Below are positions 1-64,000 of a DNA stretch of 64,000 nt, one piece after another. Position 1 is the stretch's first letter. Each line of letters starts with the position of its first letter. The notes below the pieces were generated by a model. The model did no database searches, had not been told where the DNA came from, and saw only the letters and a list, made by a program, of their open reading frames with translations. Source of the DNA: Symmetrospora coprosmae (Eukaryota > Basidiomycota > Cystobasidiomycetes > Symmetrosporaceae); the NCBI GenBank assembly GCA_008802785.1, contig VUYT01000019.1, positions 343,039 through 407,038 of the forward strand, read 5' to 3'. Both the position numbers and the translations under genes were made by a program.

Positions 1-276
1 AGTGACCCGAAGTCATCGAAGAGCTCAGCAGAACTCGTCCCAAGACTGCTTGCAGGACGGGTGCTCCGAGGGCCCCGACCTTCCCGTCACGTGCGACCGG
101 CTAACATCGGGTCGCAATCAAACCGGCTGCAATGGGTGCCCCGACTCGGAGGATGCTCGTCTACTATATGATACAGTACAACACGAGACGATGATGTACA
201 GTAGTGGGCGGGGGCAGAGTTCCTTACCGCCGGTAAGCCCAGCCGCCGCGTCGAGGCCTGTCTGCTAAGTAGATCC
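1..276. other. Left-edge sequence, no gene supported
   Basis: An open frame crosses most of this stretch on the plus strand, but its translation looks like no protein I know and shows no splice logic. It is most simply the 3' flank of the minus-strand gene that ends at 277. Confidence 0.4.
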
Positions 277-1282
277 TTACCCGCCAACACCTCTCATTCT
301 CTCGATGGACGTCTGATACTTGCCGCTGCCCTGGACGACAGTTAGCGTGTCCATCCACCGAGTCGACGGGTCGCCCTTCTCGTTGTACTCGGTGATGGGA
401 TACGTGCACGCTGCGAGGCCAGACCTCTCGTAGTTGATATAGATGGATTCCCAGTTGCCGGCAGGGGCGTCATACAACTCGTGCATGCTGTTTGTAATGC
501 TCAAGGTCAGCACTACCTCCGTTCGTCAAGCTCTGTCAATGATTTTCAGGCCCGCTCACAGTCCCAGATGCGGATACTGCTGGACGGTTGCATTCCACCA
601 AGTCACTGCGTCCATGTGCGTCTTGCTGTGCGCAAAACGATGACAGGTCTCATAGTCTTGGAAGTAAAAGACGTTGACGAGTTCGGATGAGCTCGTAGAG
701 TCGCCGGCGCTGAAGTAGCTCTTTGCCCCGCGAAAGCCAAAGTGCTCCGCGTTCGCCTCGAGGTCGACCGCCATCCTCCGGAAGTGGACAGCCACCTCTC
801 GAGCTCCTGGTGCGAGCATGCCGAGTGGACTATACGTTTTACTGGCTTGATCAGCTTTTCGGGAGTCGTTTCGGATCCGTGAACGCGCGCCCTCACTGGT
901 GAATCCGAAACCCAAGGAGAAGCACACAGACGCCTCCATCACCATGCTTTTCCTTGTCGCGGTCGATGAGCGCCGATGTCTTGGTATCGATAGACCGGGC
1001 AGATGAACCGCTCTGCGGCTTGCGTCCATCGTACTGGGATGCGTTGGAGATGAACCGGGCAAGGGCAAGCCCCGCAAGGAGCCAGGTGGGGAAGGCGATG
1101 CGCGCAGGGCTGTACGGAAGAGTGACAAAAAGGATGCTCTGCAGCAGAGCGCCGAAGAGGAGCCAGCTGGACAACGGCAGCTGCGAGCGTATGTAGTTGT
1201 GCACGAAGATCAGGCCGGCAGAGCGGTCACGCGGGTCAATTTGGGATCCGGGTCTGCTGTGGATGGTGGAGGGGGAGGGCAT
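277..1282 (-). CDS. DUF4188 family protein
   Basis: Three-exon model, complement of 277..487, 560..841 and 897..1282, giving 292 aa. The N-terminal ~95 residues carry hydrophobic segments (around SSWLLFGALLQSILFVTL and WLLAGLALARFI) that look membrane-associated. The rest matches the DUF4188 (monooxygenase-like, ferredoxin-fold) family: a GFRI strand, a PLGMLAPG turn, a central VFYFQDYETCHRFAHS segment with WW, and a C-terminal block with HELYDAPAGNWESIYINY and a conserved Gly-Leu. Both introns use GTGAG donors and remove in-frame stops, and the joins restore the family pattern exactly. The family is often listed as monooxygenase-like, but no substrate can be given from sequence. It is transcribed divergently from the CHY gene. 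Family assignment is firm; function is unknown. Confidence 0.82.
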
Positions 1283-1903
1283 GGTGCTGGGGCGGGCACA
1301 AGACGTGCTGTCGCGTTGGACTATGTAGTATCTAAGTGTGGTCAGTAGTTAGAACTCCTGGAATAGGAAGCTTGGTGCGAGCTTGAGACCTGAGGTACGG
1401 AGACCGCGTCGGCTCCAGCTCGGCTCTGGAAGCGCAGGGGCCGCTCGAGTGCCTCACCGAGGAAAGGGCATCTCGCAGCGAGATGAGAGCATCAGCGAGC
1501 GAGGCAACTCAAGAGCGTATAGTCGGTGGCCGGCGTGTGATCATCAAGGAGGCTGTCTGATCCAATGTGCCTGTGTAGCTGTGTGTCCTTGAGCCTGACT
1601 AGCTGTCTTGATGTGTCAGGTCTTTCGTACAGCGTGCGCCCGCCCTGCGAGCTTTCGCGAGCTCCACCACGGATGGCTGCACGGTCAGAACCACGAGACG
1701 CCGACCCCCTCTAGACCGTTGTAAATTGCAGAAATGCTTTGTAGCATGGTCGTATTTGCTCGAATTGGCGAAAACAGAAGCGAGAAGGGTGCGCCCACAG
1801 GCCAGGCCCACCTCGTAAACGCGTCTCTGCATCCTTCGCCCCTCTTTATTCGCCCTTCGTACACAGCGATAACACCAACAGCAGCAGCGTATACAGCTCA
1901 GGC
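1283..1903. promoter_or_regulatory. Divergent intergenic region
   Basis: About 620 nt between the minus-strand DUF4188 start and the plus-strand CHY gene. It should hold both promoters. I see no clear TATA box, RNA gene or conserved ORF in it. Confidence 0.4.
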
Positions 1904-1908
1904 ATGTG
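1904..1908 (+). other. 5-nt first coding exon of CHY gene
   Basis: ATG plus two bases, followed by a GTGCGG donor. The next exon begins with the single base completing Cys2 and then KHILNAQ. Confidence 0.7.
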
Positions 1909-2810
1909 GTGCGGCTCCTTGATCTCTCATCTGACTGCACGAGCATGTTTGGCATTCGCTGACTCTTGCTTGCTGGCCTCTCCTCAGCAAGCACATCCTG
2001 AACGCTCAAGCGTCCATGTTGGTCCTGCCGGTCACCCGTACAGCAAGAAGGTGCATAAGACTGACTCCTGATGCCGTAATGCCGTTATAGCCGAGCACCC
2101 TGCTGCCAGAAGTGGTTCGACGTGCGCTTCCCCTTGCCGCTCCCGGGCCACAACTTGGCCTCCTGCAGCCCTCGCTGACATGGACGCGCCCGCGATGCAC
2201 ACAGTGCCCACAATGCCACGCTGAGCAGATGGAGCACCCGCTCCGACGTGACATCGAGATGGTCTTTGCGTGCAAGAAGTGCAAGAAGACATTCCGGAAG
2301 GACATGACGGTCTATGACGATTCGGACGAGTACTGCCCGCACTGTGACAACCACTACGTGCGTCTACATGGGTCACTGCGGGAGATGGAGGCCCTGCGAT
2401 CTGTCATCGGACTCGTTTCTGATCGTTCCCGAGTTGATGCGAGCGCAGGTCGTGGAAGCCAAGATCCCGCAAGCCATGCTCGTAGCGGAAGGCGAGGATT
2501 CGCGCAAGGACAGCCGGTAAGCTCATCGCCTCGTTACGGTGCTGTCAGCGCGCACCATCTGACCGTTCGTCAACCCCTCGATTGCTCATGCTGCGATTGC
2601 GACGCCAGGATGCTTCGCGATGACCGTGTCGAAGAACAGCGGATGAAAGGCCTGCAAGAGTCATTGCGGGAACTGGACGATCTGATGGCAGAGTGCGTCT
2701 ATGCGTTGTTCCACAATACTTCGGGACTTCCATTGACTCCTCACGCCGCTCGCAGCGAGGTCAAGCTCGACCAGCGTCCACCGCCGAAGCAGCAAGAAGC
2801 GGAGCAGTAG
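1904..2810 (+). CDS. CHY-type zinc-finger protein
   Basis: Six coding exons: 1904..1908, 1988..2017, 2091..2121, 2205..2357, 2449..2516, 2609..2810; 162 aa. The spliced protein begins MCKHILNAQASIRAPCC and continues with CPQCHAEQMEHPL, a CKKCKK pair and CPHCDNHY. This is the CHY zinc-finger arrangement (CKH..CC..CxxCH..HPL..CxxC..CPHC) common to fungal CHY proteins and related to yeast Hot13, which acts on small Tim proteins in the mitochondrial intermembrane space. A C-terminal helical acidic stretch follows an SRMLRDDRV motif typical of the fungal family. The first coding exon is only 5 nt (ATG plus TG). It is required because the Cys codon of MCKH is split by the intron. The second intron has a weak GTTGGT donor, chosen because it restores QASIRAPCC. 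Role inferred: zinc-binding chaperone or redox factor. Confidence 0.82.
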
Positions 2811-3365
2811 CCCTCCGAGTCGGACTCTCTGACCTGGCCCGCACGATACCCTGTCGTTACCGTACCCTTGCGCTGCATTGCATGGCGTCCCCTCTCTGCC
2901 CCGTTGTCAACGCACGCAGAAGGCACTCTGGCGGACGTGTGCCGGCTCTCGGACAGCAAGCGCTCGGCTTCTCCGAAGTCGCACCTCCCTTCCCCTTGGT
3001 CCTCGCATCGCTTCTTCTCTTTGCGCATGCGACTTTGGCGTGCTTTGCCCTGGTCGCTGGCTTGTCAAAGCTTTGGCCTTCTGCGTGTCCGGACGACCGC
3101 TAGCCCTGTCGTGCGGCAAGTGTGCCTGCCTGCGGAGCATTTGCAGCAGCGGGGCGAGAGATGGCGTCCGGACCCTGTTGCTGCCCTTCTCTGGCCTGCT
3201 CCTCTCGCACGACCTGCAGGAAGGTGACTCTCTGCACCATAATTGCTTGACGTCGTCTCTCTTTGGCATCCTTCCCATCCTTGTTGAATCGTCAACAGTC
3301 GCCGGGCGGCAGAACCCCCATCTGTCTCTCAGCGCTTTGTTCTGACAGGGCGCCACCACTGACCC
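2811..3365. other. CHY 3' flank and PKA leader region
   Basis: About 555 nt, C/T-rich toward its end, without a conserved ORF. Upstream ATGs (for example near 2882) precede the PKA start, so if transcription starts early the PKA mRNA would have a long leader with upstream ORFs. Confidence 0.35.
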
Positions 3366-6210
3366 ATGCAAGGCACGCTTGGAGGGTTCAGCAGCAGCAG
3401 CAGCAGCACGGCCGTCTTCAGCCCTCCTCCTGCGTACTCCATCCCGGCTCCGTCTCGCAGCAAGAGGCACCGCTCCCCTGAAGCTGCCGCCGCTGCTGCA
3501 TCGCCACAGCACAAGACAGTCCAGTCGCCGTCCTCGCGGGACAGGGCGGCGAGTAGCAGCAGCACGACGACGACGATAGCGCAGCAGCTGTCGCTCTCGC
3601 CGCCAACAGCCGCAACGGAAGCGGGACTGTCGCCAATGGTCGCGCAGGGGAGTGCCACCCGGCCATCACATGCTGGAGGAGTGGCCGCCTCGAGCTCCGT
3701 CGGCCCTTCGTCGTCTTCTGCCGTCTTCGGGCGAGCTACGGCGAGCAAAGGCGGAGGGGGTGTCGCCGCAGGAGGAGCAGGAGCGGCAATGGGCCACTCT
3801 CGCTCTGCAACGACGGGCAGTGCTCATCTGCTCCAGCACAACCAGCAAACACCGTCATCGACGACGACCTCGTCTGGCGGATTCGCCCCTATCCTGCAGC
3901 ACCAGCAGCAGTACAGCGGCAACGGCAGCAATAAGGGGTCAACGGGAACGGGCTCCGGGTCCGTCGGGAGCTCATACGACGGCACGAATGGCAGCGGGAG
4001 CATCTACAGCTTGAACCAGCCCCTCGTGGCCTCTTCGTCCTCGTCCCTGGGTGGCATGCCAACAATGGCGTCCGCTTCATCGTCGGCTGCCTCGACACCT
4101 TCGTCCGCCGTCCCTGGAGGGCTGGGCATGGTCATCCAGGGCCATGCATACACCTCGCCATCGCCCAGCCAGCAGCAGCAGCAACAACAGTACATGCAGC
4201 AGCAGCAGGCGCATGTGCAGCAGATTTACCAGGCAGCACCCGCCCAATCTTCTTCGTCACTGTATAACCAGCCCTACGGGTACGCCCCCGGGCTGCCAGC
4301 AACCTCATCCACCACCTCCGTCTACCACAGTGCGCCCAATAATAACGGCACCTCAGCGGCGCTCGCCTCCTCTCCTCAGATGCAGCAGTACATCGGCACG
4401 AGTGGCAGCGCCGGCGGCGGCGGTGTCACCTCCGTGCCGTACGGCGCAATGAGCGCGCCAAATGTCCGCCGCTCCATCGCAACGCACTCCGCCAGCGGAT
4501 CCAGCTATCAATCGGCCACCAACAGCCCGATGCCTGGTGTATCAGGACAAGGCTCCTCGGGTCGGGGCAGCGATGACTTTGGGCCCGGCACCGCCTTCAT
4601 GAGCCCTGTCCAGCCGGGTTCATCCTCCTCCACCGCCGCGACGTCCACGTTCATTGACCCAATGTCGCGTCCAGTAGGCGCAGGTGGCTTCACGTCTGGC
4701 AAGCAGCAGCAGCAGCAGCAGCAGCAGGCGCATGGTTACAGTCAGCAGGCACATCCTCAACAACAACAACAACAACAACCACATCAGCAGGCCGGTCAGC
4801 ACTGGAGCGCGACCCAGCATCAGCCACAGCCACAACAGCAACAGCAGCAGCAGCAGCCAATACAACATCCTCAACCAGTCCCGCATCCTTCGCATATGGG
4901 CGCTGGAGCTGGGCCGGCACCCGGCATGGTCTATACGGCGAGCGATGCCTCCTCTACTGCACAGCCGTACTTTGCACCCAGCGCTCAGGATTATCAGTCT
5001 ATCGTAGATCAGATCATGGCGCAGAGCCGCAAAGGGAGCGATTATGGCTTGGAGCTCGGGGACTTTGAGATGCTGGACACTCTGGGTGAGTATCGCCGAA
5101 TTGCTGCCAATTCGGAACTTTACGGCATGAGCTGACCGCTTGATGCATCCAGGCACGGGCACGTTTGGGAGGGTCCTCTTGGTCCGCCTCACGCCGAAGC
5201 CAGGGCAGACGTCGCCTTTACCAGCAGGGATGCCGGCGTACTTTGCCATGAAGGTGCTCACGAAGACGGAGGTGGTGCGGCTGAAACAGGTCGAGCACAT
5301 CAATTGCGAACGCTCCATTCTGGGCGCGGTGGACCATGTCGGGATCGTAAACCTGTTCTGCACGTTCCAGGACAGCATGAACATCTACATGCTGCTCGAG
5401 TTTGTTCAGGGCGGCGAGCTATTCTCGCACCTGCGGCGAGCGGTGCGATTTAGTGCCGATGTCTCGCGCTTCTATGCGGCAAACATCATCCTCGTCCTCG
5501 AGTACCTCCACAACCGCAACCTCATATACCGCGACCTCAAACCCGAGAATCTCCTCCTCGACTCGACAGGCTACCTCAAAGTGACCGACTTTGGCTTTGC
5601 CAAGTATGTGCCTGACCGCACATTTACCCTGTGCGGTACGCCAGAATACCTCGCGCCAGAGATCATCAATTCTGCTGGGCATGGGAAAGCGGCAGACTGG
5701 TGGGCTTTTGGCGTGCTTCTCTTCGAGATGCTTTGCGGTTACGTGAGTTTGCTCTGCGCTGCCTGCTCTGGAAGACTCTGCTCTACAAGTCCGCTAATAT
5801 ACCCTCCCCCTTTCCCATCGCAGCCCCCGTTCTTCGACGAAAGCCCCTGGGGCATCTACGAGAAGATTCTAGCTGGCAACTTCAGCTTCCCTCCGCATGT
5901 GGACCCAGTCGCGCGCGATCTTATCCGGCGGCTGCTGAGCTCTGACCGGAGCAAGCGGCTGGGCAACCTGCGGAACGGGGCGCTGGACGTCAAGAACCAT
6001 CACTGGTTCGAAGGAGTCGAGTGGGGCCTCGTCGAAAGTCGGGCCATCCCGGCGCCCATCATCCCGCGCATCAAGAGTACGGGAGACTCGCAGAACTTTG
6101 AGCGATACCCGTCCATTCCCATCGAGAGCCTGCCTGGCCTTGCAAGGGCAAAGGGCTTCCTCGTCAAGGAGGAGCCGGACCCGTACGAGCACCTCTTTAC
6201 GAACTTTTAA
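3366..6210 (+). CDS. cAMP-dependent protein kinase catalytic subunit
   Basis: Exons 3366..5085, 5153..5742 and 5824..6210; 898 aa. Residues 1-565 are low-complexity Ser/Gly/Ala sequence with many Gln runs. The kinase domain then follows with a GTGTFGRV glycine loop (about 574-581), the AMK lysine at about 607, YRDLKPEN with catalytic Asp about 701, DFGFAK (about 719), CGTPEYLAPE in the activation segment and an FTNF C-terminal hydrophobic motif. This is the AGC-family PKA signature. Intron 2 is 81 nt and in frame; it is removed because the kinase consensus CGYPPFFDE is restored. PKA phosphorylates targets after cAMP frees it from its regulatory subunit and controls growth, dimorphism and virulence in basidiomycetes. 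The N-terminus is far longer than the ~350 aa animal enzyme. PKA is the best call; another AGC kinase is unlikely given the FxxF end. Confidence 0.93.
4171..4215 (+). repeat. CAG/CAA tract in PKA exon 1
   Basis: Imperfect CAG/CAA repeats encoding glutamine runs. Further tracts lie at about 4704-4731 (CAG), 4757-4786 (CAA) and 4832-4858 (CAA/CAG). An AGC/CAG tract at about 3390-3408 encodes serine in the reading frame. Confidence 0.8.
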
Positions 6211-6603
6211 AAGGGAGCGACGTTGAAGGGTATACCACCATCGTTATCGGCATGCCCACTTAAGCTCTTATACTCCCTCGTGGTATGTGTGTCGTGTTTC
6301 TCGAGCAAGCTGCATAATGGTGTCTGTGATCGTAAAGAGGGGATACCCAAGCGTTTGGTCTGCACTATAGAAGAAATGTACGCCGTAGTCTGTCAGTCTG
6401 GGATGTATTCTGCTATGCAGGACCGTATGCGATGGCTGCATCTGCGGTCTGCGTCTCCTCCTCGTTGCCACGCGTGCCTCCTGGTCACCCGGGGCAGCAG
6501 CGCTCGGACAGGGCCGCGTACTCGCCAGGCCCGCAGGCGCATCATCCAAACCATCTCGGTCACACGCCAATACCCAGAAAGGTCACTGCACGCGTTCACA
6601 ACC
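6211..6603. other. PKA 3' flank and proteasome gene promoter
   Basis: 393 nt between same-strand genes. No conserved ORF or RNA gene recognised. Confidence 0.4.
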
Positions 6604-8036
6604 ATGTCACGATCATACGACAGAGGTGAGTGCGATGACGCGCGTCCCCTGCTTCTGCCAACAGCAGCTGCAGCTGCAGATGCGGCCCTGGGCGCCCGGC
6701 GGCACCTGCTGAAATGATGACGCTGGCAGCCCTGACCGTCTTCAGCCCGACGGGTCAGCTGTTCCAGGTGAGGCTGAGGCGAGGAAGCGAGCACCTACTC
6801 AGCTGGACTGACTGGCTGGCTGGCTGGCTGTTCTCTGCCCCGTGGATCCCAATTTCCAGGTCGAGTACGCACTCGAGGCCGTCAAGAAGGGCACATGTGC
6901 CGTGCGTGCCGTGCCGCTCACTGACACACGACAGCAGGCAACTAGACCGCAATGGCTAACGATATGGGCCTCTTTGCTGAACAATCACCCATAGGTCGGC
7001 GTCAAGGGCAAGGACGCGGTGGTGCTGGGCGTCGAGAAGAAGTCCCTCCTTCAGCTGCAGGACCCGCGAACAGTCCGCAAGATTGCCATGCTCGATGAGC
7101 ACGTCTGCGTTGCTTTCGCCGGTGGGTGACTGCGCGTCTGCGTTCGCTACGCAGAGCTGCACCGCGCAGTACTGAAACGCTTAAAGCTGACGCACGCTCC
7201 CCCACTGTCTCGCCTGCACAGGTCTGACTGCAGACGCACGTATCCTCATCGACAAGGCCCGGATAGAGTGCCAGTCGCATAGGCTCACTGTCGAGGACCC
7301 CGTAACGGTCGAATACATTACGCGACACATCGCGGGCATCCAGCAAAAGTACACGCAGTCTGGTGGAGTCCGGCCGTTCGGTATCGCCACCCTCGTCATT
7401 GGCTTTGATGCGAACGAGGACATTCCGAGATTGTACCTCACCGAGCCCAGCGGCATCTTCTCTGCATGGAAGGTGGGTCCTATCACATCCGCTGTGCTTG
7501 ATTGCACACGGCACTCCAAACTCATTGGCTGAGCGTACACATCACTGCCCGCTGCTGTCCTGCCCCGCTTCCTCGCTCCTTGTCACGCCACTACACAGGC
7601 GAATGCTATCGGTCGCTCAAGCAAGACGGTGCGGGAATTCCTGGAGAAGAACTACAAAGAGGACGCGAGCACGGCAGACACCATCAAGCTTGCTGTAAAG
7701 TCGCTTCTCGAGGTCGTACAGACGGGAGCCAAGAACATCGACATGGCTGTCATGGATGGGCACGGCAGCGTCAGGGTGCGTGGAGCTCTTCGCCTCCAAC
7801 CTCTCCTAGATACGGCGGGAAGTACTGACACTCCCTGCTTTCGCCTTGCTCTCGACATTGCCAATGGTCGTCCCGCTCGCCATGCACAGAACTTGAGCCT
7901 GAAGGAGATCGAGGATGTTGTGGCAGAGATCGAGAAGGAGAAGGAGGCAGAGGCAGAGAAGAAGCGCAACAGACTCGCCGCCACGCAGGCATCGCAGGCT
8001 GCCATGCTTCAGGCCGCTGGTGGCGGATCTGAATGA
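6604..8036 (+). CDS. PRE6: 20S proteasome subunit alpha4 (alpha type-7)
   Basis: Seven exons: 6604..6625, 6730..6767, 6860..6901, 6995..7121, 7222..7472, 7599..7775, 7890..8036; 267 aa. The start [20 protein letters not shown] and [19 protein letters not shown] are the N-terminal alpha-subunit signature. [28 protein letters not shown] and [15 protein letters not shown] match the alpha4/Pre6/PSMA7 branch specifically. The C-terminus is a charged Glu/Lys helix, as in yeast Pre6. Alpha subunits form the outer rings and gate of the 20S core and are not catalytic. Every junction keeps frame and restores conserved sequence. Length is close to the family norm of about 250 aa. Confidence 0.95.
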
Positions 8037-8244
8037 GCGACGTGCGGGCCAAGAGAGCCGCTTCATGTGTATCGACTCGGCAGCATCGCGTGAGAGGCAG
8101 TCAGTGTAATAACATGTGCGATGAAGGCGCTATGTTGACTTGAAGCCATCTGTGCCGCTCGAGATCAGGTCCGGCGAGAGTGGTACTTCCCGCACCGCGA
8201 CCGCCTTTCCCACTTGCCCGCTCTTTGGCATCTTACACCCACCA

Positions 8245-9317
8245 ATGAGTCTCAGCAGCAGCAGCAGCAGCCACAGCGCAAGCAGCACAGGTCGGAGGAT
8301 GATGATGGCCTCACTTGCTTCATCGTCAAGCTGCACATGTAGCTCGTCCACGTCTGCCCTAGCACGGGCTGCCGTGCTCGCGCGCCGCCAATTTCAGAGC
8401 TCAGCACGGCAGAGGAGCGAGAAGGGCAAGGAGGCAGACGCAGCAGCAGCACCGTCGACCTCGTCTCCGCAGCAAGAACACCTTGCAAGCACGCGTGAGT
8501 GTTGCGCAGCAACGGGAGATCGTCTTGCAGGCACTGGGAGGCTGTTCGTCTGCTCTAGCGGACACCGGACACCCGAGCTTATGAGAGCTTGTCGCTCCGT
8601 CTGCCAGCAGCACCACCCTCTTACCCTTTCTCGACCGCCGTGACCTTCCCCACGTCCACGATCCAGCCCAAGCAGGCGTCTGAGCCGTACTCGCTGCTCG
8701 ACCGCGTGAACCGCTCGCTCGTCCTGCCATCGACGGCCGGGTTCAGGGACCTCTTCGCGCGGCGGCACCCCAGGCGCATCCCGCCTGGCTCCATCGTCTC
8801 CGTTGAAACGCACAGCTCGGCCGGTGCGGGTACGGTCCCAGGCAGCAGCGGCTCGACCTCGTCCTTTGCGGGCGTCCTCATGACGGTCAAGCGCCGGCAT
8901 CAGGGCGTTGATAACGCATTCACCGTTCGCGCCAACGTCGGAAAGCCAGGGACGGGGACGGAGGTCCGCTTCGATGTCAACAGCCCGTGGATCAAGGACG
9001 TTACAGTTCTGAAGCCGAATAACGATACGAGGTGAGTTTTCCCGAAACCCCCTGCTGCCTGTGTGCAGCTTCAGAATGCCACAGCCACACTGGGCGAGCT
9101 GATCTGACGCAACTCTCGATCGCCCCCCTTTGACAGACGTGCAAGGGTCTACTACATGCGTCGTTCCGACAAGTATCTGTCTGGCGTGCAGGGAGCCATC
9201 CGCAATTCGATGATTGCAGCCGAAGCTCTGACCAACGAGGCCGGGAGCGCAAAACGGACCAGCCCGCCCAGCAAGAGCAGCAGCAAAAAGAAGGCCAAGA
9301 AGGCAGTGAAGCAATGA
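8245..9317 (+). CDS. Mitochondrial ribosomal protein bL19m
   Basis: Exons 8245..8494, about 8608..9031 and 9137..9317; 284 aa. The alternative acceptor at 8611 changes one residue. The first ~80 residues are Ser/Ala/Arg-rich and fit a mitochondrial targeting sequence. The L19 core follows: IPPGSIVSVET, FAGVLMTVKRR, FTVRANVGKPGTGTEVRF, SPWIKDVTVL and ARVYYMRRSDKY. The tail is Lys/Ser-rich. It belongs to the large mitoribosomal subunit at the intersubunit bridge; the yeast homolog is Img1. The start at 8245 was preferred to an in-frame upstream ATG at 8140 because only the shorter form begins directly with a presequence-like segment. Confidence 0.85.
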
Positions 9318-9658
9318 TGCAGATCTAGGGAGAAGAGACTTGGCGGCCGCAGCACTGCATGTGACGTAGCGATTACTGCAGCGGGAGGTCGGTGAGATGA
9401 CAAGCAAGTTCTGGAATCTTTTACTTCCTGTGCGGCCAACTCCGTGTTACAACAGCAAACGACATCCGTGTCCTCAGGGACTATGTGCAAATACTGCTAA
9501 ACAGGCTATTCTCGCCGGGAATCTCCCTAGAACGATAGTCGCGGAATCAAAGAAGTCTCGAAGGCACCGAACCATGCTGACGGAGTTATGAGTAGAACCT
9601 GTCGCAGGGAGGTTCAGCATCGGCCGGCTACCACGATGGTCAAGCGGGACGGCGGCGC
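9318..9658. other. Convergent 3' flanks
   Basis: 341 nt between the ends of bL19m (+) and IQGAP (-). No gene seen; should hold both polyadenylation regions. Confidence 0.4.
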
Positions 9659-12600
9659 TCACTTCTTGTTGATGAGGGAAAGGAGGAGGTTGAGATTGCA
9701 CTTGGCCATGCCGCCCAGGTTGAGCGTTTGCTTGCCATTGAACTGGGCTTGCAGCTGAGAAGTGGAGCGAGTCAATGCGCCATGAGCGCGCGATTCACAA
9801 GATGTTCATGATGATGAAGGCTGCACATACCAGCTCGTCCATGCTCAGCTCCACCTGGCCATCTGGTACCGGCATGCCCAGCATCGAAGCTTCGACGACG
9901 AACTGCCCGACGTCGTCGCTCGAGATAGTGAGCGAGATGCTGTCGTACTGTCTCGGCGAGAAACCTTCGATCGAGAGGAGAATTCCGCGGTCTGCAAGGC
10001 TCTTGGCCGTATACTTGTACGATCCGAATTTGGGCACTCGACCGGTCCGGGCGAGCTCGCGGTTGTGGAAGTATTGCGAGGAAAAGGGAACGACCAAGCG
10101 CCGCTTGCCCTTCTTCTGGATGGTGGTTTTGGTCGAGTCGACGAATGACTGTTGCGGCGCCGAGCAAGCTTGAAATGTCAGTGTTCGTGCCGCCTTGGCA
10201 TCAACAGGCCCACCTCACCTTGAAAGCCCCAAGTTGCTGCTCGAGATACTTGTGCTTCTCGTTCAAGTTGACAATGGTCCCCTCCATTGCCTGGATTTCC
10301 CGCCTTCGCACAATTCGCTTGCGGTGCTTATTGCGTATGTCGGTCGCGACGGCATTGAGGATGTCCTGGAAGTTGTCGGACCTCTTCACACGCCCTAGCT
10401 TTTCAAGCTCGAGCATGTTCTCCAAGCACCGGGCCTTGAGTTGGCGGAAAGTGAGGCTGGCCAACACACACATGTTAGTCCGAGCGCAAGGCTGCCTACG
10501 ATGGGAGCGACGCACCCTCTAACATCTTCCATCGCAGGACCGCTGCCAAGATTAGGCGATAAATTGACACGCCGCTCCATCTGCGCTGATGTGCTAGCCA
10601 GCTCTTCCCGCACGACCATCATCCAAGCCTCTTCGTGCTGAGGCGTGACCTCTTCGATCAGTGCGACCAACAGATTGTCTGCCGGCTGCACCTTCAGTAG
10701 ATACAGCACGTAGCGTTTGGTGGCTGCGAAGAGAGCCTTCTCTTCCGAGTGCGGATCTTGCACGTGGTCGAACTTGCCCTTGAGCGTCATGGCAATCTCC
10801 CCTGCTCGGGCGTGGTCGAGCTCGGCCGAAGCAGGCAGGGGAGCGCCGCCGAGCTCGCCAAGAAGCGCCCTCAGAGGGTCCCGCGAGCCCTCTGTTATGC
10901 TGTCAAGGTTTTGCAGCACCAGCGAATGCATCGAGTAGATCTCGTTTGGCGAGATGTAGATGATGGGCTTGTGGGGCAGCGAGTGGTCAAGGTATTCGTC
11001 TGCGCTGAACTGCGTCTCTGCGTCAGGCACATCCAGCACCTGGAAGAACCAGTCTTGGAAGCGGTGCGTGCAGAGGTTGATGTACTCGTTGAGAGGCGCC
11101 AAGTACGGATTCTCCTCCGCGAAGAGCTTGCCCACCGAGACCTGATTGAGCATCTTCGAGATGGCTGCGAGATTGCGGCGTTGCGCGGGTCCGATAGTCG
11201 CTGTCACGACATCGAAGCTTTCGGGAGCACTGACCAGTCGAAATGAGCCAAGGCATTAGCATCTCGCAACGCCTACCTTACTAGGCCGCCATCCCGGACT
11301 CACACGACGGCGGGGTTAATGTATCTGTAGTAAAGGAAGTGGCCAACGACGCGGATGAGGTTCTCCTTGCTCTCCGTATTGAATTTGACTTCAAGGGCAC
11401 GGAAGATCTCGCGTGCAATGTATCGCATCCCGAAAGGCATTCGCGGTGTCGAGGTGAAAATGCCGGTGAGGAAGCGGTCAGTTTTGGCTCGTAGGAGTTG
11501 TAGGTCTGCAGATAAAACTGTTAGATCAGCCTGGCGCACTCCTACCACGCTCAACACAGCATAGCAGCCACCGACGTCTGATGAAGATGGCTCGGACCTC
11601 TGGGTCCTCCAGCGCCTTCTCGTGGTTGACCCCTTCCAACGGCCTTTGGCTGACCAGCCCGTTCTCCATCTCTTCCTTGGCGATACACGCACGATAGATG
11701 GCCATGGGGTCCGTCTCGAGGTTTAGCTGTCCATCGTTTGCAATTTCGTCGACGAGTGGCGCAAGGAGATCCTGGAGGAATTTGCGCTCCTTCGCCCCGC
11801 GCCCGTACTGCACAACGAGCTTGATGAAGACGAAATCGCTCTTGACAAAGTCCTGCAAACTCGTGATCGCCATGACTTCCTCGTGGATGGAGCGCTGAAA
11901 GAGCTTGAGCAGCAGGAATTCTTCACGGCTGTTCTGGGCGTAGCCGAATAGCGTCAGGACGACTCCTTCGACTGCTTTGCGTGCGCGGTCGCCCATATCC
12001 ATGCGGGACAAGTGGAAGAATAGGCGGGCAAGATAGTCGGGCTTGGTCTGTAGGAGGTAGAACATCTGCTGATATAGCTCCAGCTTCCGCATCGTTGCCT
12101 TGTCCATAGAAGCAAGCGCGAACGGGTCTTTCGCAGCTGCAAGCACAGAGTTCCGCTGTTTGTGGCCAAGAGCGCCGTGCCGAATGCGCTCCACCTCGTC
12201 CAATGTCATCTTGTTCTTTACGAGAAGAGCAATCTTGATGTCGAGTTCTGAGACGTCGCCCTCCAGCGCCTGATTGGCACGGATCTTGGTGACGACCGTT
12301 TTCTTCAGCTGCTCTACCTCGACCTCCTCCCGATAGTCGTTGTCGTTGTCGCTCAGCAAGTGGACGAAGTTTTTGACGGTCGAGAGAGAGACATTCGTGC
12401 CTTTCGTGAGCTGACGATATGATTCCAGCTGCTGCTTCTTCCGGAAAATGGCTTGGACCTTGACGATCTTGTCCATGTTCTCGTAATAGTGTCGCAACCT
12501 CGCATAGAACCGTTTCCGTGCAAGCGCGCCGAGCAGCAGAGCCTGAAGCCGGGTTGCTTCGGCTTGCGAGTCCTGCAGGTAGCCGTACCAGGACCAGTAC

Positions 12601-15600
12601 CGTGCTCGGGTGAGGAAACCCCGGATCTGCGCCTGGACCCCGATGACATCCGGCATGACAAAGCCAAGCGCCTTCGATTGCTGTTCCTGCCGCTTGCGCA
12701 TGAGTGCTCCACGCGCGAATGCCTGCACGTTGCCGACCGACTTGACTACCTCAATCTTGCGGATATTCTGTGCCACCTTCGCCTGCGCCTTGCGAGCGAG
12801 AAGGCCGCGCGCGACCGATTGGAAGCCAGAGACGGGCTTTTGCACCTCGCGTAGGGTGCGCACCTTGTGAAGGAGCGACTTGCGCGCGAGCATGCCACGG
12901 ATGCACGCCTGCAGTCCGATGATCGGCTCTGTGTTCTCGGCAAGCGCGAGAAGCCGGTCATTGTGCCCGTCTCGGGCGAGCTTGCCGCGGATGCGAGCCT
13001 GCAGGAGCGTCATTGGCTCGTCGTGCTCGTCTAGCTTCGCGATGTTGGAGTAGAAGCGCCGCTGAACGAGAACCTTCCGTGCTAGAGCTTGGAACTTGAT
13101 CATAAAACGTGAGGCAGAGGCCAAACGCTGCTGTCGCTGGAGAAGGCGCTCGGCAAGGTGTTTATGAGCCAGCTTGCCCCGGCATTGAGCCTGGAAGGCG
13201 ATATACGTGTATGTAGCATGCTGAATTTTGTCCTGCTTGCGCTCGAACTGCTGCCGGAGCAGGATACCCCGCGCTAGACTCTGAAGCTTCAAGATGGAAG
13301 ATTCGGCGTCCGCTAGCAGCCGAGACTGTACTGCTTCCGGTGAGTTCCAGAAAGCAGCCGTCAGCGCAAGCAACGTGAGGTGTGCGGAATGGTCTGCGGA
13401 TTGACTGACTTTCTTCTTCGGTCTCTTCCGGTTCTGGTTCTGGCTCGGGTTCTTCGTTGATCTCCTTCGCTAGCTGTCTGCCAATGTTGCCGAAGCTCGG
13501 CATTGCCACACCTGCGGCATCGAGTCCCTTCTGCTTCTTTTGCAATTCCTCGTCGGTAAAGTCGATCTTGCCAACAAGGTTGCCGATCTTCTCCGCTAGT
13601 CCGCGCCGAGCAAGCAGGTGTGATAGAGCGTGAATGCAGTAGATGACCTTGGGCAGATTCTTGGCATCGTACAAGTCAGTGAGCTCGAAGCAGAAGATCT
13701 CTGGAAGGCCGACATCTCGCGTGAATTGGAAGAAGTAGTTGATGTTGTCCGAGTGTCGAAAGCGAGGGCGAGGAGCCTGCACCGAGACAAGCGCATTAGT
13801 CAATGCATCGGATATTAGGGAGCTCGCAAATTCCCGCAGCGTGCTATGATGCTCACGGTGAAGATCCTGGGAACTGCCTTCTCGCCCATGAAGGCTCGCG
13901 CCAGTCTAGCCAGCGCTACTCCATTCCGGAGCGCTTCCTCGAGCTCCACCACGCTCTTGTTTGACAGACCCGACGGATCATCATCGTCTCCATCCTGACC
14001 ATTCTGAACCGGAGAGAAGGTGGGGCTTGCCAGATCAGGACTGCGGGTGTTCATGCTCGGACTGAGCGGGTGCGCAGAAAGGCACGAGACTAGCCATTCT
14101 TTGGCTTCCGACACGTGGCAGAGGTACTCATATGCTTGCAGGTTCTGCCTCTGGTTATCCATCGCCTTTGCCGTAACGCTGGGGAGGTTGCCGTATCTCG
14201 TCTGTGTAGGTTGACGGGCTAGACGAAGGCGTCCCGTCATGCCTGCGACCGAGTCAGACCCGACTGTGATGCCGGGAATGACAATGGCACCAGTTTCATC
14301 CTCTCCAGCGTCAGACGCCATCCTCCGGCCTTGACTGCTCTTCTTGGTCGGGCTCGAGGGGACGCCGAGCCCAATGTTCTCAGATAGTGGTCCGTCGTTG
14401 CTGCCGTCGCTGCGCTCGGACAGGCGATCAAGCCCGTGCAAGTTCAGCTTGCCCGTCTTTGAGCGCGACATGGTACTCTTCTCTGGCGAGGGAGGCCGGC
14501 CATCCTTGTCGTAGCCACCGCCTAGTTGTGGCAGGGTCTGGGTCCGTCTGTGCTTGTTCGGCCCGCCTCGAACGGTAAACATGCGCTCGACGCCGCTATT
14601 ACTCCCGCTCTCCGACGTGCTGCCGGATCCTGCAGCTCCGCCTTGCACGGCATATTCCCGGAAGTTGCGAAGGTAGCCGACCGAGGAATGGCTGAGATCG
14701 CTGACGGCGCCCAGATTTAGTGAAGGCTGCGTGGGCTTGTGCAGTCCTGCAGAGAACGAGTGGCGCATGATTTCTGACTCGAGTGGAGCAGAAGGTGCGG
14801 AATGTTGGTTATTCGCGCTTCGAGCTGTCGACAGCGAGGTAGGGGAGAGTGGACGTGTGCTGTCGGGGTAAGATGATGCCGACGCGGTGGTAGCGGACGA
14901 GGACGTGCCATAGGCAGACTGCGAGCGGTACGACATGCTCGGCGCATGGTTCTGGTCGTAATGCGTGTTGGGCGAGCTGTTGCTCCGCGACGCCTGCAGG
15001 CTACTCCGCCACGATGCGGGGGTGGGACCCGATGCTGCCGGAGGTGAAGAAGGACGGTTGAAGGTTGTAGTTGTCGGAGAGGACGTGTGGTGCGACTGGG
15101 TGGGAGTCGTCCGGCCACCGAACCGGCCCATAATGTCATCAACGCTCGAAATGCTGTTTGTCCCTGCTATCCGGTGGCCAGGCGCCCACGTTGTCCGCTT
15201 GTTCCTGGCGGAGGTGACGGAGTCTTCCCTCTGCACGGCGGCATGAGATGCAGCACCTCCGCTAGCTGCCGTGGATGTATGCTGTGCGGCGGCGGTGGCA
15301 GCACTGCCGCCGAGATTGCTGCTGCTGGCGTACTTGCTCGAGAGGCCCAACCCCGACTGAACCGTCGTGGCGCGCGGCAGCTGAGCGAAGCCATTGATGG
15401 ACTGGATCGAGCTGGTGCGGTTGAGGTACTTTGACTGATAGGAGAAGATGCCCTTCTCGTGTGCATTGGCAGTACCAACGCCGCTGCCATTGCTGCTCTT
15501 GCTTGGGTTCCAGCTGCTGGCGGTTGTCGTGCTGAAGGACCCGGTCGAGGGCAGGGCAGGCGTGACTGGCGGGGGCGTCGAGGCGCCGGAGGAGCGCGAC

Positions 15601-15683
15601 ATGAGCGACGGGGACCGCTCGAGGGAGATGTCGTCGCTGCCAGAGGCGGCGTAGGGTGATGTGTAGACCATCTCGGCGTCCAC
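9659..15683 (-). CDS. IQGAP-family Ras GTPase-activating-like protein
   Basis: Eight exons, complement of 9659..9754, 9831..10148, 10219..10456, 10516..11229, 11304..11505, 11576..13330, 13410..13776 and 13857..15683; 1838 aa. Residues 1 to ~510 are Ser/Thr-rich and probably disordered. A calponin-homology domain follows (AKEWLVSCL, LARLARAFMGE, PRFRHSDNINYFF). About a dozen IQ-like repeats come next (QAxxRGxLxR patterns such as QARIRGKLAR). The GAP-related domain has YRYINPAVVAPE and the RasGAP_C region is at the C-terminus. This is the IQGAP order, equal to fission yeast Rng2 and budding yeast Iqg1, scaffolds of the actomyosin cytokinetic ring. One donor is GTCGGT (11575), chosen because it restores IFIRHLQLLRAKT. 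The long N-terminal extension before the CH domain is unusual. Confidence 0.93.
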
Positions 15684-16255
15684 GTTCTTGTGCTGAAGCG
15701 GACGTCGCGGCCTCAGGGTGGTGGCCGACCTGACTGGCGGATCACGCGTTCAGGGGCGACGCCGAGCAGCGGTCGCACGAGGGGTGACACGGGTTGATGG
15801 CAGTGAGGTCTGGCTGAGCCCGACCCTATCCCTCCGTTCCCTTGATCCTACGTCCTTACGCCGCTGCTTCTGCTCCTGCTCGTGCTCTCGCTGCTGCGCT
15901 CTAATGTGAGGTGACTGACGAGGCCGTGCGTGCGAAAAGGGGGGTCGCAGGTAAACAAGAGAGGGAGCGAGCGACGCGCTGGGAGGGAGAGGAGAGTAGT
16001 GGTGTCGGAACAGGGCTAACTCACTCACAGAGCAGAGTGACAGCAGCAAGGCGAATGCGACAGAGTGAAGCGAAAGGACGTTCCCCGCTCACTCTCTCCT
16101 GCCTGCAATCACCAAGTGCTCTGACGCCCGGCAGGACAGAGTGGCAAGACAGGAGTATTGTACGCACGATGAGCACGGCCCGGGACATGCAGCTACAGTC
16201 AGAGACCAAGCAGAGGCGATCTTGCCGCGGATCGGCCTGAGTCATGCGGCTCTCG
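15684..16255. other. IQGAP upstream region
   Basis: 572 nt between the IQGAP start and the end of the next minus-strand gene. It includes an imperfect GCTGCT/TGCTCC run near 15860-15900. No gene supported. Confidence 0.4.
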
Positions 16256-18021
16256 CTACAACACACTCTCCAACGCGCGCCCGTCCTCCAGGTGCAGCCT
16301 CTTGCCAACAGTCTCTGGCCACTCCTCCTCGTAATGACTGATAAACACCATCGTCTGGTGGTCGAGCAGCTTCTCGTCCAGGAAGTGCCGACATCTCTGG
16401 ACCATCGCGACGTCCATACCGGCAAAGGGCTCGTCCAGAATGAGGAGGTCCGGCGACTTGACCATAGCCCGCAGGACGAGCGTGAGCGCCTGCAAGGGAG
16501 GCTCGACCTCGGCAAAGAGCGTCTTGTGTCGGAAAGCGTCGGTGAAGATGGTCCGATCCGGGTCGAAAGCGTGCAGCAAGGCGTCTATCCGATCCTTCCG
16601 CTCTGGAGTCAACCGGCGGTACGAGAAGATGTTGTCGAAGCCTGTCCCGATGGCTTCGTAGATGGAGAGACCGGCCTCGCCATGTCGCCGGGGGAATGCG
16701 GCATAGAGCTCAGGCGAGTAGTGACCTGTCCGCATCGACAGCGAGTAGGTCGAATGTTCGGATCGCGGCTGCCCAAATAGAGTGAGCGATTGCGAGAACG
16801 AGGCTGGATGATCTCCTAGAATCAGTGAGAGGAGCGTCGATTTGCCCGAGCCTTGGCGCAAGAGACAGCGTGTCAGCTCCGGACCGCCGTACGCTGCAAG
16901 CTGACAAGACCACACACCATTTGCCCCAGTCAGAACGACGCGGTCTCCCGCTCGTATTTGCCAGCTAATCTCCTTCAAGACGTGTCGATGTTTGTAGCTA
17001 ACGCTTGCTCGGTCCGTAGCAAAGACAGGAGTGGCATCTACGGCAGCCACACGCCGCCGGCCAGGCTGTGCACTCGGTGTCGCTGCTCTTGGAGAGGCGG
17101 ATCCCATCTGTTTCCAGCTTCGTCGGGTACCGATGTAGCCGGTGGAAAGCTCCGCGACGGAGTCTATCCATGCTGGAATCGTGTCTTGCGGCCGCAGAAC
17201 GAGAACTATGCGAGGCGAGCGTTTAGCATGCAGATTCCCTAGCAGGTCTGCTATCAACGTCCGTGACTTGACGTCGAGCCCCGCTGTCAGGCAGGGAAGG
17301 CATCAGCGGGGATCTCTCGAGGGAAATCCGGTCTTTGCGAGGTTGCCTCACTGAACGGTTCGTCAAGAATGAGGACCTCGGGCTTCTTCAGCAACGCTCG
17401 AGCTATCCGTGCTCGACGTGTCTGTCCGTTTGAGAGTGCGCCGAGCTGCAGATCCAGGAACGGCTCGAGCTGCAGCAGCCTAGCCGTCTCCACGATGTCC
17501 TGTGCATCCGCTTCCGCTTTGAGCGGGTCACTGCGCTGAGCTGCGTGTTTCTCCAGATGTGCACGTAGCGTGACAGCATCCTCGTCGTCGGCCTTGACGG
17601 AGAAGTATCGTGCCGTGTAGTCGATGAACTCGCCCGCGGTTGCTCCGACAGCCTTGCTCTCGAGCCGGGTGCTGAACGAGACCTTCTGTATGACGCTGTC
17701 TATTGGCCGGTCGCCGAGGAATGGCCATGCACGGGAGTGAGGCGGGTCTGCACGCGCGCGTCCGAGCAGCGCTGCATCTGCGAGGGACGTGGACTTCGGT
17801 CCGATGAGCGCCCAAGCTGGGCCGGCTGCCGCCGATGTTGTTGATGCGTCCGCTATGGTCCAATTCAGATTCGCGAAAAGTGCGCGGGATGGTTCAGAGG
17901 TAGGATCGCCAAATCGATACAGCATTGCGTCCTTGCACTGCAAGATGTCATGGCGTCCAGTGGAGATGGCCCGAAGACCGAGATGCGAACGCGCGCGGCC
18001 GAAGGATTGCCTGCATTGCAT
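16256..18021 (-). CDS. Twin-ATPase ABC protein, ModF/YDR061W-like
   Basis: Exons complement of 16256..16851, 16918..17283 and 17352..18021; 543 aa. An in-frame upstream ATG at 18186 exists, but it would leave only 17 nt before the divergent ISA2 start, and the Met at 18021 opens an Arg/Ser-rich presequence-like segment. Two nucleotide-binding domains and no membrane spans. Domain 1 has a degenerate Walker A (IGPKSTSL), a good signature (LSNGQTRR) and Walker B (VLILDEPF). Domain 2 has an intact Walker A (GANGSGKST) and Walker B (LLILDEPF), with a degraded signature (EPPLQALTL). This resembles bacterial ModF and yeast YDR061W, an uncharacterised mitochondrial ABC ATPase. The 16852..16917 intron was removed because it splits GANG|SGKS. 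Substrate unknown. Confidence 0.82.
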
Positions 18022-18203
18022 GCCGTTCCGATACAGAGAGATGCGACGAGCACCAATTTGCTTATATGGGACAGTTGTAGGTGAGAGCGTAGAAGATGCT
18101 GGATGTCCGGGCCTTGTTGCCACCCGCCGCTTGCACCCGGCGAGCCGTATCACACGTCCTTCTCTCCCAACCAACCTAACACGCACAACTGCAGCACAGC
18201 GAG
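18022..18203. promoter_or_regulatory. Short divergent promoter, ABC protein / ISA2
   Basis: Only 182 nt separate the two opposed starts. Both products look mitochondrial, so a shared bidirectional promoter is likely (inference). Confidence 0.45.
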
Positions 18204-19124
18204 ATGCTCAGGACAAGCGCTATCCGAGTCAGCGGAAGTGTCGCGGACCGCTGTTCGCTCTGCGGCCATCACCTCTTGCGGCAACAGCGAGCCTTGTTCA
18301 GCGTCAGCTCCAGGGCAGCGGCTCCGTCACCGTCATCCGCTTCTCCCCTTCGGCTCCCACGCTGGGCTAGCAGCAGCAGCAGCCCGTCATCTGCATCAGC
18401 GAGCTATAGTACGACAGCGGGTCGCTCCCTGAGACCGTCGGTGTCCGGCTACCCCGCTCGCTTCGCACCGCACCTCCCAGCTCGGCGAGCGTATGCAACC
18501 ATTGTCGAGGGCCCAACAGCCGCGGAAGACGACTTGCCCGAGCCGCCCTTGAAGGGAGGCGAGGAGAACGCGAGCACAACGATCAGCGTGACAGCAGCGG
18601 CCGAGCGGGTGGGCGCCTGTTCCGCTGCCTGACGGTGTCGATTGCCCGTCTATCTGCTGACAATGCAACCCGACTGGATAGCAACTGGCGCGGATACAGC
18701 AGAAGGAAAAAGATCCGAACCTAGCATTGAGAATACTTGTCGAGTCGGGCGGCTGCCACGGGTACAGTACCAAGCTCCAGGTTGCCGACGTCAGCAAGGA
18801 CCGGCAAGAAGACGATTAGTCAGTAGCTACCATCTTGGACTGGCGCACGGCGCACAAGCTTTCTGTTATGACCTTCTATGACTGATATTCTGGCAACTTC
18901 CCCTCATGCGCAATAGCGTTCTGGCGGCGAAGTCCTCCGCAAGCGCAAGCGACGCGCCACAGGCTGGACTCCTGCTCGTCGATGCACTCACCCTCAGCCT
19001 CATCCGCGGCTCAACTCTGGATTATGCGACAGAGCTCATCGGGAGCAGCTTCAGACTGGTGGACAATCCGCAGGCGAAGGGCGCTGGTTGTGGATGCGGC
19101 GTGTCTTGGGAACTCAAGATGTGA
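18204..19124 (+). CDS. ISA2: Mitochondrial iron-sulfur cluster assembly protein Isa2
   Basis: Exons 18204..18608, 18682..18818 and 18917..19124; 249 aa. About 120 residues of Arg/Ser/Ala-rich sequence form a mitochondrial presequence. The A-type carrier domain follows: SVTAAAER, ALRILVESGGCHGY (first cluster Cys), GSTLDYATELIGSSFRLVDNPQ and GCGCGVSWE (the Cys pair near the end). The three conserved cysteines are all present. Isa2 works with Isa1 and Iba57 to make [4Fe-4S] clusters in the matrix. The last intron join makes EDDYV, as in homologs. A Ser-Thr at HGYSTKLQ replaces the usual QY, a mild deviation. Confidence 0.9.
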
Positions 19125-19353
19125 CGAGCGGTCACCTGGCGAGTCAGCTCTCATTCACGCTCCGTGCTCGGTATCGTTGTTGTCACGACTCAGCATTGCG
19201 TCTTCGAGCAAATGGAAGTTGATTCGGTATACCGAGCTTCGGCGAGCAGAAAATCCGCTGCACGGGTTACAAGGCGCAAAGCGGAGCCCTCTTGAATTGA
19301 CCCTCCTCTCCCTCTCACCAACACGCGGAGTCCTACGGTCTAAGCTGCAAAGT

Positions 19354-20264
19354 ATGATCAAGTCTCCCGAGGTTATCTACATTGTGCATGGTGCGCCTGC
19401 CTGTTGAACGCTATACGCGAGGAGAGCACTGTTCGCCAGATCGCTGACACCCTACGCGTGGTCGCCTTGACACGCGTTTGCCTCCTGACAGTCAAGAGCT
19501 CCTCAGATGGGCGTGAGACCGACGACATCATAAGCCTACACTACGTCCTCGCCGATGCTTGTGCTATCGTGCGTTCTTACATTGTGGACGAATTCAAAGG
19601 CGTCTACGACGAGCTCGTCATCGGTATGCGGCAGCCAAAGGGGCGTGACACGCCATTGAAAGGCGCCGCACAAGACGCTTTCTTGAGCGAGCATCTGTAC
19701 GCGGAGGCCACTTTCGACGACGACGGACCCATGCGGATCTACATTACGAAGCACCAACCTCCACCTCTGCTGCAGGAGGCGGTTGCTGCCGTTGAGACGC
19801 CGGCCAGTGTCAGCCAGTCCTCAAGAGGTGCCGAAAGCTCTGGAGAGCGTGTCTTTGTCGTCAAGCAAATGCGCAAGAGCTTTAAGGGCGAGAATGAACA
19901 GCTTGAGAAAGCCGAGATCGCCGATTCTTGCGCATACGCAATCCTATTCGATGCCAACGAGGCGGCACGCGCCCTGTGGCACGAAGAGAAGGCAGACGAG
20001 GAACATGAGAAGGATATGGAGGAAATTGAGAAGAATGCCGGCTCAGATGCGGCATGCTACTCGGGGTCGGTCAGAGTGTGGACGGACAGGGACAACGGTC
20101 GAGTGTGCGCGATCTCCGTACAGGAGCTCGCAATCAGAAAGGCGTCTAGCAAGCGGAAGGCAGAGGCCGTCTCCGAGGGTGAAGAGTCAGCGTCGTCAAA
20201 AGGCGCAAAGCAAGGAGCATCGACGGAGAAAGAGCAGCCTATGCTCAGCAGGGACGGGGAGTGA
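19354..20264 (+). CDS. Unknown protein, tandem paralog copy A
   Basis: Exons 19354..19390 and 19492..20264 (intron 101 nt); 269 aa. Not recognised. It starts MIKSPEVIYIVH and has an SLHYVLADACAIV helix, an HLYAEATFDDDGPMRIYITK strand pair, an acidic helical stretch (EEKADEEHEKDMEEIEKN) and a Lys/Ser-rich tail (SSKRKAEAVSEGEESASSKG) that could act as a nuclear localisation signal. No signal peptide or membrane span. It is clearly paralogous to the next gene: first-exon lengths (37 nt) and intron lengths (101 nt) are identical, and the IYIV/IYHV start, the LYAEA..MxxYI motif and the ANxAAR motif are shared. Function cannot be given. Confidence 0.65.
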
Positions 20265-20611
20265 CCAGGACATCGGTCACGCCATATATCATATAGGCCA
20301 GGCAGGGCAAAGTCGCAAGAGTCGCAAATCGACCTTCAGTCTACAATGAAGCTTGGTTGGTATACCTCATCAGCTAGTCCTCGGAGACGATGTGGAACAA
20401 CGGGGAGATGTTTGTGCACAGGACTCGTTGCGGAAACACTCGCTATCGAATCAGCTGCGACGCAAACGAGCCAAGTTGGCGGAGGTGTGCTGCTTCACGC
20501 GTCCTAGACCTCCGGCGGGTCAGCACGTGTTTGCCTCGCCCGGCTTCCCGTCCTGCCAACGCACAACTACGCGTCTAGACCCGTTAGACCGCTAAAAGGA
20601 GGACAAGCACC
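20265..20611. other. Spacer between the tandem paralogs
   Basis: 347 nt holding the 3' end of copy A and the promoter of copy B. No other feature seen. Confidence 0.4.
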
Positions 20612-21465
20612 ATGGCCACCCTGCCGACGGCCATCTATCACGTTCTGTGTGAGTCAACCCGCGCGGCTCCTCCGCTAGCTTCAGGATCGGCAGAGGACTG
20701 GTCAGCACGGCCTTGCGACGCGTTCTGACCCAGATCCTTCATATGGTAGCGAAGTACGAACACGATGGTTTCGAGGTCACCGGAGTGGAAAGCTCGCACT
20801 ACACTCTGGCCGAGGCCTCTGACGCCCTTCGGTCGCACTTTCCCAGCCAATATGGGGACATCGACTACGAGATCGGCCTCAGCGATGACGAGGAGGTTCT
20901 GGAGAAAGACGACCCGAGGTACTTTGAGCCAAGCGAGGACCTCTATGCGGAAGCGGATCTCGAAGGATCGATGCCCCTCTATATCGAGAAGAAGCCTGCG
21001 CCCCGCTTAACGAGGGAACTACAGGAGTTCGCACAAGCTTCCAGCCAGGGCACACCTGCACCGGCTGGAGCGGCCACTCACACGTCAGATTGCGTCTATC
21101 TACTCGAGAGGATGGTCACGCCATCGCGAGGTGATTCATACCCCTACCCGACCATGCTACGCGACCCAGCCGCGTATTCTACCTTGCTGGCGGCCAACAC
21201 AGCCGCCAGACAGCTCTGACAGCGGGAGGTACAATTTATGAAGGACGACATCTCCTCAGAATCAGGCATGTCCGCTGTGGTGCTCACTGCGGGCTCTGAT
21301 GTCACGCCTTTCAGAGGCAAGATCGAGGTGACAGACGCTCACGGCGTGGTCGTCGAAATTGGGGTGAAGAGGTTGCCGCTGCTGCCCATTGTCTGGATGA
21401 AGAGGAAAGCCGATGAAGACGCGGATGCAAGCGCAGGTGGCGCGAAGCGACGTGTCGGGCAGTAA
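20612..21465 (+). pseudogene. Unknown protein, tandem copy B, with in-frame TGA
   Basis: Exons 20612..20648 and 20750 onward, with a 101-nt intron as in copy A. The frame stops at a TGA at 21217-21219, giving 168 aa. The same frame stays open for another 82 codons, to 21465. The downstream part still resembles copy A (GSDxxxxxG, a V-E-x-x-D strand, a Lys-Arg-Lys tail), so the original protein was about 250 aa. At the stop, copy A has Trp (AARALW against AARQL-stop), so one G-to-A change explains it. No GT..AG pair removes the TGA without deleting conserved sequence. Options: recent pseudogene, functional truncated protein, stop readthrough, or assembly error. Function unknown. Confidence 0.6.
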
Positions 21466-21836
21466 TCGAGAATATGGGAGAACGGCAGTCATTGTAGGCT
21501 TGGCTGTTGCGCTGCAGGAGGAGCAGAACGGGCGGAACTGATGGCGCATAGTCTTATCTTTGCGTGCCGTAGAAGGATGAGTCTTGTCCAGAGCGTTCAC
21601 GGTTTGCTCTGGTGTCACGGGGCGCGATGGAAAGCACACTACTCATCACCTCTCCGATGGGTCAACGGAAAAGAAAAGCAAGACTTACGATGCTCTCATG
21701 GCCACTGCGACCGGCAGGACGCCTCGCGTCAGCCATCGGGGCTTGAAGAGACCATCAAACACGATCACAGAGACCGACTTCCCCTTCCTCCCTCTGCCCG
21801 CCGTCTGCGATAGCCTTCGAGGGTTCCGGACCCGCG
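21466..21836. other. Spacer, no supported gene
   Basis: 371 nt. Several short frames are open but none has a convincing protein sequence. It could contain an upstream exon of the small ORF that follows. Confidence 0.3.
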
Positions 21837-22043
21837 ATGCAGCCGCCTTCGCCGGTCACACAGCTCTTTAAGCAGCTGGTGGACCTGCTTGAGGACGCGT
21901 GCTGGCAGCCGGATTTGGTGCAGCTCCGTACACCTGGCATGTACAGCCCGATTGAACGGCTCGAGGATTTCATGAAGGACATTCGACGCCTATGCGGAAT
22001 GCGCAAGGTGCGGCTCTTGGAGGGAAAGATTGGCTTCTGCTGA
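21837..22043 (+). CDS. Small unrecognised ORF (doubtful)
   Basis: Uninterrupted 68-codon ORF whose product looks protein-like: amphipathic helices around QLFKQLVDLLEDACW and ERLEDFMKDIRRLCGMRK. The frame is open back to 21747, just after a CACAG acceptor-like site, so this may be the last exon of a spliced gene. No family recognised. It could equally be chance coding in a GC-rich spacer. Confidence 0.25.
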   Translation: MQPPSPVTQLFKQLVDLLEDACWQPDLVQLRTPGMYSPIERLEDFMKDIRRLCGMRKVRLLEGKIGFC

Positions 22044-22397
22044 GTGAGGGGCCCCTGCCGGCACGCCGGTCGTTCTGGCGGAGGAGAGGCATCCGCAGGG
22101 CGATCCCGCAGAGCGCTTTCCGGATGTCGAGCGCGTGTAGGAGTAAATGAGAACCTTTCATGGTCAGGCAAAGATGCAGTGGCCTTGGGTTAGCACGTAG
22201 CGTAGTAGGTGTGAAACCTGTCAAAGCTAGAGCAGTCGAGATTTGGACCGGAAAGAGCAGTGACACGCGGCCGTTCTGCGCTCCGAGCTCCTCCGGACCT
22301 TGCACTTTGCCACACGAGCCTGTCCAGCTCTGATGTGTCTTCTCCTCCTGACGCCACCCCAAGCTAGCCCCACCCAGGTCAGCGCGACCACGCCGCT
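22044..22397. promoter_or_regulatory. Upstream region of the PA-RING gene
   Basis: 354 nt without a conserved ORF; presumed promoter of the gene starting at 22398. Confidence 0.35.
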
Positions 22398-24154
22398 ATG
22401 GAGGCCATTGCGCGTCGCCCTCCCGTGCTGTCATCTCACGATTCGTTGCCAGCTGCCGGCAACAGCAACGGTAATGCTGCTGCCGCGACCCGGCCGCATC
22501 CTCGTATCCACCCCGTCCTCTACCTCACCAGCCTCGTCACAGCCCTCGTGGTCTGCCTGTTCTTGGTGACAGAGCTCGCTGGCTATGCGCCTCCGCACCA
22601 TCGCTACGACGAGCTTGCTTCCATCTCCAAGGACGAGGGCGTCGCGACGTCAGGCATCGAAGTGGGCAGCCCAGCTTCGGCCTTTGTCGTGGGGCAGAAC
22701 TGGAACAGCATCGCCAACGCTCTCGGAGGCTTCAGCACGTCCTTCGTGCATTCACCAGAGCTGAACGTCAGCTGGATCGCTCGCCCTGCCGGCTTCGGTC
22801 CTCGCATCGGCGGCTATGGTGGCGATGATGACGGAGACAGCGGAGACAGGCACCAGAGGACAGGCGTCACTGGCACACTCCACAGCATGATCCGACATGC
22901 GCAACCGGATGTCAGCAGGGATCCTGCTGGCGCTGACAGCGCCAGGCGAGGGTGCCATGTCGATTTGGACACTCCGATTACCAGAGAGAAGCACCAAGGA
23001 TCCAACATCGCTCTCATTCAGCGCGGCGACTGCCCCTTCATCAACAAGCTGCTCAACGCGCAGGCACTCAAGTACGATGCAGCCATTGTGTACAACGACG
23101 AGCTGCACTCCCGCCCCGCGCGCCACGGTAGCAGTGGGCAGGGCGAGTACACTGAGGAGGAGGAGCTGCTTTCAATGTGGTCGCCTGGTGCCGAAGCGCG
23201 CCTGCTCACCATCCCGAGCGTCTTCGTTAGCTACTCCTCTGGCATGGCTCTGCAAAACCTCATTACGCTGGCTGCCAACCACGATGACACCTTCACCGTT
23301 GAGCTCGAGCCGGAAGCGCCACCGCACCTCTTCATCATGGACATCGTCATCATGCTCTTCTTCCTTCCAACCATCTTCACGACTGTCGTCCTGGTCATCA
23401 CGCGTGTCCGGCAGGTCCGCTACCGCCGCGCTCAGCGTGCTCCAAAAGCCTTGGTAGACAGCCTGCCCTCCTTCAGATGGAGAGAAGGGCTGGAGAATGA
23501 CATCGAAGCGCTCGACAATCTAGGAGAGAAGGAGGACGATCCTGCAGCATCTGGCTTCAGTCTCCTCGGCAACCGGCGAAAGAGGCGGGAGTCGTTGGCG
23601 AAGATGCTTGCAAAGGTCGTGCGAAAGCGTGAACCGGCCGGGGACGTGGTGGAAGAGGACGAAGGCGCAATCCCAGCTCTAGCTCCGAGCAAGGCTAGGC
23701 ATCTCGCCAGGAAGATCTTCTCTCAGCGAGAGTGCGCAATATGCCTGGGCGACTTCGTCCACGATGAGCAGGTCAAGCTTTTGCCGTGCGGTCATCTCTA
23801 TCATGAGGTAGGTCACCATACTTCTTGCCCGTGTTTTGACAGCTTACTAATGCGACCGGCCCTGCCTAGACCGAAATCGACGCTTGGCTGACCGAGCAGA
23901 AGCGCTGGTGTCCGATATGCCGCTTCCCTATCGACGGTGTGTCGGAGTCTGCCGGCGGCGCCGATTCTTCCATCAGTGTTGGGCCGCAACCAAACGCATC
24001 ATCCGATGTGGTCCATACCAGGTCGGAAGCACAGCCCATCATCCAAGCTGAAGACCTCGCGGAATCACCCGGCGATGCGCGCCACGAACCCGTTGCGAGC
24101 TCGTCGACACTTACAACGGATGAGCGAACACCTCTCATACATCGTGCCGCTTAG
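22398..24154 (+). CDS. Membrane RING-type E3 ubiquitin ligase with PA domain
   Basis: Exons 22398..23807 and 23870..24154; 564 aa. A membrane segment near residues 39-60 (VLYLTSLVTALVVCLFLVTEL) acts as signal or anchor. A lumenal protease-associated domain follows (NIALIQRGDCPFINKLLNAQ, YDAAIVYND, IPSVFVSYSSG). A second membrane span (IMDIVIMLFFLPTIFTTVVLVI) leads to a basic cytosolic region and a RING-H2 finger (CAICLGDF, CGHLYHE, then after the intron IDAWL and WCPICR). This PA-TM-RING order is that of RNF13/GRAIL-type ligases that ubiquitinate endosomal or vacuolar membrane proteins. The intron has a textbook TACTAAT branch site. The tail is Ser-rich and ends DERTPLIHRAA, a dileucine-like sorting signal. 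Confidence 0.87.
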
Positions 24155-24416
24155 ATGCCTTTACGAGTTATGACCAACGCCAATACACGACGTAGTCCCG
24201 TTGCATGTACCCTCTCCGATCTTCCCTCTTTCGCAGCTAGCAGTCCCGCGCGACGTCCGTTTACAGTCCAATATCCCCTCTCATGTTCTACTAGCACGGT
24301 GTAGCCACAGTCTTCCGGTACTCTGCAAGGCAATCTGCCCTGAGAGTGGTCCTTGAAGCTCTAGCCCCCTTGCCCATCGGCCTTGTTCCGACCGACTCCA
24401 TGCATCTCCGCTAGCC

Positions 24417-26671
24417 ATGGAAGACCACCACGAAGCGAGCTCCTACTATGCTCAAGAGGACTCTCACCAGCGCGCGCGCCAGTCGACGGAGCAGCGCGAC
24501 AGCCGCGAGCCGCATCTCCTCAATCTAAAGGTTCGGCTTCGGGTGCAGATGCCAGACGAAGTTGAGGGCGCTTCAATTGATCCCTGCCTATAATAACGCG
24601 TTCGCAGGTGCTTAGAGCCTCTAGACCGTCATTCGCCCGCTCGGAGGATGCTATCGACGACATTCCAGCACGCAAAAGCGCCTCGAGGTCGGGTTTCAAG
24701 CTAACGCCTCTCCTCGCTCTACCGTAGGCGTTCTCGCGCACAGCACCTAATCGCAGGCTCCCGCTCATTGCAATTCCGCCGTCCGCAGGAACACATTCGG
24801 CAACATCAACCTCGGCGAGACCTTCTTCGGCGTGGTTGTAGCGGCCAACGACTCGGCCCGAGAGGTATTTGACGCGACGCTCAAGATCGAGATCCAGACA
24901 CAGAACAGCCGGGTGACCCTCTGGGAGACGCCTGCGGCTCATTCCGATAAGCCGCGATCTCTCAAGCCTGGCGAGACGCTCGAGGCTCCGTTGCTTGAAT
25001 ACGAGATCAGGGAGCCCGGCCTTCATGCCCTGACCTGCAGCGTGTCGTACTGGCTGCCCGCGCCGTCGTCCTACATCGATCCGAATGGACCGAGCGAGCG
25101 CTTCGGTCGGTCGTTCCGCAAGCTGTATAAGTTCCAGGTGTGTGATTGGTTTCGTCCGAGCGGGTGATGAGAGTGGGCTTGTCGGCTCGTGAACGCCTAT
25201 GTGACAACTGGGTGCCACGCAGGCTAGCAATCCCTTATCCGTCAAGACCAAGATCCATACGTCAAGGAATGTGGCTGCAGCGATGGATGAGGAGGCCGAG
25301 CACACAGTCTACCTCGAGGTGCAGGTGCAGAATGTCAGCCCGGCGCCTTTACTCTTCGAGCATCTCCTCTTCCACCCGTCCGAAGGTCTCGATCTTCGAG
25401 ACCACAATGCAGACAGAGGCGCTTTCGTTCAGCCGCTCGACACTATACAGCAACTATACGTGCTCGCGCCACACGCTGGTCAGACACAGCAGGTCGTCGA
25501 GAAGGCCAGACAGGCGGGAGGAGCCATGGCGCTCGGCAAGCTCGACATACGATGGCGAGGGAAAATGGGAGATGGCGGACATTTGGCGACAAGTCAGCTC
25601 GTCAGGAGGATCCCCGTGCCCGCTCTGCCCCCTGCTCTCTCGCCGCGAGCGTCCATGTCCCACTTCGGAACCGGTAACAAACATCCCGACAGGGCACCTT
25701 CAGCGCTCGGGACTTTGCGTGCTCGAAGCCCTTCTCCCTCTCCTAGCAACTCGCCAAGACTGGCTACGGGCACGTTCTCGCCCGTGGCTTCGCCTCGCCA
25801 CTCTGCTCAATTCGAGGAATTGCCGATCTTCAGCCAGCGAACCGGTGACTTGCACGGCGCTCTCTACCTCTCGGAGATGAACACTGCTTTATTTGCCGTG
25901 GGAAAGCCGTTCAAGCTACCCTTCCAATTGAAGCTGGCCTCGACGTGCCGCTTGCCAGGCGCGAGCGAGAACAGACAGCGCAAGCTACGACTTGCCGTCC
26001 AGCACGTAGATCACCATACTGTGTCTCACGAGGTCGGTGAAGCGCTCGCACAATCAGTACAGGCTGTTGGCACTCCCAATGCGAGTGCAAGGCAGTCTCT
26101 CGAGACCAGCCGACCACTTCCGCCTACGCCCACTGTCTCACGGTCTAGGCGAGGTTCGCATTCGACAAACGCCGGAGAGATCAGCGAGAGGCCTCCATTG
26201 CCTCCTCCGCGCCCTCTGGCTCGGGGAGATCCGTTCCACCTGCCACGGCCACCACCAGCTCTGTTCCCCAGTCCGGATGTCAAATTCGTCGGTAGCTCGC
26301 TCATTGAGCTCACCGAGATCACCATTGATCACTCAGCGGGTCCTCGGCCGACCTATGCAGTCGCGCCTGCTGAAGTGGGCGAGAGCGATGCCAACCCGAG
26401 CATTCGCGTCTCCCTCGACTCGAACGCGACGGACGACGCGCCTCTCAGTGAGGTCATTAAGCGGAGCGCGGCCGGCCGCCAGCAATATGCGACAGTCCGT
26501 TTCGACCTGGAGTATGTGGCTTTTCGTCAAGGCATACAGAGAGTGGGCGGTGTCCGGGTCCTGCTTATCGCTGAAGAGTGGCAGGAGCACGGAGAGACTG
26601 TCAGACATGGCTCACACAGCTGGATTGTGGCGGAGCACGACATAGTGGCGGAGCTTGTGATCGGCACATAA
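24417..26671 (+). CDS. TRAPP complex subunit 13 (DUF974 family)
   Basis: Exons 24417..24530, 24608..24723, 24789..25137 and 25223..26671; 675 aa. The order HLLNLKVLRASRPSF, then FGNINLGETFFGVVVAANDS, SYWLP with RSFRKLYKFQ, and NPLSVKTK with VYLEVQVQNVSPAPLLFEHL is the TRAPPC13 pattern of beta-sandwich segments. A Ser/Pro-rich insertion lies around residues 340-400 and another around 480-520. TRAPPC13 is a TRAPP subunit acting with Rab GTPase exchange in ER-Golgi and autophagy traffic. The first intron has a weak GTTCGG donor but restores the conserved NLKVLR join. Longer than the human protein (~420 aa) because of the insertions. Confidence 0.87.
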
Positions 26672-26829
26672 CGCAGATGTAGCTTACCAGAGCGCAGGCA
26701 TACGCCAGGCTGCCATTGGATCTAAGCGTAGACAGGTGAACGGCCGCTCTGGCTTCATCAAGCGAGACGATTGTGACTGATCGTTTATCACGAGAAGTCA
26801 TTTGTACAATAATGCATAGGCTTACGAAG

Positions 26830-28257
26830 TCAAAAGATAGGCTCTAGGACGCGCTTCAGGAGCTGCTCTGGCGACGGGCAGATTTCCTTCCAGCCCGGTT
26901 TGCCGGACGTGGCCGCGTATGCCTCCTTGGCCAGCTTCTCCAAATCCTCCTTTGGCACCTTGTACTCGCTCAGCGCGGTCTGCAGACCCAACCGGTCAAT
27001 GAGTGTGTCGAGAGCAGCCGCTACCACTAGGCAGGCGTTTTCTTCCTCATCGCCTTCGCCTGACTGCAAGCTCATGTGGTCGCGTACGTATGATGTTGGC
27101 AGGTAGCTGAAGGCGTTGGCTAGCATGGCACGTTCGGGGCTAGCTGCGGGGAGCGTTCGCGCCATGGCTCGCACTGTGTTTGGGAGTGTGAGAACCGAGC
27201 ACACGCCATGGGGAATGGAGTACGTAGCGCCGAGGCCGTGCCCGAGCGCATGTGCTGATCGCGATGAAGCATGTTAGCCAAGTCTTTGATCACTTCATGC
27301 TGGGAAGGACACTCACATGGTCCAAGAGCGGTCTCCAGTCTAGATGGGAAGAGGGACATCCATGCTGCCACTTGCAGCCGCCCGCGAGCTTCGACATCCT
27401 GGCCCTCTTTGTCCACGCATTGCGGGAGGTACGTGAATAGGTCACGGATAGCCGACAGCGCCAGCTGCTGCAGTGGATACTGTCCGCCCGGTCGATATAG
27501 CGTCTCACAAGCGTGGTCGAGCGCGCGGATGCCCGTTGACAGCCATAGCTTTTGTGGCGTATGCAGGGCGATTTTTGGGTCAAGGATGATGGCCTGCACA
27601 AGGCGCATCAGCTACAGAAGTGCTCATGAGAGTCTTCGGCCTGCGGCGCGCTCACCTTTGGGCAAATCTCCTCGGCAGACACGACTGTCTTCTTACCCTC
27701 CTTGGACGTGTGACCCGCTATTTGCGTGAACTCGGCCGCGGAGAGCGTTGTAGGGACAGCGATCTGCAAGAGCTGCTTATCAGCTGATGGACTCACCGAT
27801 ATCCAGCATCCCTGCAACCCGCGGTAGGCGTGCTCACATGCTGGATGAAGGCCCCATTACGCTCGCGATTGAAGTAGGAGATCGTCTTGCACGCATCTAT
27901 GCTTGACCCTCCACCAACGGCGAGGAGCACGCTTGCACCCTCCTCGCTCATGACTCCGAGTGCGGCCTCAATGTCCTCAATAGGCGAGTGCTGCCGCATC
28001 TTCGTGAATGTCCCCGCGAAGGCATTGTGCTTTCGGAGAAGCTCCTCGATATGCGGGATCACAGGCGAGGCGGCCAGCGATTTGCCCGTGATGATCAGGA
28101 CCTTCGGGAGAGTGTCGTTCGTGCCGTCTCGCGTGATGTCCTTGAGGATGGTGGGAAGCTTCTCGATGCTGTCTGGACCAAAGTGTACGGAGCGGAGACA
28201 GGTCGTGGTGAAGCTACCGGTAGGCGCTGACCCAACGGGTTTCTGGAGGCCCTGCAT
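26830..28257 (-). CDS. Iron-containing alcohol dehydrogenase / maleylacetate reductase-like
   Basis: Exons complement of 26830..27254, 27317..27593, 27656..27763 and 27838..28257; 409 aa. Rossmann-like N-domain with VHFGPDSIEKLP and the nucleotide loop VGGGSSIDACKTI. The helical C-domain has VPTTLSAAEFT, the metal-site region TGIRALDHACETLY and HALGHGLGATYSIPHG. This is the Fe-ADH superfamily, closest in pattern to maleylacetate reductases, which reduce maleylacetate to 3-oxoadipate with NAD(P)H in hydroquinone/resorcinol breakdown. Metal ligands Asp/His are visible in DHACE, HALGH and IPHG. The next gene upstream is an SDR on the same strand, so a catabolic pair is possible but unproven. Confidence 0.83.
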
Positions 28258-28624
28258 ATCGTCTGCTTTCCGCTGCGTAGGTCGTAAAAGCCAACGTTAC
28301 GAGCGCGATGGGTCCGGAACAGGAGAGAGCAAGAAGAAGAGCCATGGCCAGCGGGCATGCGCGCGCAAAGACAGCTCCGGTCGGCCACTTCGCGATGCCG
28401 AGGCTCGCCACAATGCGCGTGAAATGCCGCAAAAGTACCCGCCGGGCGCGCGTCACGTCGATCCGATGACCAATCCGTCGACTGCCTGTCGCCTGGTTGT
28501 TCAGCTGATACTTGGAGGACACTTTCTCCATTCTATTCAAAGCTGCGGTGCAGTCATGTCTAGGCTACAGTGATATGGCTAGTTTCCGCATCGGTTAACG
28601 CTCTTTGCTTTGGGCCCGCAAGGC
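28258..28624. promoter_or_regulatory. Region upstream of the Fe-ADH gene
   Basis: 367 nt containing the promoter of the minus-strand Fe-ADH gene and the 3' end of the SDR gene. No other gene seen. Confidence 0.4.
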
Positions 28625-29885
28625 TTAGTTGATGGTGGTTCTGTCAGGCGGAACGTCAAGGTCAGCCCGAATGCTCTGACGCGTCAAGTACAAGAGGAAG
28701 GACAGCCTCACCCTCCGTTGACGTGGATGACCTCGGAGGTAATGTAGCTGGCGAGCATGTACGAGGTCCGGGTCAGCCTCTGTACGCCTGGATCAGCATA
28801 ATGCGCGGTAAGAAAGACGCACCTGCTGTCCTCGGATGCAAGGAACACTGCCACTGTCGCAACCTCCACCGGCTGGCCTGGTCGGCCCATAGGGGGCGAC
28901 GACATGCCCATGATGTTGGACTTGCTGAAAGTCGAGGTGACCAGAGGCGTGTAGATGGGTCCGGGAGCAATGCCTAGAAGAGAGACGCGAACGATTCATT
29001 AGGACACGCCACTGAACCTATTCGTACTTCTGGTTGTAATCTCACCGTTGACGCGGATTCCCTTGCCGGCGACTTGGTTGCTCAGGCCACGCGTGAACGA
29101 GACGATGGCACCCTTCGTCGTGGTGTAATCGAGCAGGTCAGGTCGCCCAACGAACGCGTTGATGCTGGCCATGGTGACAATGGAAGAGCCGCGAGCCATG
29201 TGAGGGATGGCAGCCTTGGAGAGCCAGAAGTACTAGGGCGACAGAAGAGATGGCTATCAGTCCACCGAGCTCTTCCGAGCATCCCTACTTCGCGGGCACT
29301 CACGTGGTGGATGTTGATGTCGAACGTCTCGGACCACTGCTTGCTGTCGAGTGTGGTGATGTCATGGTTCTCGAGCTGCTGAGCCGCGTTAGGTACGAGG
29401 ATATCAATCTTGCCAAACTTGGAGACGTGGTTCTGGACAAGTTGGATATTGTTGGCCTCGGTCCTGAGGTCTAGGGCGACAAGGTTTACGGTGCGTCCCG
29501 GCGCCTTGGTCGCAATGTAGCGTTGGACGTCCTCGGCATCCTGCTGCTCGCTAGGCAGGTAGGCAATGGTGCTATCGGCACCCTCGATGGCGAAGAGAAT
29601 GGCAATGGCTCGGCCAATGCCGGAGTCACCTCCGCTGATGATTGCCTTCTTGCCCTCGAGCTTGCCAGAGCCCACGTATGGCTTGCCGTTGGCATACAGA
29701 TCGTCGACGGCTTGCAGGCGCTGCTTTGACTGCTTTCCCGGCCGCTCGCCGGCCTTGTTCTGGTCCTCCTGCTCGAGGAGGATCGACGGGTCCGGGTAGG
29801 GGGCGAAGCCAGAGGTGAACTCCTTGGAAGGGTAGTCGACGTCGTTGCCTGTGAGCTCCTTGACTTTGTCTACGATGTTCTGCAT
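28625..29885 (-). CDS. Short-chain dehydrogenase/reductase
   Basis: Exons complement of 28625..28640, 28712..28747, 28823..28973, 29046..29232 and 29304..29885; 323 aa. An N-terminal stretch of ~70 residues (with YPSKEF and GKQSKQRL) precedes the Rossmann core: ISGGDSGIGRAIA cofactor loop, NAAQQ, the MASINA Ser strand and DYTTTKGAI with the YxxxK catalytic pair, then PGPIYTPL. The C-terminus VIHVNGGTTIN is completed only by the tiny 36-nt and 16-nt last exons. This N-terminal extension is typical of bacterial YhxD/YghA-like NADP SDRs. Substrate unknown. Expressed from the same strand as Fe-ADH. Confidence 0.86.
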
Positions 29886-30410
29886 TGCTACTGAGGTTTC
29901 TGGTGTGGGAGGAACACGGCGAACACGGCGCAGCGCGGGCACAAGGCGAGGGAGGGTCAGCGAGCTTCGGGCGGGGGCAGAGGGAGGACGGCAGGACTGA
30001 GCTCAGGAAGATGAGGAAGAAGGTCGGCTCACTCTGATGGTTGGGGGAAGTGTGCTGTGTGCGCTTGCAATCGTCGTTGACTTTATATCGCGGGAGAGGA
30101 GAGAAAGAGTGAGAATCTTCGCAAGAGAGGCCGTGCCTGGCGAGCGCCCTGTCGCGCTGAGCGGGATCGCCAGCAGATCAGCCAAGGGGGCGAGCGTACG
30201 TCACCGGGGACGTAAGCAACCAGCGATGGCCATGGGCAGCAGGCGGGCCAAAGACATTCAATGCATACAGGCGTCAGGCACACCATGATGATATCAAACT
30301 AACCGTGAGAATTGCACTATGATACAGATCACACCGTACGCGGTCCGGAAATACAGTCGTCGGAGGCGTCGCGATTGTACAGTAGATGATAGCGGCAAAA
30401 GGCGCGTCTC
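29886..30410. promoter_or_regulatory. SDR upstream region
   Basis: 525 nt between the SDR start and the MCT1 end, both minus strand. No ORF of merit. Confidence 0.4.
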
Positions 30411-32370
30411 CTACAAGGCTGCAGCGGGAGCATCGCTCTCGAAGCCGCTGTGTGACACCGCTGCGGAAGCATCAATGTGTGCGTGCTGCTGAGCTTCATG
30501 GGACTCGCGAAGATCCTTGAGGTCGTCAAGCGTGGCGACGCTGGCAATCTCGAGTTCCTCCCAGTCCTTCCATGTTCCGGTGCGCGCCTCTTTGCGCGCG
30601 AGGTTTGCAAGTGCCTTGCCTGGACCGATGAAGACGTAGCGCTCGACGCCGGCGTTGCGCATGACATCCAGAGCCGGCTGCCAGAGAACCGGTTTGTGAA
30701 TCGAAGCCACAATGTCCGATTTAAGCTGCTCCGGCGTTGTGATGAGACCGGCGTCCAGGTTAGAGACGATGGGCGCTCGGGGTGCGCGCGCAGTCACGCC
30801 GTGCTCCCATGCGTGCCGCATTCCAATTGCCGCAGGGGACATGAAGGAGCAGTGGAATGGGGCGCTGTGTCGAAAAAAGAACCGGTCAGTCCGCTTCAGC
30901 TGAGCTTCTGTAAGTAGTCTCGACTCACAAGACGGGCAAATCGGCAGCGCGTGCGGCGATCTGCTTGTCTTCCAGCTTCTCGCACGCGCGCAGAACTCCT
31001 GCTCTCGAGCCCGAAAGTACGAGCTGTGTTGACTGAACGGCGGAAACAGAGGTCAGTGAAACAGAACGCAACCGCCGAATGCGCTTTGCACTCACTGAAT
31101 TATAGCTCGCAATCTCGACCATCCCGCTATTACCCTTGTACTTCTCCCGGACCTTTGCGAGAACACGCTTGACCTCGTCAACATTCGTGCCAGACTGGAG
31201 GACCAAAGCGCTCATTTGTGCGCGCTCCTCGTCATTGGCATCGTAGTCAGAGTAGCTCTTGAGGCTACTGAGCTGTAGAGTACGGCTAGTGAGGAGGCCG
31301 TGCAACCGTGTGAGATTGACGCCCTCGGTGAAGCTGATGACGCCAGAAGCGACACAAGCGCTATATTCGCCAGAAGAGTGGCCAGCAAAGTGGGTGCACG
31401 TCGACGAGATGGGCACGCCAAACTCCTGCTCGAGAACCCGGAGAAGGGCAATGCTCGTGACGCAGATGGCGGGCTGAGCGTTCGATGACCGCGTCAACTC
31501 GTCCTGTTGGCAACAAAGCGACGTAGCATCAACATGTGTCACAGACTGGACATCGATCGTACATGGTACGGTTCTCACCTGCGGCCCTTTCAGGACAATC
31601 TGCCTAAGCTCCTTCTCAGACCGTTCCTTCTGCCATGTAGGCCAGTTTGGCAGATCCAGATGTTTCAAGTCTGGGAGCTCGTGCAGATTGAGGTCCTTCC
31701 TCCACCGCTCGAATTGCGACAAGGCGTGCTCTGCTTCCTCCCAGGTCTCCCTCGCCACCTTGAACTCCTTGAGCAAGAAGCTAATCATCCCAACGTACTG
31801 CGAGCCGGAACCTGGGAACAGGAGCGCCGTCTTCTTTGGCGCGCTAGGTGCAGAAGATGCTCCGACGTGGCTGCTGCCGCCATTGCCGGATGAGCAGCTG
31901 GCGCCCCATCGCTTCTCCATCTCTACGCGTGACCGGCGAGCAGCGTTGACCGAGTCGCCGCTCGAGTCGTTTCGGCGGGTCCGCAGGATGGCCGAGGTGG
32001 ACGCAGCCGCAGAGGATGGCGGCGCCCTGCTGGCGTGCGCAGCGCTGACACGGGCCGCATTCAGAGGTTCGCTTAGGCTCGTCCGCCGCCGCAGAGCAGA
32101 ATGTGAACTTCGCGGGACGGCCCGGCTCCTTGCGGCCGGAAGCGACGAAGACAGAGACGACGATGGGTGTGCTGCCTTGGGCGACACGGTGAACATGGCC
32201 GGGTCGCGATAGTGCCCGATGTAGCGGCTGTCGAAATGCACGCTTGATTCAAACTCTTTGCTGCTGCCAATGCTCGAGCTGGCGCATCTCCGAGTCACGG
32301 TCGCCCTCGCCGGCGTCATCGTCGAGGCTGCTGCCGGTACGGGCCTTTGAGCGAATGCGCGCATCTGCAT
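30411..32370 (-). CDS. MCT1: Mitochondrial malonyl-CoA:ACP transacylase
   Basis: Exons complement of 30411..30864, 30929..31032, 31096..31503 and 31579..32370; 585 aa. The first ~190 residues are Ser/Ala/Arg-rich, contain a plausible mitochondrial presequence and are much longer than usual. The FabD core follows: LLFPGSGSQYVGM, QPAICVTSIALLRVL, the nucleophile elbow HFAGHSSGEYSAC, then APFHCSFM with the catalytic His, and RYVFIGPGKALANLARK. It loads malonyl groups onto mitochondrial ACP in type II fatty-acid synthesis, which supplies lipoate. Two introns are in frame and were recognised because they interrupt conserved sequence. Confidence 0.9.
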
Positions 32371-32880
32371 GGTGGAGCTGGAGGTGAAAGTGTCGACGCC
32401 AGGATGGGCAGCTTGCTATGCGTATCAGCGTGAGTGTCGCGCAGGCGTTCTTGAGAGGGGAGAGAGAGCAGGATGCGCTGTGACCTGACTGTGTGCCTCC
32501 ACGGCGGCTAACGAGGGGACGAAACCCGGCCTGACCCGACGCCATCCCGGTGAGACCCGCGCGACCTGGAAGCAGCAGCCCGCCAACATCGCAATGATGA
32601 GAAACTTAGGCAACAAGGACAAGCTGAGAAGGCGCAAAGTCTCGTTACCACAGCAGCGCGGCCAACTGGACGCCGCCGCTCGCGCTTGTGAGGCAGGCTT
32701 CAGGCTCGAACGCTGTTATAGACAGCAACGACGATTTCGGCGTCTTCGTCCTTAGTATGTACTGGCCCCCAGCATCTGCAATTCCCCTGCTGCACTGCCT
32801 CGTGCTGCGCTCGCCTCCCGCCAAAGCTCTTGTCGCTACTCCTCTTCGCTATCGCTGGCGTCCTGAAAGTTGCGATAGGC
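32371..32880. other. MCT1 upstream region
   Basis: 510 nt between two minus-strand genes. No conserved coding sequence seen. Confidence 0.35.
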
Positions 32881-34131
32881 TTAGGACGTCACTGCCCGCC
32901 AACGGAAGACACGGATGCCTCGCCGCTCAGCCTTGATCTTGATGTCTTTCAACACCTGCGCATGCCTCGGGTAGGCACGTTTCCACCCTTCCTTCATCGG
33001 CCTGAGGTCATACACCATCTCGAGCCTGCACAGCCTAGGCTGCCACAGCGCTCCCTGTAGTACCTCGCGCTCACCGCCTTGCTCAACGCCTCGACTGAGC
33101 AGCTCGAAGATCTGCTCAGCGGCGCGAAAGATGTCCGTCGTGTTCCCGGCAGAGTCAATGGTAACGCTTGGCTCGATCCAGCAATGTAGAGTCTCTCCAC
33201 GAAGGGCGGGAGGCTTTCGAGCACAGCTCCGCCGACGGCTTCGACTTCCAGTACCCTGACCTGTGTGGCTCGACGAAGACCCTCGACGAGGGGCCCGTTG
33301 ACGAGGCGCCCGTCGCACAGTCGGGATGTCTCCAATCGCAGGAGCCCGAGCTTTCGCAGCTGGCTGCCGCTGCCGCTGCCGCTACCAGTGCCTTCGTCCC
33401 CGAATCGCCGTTTTTGCTCGGCTTCCGCCGCAAGCTTGCGCTCGAGTATCATGCATGACTGAGCAGGCATTGTAGCTTACAGCTCGGCCTGCCCCCGACT
33501 GCGCGGGGCCTCGCCTTTCTTTCTGATGACTTGCTCAATGCACGAGTCGCGTTGGCAGCGGCACCCTGTGGTATTGAGGAAGGCCAGATTGGGCGCCTGC
33601 TGCAATATACCATCAACGTATTCGAAGCTTTCCGGGTCATATCGTGAACGGGAAAGCCGTAGTGACAGGCTCTCTGTGTGCATTGGCCAGTATGCGAGGT
33701 ATTCCAGCTTCGGAAAGGCGGGGCATCGTCCAGGATCTTGTACATCCGCAGCCGTAAGGAAGTGGCAGTGTCGACGGGCTGACCTCGTGCAGATCAAGAT
33801 GCTGCAGTCGAGGTACGCACTCGACTATGACTGGGAGGATGTTCTTGTCGGAGGCTTTGTGAGTCCACCTCACGAACATGTGTTGGCGCATATACCTTGA
33901 AGGAGATGAACCGCCCTTAGGAGGGTGGCGATTGATGCGCTCGAGGAGCTCATTGGGAAGTCGGAGGAGAGTGGATCGGCTCCTGTCTGCTCGGACGGTG
34001 CGGGTCTTGAGTGAGGACGAAACGACATGGCCAGGGCTGGATGGCGGCGATGGTGTCGATGGAGCATGACTAGATGGTTGGTGCTGATGGCGAGTGGATG
34101 GACGAGAGGCTGCCTGTCGCCGGTTCGACAT
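32881..34131 (-). CDS. F-box/LRR-like hypothetical protein (splicing uncertain)
   Basis: Tentative exons complement of 32881..33171, 33225..33381, 33481..33707 and 33784..34131; 340 aa. An F-box-like start (LRLPNELLERI, about residue 54) is followed by leucine-rich segments (VPRLQHLDLHE, QAPNLAFLN, LRKLGLLRLETSRL, RVRVLEVEAVG-like) and a basic C-terminal helix. That order suggests a substrate adaptor of an SCF ubiquitin ligase. The middle junctions are weak: intron 3 would be 53 nt with a GTGCTC donor, and intron 2's acceptor sits inside a GGCAGC repeat. A frameshifted or decaying gene is an alternative. An in-frame upstream ATG at 34242 is possible. Confidence 0.42.
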
Positions 34132-34758
34132 GTCTGCAGGAGAGGCTTTCGGCAGGCGGATGGGAGGGTGAGACTCCTTTTGCGTTGCAGGAAGAAGGCG
34201 GGAAGCGAGGAGCAAAGCAGCCTGCCCGCTGAAACTCCTCATTCGCCAGCCATCCTAATTTCTCCCTCTCCGCGTCGAGCGGAGAAAGCGCGCCTGAGTC
34301 GGGCTGTACGCGACTGAGCACTGCGACAGCTTCTCGGCGATGTACCTCAGAGCAGGTTCATCTATGACCAATAGCAACAGGCTCATCGTTGTCCGTCGCG
34401 CGCTTGGTCCCGACCGCGTCAGGCTGGCTATTCGGGTGGTACAGTACTCTCGCATCAGCCAGCACGGCTTAGGGCGCGTGCTCGTCAGCAGCGCAGCGGT
34501 CGGGCATCATCGAGTACGGACGGTATTGCTGACAACGGTGTCTCACATCCTGCTGGCCTGCCTGTGATTGCATTGTATCTCGGTTGGTCGAGACCGACCC
34601 TGTCGCCGCTTGTCCCCTCCCCGAGTCTGACACCGTGCCTTTTGCTCAACCCAGCACGTTCTTGCCGTGACCACACCAAGCAGCAGTGGCCAGGATGAGC
34701 GAGCAGTCTGCAGAGGTCAGTTCGCCCCTCTCCATGCAGTTATCCACTTCAGTGCAGA
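34132..34758. promoter_or_regulatory. Divergent region, F-box-like / GPC1
   Basis: 627 nt between opposed starts. An ATG at 34695 followed by six codons and a GTCAGT donor could be an alternative first exon of GPC1. Confidence 0.4.
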
Positions 34759-37010
34759 ATGAGCGAATCTAACCACATGCTCCGTTTCACCTGCATCTCG
34801 TCACCGACACTATCACCGACGTCACCTGCGCTGGGTCCCGCCTGTGACGAGCAGCAACAGCAGCAGCAGCCTAGCCGGCAGGACAGCGGGGATGCTGCAT
34901 CGCCTATGGATATCTCCCGCAACCCTTCCTACCTCTCTCTCGATTCAGCCTCCATGTCCCGCTCCCCCTCGGCCGGGTCGTCGCTTTCGTCCTCACCGAC
35001 GGGACGACCGGGGCTGTCACGCGCGAACAGCATCAACTTCAGCGGGGCAGAGACATCCGACGACAGCTTCACGGGACTGACGCTCCTGGACGCCCTCGTC
35101 GTCATCGACTCGCACCTCGACCTCGCGAGCCGCAACCTCAGGCGCAAGACGACAGAGTGGAAGTCACGCGCAGAGTCGACAGCCATCCAGGTCAAACGAC
35201 AGGCGGAGGAGGTTCTCAACCAGCAGCGACGAAGGAGGAGGCGCTTGGCCAGAAGCGCTGGAGCGGGAGACGAGGGTTCTGCCTCGGCGCGCAGCTCGGC
35301 AGTCCGGCGAGGCGATGGTCGAGACAGGAAGATCAGCGGGACAGGCTCGCTCTCCGATGAGGAGCGTATCGATCTGGATCGCGAGCTCCTCAAGTTCAGG
35401 GAGAAGGTGACAAGCGTGTGATGCCGAGGATATTGGCAGTGCAGAATTGCTGGACTGACCCTTGCTCCGTCTCTAGGTCCAGACGCGAGTCCGCGCCGTC
35501 CGGGCAAAGTGGAGCGATCAGCGCGTCGTCTCGCTGCGCGACAAGCTCTCCTTCTTCTTCGGGGTCGAGCTCGTCCTGTTCTCTGCCCTCCTCGTCGGAT
35601 TCAAGCCGGAATGGGTGTAAGCTGGAGCGATCACCCAATGTCAACGAAGCCAAGCTGACATTGGCGCTGCGCCACCGCAGACCTGGGGTTTACACAGCTC
35701 TATCGGCGTACCTCTTTCCCATAAGGATCTACGAGTACCGGAAGAAACACTACTCGCTCTTCCTCGCTGATCTGTGCTGTGAGTACGGAGTGCCGGCACT
35801 TGTTCAGGTCTCGCACTGCCTAATTCAACATCACTGTCTCGCATTCTACAGACATCGTCAACATAATGTGTCTGGCCTACATCTGGATCTGGCCCTCGTC
35901 GACCGTGCTTTACGTCGCGTGCTACTGCCTCTCGCACGGCCCGCTCTGCACGGCCATCGCGACCTGGCGCAACTCGCTCGTCTTCCACAGCGTCGACAAG
36001 GTCACCTCCCTCTTCATTCATATCTATCCACCATTCGTCTTTACGGTGCTTAGGCACCTCTACCCGAACGTCGAAGCGAAATATCCGGCTCTTGCACAAC
36101 TGCCCACGCTAAATGTCTGGCGGAGTCTCGTCTTTTCGAGCGTTTTCTGTGAGTCTTCCGCCTCAGTGTACGCTCAGGGAGAGTCACTGACGAGAACATA
36201 TTGCATTCGCCCCTGATAGACCTCGTGTGGCAGGTCTGCTACTACTACGGCATCCTCGTCGCCCGCCGCGAGAAGATCGAAAAGGAGGGTCGCATGACGT
36301 CCTTCACGTACATGCTCAACAACAAACGCTCTTTCATCGGAAAGACGCTCGCCAAGATACCGCCGGCTCGCCGCGAAATGTCCTTTATGGCAGGGCAGTT
36401 TGTCTATACAATTGTGACCATGTCGCCGTCAGCCATCTGGCTGTACGACCACAAGGTGCTCAACGTAATGTGGCTCGTGATCTTCTTCAGGTACGCGTCT
36501 CTATGGCTTGTTTCTGGGTCCTTCTGCTGACTCATGTCTCGTCTATCTGGTTCGGTGGACAGCGTATCGGTCTGGAACGGTGCATCCTTCTATTTCAAAG
36601 TCATGGGCAACAGCAAGGAGGTTGCTGCACTGCGCAAGGAGCTCGAAGACCTGCAGAAGGAGGTTGAGGGCCGCAAGACACCCGCGAGCGTTGCGTCCGT
36701 CCCATCGGGCGATGCGCCTGGAGACATCTCGATCGGTGATAGCGCCGTCGCCTCGCCAATGCTCGGTGCCTCTGGCTCCGGACCCGCAGGAGCAAGCCCG
36801 CACCTAGCGGAGAAGGATGGTCTGCACGATCAGGTCGACGCGGCAACGGACAAGCTGGTCGCACTCGACGAGGAGAAGGGCAAGAAATCCGCGACATCCC
36901 CTCTTAGCGCAGACAGCAGCATCCCGGACCTGCGCCTCGACGACCAGGAGACGGGAGATGCAGAGTCTGACGGCAGCGGCGTGCTGGTGCCTGCGCCCAA
37001 ATCGCTCTAG
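34759..37010 (+). CDS. GPC1: Glycerophosphocholine acyltransferase Gpc1 (DUF2838)
   Basis: Exons 34759..35406, 35477..35616, 35681..35778, 35852..36148, 36220..36490 and 36563..37010; 633 aa. About 115 Ser-rich residues precede a helical basic segment, then a multispan membrane domain: LSFFFGVELVLFSALLVGF, YRKKHYSLFLADLCYIVNI, AYIWIWPSS, FIHIYPPFVF, YYYGILVARREKI, FMAGQFVYTIVTM and ASFYFKVMG. This is the DUF2838 fold of yeast Gpc1 (YGR149W), which transfers an acyl group from acyl-CoA to glycerophosphocholine to make lysophosphatidylcholine for phosphatidylcholine remodelling. The acidic Ser-rich C-tail looks disordered. The exact start is uncertain. Confidence 0.88.
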
Positions 37011-37429
37011 GTCTTACAGACGATGGGCTCGTTTCTCCCTTATCTTTACCACTTGCGTTATTGCGGTAGTCCTGTAGCTATAGTCATATCCGTGGTCATG
37101 CACCTTCCTCACGTCCCTGTTCCTGCACCTCCCGGTCCAGCCTCTTCGCTTCTCCGGACACGAACACAAACGTTCCCGTTGTGAGCTCTGGCGCGCACAC
37201 AGCTCTAGCGTTCCCCTGTGCGGTACTTTGTTGGCGGGGTGCGGTTTATCCGTCGCTTTCCTCCCCACTGCCTCCCACATGAAGATCCGATGGGGTTCCG
37301 TGTGATTGCAGGCGATAGAGACGCGCAGGTAGCCTTGACGCGCAGACAGCTGTTGTGCCCGCCATCGTGTTGTCTCGGCCCGTGACGGAGGGATTGCAGA
37401 AGAGCTGCGGGGTGGTTTCGAAAGCTCCA
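37011..37429. other. Convergent 3' flanks, GPC1 / DAD4
   Basis: 419 nt between the two stop codons. Minus-strand frames open here are not conserved in pattern. Confidence 0.35.
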
Positions 37430-37829
37430 TCATTGCGGCTGCTGCAGTGTCCCCTGCGCCTCAAGGTTGAATCGCACGTTGCGCATGTAGTTGGTCCACA
37501 TCTCTGTAACTAGGGCTGTCTGCTCGTTGTGCGCGTTGACTTCCTGTTGCGCGCCGACCGCTGGGTCAGCCATTATGGGGGGCGAAAGCGACGTGCCAGG
37601 CACTACAGACCGACCCCTAGCGACTTTGTAAGCTCGAGTACTGCCTCATTGAGCTTGTCCTGCTCACATTCGGTGCAAGTGTCAGACAAGGCGTGTTGCG
37701 CGACGAGTTCGACGCGGTTGATGAGACAGGCAAACGCACGACATTGCCGCAGATCCGCTGCAGGATGAGCGACTGTTGCTCCTCGAATGGGTTCTGGAGC
37801 TGACCAGCAGGGTGATGCGGTGGTGCCAT
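37430..37829 (-). CDS. DAD4: DASH/Dam1 complex subunit Dad4
   Basis: Three short exons, complement of 37430..37543, 37615..37659 and 37740..37829, all phase 0; 82 aa. The spliced product has NPFEEQQSLILQRICGNV, then DKLNEAVLELTKSLGEVN and a C-terminal block ending VRFNLEAQ. It lines up end to end with yeast Dad4 (72 aa; NP.EQ.....L.RI.GNV..LNE....LN.EL..IN and .VQFNLEA). Dad4 is one of the ten small subunits of the DASH ring that couples kinetochores to microtubules. The middle exon is only 45 nt and the second donor is GTCGGT, so gene finders could easily miss it. The match spans the whole length, so I am confident despite its size. Confidence 0.85.
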
Positions 37830-38174
37830 GGTACCGATAAGCGGATCCCGGACCCAAGGATGCGATGTGAGCGAGACGTTGTCGAGCGAGCTCCCTCGGA
37901 CCGTCTCGTGCAGCCCGATCGGGCTCGGGCCGGGTCGTCTGGCAGTCCACCGAATGAAGGAGGAGGCGGCAGCGGGCAAAGAAGCGTTGAGGGCGCGTCT
38001 GCTCTGTACTGCCCAGCAACTCGACCTCCTCATAGCAGTTCATACTCTTAGACGTCACTCAGCGCTCTACTCACCTCCGCTTCAGCGAGCAGCCGCCCTT
38101 CTCCGCTGCAGCTCTGCGCGCACGTGAACCACCTGCTGCCCTTGCAAACACGCAGGCCACACCGCACACAGAGC
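37830..38174. promoter_or_regulatory. Divergent region, DAD4 / GH26-like copy A
   Basis: 345 nt between opposed starts; no ORF of merit. Confidence 0.4.
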
Positions 38175-39950
38175 ATGCTCTCCTCGCTTCTACGGCATCT
38201 TGCGCTCGTAACAGTCTCCGTCTCCGTCTCCGTCTCCGTCTCTGCATCTCCCCTCGCATCTCCGTGGCCACAGCTCGCCGGGCGTCAGATTATCGAGACA
38301 AACCTAACGACCGTCGATGACAGCAGTTTCGTCAACGCTACAGGCCGCCTTCAGCGGAACTGCGCTTACTGGGCGTGGTATCCAGATGACGGCCTTGTTC
38401 AAGTAAGTGCGTCGAAACCTCAGATCGACACACTCGCTAGACCGAGTTTGATCTGACGGTCCGTGCCATCCTGCCCGCCAACCCATACAGTTCGGCTCAC
38501 AAGGTACTGCGCAAACTCTCCAGGAGCTGAACGCTGCAACACAGCTTCCTGCGATTGCGGTCGGCGCGTACGCCAATATCGAAGCGCGGCGGTACGTTCC
38601 CGAAGATCCTACGACCCACTTCAATGGTTCCGAATTCCTCCCTTACCTGCAACAAGCAATAGAGGGCGATGCCATCTTCGTTGCATCGGTGCTAGTGCGT
38701 GATCGTTCCCATGATCTCATGCATCGCCCGATTCTAATGTGCACTGCGGCACTTTGTGCGTGGCGCAGCCCGTTCACGGCTACAATGGCTTTATGCGCAA
38801 CGATACAGCCCAGCTTGAAGCCACAATCAACGTTCTGCGTACCTTTGTCGACGCCGGAGTCGACGTCTGGCTGAGATTTGCGGTAAGTGTAGCTCAGCCC
38901 GCCTGTGGCAGAGGAGTCGCTCACACCGATGCGCGATCCTTCCAGCACGAGTTCAACTGGTATACACGTCGAGGTGCACTGCCACCTGCCGTTGCATTAA
39001 GCAGCTTAGCTTAGCTTGCTGACGCATCTGCACAGGCTCGGACGATTTGGATCCGGCCGGTCGGGGCCAGTACTACGCGGGCGGGTCTGCAGAGTTCGTC
39101 GAAGCATACAAGACGATGGTTGACATGGTCCGGGCAGCACTGCCTTCCATTAAGCACATGTGGTGTCCAAATGTGTGTGCCGCCTGGCACTTGGATGTGG
39201 TTAGGTAGCTACGGCTGATTCTTTTCCAGGTCGGCGGGATGGATGAAATTGCACCATACTGGCCGGGCTCGGAATACGTCGACATGTAAGCGCGTTCCCT
39301 TACAATGTCCTCATAATGGAGCCTGTAGCTGACGGAGACCCTTGCGGCGATCCTCAGCGTCGGACTGGATTACTACGTCGAATCAACTGCGCCAGATTGG
39401 CGGTACGATACGCTCGAGCCGCTCGTCCGACAGACCCACGACGAGTTCGCACTGCCGTACGGCAAGCCTTTCTGGTGGGTCCTGACCTCAAGAACACATC
39501 GCTGTCTATTCGATGCTGAAATGGCTCATTTCGCTTTGGCTTCGCTCGTTTCTGCTCTTATTAGGCTGGTAGGTTCCATTACATCTCATGCATCTGCTGC
39601 TATGTCATCAAGAGTCTGACCGAGACGCATCTTGTGCCTGTCGTTTCCGGGTAATAGGGCGAAACTGGCACGCGAACCAACTCCACAGTGGACAATCTCC
39701 GCTTCGTTGCCAGCATAACCAGGTCGGAAACGTGTGCCTCCATGCCCAACTATCAAGGAGCCTTCTGGTTCAACTACATCAAGGGTAATATCGACCACAA
39801 TGTAGCCGTACCCGGGGGTTCGGACATCACCACGCGCTTTGTCGAGGTACGCTCTCAGTCTCGCTTGATTCGCGTACGCATCGAGCTCCGCTTACACCCA
39901 TTGCGCATCGGGCGACTCTGCAGCTCATGTCTGACGGTGAGACAGTCTAA
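38175..39950 (+). CDS. Secreted GH26-like glycoside hydrolase, copy A
   Basis: Ten exons: 38175..38402, 38491..38694, 38769..38882, 38946..38973, 39036..39172, 39230..39285, 39358..39474, 39565..39568, 39658..39846, 39924..39950; 367 aa. A signal peptide ends near SASPLA. A TIM-barrel-like hydrolase follows: NCAYWAWYPDDG, VAVGAYANIEA, FVASVLPVHGYNG, VWLRFAHEFNWY (acid/base Glu about 184), IKHMWCPN, YVDIVGLDYYVES and PFWLGETGTRT (candidate nucleophile Glu about 298). The spacing of ~114 residues fits GH26-type retaining mannanases and glucanases. The Leu codon before GETG comes from a 4-nt exon. The substrate is inferred to be a plant or fungal beta-glycan. Confidence 0.8.
38214..38243 (+). 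repeat. TCTCCG hexamer microsatellite in signal peptide
   Basis: About five near-perfect hexamers encoding alternating Val-Ser in the hydrophobic core of copy A's signal peptide. Copy B lacks it. Confidence 0.8.
39565..39568 (+). other. 4-nt microexon, GH26-like copy A
   Basis: Bases GCTG between a TTAG acceptor and a GTAGGT donor. It completes Trp and adds Leu, giving PFW-L-GETG. Without it the frame breaks at the catalytic motif. Flanking introns are 90 and 89 nt. Confidence 0.75.
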
Positions 39951-40452
39951 AGCGACCACAAAGCTATGGACACTGAGCGTCAAGCCGCATCTAGGCTATA
40001 GAGATGTCGAGTATACCCTAAGTGAATCGTGCAGTGGGCGCAGAGAAATGGGTTGTAGAACGGCAAGCTATATTTGTGGGCATGTATGAATCGCTGGACT
40101 GTCCCTTATTGACAGAGCACTTTAGGCATAGCACAATGTCTATGGAGCACATCAACGGACCGTCTGTATTCCGCGTACTGGCTTTAGCCTTGCTGGCGAG
40201 ACTCATCATGATCAGCTTCCGTCCGCAGCGCTGGGCAGTGGCAAAAGTTCTGGGCCAGAAAGCGCAATGCCGCCAGACTCTGCAGCTATCGATGTCCCTT
40301 GAGCCCGCCAATTCTATCGAGGATAGTGTCGTTGTCAGCACTCTGCTCCAGCTGCAGGCAGACTTTCCAGGTCTAGATACGACTCGACTCGAGCTCCACT
40401 TCCGCGCAGCAGCGCACGTGAATCGGGCGTGCACATCTAGCCGCGAAAGCAG
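39951..40452. promoter_or_regulatory. Spacer between GH26-like copies
   Basis: 502 nt holding the copy A 3' end and the copy B promoter. Frames open on both strands have no recognisable product. Confidence 0.4.
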
Positions 40453-42152
40453 ATGCGTCCGCTGCGTGTCGGCATGCGATTCTCCTCCCTGACGCCTTTC
40501 GTCCTCGCTCTCGTCATCGCATCCGTCTCTGCATCTCCGCTCGCGCTTTTCTACCGCGGGCTACTCGAGCGCCAGACAGTTGGATCGGGCTCCGCGGGCC
40601 TCGTGGACGAAAGAAGCTTCGTCACTTCAGCGGGCCGGCTCAAGCGAAACTGTGCATTTTGGGCATGGTATCCCGATGATGGCCTTATTCAGGTATACGA
40701 CGATCTATTCAGGAGGAATCAGCCGTTCGAAGGGCGCTAACGCGGCGATGGGTCATCCCCTCAGTATGGCTCACAAGGTACGGTCCAGACCTTACAAGGA
40801 CTCAACGCTGCGACAGGCTTGCCTGCGGTTGCAGTCGGAGCGTACGCGAACGTCGAGGCGCGGACGTATATTCCTGAAGACCCCACAACCCATTTCGATG
40901 GAGCCGACTTTCTACCCTTCCTACAGCAAGCAATAGACGGTCAAGCCATTTTCGTCGCATCTATACTCGTACGAGGCTATCTGGGTTGTCTCTGCATGTG
41001 GGCTGAGCTGATCCCGCTCCTTCTGCCGTGCGCAATCCTGGTTAGCCCGTTCATGGATACGGTGGCTTCCAACCTAACGACACAAGGCAAATCGAAGCAA
41101 CGATCAACGTGCTGCGTAAGTTTGTCAATGCCGGCGTGGAGGTCTGGCTGCGTTTCGGAGTGAGTCTTCCATACGTCAAGGGAGCTGAGGCAGTTCGCCT
41201 TTGCTGAATCCCTCGGTCCCGCAGCACGAAGCCAATTGGTACACACAGAGAGGCTCAGACTATACGGATCCGGCTGGCGGTCAGTACTATGCGGGCGGGC
41301 CTGCAGACTTCGTCGTGGCCTATCAGACAATCGTCACTGTAGTCCGAGCTGCGCTGCCCACTGTCAAGCACATGTGGAGTCCCAATGTGAGGGTGTGACG
41401 TCCCTCAGCCGCTCGGCTACCGGTATTCAAGCTGAGCATATCCTTGCAGATTGGCGGCATCGACGAATTGTTGGCGTTTTGGCCGGGGCCTGAATATGTG
41501 GACATGTCAGTCTTGGCGCACACGCGAAATTGACGATTTTTACTGATCAAGGTCAATCCACGGCGGACATCTCAGCGTCGCGCTCGATTTCTACGTAGAG
41601 TATCAAGCTCCCGACTGGCGGTATGCAAATCTCGAGGGCCTCATTGTGCAGACTCACGACATCTTTGCTCTCCAGTTCGGAAAACCGTTCTGGTAAGATG
41701 GCTCGCACTCCTGTTGCTCGGAGCGACAGCTCGTGCTGAAACGTATCTCCCCTTTCCGCTACTGGCGATTCCATCTTCGACAAGGCTCGTAAGCGTTTGT
41801 GTCCTTGCGACAGGGTGCAACCTGGATACATGGCTAATGTACACTGGGAGCATACAGGGCGAGACAGGCACCCGTACTAGCTCGAGCGACCTTAACCTCC
41901 GTTTCGTTGATACTGTCACGAGCGTAGCGACATGCGCTTCGATGCCAAACTACCAGGGTGCATTCTGGTTCAACTACATCAAGGGCAACATCGATCACAA
42001 TGTAGTCGTTCCAGGAGGTTCGGACGTGACGACGCGTTTTGTGCAGGTGAGGCATTACGTCTGACCTAGGATATCTGGACCATGCGGATATCCGTTGACA
42101 CTGGTGAGTGCTACCGGATATCCAGCTCATGTCGACCAGCGGAACACTGTAG
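40453..42152 (+). CDS. Secreted GH26-like glycoside hydrolase, copy B
   Basis: Nine exons: 40453..40692, 40765..40968, 41046..41159, 41225..41386, 41450..41505, 41576..41692, 41785..41788, 41858..42046, 42126..42152; 370 aa. Signal peptide with a hydrophobic core LTPFVLALVIASV. The domain is the same as copy A: NCAFWAWYPDDG, VAVGAYANVEA, VWLRFGHEANWY (acid/base Glu about 188), VKHMWSPN, YVDIVALDFYVEY, PFWLGETGTRT (Glu about 301). Exons 2, 3, 5, 6, the 4-nt exon, the 189-nt exon and the 27-nt last exon have the same lengths as in copy A. Copy B lacks the intron that copy A has after TRRG. An in-frame start at 40474 is possible. Both copies keep both catalytic Glu and appear functional. Confidence 0.8.
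41785..41788 (+). other. 4-nt microexon, GH26-like copy B
   Basis: Bases GCTC between an ACAAG acceptor and a GTAAGC donor, at the same place as in copy A, again encoding the Leu before GETG. Flanking introns are 92 and 69 nt. Confidence 0.75.
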
Positions 42153-42317
42153 AGGAGCATAAGGTCATGGACAATTGAGACAAGCGCAAGACGATCGCAG
42201 GGACCTCGCATGAAGCAGGGACCATGGCATGGAGCATGGATGGAACAGGCTGGCCATCTGAGCGTTCGTGTATGCATCTGTACTAGTCGTTGTGTTATAC
42301 ACGGATAGTCTTCCCGA

Positions 42318-44451
42318 CTAGGCAGCCTCTGTTGACGCATGCCCGGTTGGACCTTGCTCGGCGTAATCCTGTAGCACAGAGACTGTCAGCTGCGGCGAAA
42401 TGACAAGGAGGTCTGGCCAACGCAGTGAAGACTCACCACAGACACGAAAGCTCTATCGACCTCGCTGAGGCCCTCAAAGCCTAGAGCAATCACAGCAGCT
42501 GTCAACCTACTGGCCAACAATCGCAAGTACACATCGCGGAGGCACACCGCTCACAATACTGCATCGCCTCCGACACGTCATGTGCATGCCTCAAGTCCGT
42601 CTTGGGATCGAGAAGGATGTCGCACTCGACCCAGATGCCATCTCCGGCGTGGTAGGCCTTGATGTTCTTGTAGGCCTTGACAACAGGGCTGAACCGCCAG
42701 GCCAAATACGTGAGCTTGCGAAGTGCGGCATCGTCCACTGCTGCGCCTGACAAATGGTCGATGTGCTTGAAGCAGGTGTGGCCCCAATCCGCGATGATAT
42801 AGCAACTGAGTATGGCTGCTCCAAGTGGACTTCATACCGTGTGTGAGTAGTGTGATCAGCAAAGCTCAGACCCCATTCGGGCGACGGCTCGCCGCCACTC
42901 ACTCCAACCACCATTGTTTCGTCGCGAGACCGATGAGAGGGAAGAGAAGTGATGCAGTGTTGAAGATGACGTCCGTCTTGCAGTCCTGGGCGAGAGCCTG
43001 GACCTGGGACGAAGGCTGGAAAGCGCAACCGAACCAGATCGCCCCTTTCAGAACAATGGTACCGACCTGTGGAGATATAACACTGCCTCAGTACTGCCCG
43101 ACATTGCCCGATCATGCCGACGCGCAGCGAGCCTACCATAGAAGCGATCGCGCTGGCGGGCAAAGTTGCGATGTGCCTGTCCTTGCTCATCAGGCGCGAT
43201 ACCGACTCCTGCAGAATCTGCGCGAATGAAAGAACCATGATGATTGAAAATGCAAGTGTGCCCAATGGTTGCAGTCTCCGCCGCCCGACGGGATAGCGTT
43301 GGGAGAGCTTTGTCGACTTCCACGAGACGAGCTTAGCCGTGCCAAAGATGATGAGCGTCACTGTTGAAAGTGACGGGGGCGTCAACATTCGTAAAGTGCT
43401 ACTACTCAAGTCGTGTGTATAGACACACTGAGCAGGTCCAATGCGGAGTCCGCCAGAGACGCGAGGAGGGAGAGGGAGCTGGAAAAGATGGTCGCCACAC
43501 CCTTGGCGGCTAAGAGAAGGACATTTGCGCCGACATTGATATTGACAGCTATCCGTTCCTTTGCGCGGAGAATGAATGATTGTTAGCGTTGGAGGTTGGT
43601 CGAGATGGCTCGAGCGAGCTAAATGACAGCCCCACCTGGCGCGCCTCCTTCTGACGCCGCTCGCGCTCGGCCTGCGGCAACATCTCGCTGATCCGCTCCT
43701 TCTTGTTTTGAAGCTCTCCTCCTGCTTCAGCAATGCCATCATCGTCCAGGTCTTGCCTGTGAGGGATTCCACCGCGCAGAGTTGCGCGCAGAGTAGGGGG
43801 TGTGGCAAAATAGTTTGGCATAATAGACCCGCACTGGCACGGCGAGGACAAGCCGAGCTCACGGCTCGAAGCTCTTGAGGATCTCCTCAGCCATGGCATG
43901 AACTACAGCGTCCACCTCGAGCCAGTCATTCAGGCGCGAGTTCTGGCGAGCACAGCGGAAAAGTGCGCTCAGTGACGCGCCGGATGCTGGCCGATCCGCC
44001 CGCCCTGTATGCGAAGCCTCACCTGCTGCTGGTAGAAGGCGCGCAGCTTCTTGTTGCTGATGGCTTTGAGGTCTTCATCACTGACTCTGTGCTCCTCGAA
44101 CGCCTGCACGTCAAAGTCCTTCAAGGCGTCGCTGATATCGGCGCGGTGCTGTACGCGCGCGGCCGACCTGGCGATCCGCTTCCATTTGGCCTTGGGCGTC
44201 GACCCGGCAGAACCAGCATCGCCAGTGCCAGCACTGTTCCGCGCGGGTGCACTGTCGGATGTTGCCGCTGCTGCGCCATAATTCGTGCTGCTCTTGACGT
44301 CCCCAGGCCGCTTTCCGTCATCCTCCAGCAGGCCGTTGCCCCTGTACCCTTCGGCGCCGGCTTCGGACTCTTCGTCGCCTGCCAGCAGCGCGCGCCGCTC
44401 GTCGTCGCTGCCTTCTCCTCGCTTCAGTGCAGCTTTGGCGTGGATGGGCAT
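42318..44451 (-). CDS. Cation diffusion facilitator (CDF) transporter
   Basis: Nine exons, complement of 42318..42368, 42437..42480, 42555..42829, 42903..43066, 43137..43360, 43429..43558, 43636..43756, 43863..43942 and 44023..44451; 505 aa. A cytosolic N-terminus of ~200 residues includes KKLRAFYQQQNSRLNDWLEVD and ERERRQKEARQ. Membrane segments follow: AVNINVGANVLLLAAKGVA, SLADSALDLL, YPVGRRRLQPLG and AFSIIMVLSFAQI. TM5 has the AQDCKTDVIFN metal-site region. The C-terminal cytosolic domain has DWGHTCFKHIDHLSG and GDGIWVECDILLD. The pattern fits the Mn/Fe-type fungal CDF subgroup that moves divalent metal out of the cytosol; the metal is not certain. An upstream in-frame Met at 44661 was rejected because the sequence before 44451 is unlike the family. 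Confidence 0.88.
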
Positions 44452-44691
44452 CTCTGCGCGCGCGCTTGTGGTTGTGCAGCAGTGGAGCAGCTCCAGCTCG
44501 AGCAACTCGCCCCAACTCCAAATAATTCCTCGCGCATGACGCAGTCTGTCTGGGTCACCGCATGGGCAAGGTCGGCATCTTGAATGGGGACCCGCAGCCG
44601 GAGAGGGTGTCGCGTACCCAGCCTGATGTGACAAGCTGGAGCCTTTTTGCGCACAGACCACAGCATCTACTCTAACACATATGAACAGCGT

Positions 44692-46279
44692 CTAGTTCGA
44701 ATAGTCATACTTGCGATAGAAAGCTTCGCTGTCCGTCGGATCAGCATTTCTGGCCACTTTGGGCGCGCCTCTCGCACGCAAGGTACCATCCTGCTCGAGC
44801 TGAATGCGCTTCTCCTTGTCCTCCTTGAGCCACCTCAGTGCGAGCGCAAGCATCTTTGAGCCTGCGCGGTTGGGCTTTTCCATCTCCTTCATGACGCCGC
44901 TGGGGACACCTGGAACATCCTCCGAGACGATGGGCCATGGGATGGGCTCCGGCTGCGTCGTTTGTCCGAGCTGGATGTGCGCAACGTGGCTTGGGAATCC
45001 ATCCAGGCCGTCAAAGATGTGCGTAGCGTACAAGACTGTTGCGCCCCGTTCTTTGCACTCCTGCTGTAGAAACTCGAGCAGGTTTGACCGCACGAGCACG
45101 TCTAGGTCGACTGTGACCTGATAGAGTGAGCAGGTTGCGGCGTCAGCGACCCGCTCCGCAAGAGTTCGAGTTGGCTTTTGGCGGGTTCTCACCTCGTCCA
45201 GAAGGAGAACCTCCCAAGGCGCTATCAGACCGGAAACGATCTGGACACGGCGCCGCTCGCCGTCACTGACTTCATGCATGCGCCACGCAGTGTCGACACT
45301 GCGGAAATCATTCTCGTCAACCACTTCCTCAAGGAGCGATTCGTGCCTACCGACTTCGCGACTTACTCAAGTATGTCCAGCAATCGGTCCCGACGTTCCT
45401 GTTGCGCGTAAGCACTGGTCAGCCCATGTTTCATTCCGCAATCGGACTGTATGCTTCGCCAGCTTACCTTATAGCGGTAACCTCCAACCGAGTCTCTGTA
45501 GAGGCAGCGGTGCTGTCAGCTTGACTGCCTTGAAGTATGCGTGGTCTGATGCGCGATCATTATGCGAAGCTCACAGGAAGTGCGAGACGAGCAGATCCGA
45601 GCGTACTACTGGGTTGTTCACGAACTCAGTGCCTAATTGTGCAGAAGGGCGTCAACCTTAGCCAGCGGGCCTCCAATACGGACGCGAACCCGTCGGGCCG
45701 TCAGAGGAAGGCCCTCACCGAGATACGTTACACCCTGAACGACGCAGTACCAGCAGGGATAGGTTTGAGAGAGCTCAGCTTTCACACGCAGTAAGTGCAG
45801 CACCTGTGCCTATCTGGCGACAGCGGATCTCCTCGTCCGTCCAGATCGCGACTCACCGGAGGTGTCTTGAAGCTGGGGGAGTGTGGCATGACAGTATGAA
45901 ATGAGCTGATAGGTGTAAAGTGTATCGCGCGGTGAGGATAGACACTCACAAGACATCTTGGCCGAGAACCTTTGCTCCACACCGGGTCATGCGTTTCCCA
46001 GCGAGGATCTGGAGGAGCGTGGACTTGCCTGACAACCCGTGAGCGGAACAGGGGCCAGGGTAGACGTACTGTCAATCAAGATGGTGGGAGAACGAGTACG
46101 GTCCACCTGTACTCACCTGCGCCGTTTGAGCCGACGAGAATGGCAATGGAGCCTTTCGGGAGGACGAGGTCGACGCCCTTGAGGGCAGGCAGCTTCGAGG
46201 TGGACGAAGGGAAGGTAAAGGTGAGGTCCCGGACGTCGATCGCCAGGTCATTGCTGTCAGAAGCGCCGTTGGTCGCCAT
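44692..46279 (-). CDS. CAF16: Caf16-type soluble ABC ATPase
   Basis: Nine exons, complement of 44692..45117, 45193..45298, 45367..45398, 45468..45495, 45575..45632, 45719..45734, 45857..45872, 45950..46028 and 46117..46279; 307 aa. One ABC domain without membrane spans: LTFTFPSST, Walker A VGSNGAGKST (split by intron 1), [15 protein letters not shown], signature [10 protein letters not shown], Walker B VLLLDEVTVDLD and the switch His in YATHIFDGL. This is the ABCI family of yeast Caf16, a CCR4-NOT-associated factor. Two exons are only 16 nt each and one is 28 nt; all keep frame and restore the family sequence. Exact function is unclear in any organism. Confidence 0.88.
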
Positions 46280-47244
46280 CTCTGCTGAAGTCTGCCTCTA
46301 CTCTGTTTCTACTGAGGGGAGAGAAAGACCAAGCGTCACCATCGGGCGATGCGATGTGACGGGTCACGTGCGTCATCTGCGACGTCCGACGGCTCGGAGC
46401 TGCCAGTGGAGGCTGCTTCCAGCGCAATTCGAGGTTCAGAGTGGCTCGGTGCAGACGCGCATGGACAGCATAATTGTGTGCAGCTGTTACTCCATACGAA
46501 TTGCAGAGAAGTTCTCGGACGGGTCACATCAGGCCGTTGCAGAGGGACGGAGACCGTGACGAAGTCATGCAAGCTTCGAGTTCGAGCTGGGCTCGTTCGC
46601 TGGGCCAGAGCAGACAGATTCAGAGGCAAGCCTGCGTATATATACGTATATACTCAATGGTTTGGATTTAACAGTGATGCGGCTGAATGCGTCTTAGATG
46701 GCGGGCAGATGTAATGTACGCACCCAGCGGATCGTCGGCCGGGCTCGCCCGCAAAAACGGCGCTTGTCTTGCTCGCGTGGCCTCCCCTGTTCCGGGTGCC
46801 GGGGCACGCCCGCCAGCAGCAGCTGTCCACCTGTGGCCGCGGACGAGCTTCTCTGGCTCTCGAGCTTGTTCATCAGCAACCGAAAACAGACACGGGAGCC
46901 ATTACTTTTGAGGGAGGACACATATCAGAGTAGCTTGTTGACGAGGAAGGAAGAAGGGGCTTACTCCTCTTCTCCTCTCCTCCGCTGTCGGCGTCCTGTG
47001 CCTCCCGAAGAGCAAACAGCAAGAGCGAGTTCGCGCAGGCTGCATACAATATCAGGTCGACAGCGAGATTCGTGACGCCGGGCTACGCGCCTAAGCGTCC
47101 ACAAGGTCACACCAAGTCCGTCAGGATCATCGTTAGCAGCAGGCGGGAAAGGCGCTATGCCTCTGTGACGGAGCCTCACGTCCGGGATCCATCGCAAAGA
47201 GCTGGGGAACTGCCGCACGGCAGGAGCAGCAGGAGACAGCCAGG
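46280..47244. promoter_or_regulatory. Long divergent intergenic region
   Basis: 965 nt, the largest gap in the window. It contains an alternating TATATACGTATATAC block at about 46639-46655 and otherwise only short unconvincing frames on both strands. Confidence 0.4.
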
Positions 47245-49359
47245 ATGGCCAGCACACCGCTCAAGTGGGAGGATGACATCCTTATCCCGGCAGCACCTCA
47301 ATGGGCGGTCGACAGCATCTTCATCCCCTGCATCATCGGATGGTGGGTCATATGTCGCCCCTGTCGCTTGCTTGGCGACGAGGGGACGTTGGCATCAGGA
47401 GAAGCTCGTTCGCTAACGGGTCATCCCCCCACTTTGGACCTCTCGCGACGTGCCTTTGCTAGGGGGTGAGCACCCTTATCTGAGCCCTTACTGCGCTGGA
47501 CCGAGCTTCACGCTGATGTGGGTGCTCCCCTGTGCCTGTCTCCCGCTTCTGTCCCTTTCCTGCCACCGCACTCTCAGGATACAATTCTATCTAAGTGGAA
47601 TTACAACAGACCGGACGGTGCGACTGCTGCGTCGCAGGAACATGCACAAGATTACCACCACCCCGCTGGCACGTCCGCTACTCATAATCGCCTCTGCCGG
47701 GAACTTGTTCGTTGGAGTCGCCTGCATCGCCAACATGGCCATCTACATCCTAGCCCAGGACCGCAGCTCAAGCAACTTGCAATCGTATAAATGGCCAGAT
47801 CTCCTCGGCCCAGCCATCGGCATTCCATGCAGCGTCTGCACCCAGGCCTACTTTGCCATCCGCTGCTGGAAGGTGACGGAGCGCAACAAATACATTGCCG
47901 TCTGCATGGCTCTCAGCATCCTCGTGGGCCTCGTGGGATCGAGCTGGTCTACAGCCATTCTTGGTGCGGCTGTTTTTCCCAGCCTGGACGAGCTCGCTGT
48001 GCGACTGCAGGCTGATTCCTACTCCGCTCCGCACAGGCCTTCTGGTTATGGGCCGGGTTCCGACAGGTCGCCTCTTCATGCCGACCGTCATCTACCTCGT
48101 CGGCAACATTGTGGCGGACGTGACTATCACCGTCGTCTTCACCGTGCATCTCATCAAGATGAAGCGTGTGTCGAGCAGGAGCAACACCGGCAACTTTGTA
48201 GACTCCTTGATACGGCTCGCATTTGAGAGCTGCGCAGTGCCGACTGCCTTCATCCTCTTTACGGCTGTGATGCGGGTGCTCAGCACGACCTCTACGCGCC
48301 TCAATCATGTAAGGATAACACTGGTCTCTGTGGTCAAATCTAGCGAACCACCAGGCTGACTTTTTTACGGTCCCGCCGTTACCTTGCCACAGATGGCGTC
48401 TGCGACACTACGTGCGTGCTGTCTTGTCGCTGTCCGTCTATATGCCCACCAACTAACTGCTGCATCCCGTTACTACAGTGTTCATACCCTCGCTCTACCT
48501 TTTCTCGTTCATCTATTGCATCGAAGGGACCGCAGCGAGGAAGCGGCAATTGGAAAGAGATCGCGTCAGTGTCGAGAACGGGCGGGCTATCATTATTACG
48601 ACGCACAACCGCAACAGGCGTCGGCAGCAGACGAACGATGACAGTGATCTCTCGTCCAAAATCCTGAGCGGGACCAGCGGCAGCCGGAGCGGCGGAAGCG
48701 GAAGCCGGAGCGGGGGCACGGGTGATACGCTCAGTAGCAGTACGACGAGCGCCGCTGAGAGACAGCGGGAGCGTGACAAGGAGCGGGAAAAGACACAGTA
48801 TGTATGGGAACCGCCAGTATTGTGGCAATCCTCTCTGGAGGACGGCAACATCGACGACACTCGGACGACTCTATCGCGGCAGGAGATTGTGAGCCTCCTA
48901 TAGGCTCCTTTGAACATGTTGAAGGACATGGCACTGACTCTGGATGCGGCTGTCGCCACGTACATACAGCCTTTCGCGGACTACGTTCGTAGCCCGCTGG
49001 CTCAGCCGCCGGTGGTCGTGCCCCTGCCTGGCGCCCGCAGACTCTCAGAGGGCCACCCCCGACCTGTTCAGCCTCGACGGCCTTCATTCCCTTTCCATCT
49101 CTCGCGCACGCGCCAGAGGAGCGCGGTCGCTGTGCAGGTGGACACGGTAGAGACGGTCGAAACTCCGGCTTATGGAGAAGAGGTCGCTTTGGAAAGTCCC
49201 GAAGCTGGCACAGATCATCCACAGCCGGTTCTATACTATGGACTGGCGCAGGAATTGGACCTGTCCCCGCTACAGCGCCTCAGCGGCTCTACGCTCCCGG
49301 CGGACAAGGACGACCTCTCGCCAACCACATCCCCTGACCTCAGCAAAGGGCAACCATGA
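47245..49359 (+). CDS. Seven-span membrane protein, DUF6534-like
   Basis: Exons 47245..47342, 47578..47963, 48037..48308, 48393..48411, 48479..48888 and 48970..49359; 524 aa. Hydrophobic spans include DSIFIPCIIGW, LLIIASAGNLFVGVACI, YIAVCMALSILVGLVGSS, VIYLVGNIVADVTITVVF and AVPTAFILFTAVMRVL. RVSSRSNTGNFVDSLIRL and the IPSLYLFSFI end are the pattern of basidiomycete DUF6534 seven-span proteins. Function unknown. The C-terminal ~200 residues are Ser/Gly/Arg-rich and soluble. The last intron (48889..48969) was accepted because donor, branch and acceptor are good and the downstream frame is open; without it the gene ends at 48903. Intron 1 (235 nt) is unusually long and may hide another exon. 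Confidence 0.65.
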
Positions 49360-49690
49360 TCCCGATCCAGAGGGACACACTTTATACCACAGACGACCAG
49401 TATTTGCGCCCCAAGAGCACGAAGGAGTCGTCAAGCCGAACATATGTAGCATTGCGCAGTCGAGTCGGAGCCGTATGGGTTTCGTGGATGATGTAGGGTA
49501 GAAGACTAAGGTTAGACGGCGGGAGTGTGTTACCAAGAGCGTTCTGTTGTTATGCAAGTAACGATGTCATGACTTTGGATACTACTCGTAGCCAGATTTC
49601 TACCCGGGTGACTTGTCTGCCGGATGGTCTCGCACATCCCGCGCTGCGCCACCTACTTTTGGCCTCATCCCCATTTGCGTCTTGACCGCG
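49360..49690. promoter_or_regulatory. Region upstream of deoxyhypusine synthase
   Basis: 331 nt between same-strand genes; nothing else recognised. Confidence 0.35.
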
Positions 49691-51190
49691 ATGAACGGAA
49701 CACTCCTTGTGAATGGCGCTGCTGCCGCTCCTAGCACGACTGCGCAGGCCGCAGTATTTGTCGCCTCCGAAGACATTGCCAACGAGGCAGTCAAGATTCG
49801 CGGGCCAGATTTCAACGAGGCGCACACGCTCGACGCACTTTTGCAAAGCTATGCTACGATAGGCTTCCAGGCTTCAGGACTGACACGCGCTATCGAGATC
49901 GTCGAGAAGATGGTCAGTCGCGATACTCCTTCGCTTTTGCGTCGCGTTTGCGCCGTCGCTGAGCTCGCATTGAAAAACCTCCCTCCTCTGCCTTTCGGCC
50001 GGCATCCGACCTGCACGCTCGTCTCGCCCCCACTTCACGTTCTGTCGTACTGGCACGATGCGCTTTTAGAGGAAATGGAGGCTGTCCGATGAGCCCCGAG
50101 CTGCGGAGGACGAGACGCCCGAGTCGGTGCGGCGCAAGACCAAGTGCCACATTATGCTCGGCTACACGTCAAACCTCATCTCCTCTGGTCTACGCGAGAT
50201 CATCCGCTTCTTGGTGCAGCACAACTATGTCTCTGGTATCGTTACGACAGCAGGCGGCATCGAAGAGGACCTCATCAAGTGCTTGGGCAACACATATCTC
50301 ACGTCAAACGGCAGATTCGATGTCGAGGGCGCCGGGCTGCGGAAGCGTGGCTTGAACCGCATAGGCAATTTGCTTGTCCCCAATGACAACTACTGCAAGT
50401 TCGAAGACTGGGTCATGCCCATATTGGACAAAATGGTCGAGGAGCAGGAAGGGCCAGAACAGCGCAGGTGGATGCCGAGCTCGGTCATTGCGAGATTAGG
50501 CAAGGAAGTTGATAATGAAGAGTCCGTCCTGTACTGGGCTCAGAAGGTGACTTGAAGACAAGCCGAGAACATTCGGACATCGCGCTGACTCCGGTTGACA
50601 CCTCTCAGAACGGCATTCCCGTCTTCTGCCCGGCTTTGACAGATGGGTCCCTGGGCGACATGCTCTTCTTCCACTCATATAAAACGCCAACACCCCTTGT
50701 CATTGACATCGTGGCGGACATCCGCAAGATCAACGACTTGAGCATGAAGGCGCCGAAAGCAGGAATGGTCATCTTAGGAGGCGGTGTGTGCAAGCACCAG
50801 ATAGCCAATAGCATGCTCTTTGTGAGTGCTCATGGACGTACGGCTCATTGTCGTTGTGGAGCTGATAAAGCATGGCATTCTCAACAGCGCAATGGAGCCG
50901 ACTTTTCTGTCTACATCAACACTGGCAACGAGTTTGACGGGTCAGACGGGGGTGCGCGTCCCGACGAGGCTGTCAGCTGGGGCAAGATCAAGATTGGGGC
51001 AGAGGCAGTGAAGGTGAGCAAGCAGAAGTGAGGTCCGCGAGCCGGTGACAATAATGCTGACTGAGCTTGCCCCCAGCAGGTCTACGCAGATGCCACCCTC
51101 ATCTTCCCTCTCCTGGTCGCGGCCACTTGGGGCAAGGCACACTGGAGCGAGGGCGCGTCAGTGCCCAGGGCATCAACAGCATATGAATAG
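49691..51190 (+). CDS. DYS1: Deoxyhypusine synthase
   Basis: Exons 49691..49912, 50070..50546, 50609..50821, 50888..51013 and 51080..51190; 382 aa. Conserved blocks: [49 protein letters not shown]-like [37 protein letters not shown] and [27 protein letters not shown] with the catalytic Lys, then [14 protein letters not shown]. It uses NAD and spermidine to make deoxyhypusine on eIF5A. Length is normal for the family. It ends 58 nt from the convergent VIP1 stop. Confidence 0.95.
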
Positions 51191-51248
51191 GATACACGAG
51201 GCGATAGCTATACAATGCTCAAGTTCGGCAGGACAACGCCAGCAGAGA

Positions 51249-54200
51249 CTACAGGACCATCGATCCACTCATGGACCCGGTCTCACTCGCCGTCCCGTCG
51301 CGGTGGCTTGAGACGGACTTCGGCCGCGAGCGGTGGAAGTCCATATCAATGACTTGCACGAGCTCGTCTTTGCGCCCACTGAAGAGCTCGTCGCCTGATA
51401 ACATGCAAGGACCTCGTCAGTGCTGCTCTGTTGTCGTATTTTAGGATGACTCACCCTCAACGGGCAGCATGCCCTCGAACGTCGCCGCAGACTTGCGATA
51501 GAGGGTCGATTCAGCATAGTGGTGCAGGGTATCGAATGCATTTTGCAGAGGGATATGGTTCGTCAAGACGCTAGAGAGAGCAGGACCGCTATCAGCGGAG
51601 TTTCCAAACAAACAGCAAGGGTCAAGTATTGCTCACCGCCTCGGCTGCACAGATAGCGCGTGCTTGGCATCCAGAGAAGCGTCGAGGGGCAGCGAATGGG
51701 CACCCTCGCTCAAGGCGATGCGGATCGAGAACTCCTTTTGTTCGTTCCGGATCCGCTCATAGAGCTCGAAGTTGATATAGGACTGAGTGCGAACGAGTTC
51801 ATCAGCTCTTGTTGGTAGATACGCTAGTAATGCAAGGCCCACCATATAATCGAGCTCTGGCAGCTGGGGCATGACGATAGGCAGGTCCGACAGCAGGACG
51901 AGATTAACCAAAGTCTGTATGTGGCTCTCCTTTGTGAAGTAGAAATTGCCGCGCGCTTCCTCCGAGTCGCGTGCCTCCTTGAGATCCTCCAAGATCTGCT
52001 TGAGAAGCGGCCAGCTCGTGAGAACACCAATCTCGAGCTTTTCAGCCTTTTCAATACCGTACTCTGCAGGCGCAATGTAGTCAAAGAGAATCTTGGCGTT
52101 CGCGTAGAGCTCCTTAAGCTTGGCGGGCGGCTTGTTGGTCGAGACTGCGCGATCTGGCGTGGCGCTCTCGTGCTCCGAGTTGGGCGTGAAGATGGTCTCG
52201 AGGAACGGCTGATTGTGCAGGGCATCGTATTTGATCGAGTCGTAGAGCTCCGAGATACGCGAAGGATCAAACTTCTCGGGCTCGACGTCGCAGAACTCGA
52301 CAAAGATCTTGTCCCATCGCTCCTTCCAGAGTGCGGGGTATTCGGAGCAGCACCAGCGGGTCTGAATAGCCTCGACGTCCATCTTGGCCCAGTTCTCGCG
52401 CATCACTGCGTTTCGCAGGCTCTACGTCAGTACTTGTGTGATTGAGAACAGCGAAAGCGAGACACTCACCAGCCCGATGGTATTTGAGCAGTTCGACCGT
52501 CTCCTGCACGACCTGCTGCGGCTCGACGTCCGGGACGCGCCAAGCAAAGGCAAACTCGGGTCTCTTGTACTCTCCAGGTCGGAGCAGGACCTTGAGGCGC
52601 TTCTTGACCTTGTCCATCTGCGGGAGGCGTCAGACAACTCCTTAGTCGGGTCCCTGCTCAAGCAGCACTGCGAAGCAGGTCAATAAGCATACAGGCTCCT
52701 TGGCGGCATTCGAGTCGTCTAGCAGATCCTTCCTGATGATTAAGCGATGCGGACAAGCACTGTCGCCATTCTGCTGGTTGTTGAGGATCGCGCTTCCGAA
52801 AATCTCCGCCGTTGCGATGGCTCGTCGTCTACGAGGGCCACGACAGCCTATCAGCGGGACTGCTCTGATCCTTGACGTCAACGCAACACAGCTTACTCGG
52901 AGCTGCTGCAGATAGAAGAGTTCTTGAGGAGCGACCTGTACAAAGCGGGGCCGTGCGGCTCAGCCCCTTCCGCAACCGTAGACACCCAGACACAGCGGCA
53001 GACACGTACTTGTTGAGAATGTCATAGTCCTTGCGCATGTTCTCGCCAAGGTCGCGAGACTGGTAACGACCGGCGTGGGTGAATTCTCCGCCCCACTTGA
53101 CAATGATGTTCAGCTTCTCGCACTTGCTCCCGTCGCCTTCGGAGCTAAAGCTCGGCTTGAGCTGTGCCTTTGTGCCAGACACGCCAATCTTCTTGCCGAG
53201 TATCTTCTTGAGACTCTCGAGCAGGGCAACATCGGCGCCTTCGAACGTGAGGGCCTTGTCGGCGGCGTCTGCAATGTACTGCAGCTGCTCATCGGCGCGC
53301 AGAATAATCTCATCCTGTCGACCTTGAAGCAGGTCGATGAACGGCTTGGACCAGCTCCAGGAGCCCTTGATGTTGAACTTGAGCTTCATCTTGGGTGTTC
53401 GGTCGGCGTGCCGGAAGACGCAGACACTGCCCTTGAGCGCCCAGGACTTGTCTCGCGAAGGCGGCTGCTCGCTCTTTGCCGTGGCCGGCGTTTTGGGAAT
53501 GGCGATCTGGTTGGTGCAGAAGCGTTCGAGTATCTCGGCGCACTTGTCACTGATGACCGGGCAGCGGGTGAGCGTGCGTTTAGCTGGAACCATGCAACGG
53601 CGAGATGGCCTCGGAGGGAAGCTCACTAGTAGAAATCGTTTCCCTTTACGAACGACCAGCCATTCACATCGATGACGTAGCTTTTGCCGCCTGCTCTGAG
53701 CAAGTCAAAGCCGCAGATGTTCTGCTTGAAGGCCGTTGCGATCTTTCGGGCCATCTCCTTCTCTTCGTCGCTGAGCTCGGTGACATAGCGGAGTTCCTTG
53801 CCGTCTGTGTTTCTCCGCACCACGCCGTCGACAGCAGGCGATTTGCGCGTCTCTGCATGAACAAAGTGCGGGCCGAGCGTGTAGGCCTTGATGTCCTCGG
53901 CGTTTTCGACGTCCATGAACTGCTCGTAAACGTACGACCCTCCGTCATCCCGGGGTAGGATGAGGTCTGGATCCTGCTCGGAAGACTTGTTGCCAATCTT
54001 GCGGAAGAGACGTCGTCCGCCTCCACCTTTTTTCTTGCTGAAGAGAATGTTCACATTGTGATCCTCGCCGGACACGGGCTTTTCGACGTATGGCTTATAG
54101 ATCGTCCTGCCATTGGCTCGCACTTTGTCCTCGTCGTAGGCAAAGTCGAGCGTGTCTGGGCGCGGCGTGTCGACGCGGATGCCGTGGTCCTGGTAGATCT

Positions 54201-55031
54201 GCTTTGCGACCTGCTCGTCAATGGCCGGCCCGCCATCGCGGTCGATCTCGATGCGAGGCGGGGTGCGCACGCCGGCCTTGTCCAAGATTGCGAGGACGAG
54301 CCGCCTGTCCCAGAAGATTTGCTGCATGGGGAGGTCGTTGATGCAGACGGGTTTGCGGAGCTCGACATAGCGGATGGCCTTGTCGAGGGGGAAGCCATCG
54401 GAGTGGAAGGAGATGAGGAAGTCGCACAGGGGCCAGTTCTCGACCTCTGTGGACGAGACCGACAGCAGCGAGATGGACGAAGCCATACGGGTGGATCAGT
54501 CGGGATCTTGCTCGCTCGCTCACTCGAGCTTGAGCACGTGCGTCCGTCGTCCGTCGCCTTAAACGCACCCTCGTCAATGATGCATTTATCGCCAAAGATG
54601 ATGATATCAAACTTTTTTGTCGCCAAGAGGCGCGAGAGGATGTTCCTCATCGGCTTTGACCTGGCTTTCCTGTCCATTGCGCAGACTCCAAGCTTGATTA
54701 GGTTCTCCTGCGGGACCTCGCCGCCATCTGCCGCTGCTCCTGCTGCTCCTGCTCCTGCTGTTCCTCCGGCATCATTGCTGCTGTGAGGCATGGCAGCAGT
54801 GCTTGTGGTCTTGCTGCTGCTGCTGCTCTCTGTCGGTGTTTGAAGCGGCGTGCTAGCGGCAGCTGCAGAGATTGGCGGACTGGTCACGATGCTGCTGCTA
54901 TTGCTGCTACTGGCGTTGTCTGTGGTGCTTGATGGTGCGGCAGTGGCAGGAGTTGGGGCCTCGTCGCCGCCGCGACCCTGATGATGGCCGCGGATGCTGC
55001 TCCTGATGCTGTCGAGCGACATGCGGGACAT
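51249..55031 (-). CDS. VIP1: Inositol hexakisphosphate / PP-IP5 kinase
   Basis: Nine exons, complement of 51249..51394, 51455..51570, 51637..52405, 52470..52617, 52693..52828, 52897..52935, 53010..53549, 53627..54446 and 54569..55031; 1058 aa. About 110 Ser/Ala-rich residues precede the kinase domain ([70 protein letters not shown]-grasp type). The histidine-acid-phosphatase-like domain follows, with FRHADRTPK and [11 protein letters not shown], then TAEIFG and RWCCSE. Vip1/Asp1/PPIP5K makes 1-PP inositol pyrophosphates; its phosphatase half removes them. It is linked to phosphate signalling, microtubules and dimorphism. One exon is 39 nt. It is divergent from PYM across 214 nt. Confidence 0.93.
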
Positions 55032-55245
55032 TGCTGCGGCTGTATTTGCGTATTTGCACTATGGCCGTGTCGGTCGGGGTGAGATGGAGACGAGGGAGGC
55101 TGCACGCATGGCTTCTTGCTGGCGCTGGCTCGCGCCCCCGCTTGCTTCTCCGTGTCTTTCCATTCCCCTTTGAGCATCATGCACTGCAGCATTTGACTGC
55201 GTTCGCAACCACACAGCACCATATATACTCTACATTGTAGCAAAC
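55032..55245. promoter_or_regulatory. Divergent promoter, VIP1 / PYM
   Basis: 214 nt between opposed starts. An ATATATAC TATA-like block lies at about 55221-55228, only ~20 nt before the PYM ATG, so it more likely serves the minus strand or a very short leader. Confidence 0.4.
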
Positions 55246-57242
55246 ATGGCCGACACCCTGCGGTCGCCCTCGCTAGCGGGCATTGTCAGTGACCCTAGCG
55301 ACCCGTCCCGCAGGATAGTCCCCACCTCGCTTCGTCCAGACGGTTCGTGAGTTGCCGAAAGGGCCAAGCGCCCAATCCATGTACAGTACGATGCAGTGCA
55401 GTGCAAGATTGTCCATCTGACTCGCTCCTCGCTCCTCGCACAAGGGCGCGCAAGGAGATCAGGGTCAAGCCCGGCTTCATCCCTTCAGAAGACGTGGCCA
55501 AGTACAAGGTCGGACAGGGTCGCCTCCGCGAGCAACACGCAGCGGCTCAGTCGAATCACCAGGCACCTCCGTCTCCTTCTCCAGCCGCCTCCACGCCCGC
55601 ACCCACCCACTTCCGCCCGTCGCCCTCGGACTTTGTTCCTAGAGACCGGCCTCAGTACCCGACTTCGCCGCCTCGGAGGGTGAATGGAGCAGTACCAACA
55701 GCGTCAGCAGAGGCTGCACCTGCCATCCCAAAGCCCGCGGTCGCGCCTGCAAAGCAGATTGGAGTCGCGTCCTCAAGGTGGGCAACAGCCCCGGCGGAAC
55801 CTCCATTATCGGCAGGCCCGCCGTCCCAGCCATCCTTCAACCAGGGCAACAAGAGTCAGACAGGACGCGGTGGGCGTGGAGGACGTGGAGGCCGTGGCGG
55901 CGCAAGAGGTGGCCACCTTGGCCACACGCCAATCATCGCAGCCTCCAGTCCACAAAGCGGGCGCGCAGATACAGCAACAGCTGAGGCAGAAGAGGCTTTC
56001 TCGGCTCTGACAGTATCGGACCGTGGCGCGTCCCCAGACAACAACACGGCAGCGTCAGAGAACACGAAGTCCCGTGTCAGCCTGCCGACCTCACCATCGC
56101 TTAATCCGCCTGTGGTGGCGTCTGCACCACCCGCGGCGAGTTCAGCGGCGCCTGCAGCGGCCGATGCGACAGAGGTGGACCCAATGTCCTTATCTTTCGA
56201 TCTGCCAGGCTCAGAGCACAAGGAATGGTGGGCCGACGACGACGACGACGACTTGCTGCCGTCACCGCCGACAGCTCCAGTGCGGGCGCCAGCCCAGCCA
56301 ACCATAGCGCCAGCCCATCAACCATCTGCGGCGTCGGGAGCCACGAGCGAGAGCCGGCCAGCTCATGAAGGCGAAAAAGCCCTTCCGACAGGCGCACCAA
56401 GTCCGCCTGCCCCGTCATCGGCGAGCCAGAAGCCAAACAAGGCAACATTGCAGAAGGGGGAGGCAAGCCGGACACCACACCATGCCCAGCCAAAAAGCGA
56501 TCATCCGGCGCCAGGCAAAGGTGCAAAGAACGGAAAGCACGGCCCCGCTCTGGGCAAGGCAACTGCTGTCCCTGCCACACAGCAACAGAAGAAGTCGCCC
56601 GTCCCGCCAGGAGCGAGTCGCTTCGAGTCATCTCAGCAGCATTCACAAGCCCACAATGACAAGCGGCAACCGAATTCGGGCGGCAGCGGCAGCGACCTGC
56701 TGAGCAGACTTGAGCCGCGCTCTCACGAGCAAGCGCAAGCTATAGCAGCCAGCCAAGTTGCACCTCATGCAACAGCATCTGTACTGCCACCATCAGCAAA
56801 ACGTGTTTCTTCCCAAGAAGAAGCTGCTCAAGTCCCAATATCCTCGCCTGAGTCAGCCCCAGCTGTCACGCCGGTCACTACGCCTGTGCCTGTTAGTGCA
56901 GCCGTCATGAATATGACCGTCGAGCAACTGCGCTCCCGCTCGCGCTTCATCAGCAATGAGCTTCGACAGGTGAGCGATGCCCGCGCACCACGGTCATTCA
57001 CGCAATATTTGAGCCCGTCGCGGCTGCATGGACGTACGCGTGGGCTGATTCTCTGCTGTACCTCGCATGCTCAGCTCAACCAGCTTCGGCGGTACGAGAC
57101 TTCGGGAGCCGTCCTGACGGCCGACCAGTCTGCAAGGCTAGACAACGGCACCTCGCTCATTAAGGAGCTTGAAGAGCTACGCTTGGCTATCAGGACTACC
57201 GCGGAGGAAGTAGACAGTCTTATGGCTGCTGCTCAGCAGTAG
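55246..57242 (+). CDS. PYM/WIBG exon-junction-complex partner
   Basis: Exons 55246..55346, 55445..56969 and 57075..57242; 597 aa. The N-terminus has RRIVPTSLRPDGSARKEIRV then KPGFIPSEDVAKY, the Mago-Y14 binding motif of PYM. The C-terminus has MTVEQLRSRSRFISNELRQ and LKE-like helices ending EEVDSLMAAAQQ. PYM binds Mago-Y14 and the 40S ribosome and strips exon junction complexes from mRNA. Between the ends lie ~400 residues of Pro/Ala/Ser-rich low complexity, including an RGG-like stretch around residues 175-190, making it about three times longer than animal PYM (~200 aa). The presence of EJC machinery fits the intron-rich genes here. Confidence 0.8.
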
Positions 57243-57507
57243 CGCTGCGAGAGGAATGCGATACCCCGGCTTGGATCGCGGCCAGATTATGAAGCTGTCA
57301 AAGAGGGAGCACATCGTTGTAGCATATGCATCAGCTCGATCTTAGCTGATGGGCGAGCTTATAGCACCCACGCGCCTTGCTTGCCAGAGTCACCGGCAAA
57401 CAAGCTGATGGCGTTCTACATTCTTCATTACTGCACTCTTCAGGACTTATCGAACTCTACATTTATGTCTATCTAGCGTATCCTGCATAATGTGTACTGT
57501 TGCATGA

Positions 57508-60500
57508 TCAGAACTTGCTGAGGTCCCTTCCCCAGATGCCTCGCTTGATCCAGTCGACCATGAGGAGTAAGCGCGTGCGCATGCTGACGCCCTCGCTCCA
57601 GTAGATGCTGCGCCACAGGTACATGGCGGCAAGCCCGCCGGCGAGGTTGTAGCCGTTGAAGTCGAACACGGCGGAATTGCCAATGTAGGCAAGCGAACCG
57701 AGGTGCCTGTAGCTGAAAGGCTCGTAGAGGATGTCATCGCTGCAACCACAGGTGCATTAGCGAGAACGGGCGATGATATACATTTGTTTGAAGATAACGC
57801 ACATATCATCCTTGATGTCCATGTTCTGCAGCTGGGTGTGTCCCGTAGCCGCGAGCTTCTTGAGCTTCTTGCCAAGGTACTTGCCCTGCTGCTCAGCGAC
57901 TTGTGCGGTCTGAGAAGGCAGCTCGTGGAACGCTCAGTCGAGCGAAGTAGAGGACGCAGGCTGAAGCACTACTCACAGCAGGCAGCGCCGTCAATCTCCC
58001 TGAAATCTTGGCAAACATACTCGCCAGCTCGTTCAGGCCGATCGCCCCATCCTTGTCGGCGTCGTACTTCTCGAAGACGTCCCTGACCTTCTCGATATGC
58101 AGCTGAGATGTGGGGAAGAGGCGGCGAATGCGCTTGAGCATGTCCTCGAACTCTGCGAAATCAATGCGTCCGCTGTGGACGGACCGTGGCGGAGAAGCCG
58201 TTAGCCTCATCCTTGGGTCTCTCGATATCTGGGTCAATCGTATCTACGCACTCCTTGTTGCCACTGCGAAGAGACAGGTGCACAAGTGCATCGCGCACCA
58301 TGCGAGGAGGACGATTCAGCTGGTGTAGCTAGCATCAATGGCCTTTGGTGTCGGACCCGCATGCACGCACTCGCACTGGTCGATCAGCTCCCAGAGATGG
58401 TCGACGAGATTCGTCTCGATGGTAGAAGCGTCACCGATGCAGTAGACGGTGCCAGTCGGCGCTCCAATCACACGGAGATGGGAGTCAACCTCGAGGGCAT
58501 GCTTGTGGTACTGGTTGGGAAGCTTGGAGGCCACGAGCTTGGTGAAGGGGTTCATAGCTGCGACACATTGGCAGCATCAGTCAGTATAACCAGTGCTCAT
58601 GTGGAACGAAGTGCTCGCCACTGACCGATACCAGTAGACCAGAGCGTGAAACCACAAGGGATGGTGTGCTCGGACGTCTTGCCTTCCTTGTCCTTGGTCG
58701 TATAGGTGACATAATCTTTCCCGACCTCCTTCACCCTTGCATTCACGATGGTGTGAATACCATGCCGGTCAAAGCGCGCCTCTGCGTATTGTGAGATACC
58801 CTCGGAGTATGTGTTGAGGATATGGTCTCGGGACTGGATGATATGCACACGGGCTTGTGATCGGAGCAGCTTCGGGAACTGCCAGCGGGAGTGGTAGAAT
58901 GTGTTAGGGCACGCTCCCTGAGGTATCGCGTTGCCTGGGCTATGTCGCTCACGTAATCTGCAGAGGACGATGACGACGCGGGTAGCACGGTTCAGCGGCT
59001 TGGACCATTCTTCACTGAGGCCTTCCCCTCGCACTCACCCATGATATCTTCGTTGATCATATCGTACAGCTCGCTAGCAAACTCGACGCCTGTGGGGCCG
59101 CCTCCGCAAACGACAAAGTTCATGAGCCGCTTCCTCTCCTCCTCGGATGTCGACGGCAAGCTGGCAATCTCGCAGTTCTCGACGATGCGATTTCGGATCT
59201 GGCGCGAGTCGTCGATCGTCTTGAGCTGATTGCAGTTCTCGAGGCCTGGCACTCCGTGGTCGTTTGACACTGAGCCACACGCGATGATGAGCTTGTCGTA
59301 CCTGGGTGACTCGCATGCCAGCGTCGGCATCAGCCTTGTCAAGGGACAAGAAAGCGGGAAACCTTACGGAACATAGAAGTTCTCTCCAGTACCAGGAGCG
59401 CTGACCTCCAGCAGCCGTTCGCTCATATCAATGTCGATCGCCTTGGCCTGCAGGAAGTGGCCCTGCACGCGCGCAATGATCTTTCGGATGGGCTCGACAA
59501 GCGATCGCGGCTCGATGGTACCCACAGCCGCTGAGGCTGGAGAGGTTGCAAGTGCACTTGCCTCAGCTCGAACCAGCGGATCCTTGAAACTTGGCGCCTG
59601 GTCGTAGACACTCACGCAGGAGGGGCGTAAAGAGGTTGTAGTTGGACTCGCCGACGACTGTAACGTGGTACGCTCCAGGTGGGAGACCTTTGATGACACC
59701 GACTGCCTGTAACCAAGAAGTCACGGTCGCATGGTCGATACTTAGCAAGTGCTGACCACTTTCTCCAAGCGGACAAGCGCGCTGCACTCACGCCCCAGCC
59801 GCCTCCAACGATGACAAGCTTCGGCTTGTCCTCCATTGCCTTGATCTCCTGTATGGCATCGGACGAGGGCACAGACGTGTGAGCATACAGGGACACTACG
59901 CAAAGCGCTCTGAGCTCGCGCAAAGCTCATGACACCCACATCACTCTCCTCGTCGCCCACGAGGAACTGTGCGATCTTCAAGTTCTTGGGTCCGCCTCGG
60001 GTAGGATTCAGCGCGAGCGGGTTGACTGGAACCCCTTCGACGTGTTTTGTCTTGTACGTTGTGGCGTCCCAGGCAAGCAAGCCCCCAATGACAGTGACGC
60101 CACTGAAGACGATGGAGAGCAAGGCGCGGACAGGCCATTTGATCCAAGGGTTGTAGCCGGAGAGTGTGACCCTCGCGATGAGGGAGCGACGCGACTGTAC
60201 GACGGGCTGACCTGTAGCTGCTGCTGCCGTCGAGCCAGTGCCTGACGAGGCGTAACGAACACTCGCTGACAGCGCCGTGCCTGGCAGCTTCCCAGCGGAT
60301 CGTCGGCTCGCAGGGAGGAAGGACGGTAATCCGCCACGCAGCAATGCAGCAGATGTGCTTCTGCTGCTGCATCTGCTCGAGGCATAGCTGCGAGCTGACA
60401 GGGCCAGCGAGCGGCTTGCGACTCCATGACCTATTCTTGACGTCGTCGTTGTCGCGAAGGGGCGCATCGCCGGAGCAGTCGCGCTCATTGAGAGGCGCGT

Positions 60501-60512
60501 TGAGCGCAGCAT
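57508..60512 (-). CDS. EF-hand type II NADH:ubiquinone oxidoreductase
   Basis: Twelve exons, complement of 57508..57739, 57803..57909, 57977..58172, 58252..58263, 58371..58557, 58626..58878, 58953..58957, 59039..59301, 59368..59536, 59616..59706, 59792..59848 and 59940..60512; 714 aa. A long Ser/Arg/Ala presequence and a membrane-like segment (VRALLSIVFSGVTVIGGLL) precede the FAD site VIVGGGWG, YNLFTPLLPSAAVGTIEPRS, the NADH site FVVCGGGPTGVEFASELYD and GFTLWSTGI. EF-hand loop DGNKDGRIDFAE and a second loop DADKDGAIGLNEL lie between the halves of the enzyme, as in N. crassa NDE1. The C-terminal amphipathic block ends KRGIWGRDLSKF. Calcium-regulated external NADH dehydrogenase is the best call. 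Two microexons (5 and 12 nt) are needed. An upstream in-frame Met at 60533 is possible. Confidence 0.9.
58252..58263 (-). other. 12-nt microexon encoding EF-hand loop core
   Basis: Between a CTTCGCAG acceptor and a GTGCGT donor. With split codons on both sides it supplies the D-G-N-K-D part of the calcium loop. Flanking introns are 107 and 79 nt. Skipping it keeps frame but destroys the loop. Confidence 0.75.
58953..58957 (-). other. 5-nt microexon in NADH dehydrogenase
   Basis: Minus-strand ATTAC, between a CTCTGCAG acceptor and a GTGAGC donor. It completes Asp and adds Tyr, giving NEDIM-DY-FPKLLR as in homologs. Flanking introns are 81 and 74 nt. Confidence 0.75.
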
Positions 60513-60811
60513 GACGGCGGGTACGACGAGCACGAGATGTGTCCTTCTGCTGCCGTGCGGGTCTCCTGTATAGACGATTCCCTGCTACTTGGTGATGGCG
60601 AGACGCACAGGAGAGAAGCAGTTGTCCTTCACATGCCGTCACTCGCCGCAGTCAGCTGCATTACCATCAACGAGGCAGCTGTTAAGTTACAAGGAAGCCT
60701 TTACGAGGAAACCCATGGGTATATTTGTATGTCGGAGTCCGATCTGCGCAGCCAATCTTTCCTACGAGGCGTACTCTCAGCCAATGCATATGACCAGCCT
60801 CGCCAGTGCTG
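60513..60811. promoter_or_regulatory. Fanzor 3' flank and NADH dehydrogenase promoter
   Basis: 299 nt between the Fanzor stop and the NADH dehydrogenase start, both minus strand. It must hold the dehydrogenase promoter. By analogy with known Fanzor/TnpB loci it may also hold the end of a guide RNA and of a transposon. I could not identify a terminal repeat. Confidence 0.4.
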
Positions 60812-62673
60812 CTATGACCCTTCGACCTCTGCTCTGGCGACCCGATATGGGTGTTGGCCGTGCACGAGGATGTGTGCCCCAATCTGCGCAATGTTGAAGG
60901 CGGCAAGGACGTCTCGGTGCCAGATCTTCTCGCACGTTTCGCACTGCAGCAACCTGTAGACGGGGCCTCTGTTGTCGATCCAGCGCAAGTAGTGCACCCT
61001 GGGAACAATGTCGTCAGATGAGGAGCAGAAAAGTAGAGCGGCAGATACTCACAAGCTTCGCGGCCAATCAGCTCGCTCTTGCATGTTGTCTTCGGTGCAT
61101 CTGCCATCCGTCTCGAGCTGCTCGCGCCATTTATCGCCGGGCGGTCTGCGACAGAGCGGGTTGGGGCAGACTTGCGAGCTGTAGGCTTCGTCGACCCAGA
61201 CAGACAGCACGGGCCACTTGTGACTTTCCATGCGGCGGATGATGGCTCGCAGCAAGGGATTTGCATAAAGCGGAATCTTGTTCTTGCGGCCGACAACGTC
61301 AAACTCGCAGCCGTTGCCAATCTGGAAGAGGCGGGGAGGAGCGAACTTGCGATCTGCCCTGCGGATGTTGGGGAACAGAGCGTTGCCTAGTTGCTCAAAG
61401 CAGAGATCTGCCATCTGCGAGTGCATCCGGTACTGGTCGAGCTTGATGCGGCCGTAGCGAGGATCGGACTGGATGAGGCGGAGGTGATGAGCGACGGACT
61501 TCTTCAGAACCACGAGCTGTTCTCTTGCCGGGGCCGACACAATCGCCTGCTCTTCCTTCTGACGTATGGTTGCGTGCAGCAGAGCGAGATTGACGGGGTA
61601 CTTGGCTTGAAGGGCGGTCTGCTTGCGGCTGGCCGATTTCCTCGAGCTATCTCGGCCGCTGGACGAGAGGACGAGGCTGTAGCTGAGATCCTCCACGGCA
61701 TCGCGATAGCCGACCGCCAGCGAGAAGATCACGCCGGTGTCGCAGCCGGCCGTAGCGGTGTCGTCCACCAACTTCTGGACAGACCATTCCCTGGCGGCCT
61801 GTGGCCTCGACTCTGAGCTGACAGGATCCGTTCCCTCGGTGCCGTCTCCCGCCTCCGCTCGCCGAGCTGCACACCATGCAAGGACGATGGAGATGACCTT
61901 GGCTCGTCTCGCCGCTTGCCTGCCTGCGAGCCTCGTGACCTTGTGCGCTCGCGCCAACTGCTTGACGGCCGCGTCGTAACTGCCACCCACATCTGCGGCA
62001 AGCGGAGCTGGCTCGGGTTGCCTGGCTCGCGACTGCCAGGCATTGAGAACGGGAGCGACGCTCGCAAACGCGAGAGCGCCGATAGATGACAGGAGTACAT
62101 CGGTTGCCCTGGCACTGGTGCGCTGGCTAAGACGATGGTGCTGGCTGCCGGCGTGCATATCTCGCAGGCGCTCGAGCGTAGAGTCCTTGGTTGCCGCCGA
62201 CAAAGTTTCTACCGACGCGAGAAGGCCGTTGACTTGCTTGGTGACTCGGGGTGGCTCGATCTGGATCAGCTGCTGGGACCAGTGACCCTGCTTGGCGTTG
62301 TGAACGCGATGGCGGAAACGGCGTCGACGCCCGCGACGATCCTGGCCCTTGTTGACCGACCGTATTTGTGGGATTGGGACAGCGCCGACGGTGCGTCCAG
62401 GCATCCTTGGCATGGCAGTGACTTCACGCGAGCCGAAGATGAGCTGACCGGCGCTGTGTATCGCCACAGTCTGCACCTGACGCGGCTGCCACCGCTTGCG
62501 CCCACGACCGTCCTTGCGAGCTCGTGGCCGGGGGCGATAGCGGTACGCTAAGCCGAGCCTGTCCTCTTTCGCTGCACGATGCTGACGGTCCCGCTGTGCT
62601 TGCTGACGGCGGAGCTCTATCCTCTCCCTGGTCCCGAGCGGTACCGGCTGCTGGCCTCCCGCTTGCGACGGAC

Positions 62674-62708
<35 letters not shown>

Positions 62709-64000
62709 GGCGGGGCACCGGCAGCGTTGATGCTCTCGAGCGTGCAGAACGACGTCTTGGTGACGACGACAGCAGCTTCGAAGGTCTCTGCTACAGTGAG
62801 ACACTCGGCCGGTCTGCGCAACACGGTGCCGGTGCTCCTCAGCTCCTTCTCCGCAATGTAGTCGCACACCTTTTCGCGGATGGCGTCGGTGTAGGTGATG
62901 GAGCGGATGTCGAGAGTGCGAAGGCAGACGGCGGTACCATCCGTCTGGAAGGTGCCCTGCCAGAGATGCCCGGCGGGAAGCTGCTTCTCGTCGAAGAGAA
63001 CGCACATCAAGGGGACGCGGTAGGTGACGGCGGTGGAGCCATCGCGGGGACAACCTGTCCGGCGTACGATGTCCGTGCCAATGTCGGCAACGGCTGCCAG
63101 CCACTCAGCCTGAGGCGACCATCCGAGCCCTTCTCTGCAGAACGCGCGGTTGCGGTCGAGGAAGCCGGAGGAGTGGGTAGAGGCGCTCGCTGGAATCTGA
63201 AAGACCTGGCTGTAGAGCTGCGAGAGCCAGCGGAGGGCGGCAGGGATGATCACCTGAGACTGCTTGAGGAGGGCGTATAGATGCACGTATCCGAACGAGA
63301 TGAAGGACTGGGACATGTTCTGCCAGCGGAACGGACGTCAGCTCGGAAGAACGTGGCAGTACCAGCCAGGCAGACCCACCACGCGGAAATTCTTGCCGAG
63401 CGCCCCAAAGAACGGCACCAACCGCCCGGACGATAGATCAGAGAGCTGGAGCAGAGCCTCGAGGGAAGACGCGTTCGTCTGAAATGGCAGCCTGGGCAGC
63501 ACGCTGGCGAATCGCTCCAGGAAGGTGTCGAAGTTGGCTTGCTTCTCCGCAGATGTGCCGCAACGCCGATGCATCTTCCGCTTCCAGTCGGCGGCTTTGA
63601 CATCCTGCAGCTCGGCGCCCAGAAGGAGCTCAAAGGCCACGTCCCATGCAGACGCACAGACAGACTTGAGCTGATTGCGAAGCCAGGTCCGCAGGGCAGC
63701 CTTGCTGCGCATCATCTTCTGGTGCACGCTGATGCGGAAGAAGTCGCTGACCCACTCGTCCGCTGTGCCAGGCAGAGAGGGCAGCAGCGGCTCGCTTCTG
63801 CCTTCTGTCATGATGGAGATGACGTGCAACAGGCAGGGGTCTGCGTGCTGAGCGGTCTCTGTTCCGGCTATGACGAGCTGGGCGAGGGTCGAGTGGATGT
63901 GATGCCTCTCTAGGAACCCCAGCTGTCAGCACGTATGCCTCTGCAGGCTCAGAGCCGCTGGCTCCTCCGGAAGCTGTCCGCACCGTCGGACGGGGGACGG
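60812..64000 (-). CDS. Fanzor-type (eukaryotic TnpB/OMEGA) nuclease, 5' end outside window
   Basis: Partial: complement of 60812..60998, 61053..63319, 63380..63909 and a fragment 63984..64000; at least ~990 aa are in view. Introns are 54, 60 and 74 nt with GTGAGT, GTGGGT and GTGCGG donors. The C-terminal third has the RuvC/TnpB arrangement: RuvC-I strand GCDTGVIFSLAVG (Asp at 61739-61741); VDEAYSSQVCPNPLC, with the shifted RuvC-II-type Glu at 61187-61189 and the first zinc-ribbon Cys pair; LQCETCEKI, the second Cys pair; then WHRDVLAAFNI with the RuvC-III Asp at 60911-60913. This matches Fanzor proteins, RNA-guided DNA nucleases carried by eukaryotic mobile elements. A polyQ tract and a basic Arg/Lys-rich region lie upstream. 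All three catalytic acids are present. A related TnpB-like domesticated protein is the main alternative. Confidence 0.85.
62682..62703 (-). repeat. CTG/CAG tract encoding polyQ in the Fanzor gene
   Basis: About seven CTG triplets on the plus strand, within a longer Gln run on the minus strand. It sits between the N-terminal helical domain and the basic region. Confidence 0.85.

Follow-up and report, generated by a model that had tools for sequence, protein, structure and literature searches.

Fanzor1 proteins (SpuFz1, GtFz1 and relatives) combine a RuvC D-E-D triad, in which the Glu lies six residues before a zinc ribbon, with a [ST][ST]xxC motif and an RD five residues past the last Cys. Bao and Jurka described the Fanzor pattern as D-X(125,275)-[TS][TS]-X-X-[C4 zinc finger]-X(5,50)-RD. 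According to the excerpted text of PMC10711439, members reach up to about 800 aa, and DPG is the near-exclusive, although not absolute, form of the Fanzor RuvC-I motif. Fanzor1 genes are multi-copy and are followed, downstream of the stop codon, by a noncoding conserved right end. SpuFz1 sits within a 2.1-kb element with 30-nt IRs, according to an excerpt of PMC10432273. In the TnpB systems of the IS200-IS605 OMEGA group, a nuclease gene likewise precedes a conserved right end, TIRs and TSDs are not seen, and the guide comes from the flank. Helitrons that carry Fanzor1 also lack TIRs and TSDs, and they have a 3' terminal hairpin and a helicase aboard; part of these Helitron features is described in an excerpt of PMC3627910.

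The locus described here resembles each of these systems in part. It shares the Fanzor1 residues and a conserved right end, and its predicted guide would come from the flank as in TnpB systems. Unlike TnpB elements, it is eukaryotic, contains introns and has a relocated Glu; no TnpA was recognised, and helicase and FEN1-like parts are added. In contrast to the small SpuFz1 element, fuller copies form a multi-gene element without TIRs.

A divergent Fanzor1-type gene at a contig end

The first-pass annotation of the window (the whole 64,000-nucleotide stretch analysed) had proposed an intron-containing Fanzor with a complete D-E-D triad and a relocated Glu, and the sequence supports this assignment. 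The gene lies on the minus strand, where splicing of exons 63922-63380, 63319-61053 and 60998-60812 yields 998 aa; the motifs named in that annotation (GCDTG, VDEAYSS, CPNPLC, CETC and WHRDVLAAFNI) are all present in this one spliced frame. The first alignable exon (63380-63922, partial) aligns with contigs C17, C74 and C55 and would correspond to a REC/WED-type region whose upstream part lies beyond the contig end. It is followed by a 60-nt intron (63320-63379, GTGGGT..CAG) and by the main exon (61053-63319), which holds a TDG motif (codons from 62944), a poly-Q stretch (from 62704), RuvC-I, the relocated Glu and the first half of the zinc ribbon. A 54-nt intron (60999-61052, GTGAGT..CAG) interrupts the ribbon, and the last exon (60812-60998) supplies the second half with CETC, RuvC-III with WHRDVLAAFNI, and the stop codon.

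The junctions proposed earlier, 60998/61053 and 63319/63380, are the exon bases around these GT-AG introns, and both introns occur at the same sites in all three full-length paralogs, whose splice sites were chosen by eye and whose gene structures are predictions. The third intron that had been claimed was not borne out, as the three paralogs are open upstream of 63922. Window base 64000 is the end of contig C10 (407,038 bases), and the N-terminus of the window gene is therefore lost. An in-frame TGA occurs at 63928-63926, a place that is open in all three full-length paralogs; near 63926 this copy may have an intron of its own or a disrupted frame, or the sequence may be wrong so close to the contig end. 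An Rfam search of the window gave no match at the gathering score, and a tRNA search of the window gave none.

Alignment of the spliced proteins demonstrated that D, E, four Cys and D are retained across four diverged copies. The three catalytic codons in the window, all on the minus strand, are those of the RuvC-I Asp in GCDTG (61739-61741), the relocated RuvC-II Glu in VDEAYSSQVC (61187-61189), six residues before the first Cys, and the RuvC-III Asp in WHRDVLAAFNI (60911-60913), each invariant in 4/4 copies. All four spliced copies have the Fanzor-type ExxxxxxC spacing, [ST][ST]xxC and C4-x5-RD, with a gap of 186-194 residues between D and SS (published range 125-275). The TDG motif, present in three of the four and replaced by TNG in C55, would mark the WED domain of Fanzor1. 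Unlike Fanzor1, RuvC-I reads DTG in C10 and C55 and DEG in C17 and C74, with DPG in none of these four, and the zinc ribbon has a Cx4C first pair and an insert of 51-57 residues. With a strict first CxxC the Bao and Jurka pattern matched none of the four copies; it matched all four if Cx4C was allowed and the middle spacing relaxed.

Profile searches had been suggested as a check for the TnpB family. The Pfam TnpB/Cas12f zinc ribbon (PF07282) matched the spliced window copy at 31.6 bits (E 1.9e-7), over the gathering score of 26.3, whereas the window exons taken separately scored 12.1 and 20.9 bits, both under it; splicing across the zinc-ribbon intron thus lifts the match above the gathering score. 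PF07282 matched the four spliced copies at E<=10, the bit score being that of the window copy, and the unspliced genome gave two matches, neither over the cut-off. The NCBIfam TnpB match reached only 15.8 bits against a cut-off of 100. The Fanzor part, searched as a profile against PDB, returned no Fanzor or TnpB chain up to E 10, only weak matches to unrelated chains. A single-sequence AlphaFold model of the window RuvC exon had a pLDDT of 37.8 and was not used for fold search. Overall, the conserved residues and their spacing argue strongly that the window protein is a Fanzor. Because DTG or DEG replaces DPG, we class the protein as divergent Fanzor1-type rather than as a typical member, in what appears to be a new element architecture.

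Full-length paralogs and their N-terminal domain

The three full-length paralogs, in C17, C74 and C55, are 1678, 1689 and 2046 aa long, so that these Fanzor-type proteins are about twice the described size. The earlier estimate of over about 990 aa therefore holds for the part in the window and is an underestimate for the protein, because full-length copies extend farther at the N-terminus, where they carry a FEN1/XPG-like signature. In all three, this ordered signature lies in a domain in frame with the Fanzor part and comprises seven acids in order (compared with the FEN1/XPG catalytic set) plus a GxDY..GxG stretch. As in the FEN1/XPG/EXO1/GEN1 (Rad2) nucleases, the C55 protein starts with MGIQG, FxDN occurs where FDG stands, the DEAD/DSD/GxDY acids follow in order, and a PGGxxGLG-like stretch is present. 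A host XPG-family gene, which we take to be EXO1, likewise starts with MGIQG.

A FEN1/XPG motif pattern, composed after the sequences had been seen, matched 3/3 full copies, compared with 0 of 60,000 shuffles and none in a six-frame control of 200,771 aa. When the N-terminus was searched as a profile against PDB, FEN-1 chains made up four of the five matches (E 0.0096-0.2), and the match with the lowest E (0.0025) was an unrelated repeat protein. A longer N-terminal profile again recovered FEN-1 in four of seven matches, plus one GEN1 (E 0.049-1.3), and hhalign against FEN1/XPG gave E 0.0037 with a probability of 8.9%. Pfam XPG matched none of the three full-length copies, and no NCBIfam nuclease family matched either of the two N-termini tested. 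Because the XPG profile scores fall below thresholds, we call the domain FEN1-like and do not name it a family member; it further differs from Rad2 nucleases in being joined to a Fanzor in a mobile element. These motifs and weak profile matches suggest that a FEN1-like domain is likely fused to Fanzor, and the corresponding region of the window copy would lie past the contig end. We infer both the splicing and the fusion at the RNA level.

The probable mobile element, its copies and its right end

Upstream of the Fanzor gene, C17, C74 and C55 share a gene order that includes an Upf1/Sen1-like helicase (ORF1) and ORF2. Both ORF1 proteins scanned (C74 and C55) contain PF13086 (AAA_11) and PF13087 (AAA_12) above cut-off, with E 4e-11 and 1.4e-23, respectively, in C74. 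The nearest solved structures were SEN1 (best), UPF1 and SMUBP2. The protein thus resembles the Upf1/Sen1/SMUBP2 SF1 helicases and differs from them in being encoded beside a Fanzor gene in a mobile element. The genome's helicase matches outside the element are shorter and 26-38% identical.

Both element ends were located in C17 and C74, giving a length of about 15.3 kb, and these fuller copies suggest that the window gene is part of a mobile element some 15,000 bases long. The left edge is defined from these two copies only and could lie as much as about 10 bases farther out, because CAGCC is shared nine bases beyond it. In these two elements we detected no TIR (no inverted match over 9 nt) and no TSD; the longest word common to the edges was 4 nt, a length that randomly chosen pairs of places reached in 320 and 325 of 500 cases. 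In both elements the word at the two edges is CAGC. Pfam recognised no transposase or recombinase in the two ORF1 proteins, ORF2 of C74, C55 and C15, one C55 stretch and part of ORF0, and no Rep/HUH endonuclease in the same ORF1, ORF2, ORF0-part and C55-stretch proteins. The identity of ORF2 and ORF0 was not recognised, which bears on the absence of a transposase or recombinase. A BRCT-like reading of the C55 stretch behind ORF2 found no support. Unlike Helitrons, the element has an Upf1/Sen1-like helicase, no Rep recognised in the proteins scanned, and ends in GCAGC or YGGC instead of CTRR.

Element sequence was present at 13 places in the genome, several of them right ends or fragments only, and matches to the window protein elsewhere in the genome were 36-61% identical. 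C5 and C12 hold degraded relatives, the latter a deleted derivative of the element. In C34 and C73 the right end matches that of C74 at 97% identity across 77 and 79 nt, a closeness that suggests recent spread. Comparison of C17 with C74 gave dN 0.32 and dS 1.48, a dS near saturation, with dN 0.36 and dS 1.18 for the FEN1-like part and dN 0.24 and dS 1.33 for the RuvC-zinc part; full-length copies thus show signs of purifying selection. A match at C38:88518 was dropped as, by eye, a chance match within another gene. Two pattern searches for viral relatives yielded 21 and 150 stretches, none of which was confirmed.

Downstream of the window gene lies a conserved noncoding right end (60655-60711, minus strand) that is 79-89% identical to three paralogs, gaps not counted, and is a candidate omega-RNA scaffold. 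Right ends were recovered by pattern at six places and at none with the reversed pattern. The ten right ends read finish in GTAATGCAGC or TAGYGGC; the final 10 nt are identical in 7/7 copies of one type, the following 10 nt are 26% identical, and immediately past the right ends compared the flanks are unrelated, so that the right boundary is exact. A possible terminal hairpin, GCTGC..GCAGC (60679-60655, minus strand), is absent from the minimum-energy fold of the window copy. Folds and right-end sequences of C13, C28 and C76 revealed pairing-preserving stem changes; in a 7-row right-end alignment covariation was not beyond controls, and a one-column slide gave more double changes than the structure. 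The conserved end is similar in position and length to the SpuFz1 omega-RNA as presented in part of PMC10432273. By analogy with SpuFz1 in that source, the first 16 or so nt of flank outside the element (60639-60654, minus strand) would be the predicted guide.

A model for the element and alternative readings

The explanation that we judge probable is that the window covers the C-terminal portion of a very large Fanzor1-type protein encoded by a gene with introns. Full-length relatives of this protein in the genome have a FEN1/XPG-like N-terminus, and its gene would belong to a mobile element, about 15.3 kb long, that also encodes an SF1 helicase and proteins without a recognised function and may spread by RNA-guided copying into a break. 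We propose RNA guidance, a guide, enzymatic activities, a division of labour and a mode of transposition along the following lines. The omega-RNA scaffold would be the 3' portion of the transcript as far as the right-end hairpin, and continuation of the transcript into the flank would provide a guide that derives from the target site. Guide-matched DNA on an element-free allele or sister could then be cleaved by the Fanzor part. R-loop removal would fall to the helicase and flap trimming to the FEN1-like domain, and host recombination would copy the element into the break, so that it is kept or spreads by homing. More speculatively, this 15-kb unit might be a eukaryotic homing element that is RNA-guided and has no transposase, with a guide read from the site where it is inserted and a break-and-copy kit of its own (FEN1-like and Fanzor parts in one protein, and an R-loop-type helicase); we regard this wider claim as tentative. 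As far as our literature search reaches, this would be the first Fanzor reported with a second nuclease-like domain and a helicase companion. The question of what use a Fanzor is to its transposon becomes testable: do the FEN1-like part and helicase turn RNA-guided cutting into copying? The DTG/DEG and split zinc ribbon would escape published pattern searches.

A rather doubtful alternative is that a divergent Fanzor1 is cargo of a large DNA transposon, its N-terminus an unrelated extension and its right-end hairpin a transposase or recombinase site instead of an omega-RNA. The excerpt of PMC3627910 describes Fanzor1 in many transposon classes, as well as tyrosine and serine recombinase elements without TIRs and TSDs; CAGC at both edges could be a recombinase core, though 4-nt words are common in random pairs, and the XPG homology lies under Pfam thresholds with a low hhalign probability. 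However, no transposase or recombinase was recognised in the ORF1, ORF2, C55-stretch and ORF0-part proteins scanned, the seven N-terminal acids are in order in 3/3 copies with FEN-1 recurrent among PDB matches, and the conserved end resembles the SpuFz1 omega-RNA in position and length. A protein that is not a Fanzor and carries the Asp, Glu and Cys motifs by chance would fit the sub-threshold PF07282 scores of unspliced exons and the atypical RuvC-I and zinc spacing, but is extremely improbable given the PF07282 match once spliced, the retention of D, E, four Cys and D in four diverged copies, and the six-residue E-to-C spacing in all four.

The suggestion in the first-pass annotation that the gene might be domesticated, serving the fungus and no longer moving, now appears very unlikely. 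Signs of purifying selection would agree with it, as would the age of the copies, which are old because they are only 36-61% identical to the window protein. Against it stand the 13 places, several with only right ends or fragments, the sharp boundary between right ends and unrelated flanks, the deleted derivative in C12 and the near-identical right ends of C34, C73 and C74, which suggest recent spread. Whatever the family does, the window copy itself might be a dying pseudogene, its frame broken near 63926 and no protein made. We consider this possible, though not probable: its in-frame TGA falls where three paralogs are open, and degraded relatives exist in C5 and C12, but the TGA lies about 75 bases from the contig end, in a zone prone to errors, this copy may have an intron of its own there, and 998 aa can still be read through, every catalytic residue and splice site being kept.

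Structure and identity of the Fanzor-type gene

The window copy lies on the minus strand, where open reading frames and splice sites define exons at 63922-63380, 63319-61053 and 60998-60812, separated by introns of 60 nt (between 63380 and 63319) and 54 nt (between 61053 and 60998). With this predicted splicing, the three exons join to 998 amino acids. The first-pass annotation had proposed an intron-containing Fanzor nuclease with a complete catalytic triad; all the motifs it named were found in one spliced minus-strand frame, with codons for the catalytic Asp, Glu and second Asp at 61741-61739, 61189-61187 and 60913-60911. Both junctions it named were correct to the base, and its third intron found no support, three paralogs being open at that place. 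In this copy an in-frame TGA sits at 63928-63926, some 75 bases short of where the contig stops. The window spans C10:343039-407038, and since contig C10 itself ends at 407038, the N-terminus of this protein is absent from the assembly. The window copy encodes a poly-Q tract (codons from 62704); the C55 gene has a long (AE)n stretch.

PF07282 scored 12.1 and 20.9 bits on window exons taken singly and 31.6 bits (E 1.9e-7) on the spliced C-terminus, above the gathering score of 26.3 bits, and the family was matched in all four spliced copies (E≤10). The NCBIfam TnpB model gave 15.8 bits, far under its cut-off of 100, and PDB profile searches up to E 10 returned no Fanzor or TnpB chains. The Fanzor motif of Bao and Jurka, as excerpted, served as yardstick (PMC3627910); excerpts of a further source give DPG with a relocated Glu as the Fanzor fingerprint, TDG in the WED domain for Fanzor1, and Fanzor1 lengths of up to about 800 (PMC10711439). 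Like Fanzor, all four copies carry the relocated Glu, six residues ahead of the first zinc Cys; like Fanzor1, three of the four have TDG (TNG in C55). [ST][ST]xxC and an RD five residues past the last Cys are retained throughout, with an Asp-to-SS gap of 186-194. Departing from the published Fanzor features, all four have DTG or DEG for DPG, a Cx4C first zinc pair and a 51-57-residue insert in the ribbon, so that none matches the strict published pattern. From these sequence features, we conclude that the window gene and its paralogs encode a predicted divergent Fanzor1-type protein.

A family of large elements

We searched the 20.05-Mb assembly (77 contigs), which by its size, G+C and style of introns probably comes from a basidiomycete fungus, with protein sequences and DNA patterns and examined the fetched stretches; element sequence was located at 13 or more places, a lower bound. 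The Fanzor-type gene (ORF3) is complete on contigs C17, C74 and C55; the window copy on C10 meets the contig end, and those on C13, C28, C76, C34 and C73 are likewise cut. An internally deleted copy lies at C12:203.7-203.9 kb, fragments lie on C5 and at C12:17.6 kb, and C15 carries the helicase gene and, running to the end of that contig, a portion of ORF2; this place could be the left half that one of the cut copies lacks. Weak helicase matches on C44, C65, C28, C33 and C22 were left out of this count, and one further match, on C38, was set aside as fortuitous once its frames were examined. Seven of the 13 places lie no more than about 4.4 kb from a contig end (C10:407038, C13:1, C15:309149, C28:186129, C34:155623, C73:10206 and C76:1), which would be expected of an assembly that breaks in element repeats; the true copy number is therefore probably higher than seen.

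The internally deleted copy (stretch L043:7675-7922) retains part of the last exon and an intact right end, together with a 3' stretch that is partly repeated, and looks like a non-autonomous derivative. On C5 (33683-34074, stretch L013), a Fanzor fragment, VDEAYTSQCCPDPSC..CEKC..FNRD, directly follows a long non-Fanzor open frame; the match contains internal stops, marking it as a relic or capture.

C17 and C74 show colinear similarity in pieces between a left edge, GAAGCGCGCCTCCC, at C17:146756 and C74:352192, and a right edge, GTAATGCAGC, at C17:162020 and C74:367479, giving sizes of 15,265 and 15,288 bases. Known from these two copies, the left edge may be misplaced by up to about 10 bases; its pattern has only those two matches in the genome and none reversed. 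C55 has the same gene order, the size being taken from C17 and C74 only. Upstream of ORF3, ORF1 encodes a superfamily 1 helicase (in C74, PF13087 at E 1.4e-23 and PF13086 at 4e-11), with domains above cut-off in both scanned copies and SEN1, UPF1 and SMUBP2 as nearest solved structures; element-type copies are found in C74, C17 (64%), C55 (45%) and C15 (37%). ORF2, also upstream, is related in C74, C17, C55 and C15 (31-50%) and had no Pfam match above cut-off in three copies scanned. The start of its C15 version (stretch L051:848-2548) is close to a CxxC pair; C74 has a CxxC immediately upstream of ORF2, within an open stretch that may be an earlier exon. On the left side, visual inspection of C17 and C74 revealed a small, divergent ORF0, of which C55 may have a counterpart; the scanned C74 part gave no Pfam match. 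No transposase was recognised among the element proteins scanned. The ends of C17 and C74 share no inverted matches over 9 nt, and no target duplication stands out there. CAGC occurs at both edges of each; among 500 random place pairs tried for each element, 320 and 325 reached this word length, so that it is within chance by length alone, yet the word is identical in both complete elements.

A FEN1/XPG-like N-terminus in full-length copies

The predicted full-length genes of C17, C74 and C55, with splice sites picked by eye among conserved candidates, have six exons and five introns at the same places, encoding 1689, 1678 and 2046 amino acids; in C55, a gap of N lies inside the Ala-Glu repeat of the Fanzor coding exon (stretch L010). 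The proteins start MGITKG, MGVNKG and MGIQGI, respectively, and a host XPG-family gene, which we take to be EXO1, also starts MGIQG. VVD, FxDN, DEAD, DSD and GxDYxPxGxxGLG follow in order in all three and presumably represent FEN1's seven catalytic acids. A pattern of DEAD-like, DxD and GxDY..GxGxG motifs, composed after the sequences had been seen, matched all three copies, 0 of 60,000 shuffled N-termini and nothing in a 200,771-aa six-frame control (window and five loci).

Profile searches of the PDB with the three N-termini gave FEN-1 chains as four of five matches (E 0.0096-0.2), the best by E-value (0.0025) being an unrelated repeat protein; another such search gave FEN-1 in four of seven matches, plus one GEN1. 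Pfam XPG matched none of the three N-termini. In hhalign, the N-terminal profile reached the host XPG family at E 0.0037 (probability 8.9%; 4.3% with a longer profile), and a control with the Fanzor profile gave E 0.73. Taken together, the sequences suggest a likely, not proven, FEN1-like domain. It appears to be fused to the Fanzor part in one predicted protein, because a single uninterrupted exon joins the linker to the Fanzor part, and the intron ahead of that exon is conserved. Between C17 and C74, dN and dS were 0.32 and 1.48 overall, 0.36 and 1.18 in the FEN1-like part, and 0.24 and 1.33 in the RuvC-zinc part; these rough ratios make both parts look constrained. In pairs involving C55, synonymous sites are near or past saturation.

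The right end and a proposed route of mobility

Ten right ends were read, and seven of one type were compared pairwise, among which C34, C73, C74 and C12 are nearly identical and so do not count as independent. All 21 pairs agree fully over the final 10 nt, and the 10 nt beyond match at 26%, the random level, indicating an exact boundary with unrelated flanks. At its noncoding end (60711-60655), the window copy shares 79-89% identity (gaps excluded) with C17, C74 and C55, although the proteins show 37-48% identity over the RuvC region. C13 and C28 agree at 78 of 79 positions in the 3' untranslated part, 14 of 17 in the last 18 positions and 349 of 370 in the coding/intron part. Minimum-energy folding produced the terminal stem for eight of nine right ends, the exception being C10; the stem is also absent when C76 is folded with its flank. 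Pairing is kept in all three stems of the C13/C28/C76 subfamily (GCCGTT/AGCGGC, GCCGCT/AGTGGC and GCCATT/AGTGGC). On the seven-row alignment, five pair measures were matched by 15, 371, 107, 500 and 57 of 500 shuffles, and sliding it by one column gave more double changes than the structure itself; covariation is thus not demonstrated on this alignment.

In SpuFz1, according to an excerpt, a 75-nt scaffold lies at the right end with a 14-15 nt guide beyond (PMC10432273). By analogy, the conserved right end is a candidate omega-RNA, and the predicted guide of the window copy would run from 60654 downward. The adjoining host gene (57893-60512, also minus strand) encodes pyridine-nucleotide and EF-hand domains, in our reading an alternative NADH dehydrogenase; its first ATG is probably at 60512, which puts the element edge about 140 bases upstream.

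Most likely, the element would spread through RNA-guided cutting of the element-free site; the helicase and FEN1-like domain would help process the R-loop and flaps, before the element is copied by recombination. Literature searches, limited largely to papers in PubMed Central, found no paper on Fanzor with XPG or in basidiomycetes; in the excerpts returned, a co-mention of Fanzor and FEN1 was unrelated, and one of Fanzor and superfamily 1 was not about a Fanzor-linked helicase. One paper names viral proteins 'Fanzor flap endonuclease homologs', its excerpted text describing no fusion.

In the C73 copy (C73:10.1 kb, minus strand; stretch L045), the flank directly outside the right end repeats TGCAGCACTGCCCC, whose first six bases are the element's own last six. 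This repeat may hint at target choice or local duplication.
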